A stretch of DNA of 33,098 nucleotides, from the NCBI GenBank assembly GCA_903891335.1, contig CAITDX010000044.1, positions 1-33,098 on the forward strand, written 5' to 3'. The notes under the pieces are model-generated. The model saw nothing but the letters and a program-made list of their open reading frames with translations. It searched no databases and was not told the origin of the DNA. Position 1 is the stretch's first letter; each line of letters opens with the position of its first letter. Position numbers and translations under genes: made by a program. Positions 1 to 33,098 of this stretch are shown piece by piece. The DNA is from an uncultured bacterium (GTDB lineage Bacteria; Patescibacteriota; Microgenomatia; UBA1400; PJMF01).

Positions 1-861
1 AATAAACAAAATCAAAACAACTGAACTAAAAAGCAAGTAAGGAATGTCAAATTGCACCAGCGAACGATCGATCTCCCACCCACTAATGCTCGCTCCAAGG
101 CCCATCGCTACCGCAATGTTAACAACCGTCCCCCCAATTACATTACCGAGTGACAAAGCACTGGCACCGCGCAAAGCAGCACTAATTGCTACCACAATCT
201 CAGGTAAACTTGCCCCCAAACCGATTAAAAGTACGCCCACCGTCGCCTCACTCAAGCCAAGCTGACTCGCCAAGACTACGCCTTTGGCCAACACCACTTC
301 TGAGGATTTGGCAATAATCAGCAAACCTAATAAAAGTTGGGTCACATCTACGAAGCGAAGGCGGCGGCGCAATAATTTCCGCTTAAGCTTGTGCGCCGCC
401 GCCTCCAAAATATTCCGTCGACTAAGAAATGCCAAATACACAATGTACGCCAACACAAAAACAACACCTTCAGCTCGTGAAATCATCCCATCTCGACTGA
501 GAACATAAAAGGCTAAAATCGTTGCAATTGTCAGTGTTGAATCAAAGAATACTGTTTGCTTGCGAAAAATCACTGCCTTAAACAAGCCAGAAACTGCCAC
601 AATTAAAACCAACTGATTCATTGAGGCTCCAATTGCATTACCTACCACAATATTCGAATTATCTTGACCACCTAGCTTCTGCAGCGCCCCCATGACTGAA
701 ACCGTTATCTCGGGAAAACTTGTCCCTAAGGCCAAAATCGTCATCCCAATAAACCCCTCCGACATCGCCATCGAACGAGCAATGCGCAGAGCAGCCTTGG
801 TAATCAAATTTGCCCCCAGCCACAGACACACTAGGCTTAAAAAGAAAATGGACAGAGTCAT
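1..861 (-). CDS. Na+/Ca2+ exchanger-family membrane protein, truncated by the window edge
   Basis: The reverse strand is open from an ATG at 861 to base 1 (287 codons, no stop), so the C-terminus lies outside the window. The translation is very hydrophobic and shows both alpha-repeats of the CaCA cation/Ca2+ exchanger superfamily: an N-terminal GMTILALGTSFPEI (about residues 39-52) followed by a VVGNAIGAS segment, and a second copy LLIGLGASLPEIVVA further on, followed by LGNVIGGTVVNIAVA. The repeats carry the acidic residue expected to bind Ca2+ in transport. A basic, arginine-rich cytosolic loop separates the two halves, as in the YrbG-type family. Predicted role: cation/Ca2+ antiport across the cytoplasmic membrane. 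It is divergent from the zinc operon; no functional link is implied. Family assignment is firm, ion specificity is inferred. Confidence 0.88.
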   Translation of the reverse strand, partial: MTLSIFFLSLVCLWLGANLITKAALRIARSMAMSEGFIGMTILALGTSFPEITVSVMGALQKLGGQDNSNIVVGNAIGASMNQLVLIVAVSGLFKAVIFRKQTVFFDSTLTIATILAFYVLSRDGMISRAEGVVFVLAYIVYLAFLSRRNILEAAAHKLKRKLLRRRLRFVDVTQLLLGLLIIAKSSEVVLAKGVVLASQLGLSEATVGVLLIGLGASLPEIVVAISAALRGASALSLGNVIGGTVVNIAVAMGLGASISGWEIDRSLVQFDIPYLLFSSVVLILFI

Positions 862-939
862 CAACTATTAATTAAAACAGAAATAAACCGGAAAACATAG
901 CAACAAGACTATGTTTTGGCGACACCTACTGACTTGCCA

Positions 940-968
940 TTGACTTATTGCAACTAAGTTGCAATAAT
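940..968 (+). promoter_or_regulatory. Promoter of the zinc regulator operon
   Basis: TTGACT at 940-945 and AATAAT at 963-968 are separated by 17 nt, which is a near-consensus sigma70-type promoter. Only 6 nt separate the -10 box from the ATG at 975, so transcription would start on or next to the A of the start codon, giving a leaderless mRNA. The spacer and -10 box are covered by the inverted repeat at 945-967. Confidence 0.7.
945..967. promoter_or_regulatory. Perfect inverted repeat, probable Zur/Fur-family operator
   Basis: Left arm TTATTGCAAC (945-954), spacer TAA (955-957), right arm GTTGCAATAA (958-967): 10 of 10 bases pair. It sits between and over the promoter elements of the gene for a Fur-family regulator, the usual position of an autoregulatory operator. 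The size and symmetry fit dimeric Fur-family proteins, but the sequence is not a textbook Fur or Zur box, so assignment to this regulator is inferred from position. Confidence 0.65.
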
Positions 969-974
969 ATCCAC

Positions 975-1382
975 ATGTCAGCGAATCTACAGCAACAACT
1001 GCAGCATCGAGGCCACCGTCTAACCAAACAACGCCAGGCGATTCTAGCGATCCTCAGTCATACCCCACAAAGCGTAGCAATGATTCGCCACACTCTTCAT
1101 GAACAAGGTTTTCATTTCGATAAAACTACCATTTATCGCAACCTCCATAGCCTAGTTCAGCATGGTTTGGTTCTCGCCACGAAACTGCAAGATGACGGCC
1201 TGTATTATGAATTAGCTAGCCACCATCACCACCATCACGTCCAGTGTCAAAACTGCGGCAGAATCGAAGATATTGAGCTAGACGAGCACGCTCTCCTACA
1301 AAATGCAGCCGCTCACAGCACATTCGCTATTAAACAACATCAATTAGAATTTTTTGGGATTTGTCCTCAGTGTCAATCGTAG
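975..1382 (+). CDS. zur: Fur-family metal-responsive repressor, probably Zur
   Basis: A 135-aa protein with the Fur fold: N-terminal winged helix (HRGHRLTKQRQAILAIL, then TTIYRNLHSLVQHGL at about 51-65) and a C-terminal metal-binding dimerisation domain. Structural zinc ligands are visible as C91-x2-C94 and C130-x2-C133. A run of six histidines (83-88) lies where Fur proteins carry the metal-sensing HHHH motif. The start at 975 is chosen over an in-frame TTG at 948 because the latter lies inside the operator/promoter. The gene is the first of an operon with ZnuA, ZnuC and ZnuB homologues, which favours zinc (Zur) over iron or manganese sensing. The expected role is to repress the operon when zinc is sufficient. 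The Fur family is certain; the Zur subtype is inferred from the neighbours. Confidence 0.85.
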   Translation: MSANLQQQLQHRGHRLTKQRQAILAILSHTPQSVAMIRHTLHEQGFHFDKTTIYRNLHSLVQHGLVLATKLQDDGLYYELASHHHHHHVQCQNCGRIEDIELDEHALLQNAAAHSTFAIKQHQLEFFGICPQCQS

Positions 1383-1401
1383 CCTTACGAAATTAGTAAC
1401 T

Positions 1402-2373
1402 ATGCAAAAGAAAATTAGCATTATCATCTTACTTGCTCTCAGTGTCATCGGAGCTTGGTTTTTTGGCCGCATGCTCACAAGCACATCACAAATAGCACAG
1501 CCAACACCCTCAGCAACAAGCGACCAGCTCCAAATATACACAAGTTTTTATCCACTTTATTTCTTCACTACTGAAATTGTTGGTGACAAAGCGCAGGTAC
1601 ATAACCTGACTCAAGCAGGCGTTGAACCCCATGATTTCGAACCCGGCACGCAAGATTTAAGGCAGCTGAGTCAAGCCGACTTAGTCATTGGTAATGGACT
1701 TGGTTTCGAGCCATGGCTCGAGAAATTTGCCGAAAACATTCCTCAAGAAAAACTGATTCTTGCTAGTGATGAGATAACAGACACCCTCATTACGTCGGCA
1801 GACTTAGAAGGAGAACACAAAATAGACGAAGATCACGCCAAAGTCGGAACTGACCCTCACGTCTGGCTCGACCCAACTCTCGCCAGTAAACAAGTCGCAC
1901 TGATTAGCACCAAACTCCAAACACTTGATCCAAAGAATGCTTCACTCTATCAAGAAAACACCATGGTTTTACAACAAAAACTACAAACACTTGACCAACA
2001 GTTTCAACAAGGCTTGGCAAGTTGCCAATTGGACCACATTATTACCGCACATCAGGCGTTTGCCTATCTAGCTGCTCGCTATGGATTTAAACAACTCAGC
2101 ATCCTTGGCCTTAATCCAGAGGAAGAACCCAGTCCCAAGGCACTCGCTGAGCTCACACAACTAGCCAAAGACTATGCAATAACCCATGTTTTCTTCGAAA
2201 CTGCTTTGAGTTCAAGGTTAGCTGAGACTCTAGCGCAAGAAGTTGGTGCAAAGACACTTGTTTTCAACCCTCTCGAAAACTTAAGCATGGAAGAGCTACA
2301 AACAGGCACTAACTACTTCAGTGTGCAAGAAAAAAATCTGGCACATCTGCGCCAAGCTCTCAACTGCCAATAA
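1402..2373 (+). CDS. znuA: Zinc (or manganese) ABC transporter substrate-binding protein, ZnuA/TroA type
   Basis: 323 aa. An N-terminal hydrophobic segment (about 5-22) acts as signal peptide or anchor; there is no lipobox cysteine. The cluster A-I/SBP_bac_9 fold is shown by YTSFYPLYFF at the start of the mature part, EPHDFEP (His77), DPHVWLDP (His153) and ITAHQAFAYLAARYGF (His217), which are the three metal-binding histidines of the family. The fourth ligand position, usually the Asp of a DPLG-like motif near the C-terminus, reads FNPLEN, so Asn289 replaces it. Three histidines favour zinc. The His-rich loop between lobes (EHKIDEDHAKVG) is short. The start at 1402 puts the hydrophobic segment at the N-terminus; an in-frame start at 1354 would overlap the regulator. 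It captures metal outside the membrane for the ZnuC/ZnuB pair downstream. Confidence 0.9.
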   Translation: MQKKISIIILLALSVIGAWFFGRMLTSTSQIAQPTPSATSDQLQIYTSFYPLYFFTTEIVGDKAQVHNLTQAGVEPHDFEPGTQDLRQLSQADLVIGNGLGFEPWLEKFAENIPQEKLILASDEITDTLITSADLEGEHKIDEDHAKVGTDPHVWLDPTLASKQVALISTKLQTLDPKNASLYQENTMVLQQKLQTLDQQFQQGLASCQLDHIITAHQAFAYLAARYGFKQLSILGLNPEEEPSPKALAELTQLAKDYAITHVFFETALSSRLAETLAQEVGAKTLVFNPLENLSMEELQTGTNYFSVQEKNLAHLRQALNCQ

Positions 2374-2383
2374 CACACTATAT

Positions 2384-3094
2384 ATGTCTACACCCATTAT
2401 TGAACTCAAGCACGTTAGTTATCGCTACCAACAAGAACTCGTTTTGCGTGATGTTTCTCTCCAAGTTAAAAGTGGAGATTTTCTAGGATTAGTGGGACCA
2501 AATGGAGGAGGCAAGAGCACGTTGCTGAAACTCATCCTTGGTTTACTACCATTACAAACCGGCGCGTTGCAACTCTTCGGACAGAAGCAGCAACAGTTTC
2601 GTGATTGGCATAAAATTGGTTATGTTGCACAACGAAGCTTCATCAAGCACGCACAACCAGTCACTGTCACAGAAGTTCTAGAAATGACTGGCGCTTCTGC
2701 AAGTGAAATCATGCGCGCCCTAGAACTAGTCGATTTGCTCAATCAAAAGCACAAAAACATCGCTGAGCTCTCTGGTGGTCAAGAACAACGAGTATTTATC
2801 GCTCGCGCGCTACTAAATCAACCACAACTTCTCATCCTTGATGAGCCAACCGTAGGCGTTGATCAGAAATCACAAAACTCCTTTTACGAATTACTCAACC
2901 ACCTCAATCAAGCCCATCAACTCAGCATTATCTTGGTTTCTCATGAAGTTGACCTAATCAGTTCCAGTGTCAAAAACCTTGCTTGCATCAATCAATCTTT
3001 GCTCTATCATGGCCATCCTGATGCGCTTCGTGACGAGCAGCTGATTAGCAAAGTCTATGGCAGCAAACAGCAATTAATCACCCATCACCACTAA
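2384..3094 (+). CDS. znuC: Zinc ABC transporter ATP-binding protein, ZnuC type
   Basis: 236-aa ABC ATPase with Walker A GPNGGGKST, Q-loop region YVAQ, signature LSGGQEQR, Walker B LLILDEP and H-loop SHE in the expected order. It is 10 nt downstream of the substrate-binding protein gene and 3 nt upstream of the permease gene, so it energises metal import as the cytosolic subunit of this transporter. The start at 2384 (MSTPIIELKHVSYRY) is preferred because an upstream in-frame ATG at 2321 lies inside znuA and adds unrelated residues. No Shine-Dalgarno sequence is visible, so translation may depend on coupling to znuA. Confidence 0.93.
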   Translation: MSTPIIELKHVSYRYQQELVLRDVSLQVKSGDFLGLVGPNGGGKSTLLKLILGLLPLQTGALQLFGQKQQQFRDWHKIGYVAQRSFIKHAQPVTVTEVLEMTGASASEIMRALELVDLLNQKHKNIAELSGGQEQRVFIARALLNQPQLLILDEPTVGVDQKSQNSFYELLNHLNQAHQLSIILVSHEVDLISSSVKNLACINQSLLYHGHPDALRDEQLISKVYGSKQQLITHHH

Positions 3095-3097
3095 ACT

Positions 3098-3898
3098 ATG
3101 TTAGAAATTTTTACCTATGGCTTTATGAATCGCGCTCTGATTGCAGGCTTAATTGTGGCTTGCATTGCTCCGGCGATTGGCAATTTTCTGATGATGAAAA
3201 AATTATCACTGGTAGCCGACACGCTTTCACACATGGCACTCATTGGAGTGGCCATCGGCCTACTCACTAATCAAGAACCGATGTTTACCACGTTGCTTGT
3301 CACCATCGTTACTGCTTGGATTATCAATCAATTACAAGTCAATCGTCGTCTTGATGCACCTGCCATTCTCGCCATGCTCAATCCAACCGGCCTGGCGATT
3401 GCATTGATTTTGATTAGTCTAGCCAAAGGTTTTAATAGCAATCTTTTCAGTTATCTCTTTGGCAGCATTAGCACTGTCAGTCAGACTGAAATTTGGCCAA
3501 TTGCCGCGCTTGGACTCATCGTATTTGGCAGTATTACTTGGTTTTATCAAAAATTAGTGTTTACTGTTTTTGATCAAGAAGGAGCTCGGGTTAAGGGAAT
3601 TGCAGTTGACCACCTCAATTTACTACTAATGACGCTCACTGCCATCACTGTTGCCCTCAGCATGAAAGTGGTGGGAGCACTCCTAGTAAGTGCGCTCATG
3701 GTTATTCCCAGTATGACTGGGGCGTTGCTTGGAACGAGTTTCCGCCAGAGTTTTATCTATAGCCTAGTAGTATCAATGCTGGCTGTTTTTTTGGGATTGG
3801 TGCTGGCTTTTTATCTCAATTTACCTGCTGGCGCAACCATTGTTTTAGTTGCCCTTGGACTCTTTGCCGTCGCCTTTTTAGTCAAGCGCCGAAACTAG
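3098..3898 (+). CDS. znuB: Zinc ABC transporter permease, ZnuB/ABC-3 family
   Basis: 266-aa polytopic membrane protein with the ABC-3 family pattern: a start with GFMNRALIAGLIVACIAPAIG, the early LVADTLSHMALIGVAIG segment, and later SMKVVGALLVSALMVIP, a conserved stretch of the zinc/manganese permeases. It has roughly eight hydrophobic segments and a short basic C-terminus. It would form the transmembrane channel as a homodimer with ZnuC. The stop codon overlaps the stop of the convergent DUF1801 gene, and no clear intrinsic terminator is visible between them. Confidence 0.92.
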   Translation: MLEIFTYGFMNRALIAGLIVACIAPAIGNFLMMKKLSLVADTLSHMALIGVAIGLLTNQEPMFTTLLVTIVTAWIINQLQVNRRLDAPAILAMLNPTGLAIALILISLAKGFNSNLFSYLFGSISTVSQTEIWPIAALGLIVFGSITWFYQKLVFTVFDQEGARVKGIAVDHLNLLLMTLTAITVALSMKVVGALLVSALMVIPSMTGALLGTSFRQSFIYSLVVSMLAVFLGLVLAFYLNLPAGATIVLVALGLFAVAFLVKRRN

Positions 3899-4266
3899 TT
3901 TTGGTTTTTCTTTTGCATTTCCCGTTTAATTTCTTGGAGGCGAAAATCCAGGATTTTTTTCAATAATTCCTGAGGCACTGGCTTATCCAAGGGTAATTGA
4001 ATCGTTCCCTTAGAAGTTTTGTATATTTGTAATTCTTGCTGAAAATGAGCAATCGCAGCAGATCCAGGAAAAATTCCTAAGTGATTTTTAAATACCGCCA
4101 CATGCACCAAATGCTTGCCTGTCACATCAAAGGTGGGGATGCCATAACTCATGACTTCCTGAGCTGTTGGGGCAAGCTCATAAACCAGATTCTTAATAGT
4201 GTGCAATAACTTTTGAATGGTCGGCGAAAATGTTGCACTATATTCATCGAAAAGTGTTTGTGACAT
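3895..4266 (-). CDS. DUF1801 (YdhG-like) family protein
   Basis: 123-aa protein with the DUF1801 pattern: an N-terminal helix (TLFDEYSATFSPTIQKLLHTIKN), then APTAQEVMSYGIPTF, HLVHVAVFKNHLGIFPG, and GTIQLPLDKPVPQELLKKIL. Members are small cytosolic proteins of unclear function, some annotated as iron chaperone-like. An ATG at 4275 would lie inside the TATAAT box at 4274-4279, so the ATG at 4266, 7 nt downstream of that box, is taken as the start; this makes the mRNA effectively leaderless. The 3' end overlaps znuB by four bases in convergent orientation. Confidence 0.85.
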   Translation of the reverse strand: MSQTLFDEYSATFSPTIQKLLHTIKNLVYELAPTAQEVMSYGIPTFDVTGKHLVHVAVFKNHLGIFPGSAAIAHFQQELQIYKTSKGTIQLPLDKPVPQELLKKILDFRLQEIKREMQKKNQN

Positions 4267-4273
4267 AAATCCC

Positions 4274-4279
4274 ATTATA
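4274..4279 (-). promoter_or_regulatory. -10 box of the DUF1801 gene
   Basis: A perfect TATAAT on the reverse strand lies 7 nt upstream of the ATG at 4266. No convincing -35 box is seen. The spacing implies a 5' leader of about one base. Confidence 0.55.
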
Positions 4280-4316
4280 AAGCCCTTTTTACCAGAAAAA
4301 TTCTCAAAATTTTAGA

Positions 4317-4322
4317 TATAAT
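4317..4322 (+). promoter_or_regulatory. -10 box upstream of the GTG-start gene at 4332
   Basis: A perfect TATAAT lies 9 nt before the GTG at 4332, leaving about 3 nt of leader and no room for a Shine-Dalgarno sequence. The -35 region is weak. Confidence 0.55.
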
Positions 4323-4331
4323 GCGCAGGCA

Positions 4332-4778
4332 GTGGAAAGAAAAAAAATATACATCGATATAGAAGTATCTAAAATGCTTACCTTACTTCTAAGAGATTCG
4401 AATATCCCTGAGAAGGAAGTCGTTGATAGGCTTGGCGCAGAAATAGATGCCGAATTACATCCAGACGAAGATTCTCCTCGCTTATCAGCCAGTCAAATTG
4501 AAAAAAATATGAAAGATGGTGGAAAGCGGTATGATGAATTTTTCTTTGGCACACTCACTCGATTGGAAGATGGAACAACTGTCGATCTAGGAGTCAGTAA
4601 AATCATTGTCGCAGATTTGCTCGCTCAAGGTTTCTCTGAAGGAGAAGTGAGAGAACAAGTGGGAGAAACCATTTGGCTCTTAGTACAACCACCAAAGAAG
4701 GAAGAGGAAAAGAAAGAGAAGAAAAAAACAGTTGGAAAAAGAATTTGGGACCTCGGGAAAAAATTAATAAAAAAATAA
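4332..4778 (+). CDS. Small acidic-core protein with lysine-rich tail, unknown function
   Basis: 148-aa protein starting at a GTG, not recognised as a family member. Residues 1-110 are mixed alpha/beta and acidic, with an N-terminal strand-like KKIYIDIEVS, a helix MLTLLLRDSNIPEKEVVDRL, and an Asp/Glu-rich stretch. Residues from about 117 are a highly charged lysine/glutamate run ending in an amphipathic basic helix (KRIWDLGKKLIKK) that could bind membrane or nucleic acid. No signal peptide or transmembrane segment is seen. The GTG is chosen because the next in-frame ATG (MLTLL) is already 14 residues in, and a TATAAT box sits 9 nt upstream. It is probably monocistronic. Confidence 0.7.
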   Translation: MERKKIYIDIEVSKMLTLLLRDSNIPEKEVVDRLGAEIDAELHPDEDSPRLSASQIEKNMKDGGKRYDEFFFGTLTRLEDGTTVDLGVSKIIVADLLAQGFSEGEVREQVGETIWLLVQPPKKEEEKKEKKKTVGKRIWDLGKKLIKK

Positions 4779-4790
4779 GTTAGATGATGG

Positions 4791-4807
4791 AGTGGGTGAC
4801 CAGAATC
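4791..4807. repeat. Copy of the tRNA-Gly 3' end (acceptor/T-arm fragment)
   Basis: Seventeen bases match the 3' terminal part of the tRNA-Gly gene (5018-5034) in the same orientation with one mismatch (T4793 against C5020); the core GGGTGACCAGAATC is identical. Tyrosine integrases use tRNA 3' ends as attachment sites, so this may be an att-site remnant. It could also be a decayed tRNA duplicate. Confidence 0.6.
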
Positions 4808-4823
4808 TGAGCTTGCTCACTTC

Positions 4824-4863
4824 GCCAGCATAATTTTCGTTTCACTACAATTATCGCGCTGGC
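4824..4863. repeat. Imperfect inverted repeat (hairpin 1) in the pre-tRNA-Gly spacer
   Basis: GCCAGCATAATT (4824-4835) pairs with AATTAT-CGC-GCTGGC (4849-4863), giving 12 paired bases with a 3-base bulge and a 13-base loop. There is no T-run after either arm, so it is not a standard terminator. It lies in a stretch of about 240 bp with no credible gene (4779-5017). Confidence 0.6.
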
Positions 4864-4882
4864 TCTGGTTCCGCTTCCTCAT

Positions 4883-4938
4883 ATAACTAAGTATAGTGCA
4901 CCTCGCTTGTGCTCGTCTTGCACTATGTACTTAGTTAT
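4883..4938. repeat. Long inverted repeat (hairpin 2) in the pre-tRNA-Gly spacer
   Basis: ATAACTAAGTATAGTGCA (4883-4900) pairs with TGCACTATGTACTTAGTTAT (4919-4938): 18 base pairs with a 2-base bulge, around an 18-base loop. It is the strongest hairpin in the window apart from terminators, but has no T-run. With hairpin 1 it suggests either a structured RNA or the remains of a small mobile element. Confidence 0.7.
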
Positions 4939-4980
4939 CGAACTTAATAAAGCCCTCACTTTGCTTCATCACATTCAAAT

Positions 4981-5005
4981 AAAAAAAACGACTCTTTCGA
5001 GTCGT
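4981..5005 (-). terminator. Intrinsic terminator of tRNA-Gly
   Basis: Stem ACGACTC/GAGTCGT (4988-4994 with 4999-5005), loop TTTC. On the reverse strand the stem is followed by at least seven T (bases 4987-4981). On the forward strand it is also followed by a T-rich run, so it may work in both directions. Confidence 0.85.
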
Positions 5006-5017
5006 CTTTTTTATTTG

Positions 5018-5088
5018 AGCGGGTGACCAGAATCGAACTGGCTTCTTCTCCTTGGAAGGGAGACATACTACCGGTGTACTACACCCGC
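5018..5088 (-). tRNA. tRNA-Gly (anticodon TCC)
   Basis: The reverse strand folds as a cloverleaf of 71 nt: acceptor GCGGGTG pairs with CACCCGC, the T-arm contains GTTCGATTC, and the anticodon loop reads CTTCCAA, giving anticodon TCC for GGA/GGG codons. The discriminator is T, and no CCA is encoded. It is followed by its own terminator. Its 3' end is partly duplicated at 4791-4807. Confidence 0.95.
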
Positions 5089-5141
5089 GGTGGTCTACTA
5101 TACCAAAAAAGTAAACCAAAACAAACAGCCACATTTTACCT

Positions 5142-6182
5142 TCAAAAGGTGACTGCGTCAAAAGCACGTAATGCTTTTTGGACTGCAAACAGCTGAATAG
5201 TAGGGTTGCTACTAGCATCAAAAAAACTAAATGAAGCAAAGGGGCCAGGGCTACCTTTCATAATAAATGGCGTCACGGCTTTGACCCGAGAATCGATCCA
5301 AATATATCGAAGCGCATATAAATAATACTCAGACAAATAATAGTTGGTCAGATACGAAGATGCCCAGCCAGTTTCGGTAATAAAAACTTTGAAGTCATAG
5401 CCGGTTTTATTTTTAAGCCAAGTCAGTTCATGTAAAAATCCCCGCAATGAGTTTTGGCCAGTACGCTTGGGTGAGGCAGCAAAATCTGGATTGGGATATG
5501 AGTGTGAGTTCCAATAGTCAATCGTGTCAAAGATATCAGGATCGAAATGTACCATACTCTCCAAATAGGCGAAAGCTTCCCGAGTATCTGCAGTATTACT
5601 CGCTGCCAAATCCATCGCTGCTGGCAAAATTCTAAAGTTTCGCTCCTCAGAACGGAACCAATCGCTGGTAAAACGCAAAATTGACGCATAGAGGAGAGGA
5701 TCGAGTCTATTACCCCATTCTTTGGCATGATTAACTTCATTGAAAACAATCACAAATTTCTCATCCTGACGCCAATCCAAACTCGATAAAAAACGAGCTA
5801 AGTCAGTAATATCGCGTCGCGTCGGAATTTCCCAGGCTCCAATTTCAGGGTTGAAGCGCGTGCTTAAGCGTACAATAGGGATGAGCTTGAGTCGGTAAGC
5901 CTCGTCAAAGAATTGTTGCCACTCAGTCCGCTTACTCAAATCATCTAAAGTTACGGGAATAGTCACATAGCGCCATTCCTCATCTGTATATACTCGACGA
6001 ACATCAGCAATTTCACCCGGATGCAAAATATGCATGCCTAAGACATTACCTGTGTTAGCATTTGCTGCAGAAGGCCAAAACAAAGTTGCGCTCAAAAACC
6101 ATAAGGATAAGCCCACTCCAACACTCATGTAAGTGCGAAAAATCCCGGCTATATGAGTCAATTTTGATTGATAATTAGGCAT
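5142..6182 (-). CDS. Secreted clan GH-A-like glycoside hydrolase
   Basis: 346 aa. Residues about 20-42 form a signal peptide or anchor ending in ANA. The rest resembles a TIM-barrel glycosidase of the GH-A type: an N-terminal strand with a GMHIL motif, then VIVFNEVNHAKEW with Asn148-Glu149 (the NE pair expected for the acid/base), NSHSYPNP around His227, and FKVFITETGWASS with Glu270 (the expected nucleophile), followed by a barrel-closing strand AVTPFIMKG. The two glutamates lie in the order and spacing typical of the clan. The substrate cannot be told; a polysaccharide of the cell surface or of a host is likely. The gene is divergent from the lysozyme-like gene at 6227, with promoters packed in the same 45 bp. 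Confidence 0.75.
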   Translation of the reverse strand: MPNYQSKLTHIAGIFRTYMSVGVGLSLWFLSATLFWPSAANANTGNVLGMHILHPGEIADVRRVYTDEEWRYVTIPVTLDDLSKRTEWQQFFDEAYRLKLIPIVRLSTRFNPEIGAWEIPTRRDITDLARFLSSLDWRQDEKFVIVFNEVNHAKEWGNRLDPLLYASILRFTSDWFRSEERNFRILPAAMDLAASNTADTREAFAYLESMVHFDPDIFDTIDYWNSHSYPNPDFAASPKRTGQNSLRGFLHELTWLKNKTGYDFKVFITETGWASSYLTNYYLSEYYLYALRYIWIDSRVKAVTPFIMKGSPGPFASFSFFDASSNPTIQLFAVQKALRAFDAVTF

Positions 6183-6187
6183 TTTTA

Positions 6188-6216
6188 TTCACTTATTTTA
6201 GCATAAATGGTATACT
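6188..6216 (+). promoter_or_regulatory. Promoter of the lysozyme-like gene
   Basis: TTCACT (6188-6193) and TATACT (6211-6216) are separated by 17 nt, with TGG directly before the -10 box (extended -10). The ATG at 6227 is only 10 nt further on, so the leader is about 4 nt. Confidence 0.65.
6195..6200 (-). promoter_or_regulatory. -10 box of the glycoside hydrolase gene
   Basis: On the reverse strand TGC-TAAAAT is an extended -10 element, 12 nt upstream of the ATG at 6182. It sits back to back with the forward promoter at 6188-6216. Confidence 0.5.
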
Positions 6217-6226
6217 AAAAAAAGAG

Positions 6227-6898
6227 ATGCAAAAGTTCTTCTTTGTTTTTAGTTGGTTTTTAGTATCAGCTGCAGCAGTACTTGTTGGTGCTTCAGCATA
6301 TAGTTTTTATTTCCTAGCCCAAGCCAATGGCGCACCCTCTCGCTTCGAAGGAACACAGCTGCAAAAAATTGCTGCTGCCAACCCAGCCAACCAAGGTGAT
6401 AGCCTACTGGTCACCACGATCATCGAGAGTGAAGATGCTCGAGCGGAACTCGTAGCTAAGTTTCTCGAACGTCACAACTCACCCATGCAACCTTATGATT
6501 ACTATGGTCGCAAACTAGTTGAAATTGCTGATCGCTATCATATTGACTTCCGCCTCCTGCCAGCCATTGCCATGCAGGAATCCAATCTCTGCCGCAATAC
6601 CAACCCCGGAGCTCCCAACAATTGTCTTGGCTTTGGGATTCATAAACGCGGCACCCTCGACTTTGATAGCTATGAGGCAGGTTTCGAGCGAGCCGGGAGA
6701 GAATTGAAAGCCTATTACATTGACCGTGGCTTGACTACTGTCGAGCTCATCGAGAGCAAATACACTCCTAGCAGCAATGGCTCCTGGGCCAGTTCAGTCA
6801 ATCAATGGATGGCGGAAATGCGCTATGACGATCGCCAGTTGGGGAGAGAACTCAAAGACAACACCAGCGTCACTGAATTTGCCAAACCAAGTCCTTAG
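6227..6898 (+). CDS. Membrane-anchored lysozyme-like (lytic transglycosylase/glucosaminidase) protein
   Basis: 223 aa with an N-terminal transmembrane segment (about 4-32) and an exported domain. Residues 90-200 look like a lysozyme-fold peptidoglycan hydrolase: a helix VEIADRYHIDFRLLPAIAMQESN with the probable catalytic Glu118, then NNCLGFGIHKRG, DSYEAGFERAGRELKAYY and SWASSVNQWM, a pattern shared by small transglycosylase/glucosaminidase-like proteins. Cys122 and Cys133 could form a disulphide outside the cell. Expected role: cleavage or remodelling of cell wall, perhaps of a host cell. It is divergent from the glycosidase gene, suggesting related surface functions. The fold is well supported; exact bond specificity is not. 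Confidence 0.75.
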   Translation: MQKFFFVFSWFLVSAAAVLVGASAYSFYFLAQANGAPSRFEGTQLQKIAAANPANQGDSLLVTTIIESEDARAELVAKFLERHNSPMQPYDYYGRKLVEIADRYHIDFRLLPAIAMQESNLCRNTNPGAPNNCLGFGIHKRGTLDFDSYEAGFERAGRELKAYYIDRGLTTVELIESKYTPSSNGSWASSVNQWMAEMRYDDRQLGRELKDNTSVTEFAKPSP

Positions 6899-6953
6899 GG
6901 CCGTGTCTTAGACAACCATCTACTTGAGTTGTTTTGATCTATTTTATTTACTA

Positions 6954-6981
6954 TTGATTATCTTATAATATTTGATATAAT
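6954..6981 (+). promoter_or_regulatory. Strong promoter of a candidate small RNA
   Basis: TTGATT (6954-6959), 16-nt spacer, TATAAT (6976-6981) preceded by TGA (extended -10). This is among the best promoter matches in the window, yet no start codon with a plausible reading frame follows. Transcription is expected to start near 6988. Confidence 0.75.
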
Positions 6982-6987
6982 ACCCAT

Positions 6988-7064
6988 TAACTCAGAAGGT
7001 TATTCCTCACCGGGATTTACGTTCTGAGATCAAAACATCCCACTAAAAAATGGTGGGATTTTTT
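6988..7064 (+). ncRNA. Candidate stand-alone small RNA of about 75 nt
   Basis: This segment has its own strong promoter and its own intrinsic terminator, and no open reading frame. The 5' domain closes with the perfect helix CTCAGAA (6991-6997) / TTCTGAG (7022-7028), with an internal TCC/GGA mini-helix in the loop. An A-rich linker (ATCAAAACA) leads to the terminator hairpin. It does not match 4.5S RNA, tmRNA, 6S or a riboswitch class that I can recognise. No gene in the same orientation starts within about 430 nt, so it is unlikely to be a leader. The RNA gene is inferred from promoter, structure and terminator; function is unknown. Confidence 0.6.
7037..7064 (+). terminator. Intrinsic terminator of the small RNA
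   Basis: Stem ATCCCAC/GTGGGAT (7037-7043 with 7053-7059), loop of nine bases, and a run of six T (7059-7064). It also lies downstream of the convergent gene at 7092 and may stop transcription from that side. Confidence 0.85.
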
Positions 7065-7091
7065 GTGAAAGGTCAAAAAATGTCAGAAAGA

Positions 7092-7346
7092 CTAGGAAAA
7101 TTGCAGTTTTTCAGTAACTCTCCTCAAAAGATCATTGAGAAAAGCATCATTTTTTAAACCAATTCGCTTGACATATTCTTCCCAAACAGCTCTGTGCTTT
7201 TTTGCTTCAGCTACAATTGCATTAAAACACTCACCTTGATCCTGTCTCTCCATCAACACCGAAACTCGATAGTGACCAATTTTCTGGTTAACCAAGTTGG
7301 TGCATAGATCAAGAGGTGATAAAAGCTCTAATGGTTCTTCCGTCAT
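7092..7346 (-). CDS. Small hypothetical protein downstream of tRNA-Leu
   Basis: 84 aa, not recognised. It is a soluble, mostly helical protein with no signal or membrane segment: an N-terminal acidic leucine-rich part (TEEPLELLSPLDLC) and a central helix (CFNAIVAEAKKHRAVWEEYVKRIG). The reading frame continues upstream into the tRNA-Leu gene, so the ATG at 7346, the first one after the tRNA terminator, is chosen. It follows tRNA-Leu by 28 nt, with a terminator between, and its promoter is not obvious. It could be a real small gene or a chance frame; the balanced composition favours real. Confidence 0.5.
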   Translation of the reverse strand: MTEEPLELLSPLDLCTNLVNQKIGHYRVSVLMERQDQGECFNAIVAEAKKHRAVWEEYVKRIGLKNDAFLNDLLRRVTEKLQFS

Positions 7347-7349
7347 AAT

Positions 7350-7374
7350 AAAAAACAATCGTAATAATCGATTG
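7350..7374 (-). terminator. Intrinsic terminator of tRNA-Leu
   Basis: On the reverse strand CAATCG/CGATTG (7374-7369 with 7361-7356) encloses a 7-base loop and is followed by TTTTTT (7355-7350), directly after the tRNA 3' end. Confidence 0.8.
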
Positions 7375-7455
7375 TGCCGAAGAGAGGACTTGAACCTCCA
7401 TGGATTACTCCACACGCTCCTAAGACGTGCGCGTCTACCATTCCGCCACTTCGGC
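7375..7455 (-). tRNA. tRNA-Leu (anticodon TAG)
   Basis: An 81-nt class II tRNA on the reverse strand: acceptor GCCGAAG pairs with CTTCGGC, discriminator A, D-arm GGCGGAATGGTAGACGC, anticodon loop CTTAGGA with anticodon TAG (reads CTN codons), a long variable arm (TGGAGTAATCCA) and T-arm GTTCAAGTC. No CCA is encoded. It is divergent from the YgjP-type gene. Confidence 0.95.
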
Positions 7456-7482
7456 TCACATTGTTAAAAAACAGAAATACAA

Positions 7483-7491
7483 TGCTATTAT
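7483..7491 (+). promoter_or_regulatory. Extended -10 box of the YgjP-type gene
   Basis: TGC-TATTAT is an extended -10 element; the ATG at 7502 follows after 10 nt, leaving a leader of about 4 nt. Confidence 0.5.
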
Positions 7492-7501
7492 AAACGCTAG
7501 C

Positions 7502-8161
7502 ATGCTAGATTACCAAATCAAACGCTCGAGTCGTTCGCTCAATCTACGCATTAGCATCAACAGCCAAGCACAGGTGATTGTCACCGCCCCTTCATTCGTG
7601 CCCGAGTTTCTGATCAAACAATTTGTTCACAGTCAGCAAGCTTGGATCGAAAGCAATCTACAAAAGACTAAATCCAGACAACCTCAGCTTTCAACTGATC
7701 AAGTATATATTTTCCAAAACCGCTATCAACTAGTCTACGATCACCACGCCTCACACATGGGTATTCGCGTCGATGGTGACACCATCCAGATCAATAATTT
7801 AAGCCCTAAGTCTAAAAACACACTCAAACAACAGCTTGAAGCATTTCTCAAAAAAACTGCCCACAAATATATTGCTACTCGCACCAAAATACTGGCAGAC
7901 AAGATGAATATCACGTATCAAAAAATTACCCTCCGCGAGCAGGGAAGTCGCTGGGGGAGTTGCAGCTCGCTGGGGAATCTCAATTTCAATTGGCGACTCG
8001 TCCACTATCCACCAGAAGTAATTGACTATGTCATTATTCACGAGCTTGCTCATCGGGTCGAAATGAATCATAGTGCTGCCTTTTGGCGACTCGTTAAGCG
8101 CTATGATCCAGACTATTTGATTCATAAAGGACAATTGCGTCATAAACGCTATAATCAGTAG
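7502..8161 (+). CDS. YgjP/DUF45-type zinc metallopeptidase
   Basis: 219 aa. The N-terminal half (MLDYQIKRSSRSLNLRI..) is the beta-rich domain typical of the family, and the C-terminal half carries REQGSRWGSCSSLGNLNFNW and the zinc motif HELAH (180-184) followed by His190 in NHSAAFW, which together define the YgjP/DUF45 (M48-related) family. His180, His184 and His190 are the likely zinc ligands and Glu181 the catalytic base. Protein substrates are unknown. The start at 7502 matches the usual start of the family; upstream in-frame codons run into the tRNA-Leu gene. It is followed by the DNA polymerase delta gene after 11 nt. Confidence 0.9.
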   Translation: MLDYQIKRSSRSLNLRISINSQAQVIVTAPSFVPEFLIKQFVHSQQAWIESNLQKTKSRQPQLSTDQVYIFQNRYQLVYDHHASHMGIRVDGDTIQINNLSPKSKNTLKQQLEAFLKKTAHKYIATRTKILADKMNITYQKITLREQGSRWGSCSSLGNLNFNWRLVHYPPEVIDYVIIHELAHRVEMNHSAAFWRLVKRYDPDYLIHKGQLRHKRYNQ

Positions 8162-8172
8162 CGAAAACACTC

Positions 8173-8862
8173 ATGCTTACTCTTATCCATGGTGACAACC
8201 AGGTCGCCTCTCGCCAACAACTGCTTACCCTCGTAGAACGCGCCAAGCAGGTGGGGCGAACCGTGACAACTTTGGTTGCTGACAAGCTTGAGCGCAGCAC
8301 TCTAGAAACCGCTCTCTTAAGTACAAGTTTATTTGGGGAAGAGAAAACGATTGTGATTGAGGGTATATTTTCTTTACCCAAATCAAAGAAAAAAGATGAA
8401 CTCATCGAACTCATAACTACTGCAGATATTGATATTATTTTATGGGAGAAAAAAAGCCTCGGCAAACTCGATCAAAAAAAACTCCCAAACACCTGCGAAG
8501 TTTTTGAATACAAAGTCACGGTCAAATTATGGACTTTCCTCGACCAGCTCCAACCCAAAGCCTCGCATCAGCAGCAACTTCTCGAACTACTGCATGAAAG
8601 CATTGCGCATGAATCAGCTGAGTTTGTCTTGCTGATGCTCGCTCGCCAAATTCGTCTCCTTATCCAAGTCAAGGAAAATGCACCCAGTCTCAAACTTGCG
8701 CCATTTATGCTCACAAAACTGCGTAAACAAGCCCAAGCTTTTTCGCTCCCAGAATTACTCAATCTGCATCAGCAACTCTATCGCATCGATCAACACCAAA
8801 AACAATCAACCAGCCTTCTGAGCCTGGAGGCACAACTTGACCTTTTGGTAATTAATCTGTAG
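8173..8862 (+). CDS. holA: DNA polymerase III delta subunit-like clamp-loader protein
   Basis: 229 aa, shorter than typical delta (about 330-340 aa). It opens with LTLIHGDNQVASRQQLLTL, the usual beginning of HolA where the P-loop is degenerate, continues with SLFGEEKTIVIEGIF and ILWEKKSLGKLDQKK, and has the helical C-terminal part with FVLLMLARQIRLLIQVKE and a final SLEAQLDLLVINL, which is characteristic of delta. Delta opens the sliding clamp during replication. The reduced length fits a streamlined genome. A TATAAT box at 8150-8155 inside the end of the preceding gene could give it its own promoter. Confidence 0.82.
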   Translation: MLTLIHGDNQVASRQQLLTLVERAKQVGRTVTTLVADKLERSTLETALLSTSLFGEEKTIVIEGIFSLPKSKKKDELIELITTADIDIILWEKKSLGKLDQKKLPNTCEVFEYKVTVKLWTFLDQLQPKASHQQQLLELLHESIAHESAEFVLLMLARQIRLLIQVKENAPSLKLAPFMLTKLRKQAQAFSLPELLNLHQQLYRIDQHQKQSTSLLSLEAQLDLLVINL

Positions 8863-8873
8863 ATTAGAGGCAC

Positions 8874-8883
8874 AAAAGGAGGT
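8874..8883 (+). promoter_or_regulatory. Strong Shine-Dalgarno sequence
   Basis: AAAAGGAGGT, five bases before the ATG at 8888, is a full anti-16S match. It shows that this organism does use Shine-Dalgarno initiation inside transcripts, in contrast to the near-leaderless promoter-proximal genes. Confidence 0.85.
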
Positions 8884-8887
8884 ACGC

Positions 8888-10252
8888 ATGTCAACTGATC
8901 CATCAATTTTCAAAGCCTATGATATTCGCGGAATTTATCCAAGCCAAATGGATGACATGACGGCCTATGAAGTTGGTCTTGCATTTGCCAATCTCATTCA
9001 GAAAGAAAAAAATCGCACCGATGTCAATTTGGTTGTTGGACGTGACATGCGTTTGTCTGGTCCAAGTCTTAAGACTGAGCTCATTCGCGGCATCACTGAA
9101 GCTGGAGCCAATGTCATTGATGTTGATTTAGCCTCTACACCAACCTTTTATTTCGCAGTGGCCTACTATGGTTATGATGGGGGAGTACAAATCTCAGCTT
9201 CTCATAACCCTGGTGAATACAATGGCTTCAAGATGGTACGAGCAAGTGCAGTCCCCGTGAGTGGTGACTCAGGCATTATGGATATCAAAGCCGCAGTGGT
9301 GGAGAAAAACTTCACTAAAGCAGCTGCTCCTGGTGCTATCACTACGAAAGAAGGCGTTTTAACAGAGCTTATTCAGATTGAAACAAAGGATATTGATGTG
9401 AGTACCATCAAGCCTTTTACGATTGTTGTTGATCCCTCCAATGCGATGGGAAGTCTAGACATCGAAGCTATTTTTGCCAAATTACCATGCAAAATTATCA
9501 AAATGAATTGGGAGTTAGACGGCAGCTTCCCCAATCACGAGGCTGATCCACTCAAAGAAGAAAATCTTGATCAATTGCGTGAACGCGTTGTACATGAAAA
9601 AGCAGATTTTGGCATCAGTCCAGATGGCGATGCTGATCGTGTTTTCTTTGTCGATGGCAATGGTAAAACATTTTCACAAGCACTGCTGCGCGGCATCATG
9701 GCGCAAATTGCAGTCAAAGAAAACCCTGGTGCGACCATTTGTTATGACATTAGACCAGGCAAAATTACTCGAGATTTAATCGATGAAGTTGGTGGCAAGG
9801 CCTCAGTTACCAAGGTTGGTCACTCACTCATTAAAGAGCAAATGATTAGAGAAAACGCCGTTTTTGGAGGAGAATCTTCTGGTCACTACTTCTATCAATT
9901 CCCTTACGGTACTTTTGAGGCACCTGCAGTGTTGATTTTGAAATTCTTGCAATTCCTATCCACAGGTGGCATGACGCTGGCAGAGTTAGCTGCCAAGTAT
10001 GATCGCTATGTCCACTCTGGAGAGATCAACTCTAAGGTTGCAGATAAGGATGAGAAAATCAAAGCCCTAGCAGAAAAGTATCAGGATGCAGAAATATCAT
10101 ATCTAGATGGCATCACCGTTACCTATCCCACCTGGTGGTTCAATGTCAGAGGTTCCAACACTGAACCAGCTCTTCGCCTCAATTTGGAGGCGGTAGATGC
10201 AGCCACTATGCAAGAGAAGCGAGATGAAGTGCTCGCGTTGATTCGCAGCTAA
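8888..10252 (+). CDS. manB: Phosphomannomutase/phosphoglucomutase
   Basis: 454 aa, full length for the alpha-D-phosphohexomutase family. All four signature regions are present: the active-site phosphoserine loop SASHNPGEYNG (Ser105), the metal loop SPDGDADR (Asp246, Asp248, Asp250), the sugar-binding GESSGH (328-333) and the phosphate-binding RGSNTEP (421-427). It interconverts hexose 1- and 6-phosphates in the cytoplasm, feeding nucleotide-sugar synthesis. It is followed after 30 nt by a PGI/PMI gene, which supplies mannose-6-P/glucose-6-P, so the two form a hexose-phosphate module. Mannose versus glucose preference cannot be decided from sequence. Confidence 0.93.
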   Translation: MSTDPSIFKAYDIRGIYPSQMDDMTAYEVGLAFANLIQKEKNRTDVNLVVGRDMRLSGPSLKTELIRGITEAGANVIDVDLASTPTFYFAVAYYGYDGGVQISASHNPGEYNGFKMVRASAVPVSGDSGIMDIKAAVVEKNFTKAAAPGAITTKEGVLTELIQIETKDIDVSTIKPFTIVVDPSNAMGSLDIEAIFAKLPCKIIKMNWELDGSFPNHEADPLKEENLDQLRERVVHEKADFGISPDGDADRVFFVDGNGKTFSQALLRGIMAQIAVKENPGATICYDIRPGKITRDLIDEVGGKASVTKVGHSLIKEQMIRENAVFGGESSGHYFYQFPYGTFEAPAVLILKFLQFLSTGGMTLAELAAKYDRYVHSGEINSKVADKDEKIKALAEKYQDAEISYLDGITVTYPTWWFNVRGSNTEPALRLNLEAVDAATMQEKRDEVLALIRS

Positions 10253-10282
10253 AGTAATACACATAACTAAACGAAAGGCCCT

Positions 10283-11371
10283 ATGTCTTTGACTGCAATT
10301 TTGGAGAGTCGCGAACTGATTAAAGAAATTGATCCTGATGGTGCACTTGCCTCGGCAGAGAGCATTGCTGATCAGGTCAAACAAGTCTGGGAAGAGCAAG
10401 AGAGCATTCAAATTGAAGGCTACAAAGACAAACCCATTTCGCAAGTAGTTGTGGCCGGCATGGGTGGATCAGCCCTTGGTGCAGACTTAGTGAAACATCT
10501 CTATCGAGATCAACTCACCGTCCCCATGGAAATTGTCAAAGACTATGATTTACCAGCCTTCGTCGGTCCAGAAACCCTGGTGATTCTGAGCAGCTATTCA
10601 GGTAACACTGAGGAGACCTTAGCTGCGGCAGCCACTGCTAAAGAAAGGGGAGCACTGATTGCGGTATTGGCTGCTGGCGGCAAACTTGCCGAGCTCGCCA
10701 AAGCCAAAAACTACCCAAGCTACCTCATCAATCCCAAGGCGAATCCTTCCAACCAACCGCGCATGGCCACTGCCTACAACATCACTGCTATGTTGCTCAT
10801 GCTGAGCAAGCTTGAACTGCTTAGTTTCAGTGAAGAGGACTATCATCAAGTCTTGGATGCCATCAATCAAACCATGGAGCGCTGTCTCGTCGAAGTACCT
10901 CAGGACAAAAATCAAGCCAAACTCCTAGCCTACATGCTACTTGAGCGACGACCCATCTTGGTTGGAGCCAGTTTCCTAGAGGGAGCACTCCACATCGCTG
11001 CCAATCAATTCAATGAAAATGCCAAGAGCTTCGCTGATTACAAGATCATTCCTGAGATCAATCATCACCTGATGGAAGGACTAACTTTTCCCAAGAGTAA
11101 TGGCCTTAACCATTTCTTCGTCTTCTTCCAATCTAAGCTCTATCGAGAAGCCATTCAAAAACGCATTACTCTGACCCAACAAGCAGTTAATCAGGCAGGT
11201 ATTGAGAGCTTCGAAGTTACTCTTGAGTCAGAAAACAAACTAATGCAAGTTTTTGAGCTAGTGACACTGAGTACTTTCACCAACTTATATCTAGCATACT
11301 TAGAAAAAACCAACCCCTGTCCAATTCCAGTAGTCGACTGGTTTAAACATGAACTAGAAAAGTTGGCATAG
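10283..11371 (+). CDS. Bifunctional phosphoglucose/phosphomannose isomerase
   Basis: 362-aa SIS-fold enzyme of the short bifunctional PGI/PMI family. Visible motifs are VVAGMGGSALGADL (56-69), the sugar-phosphate loop SSYSGNTEET (103-112), NQPRMATAYNI with the conserved arginine, and INHHLMEG in the second SIS domain. It isomerises glucose-6-P or mannose-6-P to fructose-6-P. GAAAGG 5-10 nt before the ATG serves as ribosome binding site. It is co-oriented with the phosphohexomutase gene; the degenerate enolase gene follows 23 nt later but has its own -10 box. Confidence 0.9.
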   Translation: MSLTAILESRELIKEIDPDGALASAESIADQVKQVWEEQESIQIEGYKDKPISQVVVAGMGGSALGADLVKHLYRDQLTVPMEIVKDYDLPAFVGPETLVILSSYSGNTEETLAAAATAKERGALIAVLAAGGKLAELAKAKNYPSYLINPKANPSNQPRMATAYNITAMLLMLSKLELLSFSEEDYHQVLDAINQTMERCLVEVPQDKNQAKLLAYMLLERRPILVGASFLEGALHIAANQFNENAKSFADYKIIPEINHHLMEGLTFPKSNGLNHFFVFFQSKLYREAIQKRITLTQQAVNQAGIESFEVTLESENKLMQVFELVTLSTFTNLYLAYLEKTNPCPIPVVDWFKHELEKLA

Positions 11372-11377
11372 AGTGCC

Positions 11378-11383
11378 TATACT
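11378..11383 (+). promoter_or_regulatory. -10 box upstream of the enolase paralogue
   Basis: TATACT begins 7 nt after the PGI/PMI stop codon and 11 nt before the ATG at 11395, the spacing seen at other genes here. No clear -35 box. Confidence 0.45.
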
Positions 11384-11394
11384 AGAGCTACCCT

Positions 11395-12654
11395 ATGGCT
11401 TTGATTTACGCCTTGCAAGCCCGCGAGATTTTGGATGGTCGAGGATGGCCAACCATTGAACTCGTGCTGTGGCTTGATAACGGTTTTTCCGTGATCACTA
11501 GCGTTCCTACTGCTGTTAGTGGTGGTGATTATGATGCGGTCGAGCTGCGTGACAATGACAAACGCATGGGGGGATTGGGGGTCCAAAAAGCTATCGACAA
11601 CATCAATCAAATCATTGCCCCTCAACTTATCGGCAAAGATGTCCTCAAACAGCGCGATATCGATCACCTCCTGATTAAACTTGATGGTACCAGCCAAAAA
11701 AGCAAGCTCGGTGGCAATGCCATCCTGGCAGTTTCTCAAGCAGTCCTCAAGGCTGGCGCACTCAGTGTCGGCTTACCACTGTACCAGTACATCCAGAAAA
11801 AATATCGTCTCACCACTGATCTCACCATGCCCAGTTGCATTTTTACTATTCTCGATGGGGGTGTGCATGGTGGCAAAAACTTGGATTTTCGCGAATTTTT
11901 ACTGCTGCCCGCTAGTCACTTTTCTCTAGAGAAAGCCATTGAAATGGCTGTCGTAGTCAAACAAAAACTCGAAGATTTGCTGATCAGTAAAGGAGCCATT
12001 CACTCGATTGGTGTCACTGGTGGTTTTAGCCCCAATCTGTACAAAAATACCGATGCATTTGAGCTGATCATCGAAGTAATTCGCCAAACTGGCTATAACT
12101 TCGCTCAAGACTTATTTTTTGGCCTCAATGCTGCTGCCTACGATATTTACGAAGCAGGCAAATATCGCGTCCGGGACAATAGTCAAGGCATGAGCACTAC
12201 TGAATTGATTACTTTTTATAAAAAATTGCGCGAAAGCTATAAACTCATCTATCTAGAAGATGCTTTCGCCAAAAACGAAGCTACGGCCTGGCAAGAGTTG
12301 AGCAGAGAAATTGGTCGAACTACAACTATTGCTGGATGCAACAATGTTTCTTCTAAATCATCACTAATTCAAAAAGGCCTGCAAAACCAAGAGTTTAATG
12401 CAGTGGTCGTCAAGCCCAAACACCTGGGGACAATTAGTGAAACCATGGAAAGTATTAAGCTGGTCAAAGATTCTAAACTTGATCTCATCCTTTCCCACAG
12501 CAGTGGCGAAACGAATGAAACGCTGATTGCTGACCTGGCAGTAGCCGTAGGAGCTAACTACGTCAAATTTGGTCCGCTCAATCGTGGTGAACGCATCAGT
12601 AAATACAACCGCCTCTTAGAAATTTCTCGAGAGCTGAGTCAAGCCATCAATTAA
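11395..12654 (+). CDS. Enolase paralogue with lost catalytic and metal-binding residues
   Basis: 419 aa, full enolase length and clearly homologous throughout (LGGNAILAVSQAVLKA, SKYNRLLEISREL). Compared with yeast enolase numbering, the retained positions are Ser39 (here Ser42), His159 (His158), Glu168 (Glu167), Glu295 (Glu288), Lys345 (Lys340), His373 (His368) and Lys396 (Lys391). The lost ones are catalytic Glu211 (the GDEGGFAP motif reads GVTGGFSP, Thr208), Mg ligands Asp246 (Asn245) and Asp320 (GDDL reads GCNN, Cys315), phosphate-binding Arg374 (Ser369) and His43 (Tyr46). Two of three Mg ligands and one essential acid/base are missing, so ordinary 2-phosphoglycerate dehydration is not expected. 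A canonical enolase gene is present at 30503-31771. It lies after PGI/PMI and before lexA. It may be a pseudoenzyme or have a new substrate; the frame is intact and shows no decay. Confidence 0.88.
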   Translation: MALIYALQAREILDGRGWPTIELVLWLDNGFSVITSVPTAVSGGDYDAVELRDNDKRMGGLGVQKAIDNINQIIAPQLIGKDVLKQRDIDHLLIKLDGTSQKSKLGGNAILAVSQAVLKAGALSVGLPLYQYIQKKYRLTTDLTMPSCIFTILDGGVHGGKNLDFREFLLLPASHFSLEKAIEMAVVVKQKLEDLLISKGAIHSIGVTGGFSPNLYKNTDAFELIIEVIRQTGYNFAQDLFFGLNAAAYDIYEAGKYRVRDNSQGMSTTELITFYKKLRESYKLIYLEDAFAKNEATAWQELSREIGRTTTIAGCNNVSSKSSLIQKGLQNQEFNAVVVKPKHLGTISETMESIKLVKDSKLDLILSHSSGETNETLIADLAVAVGANYVKFGPLNRGERISKYNRLLEISRELSQAIN

Positions 12655-12722
12655 ATCCCTAGGTTTTTCCAATTTCCCGTAAATTACCCGTTGACCTTTG
12701 CCTTTTTTTCGTTTATTTTATG

Positions 12723-12745
12723 GTTAATCTTCGTTATAGTTAATC
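12723..12745 (+). promoter_or_regulatory. Candidate lexA promoter with a direct repeat
   Basis: GTTAATC occurs twice (12723-12729 and 12739-12745), 16 bp apart centre to centre, flanking and touching a TATAGT -10-like box at 12735-12740. Direct-repeat operators are known for LexA in some lineages. No classical SOS box is visible, so this is only a candidate. Confidence 0.3.
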
Positions 12746-12789
12746 ACCGCTTCATGCCTTCAACTTGGCTTGAAGCAGAAAGCAACCCT

Positions 12790-13410
12790 ATGGCAGTTAC
12801 CCTCTACAAGCGCCAGCGCCAAATTGTGGACTACATCGCTCAATATGTCCAAAAGAATGGGTATTCTCCCACCCTCAAGGAAATTGCCGACTCGATCAAT
12901 GTGTCTTCTCTAGCTACTGTCCATGAGCATCTCCAAGCGCTCGAACGCAAGAAAGTAATCCGCAAACATGAAGGAGCAGTGCGTGGTATCGAGCTGGTTG
13001 ACCGCACCTTTATCAATATCACCGACAGTGTGGATTTGCCATTTTTAGGCTTCATCGCAGCTGGCTCACCAATTGAACCACATCAAGATCCCAATGCTAG
13101 TTTCAAGGTTTCTCCAGAGATGATTACTGGCAAGAAGCGCGCCTATGTCCTACAAGTGCGTGGTAAATCTATGATTGAGGATCACATCGATGATGGTGAC
13201 TATGTCGTCATCGAAGAAACTCCAGAGGTGAGTAATGGCGACATCGTCGTCGCACTCCTCGACAATGGCCTGGCCACTCTCAAACGTTTCTATAAAGAAG
13301 TGACTCGCATTCGCCTCGAACCAGCCAACTCCAGCATGAGTCCAATCTATGCCACCAATGTCCAGATCCAGGGTAGAGTGGTGGGACTGATTCGGAAGTT
13401 TCGATATTGA
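12790..13410 (+). CDS. lexA: LexA SOS repressor
   Basis: 206 aa. The N-terminal winged helix (LYKRQRQIVDYIAQYVQKNGYSPTLKEIADSINVSS, read in two halves around residue 24) is typical LexA, and the C-terminal S24 peptidase domain carries the self-cleavage site Ala91-Gly92 (FIAAGSP), the nucleophile Ser127 (VRGKSMIEDHI) and the general base Lys165 (LATLKRFYK). It represses DNA-damage genes until RecA-ssDNA triggers autocleavage. The start at 12790 (MAVTLYKRQRQ) gives the family's usual N-terminus; an ATG at 12754 would add 12 residues and fits the TATAGT box better, so the start is not settled. Confidence 0.93.
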   Translation: MAVTLYKRQRQIVDYIAQYVQKNGYSPTLKEIADSINVSSLATVHEHLQALERKKVIRKHEGAVRGIELVDRTFINITDSVDLPFLGFIAAGSPIEPHQDPNASFKVSPEMITGKKRAYVLQVRGKSMIEDHIDDGDYVVIEETPEVSNGDIVVALLDNGLATLKRFYKEVTRIRLEPANSSMSPIYATNVQIQGRVVGLIRKFRY

Positions 13411-13437
13411 GAGTAAGACTCGCTTCGAGACCCTTGG

Positions 13438-14031
13438 CTACTTCGTAGCGTCAAATTCCACTTCTTCTATCTGTAATTGCTCATTGATCCAAGTGCGTAA
13501 GGTAAACAGATAATCAGAGATGCGATTGCTACATTGCAATACCACCTGCCTGACATCGCGCTCATTGTCTAGAGATACAAGTCGACGCTCTAAACGCCGA
13601 CAGATGGTGCGCGACAGATCTAAGAAAGCGCTTAGTTCTGAGCCTCCTGGCAAGACAAATTTATAGCGCCAATTGGCGCCCAAATCATCCTGGAGAAAAT
13701 CAATTTCTTGTTCTAAGCGTGTTACAAAAGCATCGGCTAGCTTCACTCGCGGTGAAGCAGCAATTTCTGCCCCAAGCTTGAATAACTCATTTTGCAAATC
13801 AAGCAGCAACTGTTTTTCGCGCTGAAAAATCTCCTGAGATTGCAATTCCTGTGGAGCTCGCCCACATGCCAGAACCACCACCCCCAAACTAGCATTAAAT
13901 TCGTCAAGAGTACCAAGTACTTCAAAGACCAAGCTATTTTTTGGCAAACGCTCGCCGCTGATTAAAGCAGTTTTACCTTGATCACCGGTTTTGGTGTAGA
14001 CTTTTTTGAGTGGAGTTTTAGTTTTTGACAT
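13438..14031 (-). CDS. PduO-type ATP:cob(I)alamin adenosyltransferase
   Basis: 197 aa with the PduO/MMAB signature: YTKTGDQGKT (12-21) at the N-terminus for ATP binding, FVLPGGSELSAFLDLSRTIC (125-144) with RRLERR following, and NRISDYLF (169-176). It makes adenosylcobalamin from cob(I)alamin in the cytoplasm. No cobalamin biosynthesis genes are seen here, so it likely works on scavenged corrinoid, most plausibly for an adenosylcobalamin-dependent ribonucleotide reductase encoded elsewhere. It is 28 nt downstream of the large PcfJ-domain gene in the same orientation. Confidence 0.92.
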   Translation of the reverse strand: MSKTKTPLKKVYTKTGDQGKTALISGERLPKNSLVFEVLGTLDEFNASLGVVVLACGRAPQELQSQEIFQREKQLLLDLQNELFKLGAEIAASPRVKLADAFVTRLEQEIDFLQDDLGANWRYKFVLPGGSELSAFLDLSRTICRRLERRLVSLDNERDVRQVVLQCSNRISDYLFTLRTWINEQLQIEEVEFDATK

Positions 14032-14059
14032 AATAAGTGTCTGGTTGGTAAGTCATAAT

Positions 14060-17000
14060 TTATTTTTTGACAGAAAAAATTTCTGAAAGAGATTTGAGTT
14101 CAAGCTCACTGTTTTGATTAACTTCACGCATGAGTCTGTTAGTCCAATAGTCTAAAGTTGGGAGTATTGCATCAATAAGCGAACTAGAATTCATCAACAC
14201 TCTGCCTTTTGGCCCATCTACAAAAAAATTTGTTCTATGCAAATAGCTACCTCCAACTTTTCTCGATACTATTTTTGGACAAAAAATCGAACGCAACTCC
14301 ACTGAGCCATCTTTATTATTTTTAACTTTCCAAGACAAATGAGCATAATGTTCCATGACTGCCTGTACTTTTTCAACTGAGGGAACAAAACCAATAGATC
14401 TAAATTTACTATCACTTCCCAATCTAGCTTCAAGGTCCTTAGCCCATGACAAGCTCTTTGCCGTTTCCCCAAGTTTTTCTGTCTTTTTCAATCGTTTACT
14501 TTTTATATCAGCAATAAAAAGCTTTACCGCCTCCAACTCAGCTTTTCTTGGCTGAGAATTTCTTTTGCCGAAATGCTGTATCACCTCTAAATTATTGTTT
14601 AGTTCAACAGTCGAACTGCTGATCCATTTTTTTTCCACTCCATCAAATACTTTAATCGAAAGAATATGAGCTCTCCCTTGCGCGCATTTAACATCATATC
14701 CACCTCGACCAACACAGTGATCGAGACTACCACTTTCCTGCGCTAATAAATCTGAATCTGTTAAAACAGAAACCCCAATTTTTTGTGAATCAACTGAATA
14801 TTCAAAAAAAGAAGGTGCCACAGAATCACTATCATCATTTCCGACCAAAGATTTCCACTCTTTCCAGTCAAGCAAGTCAACAATCTCCCTTGGCATAACA
14901 CTGTGGTTTAAATGCCATTGTTTGGAAAGATCAAGTAATTCTTTAACTGAAAGTGGAATGCTTGAATTATTACTTATTTCAAAATTACCAGCCAAGATCA
15001 TTTTCTGCGCCATACTCACTGACTTTGAAATTATTTCTCTTAATTTCTCGACGGACACACCCCTGCCAATCTTGAGAATAGCTAACGGAACCAAGAGTCT
15101 AATTCCAATCTCTCGAATCACATCATTGACGTTAACGGCTTCTTCCTCGCTGTATTTAGATAATTCGTTGCCTGTTTTGACATAGGATGCCAGCATTGTT
15201 TCATCAGAAATAGCATCTGGCATAGTTATTTCCCTATTAAAAGTGGCTCTGGTAATTAAATCAAAATCTTCAGCACTATGCATTGGTAAAGCTAGGGCAT
15301 CCCATAGCTTTAAAGCAACTGTGTGCCCTTTCCAAATAGCACTCTTTTGCTCTAGAGTAAATTCAGAAAAAGTTGTTTTCTCAACTGAAACAGCCCTGCT
15401 GAGAGCATTTACCACCGGCAGCTGCAATAGAATATTCCTCGTCTCTTCTCCAAATTCATGAAATTTGCTATCCATGTAATCTAAAACTAGAAAACCCAAC
15501 CTTCCCCAGTCTTTATTTTTGACAGCCCGCTCAATAGGCGAATCATTTGAATCATATGGTTTATGTGAAATAACTTTTAGCCAATTATCTCTACCTATTT
15601 TATTTCTAATCAGCTCCATCTCATCTTGACTATAAAGAAATAAGGGTAATCCATAATTTTTATATAAATGAGTGTTAAGCATCTGAACCAAAACATCATT
15701 TTCGGTATTATCGAGAATGAATTGCAAAACTTCTCTATTATTCCTAGTCTTAGACAGAATATTTTCCCCAACTCGATGACTTTTCATGATGATGTTCCAA
15801 TCGTAGTCATTCATCTTCTGCCTAAATATTCTGAGAACATCAACATCTAGCTTACCTTCCATTTCGATAAATAAGCCATACATTGATTGGCCAAGCAAGC
15901 TACTTCTAATAGTTTCTGAATCAACTCCCTCAACTATTAGTTCTAAAATTGCTATTCTTTTATCTGCTGAAATTTCCTCAGTCAAACCCCTACTTTCCCT
16001 TGCAATTAACACTGCTTTTAATGTGGAGGGGTATATTAGCCTAGACCAAGTTGCAGAAATGGGTTGTCTTTGACCCTCAACTTCTTCTCTCGCGGAGAGC
16101 TTTGACTTAATTTGTTGTAATAAAATTAAATTCCCCTCCCTGATTATTTCAACCAACTTATCTACATCCATGGTTTCGCGCCAATCTTCCTCAGATACTC
16201 CCTCCATGATCAAATCAACTGTTTCTGTGGATTGCGACTGTTCTGTAGCAGGAATTCTCGATATGCGGAAACTTCTTCCTATTAAATGAGACCATTGTGG
16301 ATAAAATTCTTCAGTCACTCCACTTTTCAGTATTTTCAATAAATCAGGTCTTAAACTCATCGTCACTGAATCTAAACAGTCTGGAGACATTCGATACCCA
16401 CTCTGTCCCTCAAGAAACTTGAGCCACATCTCTGTTGGGATTCCATCCCTAATTTCAGCAAGTGTCTTAACCCAAGCGTATTGAGCTGCAGCCATTGCCA
16501 TCTCAATTTTACGATTATCTTTATTCCTATAAAACAATTTCGGTGTAAAAACTTTTGAACTCTTTAGCCAAGCCAAATAATTCGCAACGCCATCTCCATT
16601 TAAGTCGTCTACCTGATCTAATTCAAATTGTTTTTTTATTTCTTTAACTAGAATTGCCATTTTTTCATCAGCTTGTCTTACTGATAATTCTGCATAATAA
16701 TCACAGTTCTTGACCAAACTGGTTAATTCTTCCTGATTCATTCCTACGATGAATTGAGAGAACTGTTCTAAACTCATCTTTAATAAAATTTTATTGAGAA
16801 AATCTTTCGTAAAAGGTTCTAGAAATTTCACTTTTGCTTTTGAGCCTAAATTTCCCAAGATTGCATCAATCTTTTCCTGACTCAAATCTAGAATCATTAT
16901 GTCAATTTCCTTATACCAAGATGATGATTCTTTGTTTAACTTTAATAAAAAATCAACCCATTCTTCATCAGAAAAATGAGACCGAGCATCTTTAATTTCA

Positions 17001-17071
17001 TCAACAGACCATTCTTTTTTTTGAACAGATAGTGTTTCTGCTGGGGCTCCCAATGTTTCTTCTCTATTCAT
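14060..17071 (-). CDS. Large PcfJ-domain protein, unknown function
   Basis: 1003 aa, the largest gene in the window. Most of the protein is helical and soluble, with no signal peptide or membrane segment and no family I recognise in the first 700 residues. The C-terminal part (about 760-870) resembles the PcfJ domain: ESGSLDHCVGRGG around His785-Cys786, a following GRAHILSIKV strand, and a later STVELNNNLEVIQHFGKRNS, matching the HCVG...E...Q..G..N layout known from conjugative-plasmid PcfJ proteins. The start at 17071 is an ATG; an in-frame TTG lies two codons earlier. Base composition is visibly more A+T-rich than in its neighbours (many TTA, ATT, AAA codons), a hint of different origin. 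The domain match is from memory and needs a profile search. Its role is unknown. Confidence 0.7.
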   Translation of the reverse strand: MNREETLGAPAETLSVQKKEWSVDEIKDARSHFSDEEWVDFLLKLNKESSSWYKEIDIMILDLSQEKIDAILGNLGSKAKVKFLEPFTKDFLNKILLKMSLEQFSQFIVGMNQEELTSLVKNCDYYAELSVRQADEKMAILVKEIKKQFELDQVDDLNGDGVANYLAWLKSSKVFTPKLFYRNKDNRKIEMAMAAAQYAWVKTLAEIRDGIPTEMWLKFLEGQSGYRMSPDCLDSVTMSLRPDLLKILKSGVTEEFYPQWSHLIGRSFRISRIPATEQSQSTETVDLIMEGVSEEDWRETMDVDKLVEIIREGNLILLQQIKSKLSAREEVEGQRQPISATWSRLIYPSTLKAVLIARESRGLTEEISADKRIAILELIVEGVDSETIRSSLLGQSMYGLFIEMEGKLDVDVLRIFRQKMNDYDWNIIMKSHRVGENILSKTRNNREVLQFILDNTENDVLVQMLNTHLYKNYGLPLFLYSQDEMELIRNKIGRDNWLKVISHKPYDSNDSPIERAVKNKDWGRLGFLVLDYMDSKFHEFGEETRNILLQLPVVNALSRAVSVEKTTFSEFTLEQKSAIWKGHTVALKLWDALALPMHSAEDFDLITRATFNREITMPDAISDETMLASYVKTGNELSKYSEEEAVNVNDVIREIGIRLLVPLAILKIGRGVSVEKLREIISKSVSMAQKMILAGNFEISNNSSIPLSVKELLDLSKQWHLNHSVMPREIVDLLDWKEWKSLVGNDDSDSVAPSFFEYSVDSQKIGVSVLTDSDLLAQESGSLDHCVGRGGYDVKCAQGRAHILSIKVFDGVEKKWISSSTVELNNNLEVIQHFGKRNSQPRKAELEAVKLFIADIKSKRLKKTEKLGETAKSLSWAKDLEARLGSDSKFRSIGFVPSVEKVQAVMEHYAHLSWKVKNNKDGSVELRSIFCPKIVSRKVGGSYLHRTNFFVDGPKGRVLMNSSSLIDAILPTLDYWTNRLMREVNQNSELELKSLSEIFSVKK

Positions 17072-17156
17072 ACACAAAAATACACAGTTCTATAGTATTC
17101 TTCATTAAGGATCAAAGACTTAAAAATTACTACTATCAAAATAGTCATCTCTCACC

Positions 17157-17162
17157 TACAAT
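17157..17162 (+). promoter_or_regulatory. -10 box of the CTP synthase gene
   Basis: TACAAT lies 8 nt before the GTG at 17171 and 11 nt before the ATG at 17174, giving a leader of 2 to 5 nt. Confidence 0.5.
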
Positions 17163-17170
17163 AAAATCCC

Positions 17171-18889
17171 GTGATGATAGACATTCGCGGCTTCCTCAAA
17201 CCCAAAAACGGCTCTCGAGCCACCAAGTACATTTTCGTCTCCGGCGGCGTTCTTTCTGGCTTAGGCAAAGGCGTTACCGCTGCCTCGCTCGGTGTTTTGC
17301 TCAAAGAACAGGGCTACAGCGTCACCAACATCAAGTGTGAGAACTACCTCAATCTTGATTCTGGCAACATCAATCCAGTTGAGCACGGTGATGTCTTTTT
17401 GTGTGAAGATGGCCTCGAAGCTGATCTCGATCTTGGCTCCTATGAGCGTTTCCTTGGCAAGGAAGTTGGCTACAAAAACTTCACCACCATGGGTCAGATC
17501 TACACTTCCGTCATCGAACGCACCAAAAACCTCGAGTATGGCGGCGCCACGGTCGACGCCATTCCCTACGTACCAGAGGAAGTCATTCGCCGCATCCGTG
17601 AGGCCGCTGAAGGCCACGACATCATCCTAATTGAGTTAGGTGGTACCGCTGGCGAGTATCAAAACATCATCTACTACGAGGCATACCGGATCATGAAAAT
17701 GACCTTACCTCAGGATGTGATTTTGCTCCACGTCACCTATTTCCCAGCTCCATCACACATCAATGAATTGAAATCCAAACCCACCCAACTTTCAGTTAAA
17801 GCCCTAAACTCCATGGGTATTCAGCCTGACTTCATCGTCGGACGGGGCGAGCTGGAAATTGACGAAAAACGCAAAGAAAAAACTGCCTATTTCTGCAACA
17901 TGGACAAAGAAGACATTATTTCCAATCCTGATTGCAAATCGATCTACGAAATTCCCTTGATTTTCAATCGCCAAGATTTTAGTCAGAAAGTCCTGGCTAA
18001 ACTCGGTCTAACTGCTAAGAAAATCAATCTCACTGCCTGGCAGCAAATGGTTGATAATATCTATGCAGACAAGACCAAAAAGGTCAAAATCGGCATTATT
18101 GCTAAATATATTGCTACAGGCGACTACGAGCTCAAAGACTCTTACACCTCACTGCTTGAATCAATTAGTCACTCATCTTGGCATGAAAAAATTGACGCCG
18201 AAATTGTCTTTATCAATGCCGAGAGTCTTGAGAAAAAAGACGCCAGTGCTCTCAAAAATCTCCAAGAAGTCGATGGCATTATTGTGCCCATTGGTTGGGG
18301 CGGCCGGGGAGTGGAAGGCAAAATTGAAGCCATTCGCTATGCTCGGGAACACAAGATCCCTTACTTAGGACTCTGCTACGGCATGCAATTAGCCTCAATC
18401 GAATTTGCCCGCCACGTCGTCGGCTTGACCGATGCCAACACTGAAGAAGTCGATCCAACTGCCGCTCACCAGATTATCCACTCAATTCCTTTTGAGGAGC
18501 GTTACCAAAAAATCAAAGGTACTGGTGCCAGTATGCGCCTTGGCGCCTACGATTGCATTCTCAAACCGGGCACCCTCGCCCATAGCATCTACAAGAAGCA
18601 TCAAGCCTTCAAAGATCCCAAAAACAACCTGATTTCCGAGCGTCACCGCCACCGCTTCGAGTTCAACAATGACTATCGTCAAGCACTTGAAGAAAAAGGC
18701 TTTGTGATTTCAGGCACCAGCCCAGATGATTTCTTCGTCGAGATGATTGAACTCTCGCCCAAAGAGCATCCCTTCTTTTTAGCGACTCAAGCGCACCCAG
18801 AGTACAAGTCTGCACCGCTGGCACCACACCCAATTTTTATCGAATATTTGCGCAGTATCTGGGAAGAAAAGAATAAACGCTCGAGCTAA
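17171..18889 (+). CDS. pyrG: CTP synthase
   Basis: 572 aa, converting UTP to CTP with glutamine and ATP. The N-terminal synthetase domain has the P-loop region [20 protein letters not shown] (22-41) and the [15 protein letters not shown] stretch of nucleotide binding. The C-terminal glutaminase domain has the nucleophile in GLCYGMQ (Cys402) and His542/Glu544 in QAHPEYKS. Compared with usual PyrG, which begins nearly at KYIFVTGG, there are about 18 extra residues ([18 protein letters not shown]). The GTG at 17171 and the ATG at 17174 are both possible starts; no Met closer to the P-loop exists, so the extension appears real. Monocistronic, divergent from the PcfJ gene. Confidence 0.95.
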
Positions 18890-18944
18890 TCAAACTCAGA
18901 TCGAAGCGATTCATAACTTCTGCTAGTTTTTTCTTGATCTATTT

Positions 18945-18952
18945 GCTACAAT
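18945..18952 (+). promoter_or_regulatory. Extended -10 box of rplS
   Basis: TG-C-TACAAT with the hexamer at 18947-18952, 11 nt before the ATG at 18964. The leader would be about 5 nt. Confidence 0.55.
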
Positions 18953-18963
18953 ACCCGTTTGTT

Positions 18964-19317
18964 ATGGCACAGACTTTTATCTATCAACAAGAAACAGTTA
19001 ACGTTGGTGACACCATTCGCGTCCACCAAGAAATCTCTGAAGGCAAAAAAACCAGAGTTCAGGTTTTTGAAGGCTTGGTTATTGCCATCAAAAACCGTGA
19101 AACTGGCAAAAGCTTCACTGTCCGCAAAATCGCCAGCAATGGCGTTGGCGTAGAGAAGATTTTCCCCATGCTCATGCCCAGCATCAAGAAAATTGAAGTA
19201 AAACGCCGTGGTGAAATCAAGCGCAGTAAGCTATATTACCTGCGTGAGAAGATCGGTAAAGCCGCCAGCAGAGTTAAAGAAAAAAGTCTTTTCAAAAACA
19301 CAGCGAAAGCTGCCTAA
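18964..19317 (+). CDS. rplS: Ribosomal protein L19
   Basis: 117 aa, typical L19 length. Diagnostic segments are [50 protein letters not shown] and a basic C-terminus with [14 protein letters not shown]. It binds at the 30S-50S interface of the ribosome. The start at 18964 gives the usual N-terminus. The YraN-type gene overlaps its 3' end in another frame, so the two are probably translated from one mRNA. Confidence 0.97.
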
Positions 19318-19669
19318 TTTCGCTCATGGGTTAGCTGCTGAAGATTTAGCCCTCCACTTTCTCCTTCTGAAGAACTATCGTTTGCTCGACCGCAATGTGC
19401 GGCTTGGCAATTTCGAAATTGATCTCATTATGCTTGATCTGACTTTTGATGAAATTGTTTTTGTCGAAGTCAAATATCGCCGTTCTATGCAAGCTGGAGA
19501 GGGGAGTATCAGTGTCGATGCGCGCAAAATCAATCGCATGAACCAGGTTGCTCACGCCTTTTTACGCAAACACGACTACCAAAAAGCGTATCGATTTGAT
19601 ATCATATCCATCGTTGGTAATTTGCAGAGTCCAGAGATACTTCATTTCGAGAATATCACTTGGCTCTAA
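19208..19669 (+). CDS. YraN/UPF0102 family nuclease-like protein
   Basis: The recognisable domain runs from [20 protein letters not shown] to the end and has the UPF0102 pattern: [14 protein letters not shown] and [12 protein letters not shown], i.e. the EID...EVK core of a PD-(D/E)xK nuclease fold, then [17 protein letters not shown]. Members are linked to DNA processing, but biochemical function is poorly known. The start is uncertain. The only ATG (19208) overlaps rplS by 110 nt; GTG codons occur at 19211 and 19244, and a CTG at 19310 would overlap by only 8 nt and best fits the family length. The family usually sits near rplS, as here. Confidence 0.8.
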
Positions 19670-19701
19670 ATCAAATGAACAAACCAGCGCACAATCTAGA
19701 C

Positions 19702-19773
19702 GGCCCCATCGTCTAGCGGTTAGGACTTCGGGTTTTCATCCCGGCAACTGGGGTTCGATTCCCCATGGGGTCA
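19702..19773 (+). tRNA. tRNA-Glu (anticodon TTC)
   Basis: 72 nt: acceptor GGCCCCA pairs with TGGGGTC, discriminator A, D-arm with GTCTAGCGGTTAGGAC, anticodon loop TTTTCAT giving anticodon TTC, and T-arm GGGGTTCGATTCCCC. No CCA is encoded. A strong terminator follows 8 nt later. Confidence 0.96.
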
Positions 19774-19780
19774 CAAGATA

Positions 19781-19807
19781 AAAAGAGCGGTTTATCCGCT
19801 CTTTTTT
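19781..19807 (+). terminator. Intrinsic terminator of tRNA-Glu
   Basis: AAAAGAGCGG (19781-19790) pairs with CCGCTCTTTT (19796-19805) around a 5-base loop, followed by a T-run to 19807. Confidence 0.92.
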
Positions 19808-19958
19808 GTTATTTTATCCTCGCTGGAGAATTTGTAGCAAGCAATCTCGTATTCCCCATGATGAATAAACACAACTAACCCACAAGAAACTACCTCGCTT
19901 GCACAAATGAAGCGCAATGGACTACAATATACTCAGTACCAATTTTACGGGATATACA

Positions 19959-20903
19959 ATGCCAAACATCGCCAATGACCAAGCAACGGCAACAGCAAGT
20001 GAGCAAGCACAACAAGCTTCCATCATGCAAGCGCCAACAGAAACAAAGAGTCAAGATCAAAAACCAGCTAAAAAACCCATGATGGTTGTAGCTGGAGTAG
20101 CTGCGGTCGCTATTATTGCCGCAGGCATTTACTTCATTGCTAGTTCATTGGCCGCTCCTGCCAAAATTCGTGAGCAAGCTCTCCTAACTCAAGATGTTGT
20201 CACCGACTATAACAAAACCCTCAGTGATATCATGACTGCAGTAGTTGAAGATGAACCTGAAACTTCTGCGGGAATGGAGCGCAGTCTTGAGGAAGCTGAA
20301 AACTCATTGAGAAATGCAGAAGAACAGCAAAAGAATCTTAATGAATTGAGTGAAAAAATCACCATGCGCCAACTTAAAGAATACCGAACTGCACTTGATG
20401 AATACATCCAAGTAGCCAATGAAGTCGTTGCCGTTCAAAAAGACTACGTCGCTATTGGCGAGAAATATATTGCTCCCTTCAAAGCATATGAAGAATTTAA
20501 CGTCGCCATCGCTGGCGTCAGCAATTACATGTACTCAGATCCAGGTAAATATGTATCTGAACTAGAAAAATATATCGGTCAACATGATGACATCTACCAG
20601 CAATTCAAAGGCATGCAGCCAGCTGGCTGGTTTGTTGAAGGCCATGATGTCCTCCTGAAATCAATTGATGCGACCACTGGTCTGCTTAAATCAATGAAGG
20701 ACGCTGTCGGCAAACGCTCACAACAAGACATCATTGCTGCTACTCAAAAATTTGAAGAAGTCATGCAAAGCATCAACACTGATTCAGAAAAAGCTGAAGA
20801 TGGCTTCGATAAGAAAGCCAAAGAGCTATCTGATCGTCTTGAGGACGCCTACAATGATGTCGAGGATGAGTACAACAGTATTAAAGTCCAATACAAACTC
20901 TAA
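19959..20903 (+). CDS. Membrane-anchored helical protein of unknown function
   Basis: 314 aa, not recognised. The N-terminus is Gln/Ala/Thr-rich and cytosolic (about 1-40), followed by one transmembrane segment (MMVVAGVAAVAIIAAGIYFI, about 41-60) and a long, charged, all-helical domain outside, with likely coiled coil around EEAENSLRNAEEQQKNLNEL and near the C-terminus (KAKELSDRLEDAYNDVEDEY). The ATG at 19959 is preferred: the one at 19917 lies before TACAATATACT (19923-19933), which looks like overlapping -10 boxes. No enzyme motif or cysteine pair is seen. Its 3' end faces the metzincin-like gene, with 1 nt between the two ORFs. Confidence 0.75.
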   Translation: MPNIANDQATATASEQAQQASIMQAPTETKSQDQKPAKKPMMVVAGVAAVAIIAAGIYFIASSLAAPAKIREQALLTQDVVTDYNKTLSDIMTAVVEDEPETSAGMERSLEEAENSLRNAEEQQKNLNELSEKITMRQLKEYRTALDEYIQVANEVVAVQKDYVAIGEKYIAPFKAYEEFNVAIAGVSNYMYSDPGKYVSELEKYIGQHDDIYQQFKGMQPAGWFVEGHDVLLKSIDATTGLLKSMKDAVGKRSQQDIIAATQKFEEVMQSINTDSEKAEDGFDKKAKELSDRLEDAYNDVEDEYNSIKVQYKL

Positions 20904-20904
20904 A

Positions 20905-21969
20905 TTACTCTGATAACGGAATCCAACCAATTTCAGCAGCGGTGTGCCGGTTAATCACCAGTTCACCCTGCTGAAATTCGGCTCGGTGAAACTCACCTTC
21001 TCTTTGTTCAATCAATCCACACATAATATCGCCAGTTTTCTGAGGAAAAGTCGGCTGCTGATCGGGATTACCGCGACCAGTTGCCTCACAACCATATTCA
21101 TTTTCTAGATATTTATCCTTGGCTCCAAAGAGGTGAAGGGTCTCATGAGCTGCAATCTCAACGAGGGTGGAGGCAAATGCCACTGAGAAATCATAGGCGT
21201 TGACATACGCTTGTCGCTGTCCTTCATCGCTAAAGGAACGAAAAGCTTTCTGATCATAGAATGAATCAGCAGTCTCATCGCCTAAAAAACTATCATCAAA
21301 ATAAATAAAAAGCGCAGATTTTCCTTCGCCAAGGACAATCTTGTGCTTGGCAAGAATAGTTGCAAATTGATCCTGTAACTTCTGGACTGCATAGACATCT
21401 CGATCCCAAAACTCCATCACATCACCAACTCGATTAACTGCAAGCTCTTCAATGGTGGGAGCCAGATGGAGGACAAGCGTAAATGGCTTGGCTCGATAGT
21501 TACGCGCTTGCTCTGCAAAAAAGGTGTGCATCGCAAAAAGAGAATCGTAGCGAGTGCTAGAAAATTGTTGTAATTGTTTAATGAGAGGCATGATTTGTGC
21601 ATCGCTTGTGTCTGGCGGACGCACAAAAAAGACATAGAGGTTTTGAATCCCAACCAGCTGTGGACGCTCGAGTGGTGCCTGCTGTCGCAATTGCGCACGC
21701 TCTGCCTGCTCTTGGGTTTGTTGCTCAAGCAACGCCTGATAAGCTACATCGGCTGCCTCTCTTGCAGCTTGCTTGTCCTGCTGCCGTTGGTGCAGGCTCA
21801 CCCGCAATCGCAGATTTGCCACTACCACCTGCAGAAGTGCTAGTGAAACCACTACAACTCCCAGCCAAATTAACAAGCGTTTCTTTGACTGAGCTTTGAG
21901 CCACTTTGAAAGAGTAATCATTAAGTGGTAGATGCGTTCTTGAAGGTGATTGAAATGAGCCGACAACAT
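20905..21969 (-). CDS. Membrane-anchored metzincin-like metalloprotease
   Basis: 354 aa. One transmembrane segment (about 32-51, LLIWLGVVVVSLALLQVVVA) is followed by a Gln/Ala/Arg-rich coiled linker (about 56-100) and a globular domain. The motif HETLHLFGAKD (275-285) fits the HExxHxxGxxH/D zinc signature with Asp as third ligand, and GDIMCGL (313-319) provides the Met-turn seen in metzincins. Cys294 and Cys317 could be a disulphide. It should be an exported, tethered protease; substrates are unknown. The start at 21969 is supported by a TATACT box 9 nt upstream; ATG 21921 is an alternative. Confidence 0.75.
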   Translation of the reverse strand: MLSAHFNHLQERIYHLMITLSKWLKAQSKKRLLIWLGVVVVSLALLQVVVANLRLRVSLHQRQQDKQAAREAADVAYQALLEQQTQEQAERAQLRQQAPLERPQLVGIQNLYVFFVRPPDTSDAQIMPLIKQLQQFSSTRYDSLFAMHTFFAEQARNYRAKPFTLVLHLAPTIEELAVNRVGDVMEFWDRDVYAVQKLQDQFATILAKHKIVLGEGKSALFIYFDDSFLGDETADSFYDQKAFRSFSDEGQRQAYVNAYDFSVAFASTLVEIAAHETLHLFGAKDKYLENEYGCEATGRGNPDQQPTFPQKTGDIMCGLIEQREGEFHRAEFQQGELVINRHTAAEIGWIPLSE

Positions 21970-21978
21970 ACTGCTATT

Positions 21979-21984
21979 AGTATA
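21979..21984 (-). promoter_or_regulatory. -10 box of the metzincin-like gene
   Basis: TATACT on the reverse strand, 9 nt upstream of the ATG at 21969; leader of about 3 nt. Confidence 0.5.
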
Positions 21985-21995
21985 CGCGCAGAGAA

Positions 21996-22550
21996 CTACT
22001 CAGTCGCTGGCTGTTGTATCAGTAACCCCAACTTCTTGGTCGTATTCCAATTTCTGATGGTCATTTCCTGATAAATTGGCAACTGCACGATACGACTGAG
22101 GTGACTTTGGCTGAGTTTAGCGATCTGACGAGTGAAGTAGAGCACTCCTGGACCAGCGGTAACCTTATCAACTCCTTGTTTGAGTGTCAGTTGCGAAAGC
22201 GCTGTTTCTACTAACTCTGGGGCACTGAGAAAAAGCACGTCATAGCGATACTGATCAGGATTTTGACCAAATGCAGGCGGTTTCTGTTTGATAATCTGCT
22301 CAACTGCCGCCTGCGTTAGCACCCAAACTCGAATGGCAATACCAAAACGCTCTTGTATAACTGCCTGCACTTGTTGTTGTAATGCTTTTTCAGATAAGTG
22401 GCTGCAAAGTAAGACATTGCCGCTCTGGATATAGGTCTGAACTTGAGTGAAACCAGCTGCTGTTAGAGAATCCCTCAAGGCACTCATTGCAATGATGTTT
22501 TTGCCACCGACATTGATGCCACGTAGAAGAATGAGAAAAGGCTGAGACAT
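21996..22550 (-). CDS. DUF1697 family protein
   Basis: 184 aa. The N-terminus FLILLRGINVGGKNIIAMSALRD (read as two halves) and the following FTQVQTYIQSGNVLL are the DUF1697 hallmark, and KVTAGPGVLYF and IYQEMTIRNWNTTKKL fit the C-terminal part of the family. It is a soluble cytosolic protein with no known activity. A TATAAT box 8 nt upstream of the ATG implies a near-leaderless mRNA. It lies upstream of the metzincin-like gene in the same orientation. Confidence 0.9.
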   Translation of the reverse strand: MSQPFLILLRGINVGGKNIIAMSALRDSLTAAGFTQVQTYIQSGNVLLCSHLSEKALQQQVQAVIQERFGIAIRVWVLTQAAVEQIIKQKPPAFGQNPDQYRYDVLFLSAPELVETALSQLTLKQGVDKVTAGPGVLYFTRQIAKLSQSHLSRIVQLPIYQEMTIRNWNTTKKLGLLIQQPATE

Positions 22551-22558
22551 TAGTGGAA

Positions 22559-22564
22559 ATTATA
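22559..22564 (-). promoter_or_regulatory. -10 box of the DUF1697 gene
   Basis: A perfect TATAAT on the reverse strand, 8 nt upstream of the ATG at 22550; leader of about 2 nt. Confidence 0.55.
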
Positions 22565-22636
22565 GACAAAAATATGCGAATCTGGCAAGAAAGCTAAAAA
22601 TGTGCTCTATCGCTACTGTTACTATTTGATATATTT

Positions 22637-22645
22637 TGATATAAT
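22637..22645 (+). promoter_or_regulatory. Extended -10 promoter of the surface protein/sortase operon
   Basis: TGA-TATAAT, the same ten bases (TTTGATATAA and on) as in the small-RNA promoter at 6971-6981. Unlike most promoters here it is 67 nt from the start codon, so this mRNA has a real 5' leader of about 60 nt. Confidence 0.6.
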
Positions 22646-22663
22646 ACATTATATTATTATATT

Positions 22664-22694
22664 GATAGATATAGATATGTAGTTTCTATCTATC
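22664..22694 (+). promoter_or_regulatory. Hairpin in the 5' leader of the surface protein gene
   Basis: GATAGATA (22664-22671) pairs with TATCTATC (22687-22694) around a 15-base loop. It lies between promoter and start codon and has no T-run, so it could affect mRNA stability or translation rather than termination. Very A+T-rich, so chance pairing is possible. Confidence 0.4.
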
Positions 22695-22712
22695 CAAATA
22701 AATAAAATCTAT

Positions 22713-23899
22713 ATGAAGACCACCTTCAAAATCAGCACTAACTTCTGCATGGCTCTTACTGTATTTAGTATGATGCTTTTTTCAGCTACAAATGCGGAAA
22801 AAATTAATAGCATCGTTCGACCAGTCGAAGCAGCTAGACCAGAAAAAATTGATATTTGTCATGCTACTGACTCTCACACTAATCCTTATGATAACGGCAA
22901 AAAAGAAGTTAGCTATGACTCAATCGTCACCGTGCCAAATGGTCATGACACTCACAATGGCCCAGTTTGGTATGCTGGCATTGCCGATCATAGTTGGGGA
23001 GATATCATCCCTCCATTTAGCTGGACAGAGTGTCCTGAGGATGAGGCTGCATATACTAGTGATGACTCAACTAAGGCATGCAAAATTAATTTACCAGGAG
23101 GTGTAAAAAAATACACTGATGAAGTTGCAAAAAACTACGCCGGTAAAAACTGGACTACTGAAGGTCAGGCCGTTTTCAACAACAACTGTGAAATCCCAGG
23201 AGACACCTGTGAAGAAACCGTCGCTTGTCCCACTCAATGTGACTACGAAGGCGGAGAAATTGAAGGTGAATGTGGCCCAATTGAATGTGATGCGACAGAA
23301 TCTTGTGAAGAGGTTGATCCTTGCGAAGAAAACCCTGAATTAGAGGAATGCCAGGAACCAACTCCTACTCCCACCGCAACTCCTACTCCAAGTGTGACTC
23401 CAACCGCAACTCCCACTCCAGAAGATCCCAACAATGAGTCTTCCAAGCTGTGGGTAGAGCACTTGGCTTGTGACCAATATGATTTCCGTGCTGAGATGGA
23501 TCTGAAAACTGATGACAAACCAGTCCAAGATGTGCTCGTCACCTTCACTTACAATGGTTTAAGCAAGAATGCCTACACCAACAAAGATGGCCGTGCTTCA
23601 ACTTTGTGAACAAACAATTCACAACCTCTTTCACCTTCACTGGTGAAGCAGTCGTCAAGGCTACTCCAAACAATGGTTTTGCTACTCAAGAAACCAAAGC
23701 AACTGCCGAAACTAACTGTCAGGAAATGGGTGCCATCAGTACTCCAGTCAGCACTCCAGCTAGTTCTGGTCAAGTCCTTGGTGCGAATACCTACGCCGAA
23801 ACTGGTGTCTTCGAAGACGTGCTTATGAGCATTGTCGGTCTCAGTGGTGCTACAATGACTTCTGTCGGAGCCATGTTGCATGCCAAGAAGAAGAACTAA
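22713..23899 (+). pseudogene. Secreted sortase-substrate surface protein, interrupted by a frameshift
   Basis: Two consecutive frames make one protein of about 395 aa. Frame 1 (22713-23609) holds a signal peptide (about 1-28), a domain with DICHATDSHTNPYDN and NGHDTHNGP...DHSWGDIIPPF, a motif common in bacterial surface proteins, a Cys/Glu-rich section, a Thr/Pro linker (PTPTPTATPTPSVTPTATPT) and an Ig-like stretch (VEHLACDQYDFRAEM). It stops at TGA 23607. The -1 frame continues the same domain (FNFVNKQFTTSFTFTGEAVV) to 23899 and ends with TYAETG, a hydrophobic segment and KKKN: a complete cell-wall sorting signal, resembling the LAxTG of class E sortases. One missing base near 23595-23597 explains the break. 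The sortase gene overlaps the end by 20 nt. Real mutation and assembly error cannot be told apart here. Confidence 0.8.
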
Positions 23900-24485
23900 A
23901 CAGATTCAAAAGCCAGCAAAACGCAAACAGCGCTTTGCTTCACTATCACAACTGAATATCCCTATCGCCTTAATGGTGGTAGGGATATTTTTGATGGCTC
24001 TCTCAGGTCTACACTGGTATTTCCGCTATCAAGCGCTTACCATCAGTGAGACAATACTCGGTCAATATGCTTCCTATGAAGTTGAAGGGGCAGAGCGTCG
24101 ACCAGTCCACATCAAGATTCCTTGGTTTGTCGATGTCGACATTAGCCAACAAACCTTAGTGGCAAATCAGTGGACAATCGCTGAGAAAGAAGCTTCGCAT
24201 CTAGCCAGCTCGGCCCGACCTGGCGAGCAAGGCAACATCATCATTTATGGCCACAACACGCGGCAAATCATGGGCAATATTCGCGCACTCAAAGGTAATG
24301 AAATCATCACCCTGACTACCGCTGACGGCCAAGAACATCGCTATCGCATCACCAAGATTGCCGAAGTTCAACCAGATGAAACTGAGTTTCTCCTGCCAAC
24401 ACAAACGGAAACCCTGACGCTCTATACTTGCTCAGGATTCATGGACCGCCTCAGATTTGTGGTGAGGGGGGAGAGGGTGGAGTAA
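23880..24485 (+). CDS. Sortase
   Basis: 201 aa. A basic cytosolic N-terminus and one transmembrane segment (about 27-47) are followed by the extracellular sortase beta-barrel: NIIIYGHNTR with catalytic His125, and LTLYTCSGFMDRLRFVVRGE with Cys184 and Arg192 (or Arg190). The family transpeptidates proteins at an LPxTG-like motif to the cell wall or each other. It overlaps the substrate gene upstream by 20 nt in another frame, indicating translational coupling and that the YAETG signal of that protein is its likely target. Class E or D is suggested by length and motif, not proven. Confidence 0.92.
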   Translation: MPRRRTKQIQKPAKRKQRFASLSQLNIPIALMVVGIFLMALSGLHWYFRYQALTISETILGQYASYEVEGAERRPVHIKIPWFVDVDISQQTLVANQWTIAEKEASHLASSARPGEQGNIIIYGHNTRQIMGNIRALKGNEIITLTTADGQEHRYRITKIAEVQPDETEFLLPTQTETLTLYTCSGFMDRLRFVVRGERVE

Positions 24486-24488
24486 AGT

Positions 24489-25028
24489 CTAAATTTGCTT
24501 CCAAACAAAGAAAGTTTTTTTGTCTTTTTGGACTTCAATATATCCACTAGGATTAAAATCTCTTTCAGAGAGATTTACGGATCCTTCGTGTTTTTTGTAC
24601 TCTGTCTTTAATCCTGGATAACTTGGAGAATCAATCGTTTCGTCTTCTCGGCCAATATATTCAATGTCAGTGCTATGCGTGACTCCTAATTCCTCTCTAA
24701 GAGCTCGAGTAATGGCATTCATAACATTCTCATTCGGAGACATTTTTTCACTCACTCCAGACAAACCTCGTCGGCGAGTCCGTCCATCACTAAATTCTTG
24801 CCTATCTTCAATTAGTTGAAAAGTGACTCCATCCTTGCTAAAGTACACTTCGACGTGCACAAATTCAACTCTTCTCAATAGTTCATTCCCTGACTCAACT
24901 AAGTGTGTTTCACCTGCAAGCACTTCTTTGACGAGGTGTTCAAGAGTTTTAGCTTTTCCAACACCCCAATTTTCAGTACTAATGCCATGTTTTTCTAACT
25001 TTTGTTTTATCTGATGTTCAATTGACAT
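24489..25028 (-). CDS. Nudix-like protein, uncertain
   Basis: 179 aa, soluble. The central segment EKMSPNENVMNAITRALREELGV resembles the end of a Nudix box (REUxEExGU), with ALREELGV well matched but the leading Gly and the first Arg of the box not in standard spacing. The flanks (VEVYFSKDGVTFQLIEDRQE and the C-terminal FNPSGYIEV..FFVWKQI) could be the strands of a Nudix fold. If correct, it would hydrolyse a nucleoside diphosphate-linked compound; if degenerate, it could be a binding protein. A TATAAT box 12 nt upstream of the ATG (25041-25046) is the likely promoter. Confidence 0.5.
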   Translation of the reverse strand: MSIEHQIKQKLEKHGISTENWGVGKAKTLEHLVKEVLAGETHLVESGNELLRRVEFVHVEVYFSKDGVTFQLIEDRQEFSDGRTRRRGLSGVSEKMSPNENVMNAITRALREELGVTHSTDIEYIGREDETIDSPSYPGLKTEYKKHEGSVNLSERDFNPSGYIEVQKDKKTFFVWKQI

Positions 25029-25093
25029 AAAAAATCTTTCATTATAATTAGTTAATTATACACCTCATCTAAAAGAAACCCATAAAAATCTTA

Positions 25094-25924
25094 CTACTTT
25101 ATCTCCTCTAACATTCCCTTCTTCTCATCGGGAGTCAAACCCTTCAAATCATCACCTTTGCCCTTATCTTTACCTTGGTTGTCCTCGCCGTTGCCGTTCT
25201 TACCATTTCCACCCTTATTTTCACTCTCATCTTCCTCTTCGCCTTCAAACTCCATGTCTTCTAATTCTTGGATAATTTGCTCGATGTTTGATTGGGTTTG
25301 CTCAATTTGCTGGGCTACTTGCTCAGAAGTAGTTGGAACAAGCGGAACAGCGGGAGCAGTAGTTGTATTGGCAGAAGGCATATTATTTCCGGTGGCATTC
25401 GTTGGTGGAAGCTGAGCATCCTGCTGGGTAGTCGTTGGCTGAGTAGTTCCAACCACACCTGATTGACCCATCTTACCTTGCGGCGCGGCTGCTTGGTGAG
25501 TCGTCGTCTGACTCGTTTCTTGCACAACCACTCGTTTCTGTTCTTCCAAATCAGCGTTCATTTTCTTGAGCGTAGCTACATAGGTATTACGCGCCTCTGT
25601 TTTGACCGTCGCACTTTTAATTTGCTTGATATCAGTAGTTGTCGCTGACAACTGTTGGTTGAGCTGGACGATACCAGTGGCAGCATATTCGCTGGTCGCA
25701 ACTTTTTGAAATTCATTGAATCGGCGCTCGGCGATCTTAACCTGCGTCGCAGATTGCAAGGCATCGGAGGGACTTAGTAAGGCAAGTGCAACTTTCTCTA
25801 GCGACAACTTCCATGAATAGGTTGCGTCTCCTGGTACAGCATTCCAAGAAGCCAGTGCCATTCCACTGGGAGTAATGAGGAAAAGAAGCAAAGCCCACAC
25901 CGCGATATCGAGGTATTTTTTCAT
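25094..25924 (-). CDS. Secreted DUF5667-type protein with low-complexity tail
   Basis: 276 aa. The start at 25924 has AAGGAG ten bases upstream and gives a signal peptide (MKKYLDIAVWALLLFLITPS..ALA, about 1-26); an upstream ATG at 25966 would lie before the ribosome binding site. After cleavage, AVPGDATYSWKLSLEKVALA and IAERRFNEFQ fit the DUF5667 pattern of actinobacterial and CPR exported proteins, a helical hairpin. The rest is Gln/Thr/Pro-rich linker, then an acidic stretch (EDMEFEGEEEDESEN) and a Gly/Asn/Lys/Asp-rich tail. No cell-wall sorting signal or C-terminal membrane anchor is seen, so it is probably released or held by interaction. Function unknown. Confidence 0.75.
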   Translation of the reverse strand: MKKYLDIAVWALLLFLITPSGMALASWNAVPGDATYSWKLSLEKVALALLSPSDALQSATQVKIAERRFNEFQKVATSEYAATGIVQLNQQLSATTTDIKQIKSATVKTEARNTYVATLKKMNADLEEQKRVVVQETSQTTTHQAAAPQGKMGQSGVVGTTQPTTTQQDAQLPPTNATGNNMPSANTTTAPAVPLVPTTSEQVAQQIEQTQSNIEQIIQELEDMEFEGEEEDESENKGGNGKNGNGEDNQGKDKGKGDDLKGLTPDEKKGMLEEIK

Positions 25925-25951
25925 ACAAGAAAAACTCCTTCTCTTCCATGG

Positions 25952-25957
25952 TATCAT
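25952..25957 (+). promoter_or_regulatory. -10-like box of the HAD gene at 25970
   Basis: TATCAT lies 12 nt before the ATG at 25970. The same bases read on the reverse strand hold TATGAT-like sequence for the divergent DUF5667 gene, so the two promoters probably overlap. Confidence 0.4.
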
Positions 25958-25969
25958 ATCTACCATCTC

Positions 25970-26551
25970 ATGAATCTATCTTCTTATTCTCACCTCATCT
26001 TCGACTTCGACGAAACCATCGCCACACTACAGATTCGCTGGCCAGAGTGGCATAGGCAAATCGCATCAGTCGTCCAAAACTATGAGGCAGATTTCAACGC
26101 TGAGGACGCTGCCAAGCTGACCATGTACGACATTCACGGCTACATCGATCGTTATGGCAAGGCTTTTCGCGATGATTTTGTGGCTTTTGAGCAGCGAATT
26201 GAGACGCAAAATTATCAGGGTTTTGACATTGTCCCGGCTGGTTTCGCCTTACTTAAACAGGCACAGCAAGAGCAGAAGCAACTTTACCTACTAACCTCCA
26301 ATTGCCGAGCGGTAGTGGGACCAGTCCTGATTGAACTCAGTATCAAAGATTATTTTCAGCGCATTATCACCGTTGATGATGTCGACAATCTCAAACCGAG
26401 TGCTGCACCATGGCAACTCATTGCTACAACTAAAGCGGAACAGCAAATTCCTAAAGCCAAGTGGTTGATGGTGGGAGATAGTGCTTCGGATAGTGGCTTC
26501 GCAGCAGCAGTTGGGATTGATTTTGTTAATGTCAATCAACTTACTCACTAA
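25970..26551 (+). CDS. HAD-superfamily hydrolase (phosphatase-like)
   Basis: 193 aa with the four HAD motifs: LIFDFDETIA (Asp12 nucleophile, Asp14 acid), LLTSN for motif II, NLKPSAAPW with the motif III lysine, and LMVGDSASDSGFAAAVG for motif IV. The alpha-helical insert between motif I and II is of the C1 cap type. This fits phosphoglycolate phosphatase-like enzymes; the substrate is not known. The 3' end overlaps the frameshifted gene on the reverse strand by 11 nt. Confidence 0.88.
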   Translation: MNLSSYSHLIFDFDETIATLQIRWPEWHRQIASVVQNYEADFNAEDAAKLTMYDIHGYIDRYGKAFRDDFVAFEQRIETQNYQGFDIVPAGFALLKQAQQEQKQLYLLTSNCRAVVGPVLIELSIKDYFQRIITVDDVDNLKPSAAPWQLIATTKAEQQIPKAKWLMVGDSASDSGFAAAVGIDFVNVNQLTH

Positions 26552-26854
26552 GTGCAACCCAAACTGAATGTACGTCTAACTTAAGGTTTCTGATCCCTAA
26601 TTCTGGAATAAATAGCTCAAACTGAATGTTCTTTCCATCTCTGGTAATTTCCCTTCCACTCTGATAATGGTCTTCCATGAGTGCCTTGAGTAATGGAGAG
26701 TAATCATCGATTTCTATGATGTGAGACCAATCCTTCGATATTTAATTTGACCCTCGAAAGTCTTGTTGGTCTTCTTACATGTAGCAGAAGCCTCTACAAC
26801 CTGATATTCTCTACTGAACTGACCTTCTGGCGGTGTTGATGGAACTTCAATCAT
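26541..26854 (-). pseudogene. Small gene broken by a single-base frameshift
   Basis: The reverse strand from an ATG at 26854 reads MIEVPSTPPEGQFSREYQVV and on through GQIK, then runs into a TAG within eight codons. Shifting by one base at the A-run (T26741-T26743 on the forward strand) continues cleanly with ISKDWSHIIEIDDYSPLL to a TAA at 26541. The total of 314 bases is 3n+2, so one lost A restores a 104-aa protein. A TATAAA box at 26865-26870 lies 10 nt upstream of the ATG, the usual layout here, so the gene was functional recently or is still so. I do not recognise the protein; it is soluble, beta-rich and has one Cys. The break is in a homopolymer, so an assembly error is possible. Confidence 0.7.
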
Positions 26855-26864
26855 AGGTGGTTAA

Positions 26865-26870
26865 TTTATA
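26865..26870 (-). promoter_or_regulatory. -10 box of the frameshifted gene
   Basis: TATAAA on the reverse strand, 10 nt upstream of the ATG at 26854. Confidence 0.45.
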
Positions 26871-26896
26871 AAATAGATTGCGCCACAAATAAACCT

Positions 26897-27649
26897 TCAA
26901 ATCATCAGGTTTCCAAAAATTACTGCTGAACAATCCTCAAAAATCCCCACTCCCACATGACTCCAATCGCCAAGTTGGTTACCATCATGATCAGGGTCGG
27001 CAGCATACATCCACTCAATCAGATGAGTGCCACTCAAGCGCATGTGCGTGCTCATGTTTTCCCCCAACCAATAAAAACCCAAGGTTTTATAGCCTTCTTC
27101 TTCACTCACATACCGCTTGAAACCCTCATGACTGTCTGAGCCATGCTGACAGATGAACGTTGCTCGCTCGAGCGCATAGCGAGCCAAGCGATCATCCCAG
27201 GTCAAATTTGACTTACCTTTGGTATAGCGATAGTGGTTGAGGGCCTGGAAGGTTTCCTGAGGGGTGCCCATTTGCTCATCGAAGCCCACTTTCATCCGCC
27301 AACCTGTTTCACTGACTTGCACTGCTTGTCCCCAGGGTACATCACGCAAATCGGGATCATGAGCATAGGGGTCGACTGGAGCTGGCGTGGGAGTTGCAGT
27401 CAGAGAGGGAATTGAAGATGATGAAGGTGCCTCAGCCGTAGCACTGCCTGTGGCCTCGCGAGTAGCTGCTGTCCTTGTTGACTGCTGACGCTGATCAAAA
27501 GTAAGCAAAGTTCGCCAGAGATTAGGTAGGCTCCAGGCTTGCAATTTACCCTGATTATAGAAGTTCAGCGCAAAAGCCACTCCAGCGAACAATGCGATTG
27601 CCACAACCAATACAAGAATAATTCGCTGCCAATGACTAAAGAGCTTCAT
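26897..27649 (-). CDS. Membrane-anchored CAP (SCP/PR-1) domain protein
   Basis: 250 aa. A transmembrane segment (about 9-30) anchors it; then comes a Thr/Ser/Ala/Pro-rich linker (about 55-93) and the CAP domain (135-249): QALNHYRYTKGKSNLTWDDRLARYA (read as the two parts of the first helix), His174-Glu175 in DSHEGF, GENM with Glu197, and SHVGVG with His231, the four cavity residues of the family. Cys167 and Cys240 could pair outside the cell. Bacterial CAP proteins are extracellular; their activity is mostly unknown. The first bases overlap the peroxiredoxin gene by 14 nt, so the two are in one operon. Confidence 0.88.
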   Translation of the reverse strand: MKLFSHWQRIILVLVVAIALFAGVAFALNFYNQGKLQAWSLPNLWRTLLTFDQRQQSTRTAATREATGSATAEAPSSSSIPSLTATPTPAPVDPYAHDPDLRDVPWGQAVQVSETGWRMKVGFDEQMGTPQETFQALNHYRYTKGKSNLTWDDRLARYALERATFICQHGSDSHEGFKRYVSEEEGYKTLGFYWLGENMSTHMRLSGTHLIEWMYAADPDHDGNQLGDWSHVGVGIFEDCSAVIFGNLMI

Positions 27650-28124
27650 GATTCAATAGAGTTTGGGCGTCAGCCAACACTTCACTAGCGTGTGAGGCGG
27701 GCTTGACCGCTGGATAAATTTTAGCAATTTTTCCCTCTGAATCAATTAAAAATGACATGCGCTTAATGCCAATAAATTTCTTACCGAACATGCTTTTTTC
27801 GGCCAAAACGCCATATGCTTGCAGCATGGTTTTGTCAGTGTCAGCCAGCAAGGGGAAGGGCAGCTTGAATTTATCAGCAAACTTGGCGTGGCTCTGTACC
27901 GAATCAGCACTAATACCCAAGACCGCCACTCCCAGCTCAGTTAGCTCTGACCAGGCATCACGCAATCCACAAGCTTCAGTGGTACAACCAGGCGTATCGT
28001 CTTTGGGATAGAAATAGAGCAGCAACAAGCGCCCCACATAGTCACGAAGCTGGTGTAACTGACCATTTTGATCTAATAAAGAAAATTCTGGAGCTTTAAC
28101 CCCAGTCGAGAGGGTTGTTGTCAT
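27636..28124 (-). CDS. bcp: Peroxiredoxin, BCP/thioredoxin peroxidase type
   Basis: 162 aa. YFYPKDDTPGCTTEACGLRD holds the peroxidatic Cys47 and a second cysteine Cys52, the atypical two-Cys layout of BCP. The C-terminal IGIKRMSFLIDSEGKIAKIY completes the AhpC/TSA fold. It reduces hydroperoxides in the cytoplasm with thioredoxin-like donors. The start at 28124 gives the family's N-terminus; the reading frame is open further upstream but this would pass through the divergent promoter and the neighbouring gene. A TACAAT box ends 6 nt before the ATG, so the mRNA is expected to be leaderless. Confidence 0.94.
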   Translation of the reverse strand: MTTTLSTGVKAPEFSLLDQNGQLHQLRDYVGRLLLLYFYPKDDTPGCTTEACGLRDAWSELTELGVAVLGISADSVQSHAKFADKFKLPFPLLADTDKTMLQAYGVLAEKSMFGKKFIGIKRMSFLIDSEGKIAKIYPAVKPASHASEVLADAQTLLNHEAL

Positions 28125-28130
28125 ACTTCT

Positions 28131-28140
28131 ATTGTACAAT
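28131..28140. promoter_or_regulatory. Palindromic bidirectional -10 element
   Basis: ATTGTACAAT is a perfect 10-bp palindrome. It reads TACAAT on both strands: 28135-28140 for the forward HAD gene (ATG after 8 nt) and 28136-28131 for the reverse peroxiredoxin gene (ATG after 6 nt). The two start codons are only 24 nt apart. Two polymerases could not use it at once. Confidence 0.6.
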
Positions 28141-28148
28141 AGCTTTCT

Positions 28149-28958
28149 ATGATCAAAGCACTTATCTCTGATTACGACGGTACCCTGACTGACCACACTC
28201 ATCAACTCACCGAAGCAGTGGTGGAAGCAGTGCGCGCCTTTCAAAAGCAAGGCTTCATTTTCTCAATCGCCACTGGTCGAATGTATCAAGGTATCGTCGC
28301 TGCTTCGGCAGCGGAGTTAGGAGTCAGCACTCCACTGATTGTTCGTGGTGGCTCAGAAATTATTAATCCAAATACCAAAGCAGTGCTCTGGAGTAAATAT
28401 ATCGATTCAGAAACGGTGACCGCACTGATTCCATATCTACACACCTTCGCTGATCAATTTCACTTCGCTGCTGAGAGCGGCGATTTTGCTTATACCAAAG
28501 ACGGCATCATCGTCAAAGAATTTGGTACCGGCGCACAATTTGCCGATCTCGCCACTATTCCCCATGATCGCGTCCCCAAAATAGTCATCGAGCCAGCCTC
28601 TCCAGAGCCAATGGTTGATGAACTAATCAGTGACCTTGCTGCTAAATTTCCTTTACTTCACCTGGCAAAAATCACCAGTCGTCGCGGCTATGGCATCGAC
28701 ATCAATAGTCACGAAGCCGGCAAGGAAAACGCGCTCAAAGCCTGGGCGAGCCTGATGAATCTAGAACTCACCGAAATCGCTGGCATCGGCGATGGTCACA
28801 ACGACTATCCACTCCTTATTAACTGCGGCTATAAGATCGCCATGGGCAATGCCCCAGACTCACTCAAAGCAATTGCTGATCTGGTGGTTAGCACTCAAGC
28901 AGAGGATGGAGTGGCAGAGGCGGTAGAAACTTTGGAAAATTTGACAAAGAGAGACTAG
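28149..28958 (+). CDS. Cof-type HAD phosphatase
   Basis: 269 aa with type IIB cap, typical of Cof/YbiV-like sugar phosphatases. Motif I ISDYDGTLTD (Asp8, Asp10), motif II SIATGRM, the GIDINSHEAGKENAL region with the motif III lysine, and motif IV GIGDGHNDYPLL are all present. Such enzymes dephosphorylate sugar phosphates or flavin/pyridoxal phosphates with loose specificity. It is divergent from the peroxiredoxin gene and shares a palindromic -10 element with it. Confidence 0.9.
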   Translation: MIKALISDYDGTLTDHTHQLTEAVVEAVRAFQKQGFIFSIATGRMYQGIVAASAAELGVSTPLIVRGGSEIINPNTKAVLWSKYIDSETVTALIPYLHTFADQFHFAAESGDFAYTKDGIIVKEFGTGAQFADLATIPHDRVPKIVIEPASPEPMVDELISDLAAKFPLLHLAKITSRRGYGIDINSHEAGKENALKAWASLMNLELTEIAGIGDGHNDYPLLINCGYKIAMGNAPDSLKAIADLVVSTQAEDGVAEAVETLENLTKRD

Positions 28959-28978
28959 GGAGTAGAATTTGCCTTTAT

Positions 28979-29275
28979 ATGGCAGAAAAACAAAAAATAG
29001 AGGTTTTCGTACTCCCTGATTTACCTCAAACTGTATTTGAATTCATGCGCACTACAGTCCAAGAGAACTATGCTGGTCCAGAAGCTTTTCCCATGGGACG
29101 AGCAGACTGGGATGCAAATCGACAAAAATACTTAGAAAATAAAGGCTGGTCCTTTACTTTTGGTGTTGATGGATCTTTGACTAGAATCCCAGCCCCCTTC
29201 ACCGTCATTGCCGAAAAAAATGGCAAAAGATTCAAATTTGCGCAGGGATGGGCAGAGCCAATCCAACTGGGCTAG
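28979..29275 (+). CDS. Small hypothetical protein upstream of the higB remnant
   Basis: 98 aa, not recognised: a soluble, beta-rich protein with aromatic residues near the C-terminus (GWSFTFGVDGSL, FKFAQGWAEPIQ). No signal peptide or membrane segment. It starts 20 nt after the HAD gene and may be the last gene of that transcript; no clear ribosome binding site is seen. Balanced amino acid composition supports a real gene, but there is no family evidence. Confidence 0.6.
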   Translation: MAEKQKIEVFVLPDLPQTVFEFMRTTVQENYAGPEAFPMGRADWDANRQKYLENKGWSFTFGVDGSLTRIPAPFTVIAEKNGKRFKFAQGWAEPIQLG

Positions 29276-29441
29276 CCCGAGTTGCTTCATTTCTACAATT
29301 TTCTCTCGCTTTACTTGACTTTTGGTGTCGTTTATGACACAATAATATTTCAGCGGATTTATCAAAAAACAACAAAAAACTCCTCATAAAGAGATCATCA
29401 AAGCCACCAACAGACTGCAAGAATATAAAAACAAACTATGA
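29276..29441 (+). pseudogene. Remnant of a HigB/RelE-type toxin gene
   Basis: Bases 29346-29441 encode GFIKKQQKTPHKEI and ATNRLQEYKNKL ending in TGA, which matches the C-terminus of Gp49-like HigB toxins (HGFxKKTQKTPxxEI..A..R...Y). The TGA overlaps the ATG of the HigA gene as ATGA, the usual toxin-antitoxin coupling. Just upstream, in another frame (up to 29350), YLTFGVVYDTIIF looks like the strand that precedes this motif, so one or two bases in the T-run near 29348 have been lost or gained. Nothing before about 29300 looks like the toxin N-terminus, and the previous gene's stop is at 29273-29275. The toxin is therefore truncated and frameshifted and not expected to be active. Confidence 0.7.
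29315..29343 (+). promoter_or_regulatory. Candidate higA promoter with inverted-repeat operator
   Basis: TTGACT (29315-29320), 17-nt spacer, CACAAT (29338-29343). GTGTC (29325-29329) and GACAC (29336-29340) form an inverted repeat across the spacer into the -10 box, as expected for autorepression by an HTH antitoxin. The sequence also lies in the decayed toxin region, so the promoter may be newly formed or inherited. Confidence 0.4.
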
Positions 29442-29746
29442 AAGCACATAAACTCAATCCTCAAAAAATCAAAAAGCTTAGCATTCCCCTCGAGGAATTT
29501 GATAAAAGATTCTCAGAGGAAGAAAAAAGAGCCATCGCAGAGGAGGTTTCGTACCTCGAAATTCTCATGGGACTCAAGCAAAATCGCCAGGAACTCGGAC
29601 TAAGTCAAGAAGAATTAGCAAAACGTTCGCAAGTGCCTCGAGCCACCATCACCAAAATTGAAAATGGCCAACGCAATGTTACCCTCAAAACAATGCTTGC
29701 CCTTGCTAACGCTATGGGCAAACGCTTGAAGATTTCTTGGATTTAA
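29438..29746 (+). CDS. higA: HigA-type XRE antitoxin, orphan
   Basis: 102 aa. The C-terminal half is an XRE/Cro helix-turn-helix: LKQNRQELGLSQEELAKRSQVPRATITKIENGQRNVTLKTMLALANAMG (in pieces, about 48-96), with SQEELAKRSQVPRATITKIE as helices 2 and 3. The N-terminal half has the FDKRFSEEEKRAIAEEV helix of HigA-type antitoxins. In a complete system it neutralises HigB and represses the operon. Here the toxin gene upstream is only a fragment, so it is an orphan regulator. The frame is intact, which suggests a retained role. Confidence 0.85.
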   Translation: MKAHKLNPQKIKKLSIPLEEFDKRFSEEEKRAIAEEVSYLEILMGLKQNRQELGLSQEELAKRSQVPRATITKIENGQRNVTLKTMLALANAMGKRLKISWI

Positions 29747-29762
29747 AAACATTCAACCAAAA

Positions 29763-30503
29763 CTACTTCTTCTTCGTCTGATTCTTGATACTTTCAATCA
29801 CGCGCTGCACTTCCTCATCGGGAGCCAAGTAGTAGTGACGAATCGGTCGAGCCTGATCATCAAATTCGTAGACCAGTGGAATGCAGTAGGGCACGGTCAA
29901 ATCGACCACCGCTTCATCAGAAAGATTATCAAGATATTTGATAATCGAACGCAGGGAATTATGATGACCTGAGAGAATGATTTGCTTGCCTTGCTTGATC
30001 AATGGCTCAATTTCAGCTTGCCAATAGGGCACACTACGCGCATAAGTATCCTTAAGACACTCTGTCGAAGGCAAAAGGGCCGGATCGATATCTTTGTACT
30101 TAGGATCGTGACTGGGGTGACCAGGATCAGTGATGTCGAGTGTTGGTGGTGGCACATCATAGCTGCGACGCCACAGCGCCACTTGCTCCGCACCGTGTTT
30201 CTCGACGGTTTCTGGTTTATTGAGTCCCTGCAGTGCGCCATAGTGGCGCTCATTGAGCTTCCAACTGTTGACGATGGGAATATACATTTGCTCAGTTGCA
30301 TCAAGCACTGTCCAGAGCGTGCGAATCGCCCGCTTCAGATAAGAAGTAAAGGCAATATCAAAGGTAAAGCCAGCCTCTTTGAGCTTCAAACCATACTGAT
30401 AGGTTTCCTTGATGCCTTCTGGAGTGACATCAATGTCAATCCAACCAGTGAAGCGATCGCTCCAGATAGAGGTACCATGGCGAATAATGACGACTTTAGT
30501 CAT
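29763..30503 (-). CDS. gpmA: 2,3-bisphosphoglycerate-dependent phosphoglycerate mutase
   Basis: 246 aa. RHG at the N-terminus (VVIIRHGTSIW) contains the phosphorylated histidine, NERHYGALQGLNK the catalytic glutamate, and RRSYDVPPP the usual substrate loop. The second histidine motif reads LSGHHNSLRSIIKYLDN where AHGNSLR is standard, so Gly is replaced by His next to the catalytic His; RHGES is RHGTS here, and the NIPTG motif reads TVPYC. These changes are unusual but the enzyme is full length and in an operon with enolase. It interconverts 3- and 2-phosphoglycerate. The ATG overlaps the enolase stop (TAATG), indicating coupled translation. Confidence 0.92.
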   Translation of the reverse strand: MTKVVIIRHGTSIWSDRFTGWIDIDVTPEGIKETYQYGLKLKEAGFTFDIAFTSYLKRAIRTLWTVLDATEQMYIPIVNSWKLNERHYGALQGLNKPETVEKHGAEQVALWRRSYDVPPPTLDITDPGHPSHDPKYKDIDPALLPSTECLKDTYARSVPYWQAEIEPLIKQGKQIILSGHHNSLRSIIKYLDNLSDEAVVDLTVPYCIPLVYEFDDQARPIRHYYLAPDEEVQRVIESIKNQTKKK

Positions 30504-31771
30504 TAGGAAGCTCCTTTCGTAATGCGCTCGATTTCCATCAAGCGATTATATTTCGAGACACGTTCACCTCTAGTCGGACCGACCTTGACGAAAGCAGAAC
30601 CCACTGCCACTGCCACATCCACCATGGTCGCATCATTGGTTTCACCGCCACCTCGATGTGAAGTGGTGGTCATCAAACCATGACGATTGGCCAGCATACA
30701 GCAATCAACAGTCTCAGTAAGCGTGCCAATTTGGTTCAACTTGATCAAAATGGCTGAAATTGCCTTAGTGTCGATCGCTTTTTGCAGACGCTCTACGTTG
30801 GTGACCGTTAAGTCATCGCCAATTAAAGCAACTTTGTGCTGATCAGCGACTACTTTTAGTTTCGTCCAATTTTCCCAATCATCTTCATGCAACATATCTT
30901 CGATGGTGACAATGGGATATTTAGCCAGCCAGGTCTCATAATAGGCAATCAGCTCAGCAGCGTTGAGTTGGCGTTTCTCGACTTTGAGATCATACTTGCC
31001 ATCGACAAAAAACTCACTCGCAGCCGCATCGATCGAGAAGCCAATCTCTGAGCCGGCACTATAACCCGCTCGCTTAATTGCCTCGAGCATGTATGCAAAA
31101 GGAGCTTCGTTGCTCGGTATGCCATTGGGAGCAAAAGCACCCTCATTACCCACATTGGTAGAGAGTTTATTTTCTTTAAGCACTTTGCCGAGTTGATGAT
31201 AGGTTTCCATGATCATGCGGACGTTTTCAGCTACACTGGCATTACTGCGCACCGCCGAAAAACAAAATTCCTGTAGATCGGTGGTTTCATCGGCATGCTT
31301 GCCGCCTTCAATTGCAACCACCATTGGCTGAGGCAGTTTACTCAGGTCAACTCCTGTCTGATAGGTTTCAATAATATGTTGGAAAAGTTCAATTTTTTTA
31401 CTCACTGCCGCAGCATTGGCTACTGCTACTGACACTGCCAAAATGGCATTGCCGCCAAGCTTAGCTTTGTTGGGTGTACCATCAAGCGCAATCATTTTTT
31501 CATCTAGGCTACGCTGATCATAGGCGTCCATGCCGATGACTGCAGGTGCAATAATTTGCTCGATGTTGGCGATTGCTTGCAGCATACCCTTGCCATGCCA
31601 GCGCTTCGCATCGCCATCCATGAGGACAGTGGCTTCGTGAGAACCAGCTGAAGCACCATAGGGCACTGAAGCTCGACCTCGAGAACCATCCTCAAGCGTA
31701 GCAATCACCTCAATGGTGGGGTAGCCACCAGATGCCAAAATTTCTTGGGCCTTAATATTTGAAATTGTCAT
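30503..31771 (-). CDS. eno: Enolase (canonical copy)
   Basis: 422 aa, full length. All main catalytic positions are present by yeast numbering: Ser39 (Ser41), His43 (His45), His159 (His159), Glu168 (Glu168), Glu211 (Glu210 in VGNEGAFAP), Asp246 (Asp248), Glu295 (Glu291), Asp320 (Asp319), Lys345 (Lys344), His373 (His372), Arg374 (Arg373) and Lys396 (Lys396). Only Ser375 is Gly (SHRGGGET). It dehydrates 2-phosphoglycerate to phosphoenolpyruvate. AGAAAGG seven bases before the ATG is the ribosome binding site. It is the first gene of an operon with gpmA, and differs from the degenerate paralogue at 11395. Confidence 0.96.
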   Translation of the reverse strand: MTISNIKAQEILASGGYPTIEVIATLEDGSRGRASVPYGASAGSHEATVLMDGDAKRWHGKGMLQAIANIEQIIAPAVIGMDAYDQRSLDEKMIALDGTPNKAKLGGNAILAVSVAVANAAAVSKKIELFQHIIETYQTGVDLSKLPQPMVVAIEGGKHADETTDLQEFCFSAVRSNASVAENVRMIMETYHQLGKVLKENKLSTNVGNEGAFAPNGIPSNEAPFAYMLEAIKRAGYSAGSEIGFSIDAAASEFFVDGKYDLKVEKRQLNAAELIAYYETWLAKYPIVTIEDMLHEDDWENWTKLKVVADQHKVALIGDDLTVTNVERLQKAIDTKAISAILIKLNQIGTLTETVDCCMLANRHGLMTTTSHRGGGETNDATMVDVAVAVGSAFVKVGPTRGERVSKYNRLMEIERITKGAS

Positions 31772-31797
31772 TGCTGACCTTTCTAAATAATACTGAT

Positions 31798-31826
31798 TTG
31801 CTAAATAAGCAAGCTATTTATATACT
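31798..31826 (+). promoter_or_regulatory. Promoter of the DUF5674 gene
   Basis: TTGCTA (31798-31803) and TATACT (31821-31826) with a 17-nt spacer; the ATG at 31834 follows 7 nt later, so the mRNA would be almost exactly leaderless. Confidence 0.6.
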
Positions 31827-31833
31827 ACTCTTG

Positions 31834-32172
31834 ATGTTAATTCTACTAGATCAACGCGCAACCAACCAACAAATCCAACAAGCAGCTGAAGATTTGGACG
31901 GCTATATTAAGTTTGTAGTTGATGTCGAATCTGGAAAACTAACCATTGGTGGCGCTCGCCATGTCGATGGAGAACAGCTGTTATTACAACAAGGTAGTCA
32001 ACAAAAAAATCTCTGGGGAGGTGGCTTTGACAGTGACGACGAAAGCTTAGATTTTGATTCAATGATCAATATTCGCCCTCATGACAATAATCCGAGTCGA
32101 GAAGTCATTAGCCTAGAAACTCGTGGTCAAATTATTGTCAAACTTAAGGAAAAATTACCATGGAACATCTGA
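31834..32172 (+). CDS. DUF5674 family protein
   Basis: 112 aa. MLILLDQRATNQQIQQAAED, then YIKFVVDVESGKLTIGGARH, DGEQLLLQQGSQQKNLWGGG and a C-terminal IVKLKEKLP are the DUF5674 layout, a small family common in CPR genomes with no known function. The start at 31834 matches the family and the promoter spacing; an earlier in-frame start at 31759 would lie upstream of the promoter. The gene overlaps its downstream neighbour by 13 nt. Confidence 0.8.
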   Translation: MLILLDQRATNQQIQQAAEDLDGYIKFVVDVESGKLTIGGARHVDGEQLLLQQGSQQKNLWGGGFDSDDESLDFDSMINIRPHDNNPSREVISLETRGQIIVKLKEKLPWNI

Positions 32173-32462
32173 GTACTAAAGCCATTTTGCTTGATATGAC
32201 CACTGATTTGTCAAGAGTTGGGAATTTTACTTTACAAGGAAAAGAAAAGAGAATGCTACAATTCCTCGAAAAACTAAAAACAGCAAAAACCGTGCTGAGC
32301 AACAGAGCTATACCAACAAAAATTAGCTTTTTTGTAGATAGAATCGGTGACTTAATCCAAGCACTTCAGCAAGAAGAAATTCAAGATAAAAGGTTGTTGG
32401 CAGAAGATGCGTTTACGTACGGTAATATTTTGAGTCGGCGAGCAAGTAAACTAATTTCTTAA
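32160..32462 (+). CDS. Small helical partner gene of DUF5674
   Basis: 100 aa, not recognised. All-helical and basic, no signal or membrane segment: an amphipathic core with MLQFLEKLKTAKTVLSN and FFVDRIGDLIQALQQEE. The ATG at 32160 lies inside the last codons of the DUF5674 gene (overlap 13 nt, different frame) and is preceded by AAGGA, so translation is coupled. A two-gene unit of this size resembles toxin-antitoxin or protein-partner pairs, but neither gene matches a known toxin or antitoxin. Confidence 0.65.
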   Translation: MEHLSTKAILLDMTTDLSRVGNFTLQGKEKRMLQFLEKLKTAKTVLSNRAIPTKISFFVDRIGDLIQALQQEEIQDKRLLAEDAFTYGNILSRRASKLIS

Positions 32463-32478
32463 AAACCAAAACAACCAC

Positions 32479-33098
32479 CTAAAGGGTAATTTTACTTCCA
32501 AATAAAGATTTTATTCTACTTTCAGCTGTAAAAAAATATTCTTCTGCTCCTTGCAAAGCGTGTGTAATTAGATTTTGATACATAACTAACTTGCCTTGCT
32601 CTATATTAAATTCCTTAAAAATTTCTTCAATTGCTGCCCGATAAAGATCCGCGAATCTTTGTCGCACCATACTCACCGACTCTTCAAAATCATTAAGAAT
32701 CAAACTCTCTGAAACATAACCTACTTTTTGACTCATTAACTCTTCCATTCTATCGAGAAGCATAATCAAAGGATCAGTAAATTTCATTTTTCTCATCTCA
32801 ATATCAAAATACTTCCAAATCAAAAAAGCATAGCTATACTTTGCACCTTTGAGTTTTGGATCCCAGAAACCAATACTTTTTAGTTCGTTAAATAAAACCT
32901 TCCCTTCTTCTTCGAGCAACAACATTTTTGGATCAACTCTATCGAAATACGCATAAGGAATGCCTTCGAGCACTTCTGGCAAAATACTCATTATTCTTAG
33001 ATGAGGCCACCTTTTAAAAGCCATTAAGTGCCATCTTTCATGTCGTTCATGCTCCATTCTTCCTTCAGGTGTATTTGCATATTTCAGTGCACCAGTAG
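32479..33098 (-). CDS. Hypothetical protein, probably truncated by the window edge
   Basis: The reverse strand encodes 192 aa from an ATG at 33057, but the frame stays open without a stop to base 33098 (13 more codons), so the true start may lie outside the window. The protein is helical and rich in aromatic residues. The N-terminal segment HERHERWHL has clustered His/Glu that could bind metal (EHERHERWH), followed by two long amphipathic helical stretches. No signal peptide or transmembrane segment is visible and no family is recognised. AAGGAAGA immediately before the ATG is too close to be a normal ribosome binding site. Confidence 0.6.
   Translation of the reverse strand, partial: TGALKYANTPEGRMEHERHERWHLMAFKRWPHLRIMSILPEVLEGIPYAYFDRVDPKMLLLEEEGKVLFNELKSIGFWDPKLKGAKYSYAFLIWKYFDIEMRKMKFTDPLIMLLDRMEELMSQKVGYVSESLILNDFEESVSMVRQRFADLYRAAIEEIFKEFNIEQGKLVMYQNLITHALQGAEEYFFTAESRIKSLFGSKITL

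Follow-up and report, generated by a model that had tools for sequence, protein, structure and literature searches.

Promoter-proximal attenuators, both the amino-acid leaders and the protein-controlled ones, have a common layout, namely, a promoter, a short 5′ terminator hairpin, and then the gene. Listeria SreA exemplifies the trans-acting RNAs that derive from riboswitches, namely, terminated leader RNAs that may act away from their gene. The c-di-AMP riboswitch ydaO/yuaA sits upstream of cell-wall hydrolases. Small regulatory RNAs of the CPR/Patescibacteria are nearly undescribed, and our literature search for them found nothing on the subject.

Here we analyzed a stretch of 33,098 nucleotides, referred to as the window, from an uncultured bacterium of the lineage Patescibacteriota; Microgenomatia; UBA1400; PJMF01 (contig CAITDX010000044.1 of assembly GCA_903891335.1). 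On the sequence evidence, one spot in the window encodes a member of a previously uncatalogued RNA family. Like the attenuators, distant members of this family have a promoter that is separated from the gene by a terminator hairpin, and in one group (f20) the ribosome-binding site lies within the hairpin, a further shared trait. Unlike the attenuators, the family lacks a leader peptide, shows no alternative antiterminator helix, and has hardly any RNA beyond the hairpin, and the copy in the window has no downstream gene. The family resembles SreA as a terminated leader RNA with a possible action away from its gene; in contrast to SreA, the RNA lacks an evident ligand-binding domain, and its free-standing form has lost the gene entirely. 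The likeness to ydaO/yuaA is that of a leader RNA tied to peptidoglycan hydrolase genes, but that riboswitch is much larger and structurally unrelated, and the element has no Rfam match.

Results

A preliminary description of this locus, made from the letters alone, had read a promoter (TTGATT, 16 nt, TGA-TATAAT), a 7-bp closing helix (CTCAGAA/TTCTGAG), and an intrinsic terminator around about 75 nt without a reading frame. All of these are present where it had placed them (Table 1), and the helix continues inward beyond a conserved G.G mismatch. The listing of open reading frames shows no gene-like frame over the RNA, the nearest ones ending at 6898 and 7092. With its own promoter and terminator and without an open reading frame, the element has the makeup of a stand-alone bacterial sRNA. 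The fold of 6985-7070 has an energy of -32.5 kcal/mol, compared with -15.4 ± 3.0 kcal/mol for shuffled sequences (z = -5.77), and none of 200 shuffles was equally stable. Among relatives, the stem sequence of the terminator is free to vary, with the hairpin and T-run retained.

Table 1 Features of the RNA locus in the window
Feature	Position	Strand	Details or basis
Sigma-70-type promoter, extended -10	6954-6981	+	TTGATT 6954-6959, 16-nt spacer, TGA 6973-6975, TATAAT 6976-6981
Spacer element CYTATAR (here CTTATAA), conserved, possible operator	6962-6968	+	Frequency in RNA promoters versus other sites
Predicted small RNA, ~75 nt	6989-7064	+	5′ end estimated from distance to the -10 box
Core hairpin	6991-7028	+	Covariation and fold
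P1 closing helix	6991-6997 / 7022-7028	+	CTCAGAA / TTCTGAG
Inner helix past mismatch	G6998.G7021 mismatch, G6999-C7020, U7000-A7019	+	Core hairpin
Short P2 and apical loop	7004-7006 / 7013-7015; loop UCACCG 7007-7012	+	
Separate intrinsic terminator	7037-7064 (stem 7037-7059, T-run to 7064)	+	
c0a, membrane-anchored GH73/glucosaminidase-like peptidoglycan hydrolase	6227-6898	+	Profile matches; conserved upstream neighbour

The same description had proposed a new small RNA that matches no known family, suggesting an Rfam search and a test for compensatory changes among relatives, and naming as grounds for dropping the proposal either a match to a known RNA family or a lack of both conservation and transcript. 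The sequence comparisons yielded neither outcome. For the window and ten related loci, no Rfam 15 family reached its gathering score on the element; only tRNAs reached threshold. The best sub-threshold matches were STnc590 (score 23, cutoff 100) and Phe_leader (score 22.3, cutoff 55), whose likeness is confined to the AT-rich start region or the terminator hairpin; both scores lie far under the cutoffs, and the matches seen at a permissive threshold were dismissed as chance level. No earlier description of the RNA was found in a literature search that covered mainly papers available without subscription.

A plain BLAST search with a 141-base query detected homologs of 75-91% identity in over 20 genomes, with compensatory changes in the closing helix; such conservation shows that the element is not a product of chance. 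In a MAFFT alignment of the window's family, the closing helix shows 10 two-sided changes (0.9 in shuffles). The MAFFT alignment A3 holds 80 two-sided cells (23.6 in shuffles) and gives the fairest single test. Alignments A1, A2, and A3 are not fitted to the structure; A4 is. P1 is present in the minimum free energy fold of all 83 copies tested. The helix is thus supported by compensatory base changes, as befits a structured RNA.

Covariance models extended the distribution. According to model R1, 37 of 42 genomes in the window's family carry the RNA; the other five are exactly those without the upstream hydrolase gene c0a, some of them being incomplete assemblies in which joint loss looks the same as joint missing sequence. 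With model R2, it was found in 56/88 genomes of the window's order and in other orders of the class. Among 374 genomes sampled from the class, model R3 matched 134, with one copy apiece; as covariance-model E-values are only approximate and weak copies escape the search, this figure is a lower bound. The same model had no match among approximately 348 genomes of the phylum's other classes, which doubles as a control for false positives. The lack of an Rfam match, the conservation across the class, the covariation, and the conserved promoter all support the original proposal of a new small RNA.

A second, weak match to the RNA model in one genome (L296:4413-4452 in G037) has neither promoter nor T-run and is probably a chance hit or a degenerate copy. 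A genome-wide search with a DNA pattern of the two arms was abandoned because it returned mainly unrelated matches. Among these was a palindromic repeat, GTTTTGATCTCAGAA-N-TTCTGAGATCAAAAC, dispersed over 21 of the stretches examined from a single Actinomycetes MAG (isolate RYN_51; L006, L007, L008, L013, L019, L021, and other JAODBJ01 loci), which is unrelated to the RNA. One record, CP011212.1 (G021; L032/L157), is titled TM6 bacterium GW2011_GWF2_28_16, yet it groups in the window's genus; its locus has a G+C content of 36%, and the title looks misassigned.

The hairpin combines a constant core with freely varying parts. A comparison of 65 copies showed changes at nine of the ten P1 pairs, on both sides in seven cases, and an invariant G12-C51. 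Position 11:52 is G.G in 33 of these copies, G.U in 31, A-U in one, and G-C in none. The core GGU/AC(G/U) is kept throughout the RNA family. A riboswitch, which would have a conserved ligand-binding pocket, usually in a multi-helix domain, was considered and rejected: the RNA is one hairpin whose apical part varies, and only its GGU/ACK core is fixed. Other families have a shorter form, a single hairpin AGATCC-NNN-GGT...CCTCACCGGG...TAC-NNN-GGATTTTTT that runs directly into the T-run, at times on the opposite strand.

The profile of the c0a family matches a LytB-type endo-beta-N-acetylglucosaminidase and a phage cell wall hydrolase in the PDB, and 3 of 12 members match Pfam Glucosaminidase. 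The gene is found in nearly all genomes of the window's order and, in 32 of the 33 loci that were aligned, precedes the RNA. However, cis action on c0a is not required, as the RNA lies on the strand opposite c0a in f3, f7, and one f10 genome and is unlinked to it in two others (G041 and G083). On its other side, c0a adjoins a divergent gene (5142-6182, minus strand) that is conserved in 28/33 loci, has no Pfam match, and looks like a secreted glycoside-hydrolase-type protein.

It is conceivable that the hairpin is nothing more than the c0a terminator and overlaps the next gene's promoter. Indeed, c0a often extends into the promoter or stops just ahead of the hairpin, so that the hairpin can also end the c0a mRNA. 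However, the promoter precedes the hairpin and does not follow it, a GGU/ACK core with a non-Watson-Crick pair would have no reason to persist in a terminator, and the hairpin is on the opposite strand in f3, f7, and G071, which together make this explanation improbable.

In most of the distant families, the hairpin begins at approximately +1 of a promoter that is strong and conserved, runs out into T's, and directly precedes c0b, a second, paralogous hydrolase gene. Ending in a T-run, the hairpin is itself an intrinsic terminator. The typical distant order is c0a, promoter, hairpin, T-run, and c0b, with c0a directly upstream of the hairpin in 36 of the 55 loci examined. A terminator hairpin between promoter and c0b, the arrangement of an attenuator, was found in 48 of these 55 loci, nearly all of which are from other orders. 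In many loci, the gene after c0b looks like trigger factor. The P1 arms are nearly invariant in the c0b-bearing families. In a further family, f12 (L214, L218, and L221), two tandem hydrolase genes flank a CYTATAG-type promoter without the hairpin.

In f20, the start codon of c0b lies 7-9 nt past the AGGA of the P1 3′ arm in 11 of the 12 loci with c0b. As little but T's separates the two, no other promoter fits between them, and the ribosome-binding site lies inside the stem. AAGGA is enriched 5.5-fold ahead of starts in the loci of the window's order, which makes AGGA a plausible Shine-Dalgarno sequence. Its burial cannot be general, since c0b starts 20-190 nt downstream in many families.

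Most of the window's order lacks c0b, yet the RNA is retained there. The window's own copy was rejected as an attenuator leader, as the next gene and a tRNA lie on the opposite strand and the genome has a single hydrolase of the c0a type.

Discussion

The sequence comparison shows the RNA family, its structure, promoter, and synteny, and the absence of c0b; a mechanism can be proposed on top of these. In the c0b-bearing families, the hairpin would most likely act as an attenuator: transcription would by default yield only a short terminated RNA, with c0b made solely upon opening of the hairpin or read-through. In f20, the hairpin would additionally bury the c0b Shine-Dalgarno sequence AGGA. 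In the window's order, c0b would mostly have gone and the RNA stayed as a stand-alone molecule of ~75 nt. As c0b is mostly absent and a dedicated second terminator is present in the window's family, the RNA there would act only as a free molecule. It would probably engage the same partner as the leader, most likely an RNA-binding protein, through the GGU/AC(G/U) core; this core being unchanged in the leader and the free RNA, it is simplest to suppose that both bind one partner. We give an even chance to the reading, drawn from sequence comparison, that an attenuator-type leader of c0b became a stand-alone sRNA that is probably recognized by a partner at its core.

The direction from leader to sRNA is suggested by the distribution of the two forms, not by a dated tree. 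The alternative, an RNA that was free at first and later came to lie between two hydrolase genes, is conceivable. Another possibility is that the RNA is a decaying, functionless remnant of the lost c0b leader. The loss of c0b from most of the window's order, with the hairpin sitting at the place of its leader, would agree with this. However, a remnant would decay, whereas the RNA is kept in 37/42 family genomes with compensatory changes, and its promoter, loop, and core are conserved, together with a separate terminator; the chance that it is a remnant seems almost negligible.

The apical loop raises a different possibility for the free RNA. C-rich sRNA loops in Firmicutes pair with ribosome-binding sites, and the UCACC(G) loop of the window's order could do so with mRNAs, making the RNA a trans-acting base-pairing sRNA. 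This loop is nearly invariant within the order despite a freely changing P1, and the RNA is free-standing there, as would be expected of such an sRNA. However, its complement GGTGA is not enriched at starts near the RNA (ratio 0.54; 3 of 355 starts, local genes only), a different loop is present in three of the four f11 copies, and outside the order the loop varies and is not conserved class-wide. In addition, the c0a mRNA appears leaderless in the window's order, with TATACT just ahead of the c0a ATG in the window, and would thus have no ribosome-binding site to block. We regard base pairing through the loop as the less likely role, and retain recognition of the core by a partner as the preferred reading.

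From a biological perspective, the RNA is conserved across many families and flags a wall-hydrolase locus of possible importance to growth on host cells. The forms within the family may be lined up as stages of an evolution from gene leader to free RNA, and the RNA is compact and testable, with a covariance model that can be used for annotation. More tentatively, and with some doubt on our part, an attenuator leader of a hydrolase gene may have escaped to become an autonomous RNA whose core is read by an undescribed RNA-binding partner controlling wall remodelling in ultrasmall bacteria. If true, the escape could be traced within one CPR class.

Finally, the promoter of the RNA is conserved in all families. 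Its CYTATAR spacer element occurs in 50 of 72 RNA promoters and in 6 of 244 other promoter-like sites of the same loci, a contrast inflated by shared descent. A pattern of the promoter alone gave 19 matches in 94 genomes, 15 of them at the RNA, and its reversed control gave none; this search also recovered four RNA copies below the model threshold, again beside hydrolase genes. One could also imagine that the inverted repeat at the start site is a DNA operator instead of an RNA structure, as the near-invariance of the P1 arms where c0b is present might indicate. Against this, the spacing of the arms varies by more than 10 nt, the arms covary, including G.U pairs, the T-run is on one side only, and the CYTATAR element is a better operator candidate; a DNA operator formed by the hairpin arms is thus very improbable. 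In several families, a second CYTATAG-like copy approximately 23 bp upstream suggests a regulator site. CYTATAR-type promoters also precede a few other genes (L327, L331, L332, and L325), among them one for a large secreted protein (G470) and one for a small membrane protein (G151), and a regulon is possible. The open reading frame at 7092-7346 was considered as a partner of the RNA and set aside, being conserved in only 2 of 42 genomes.
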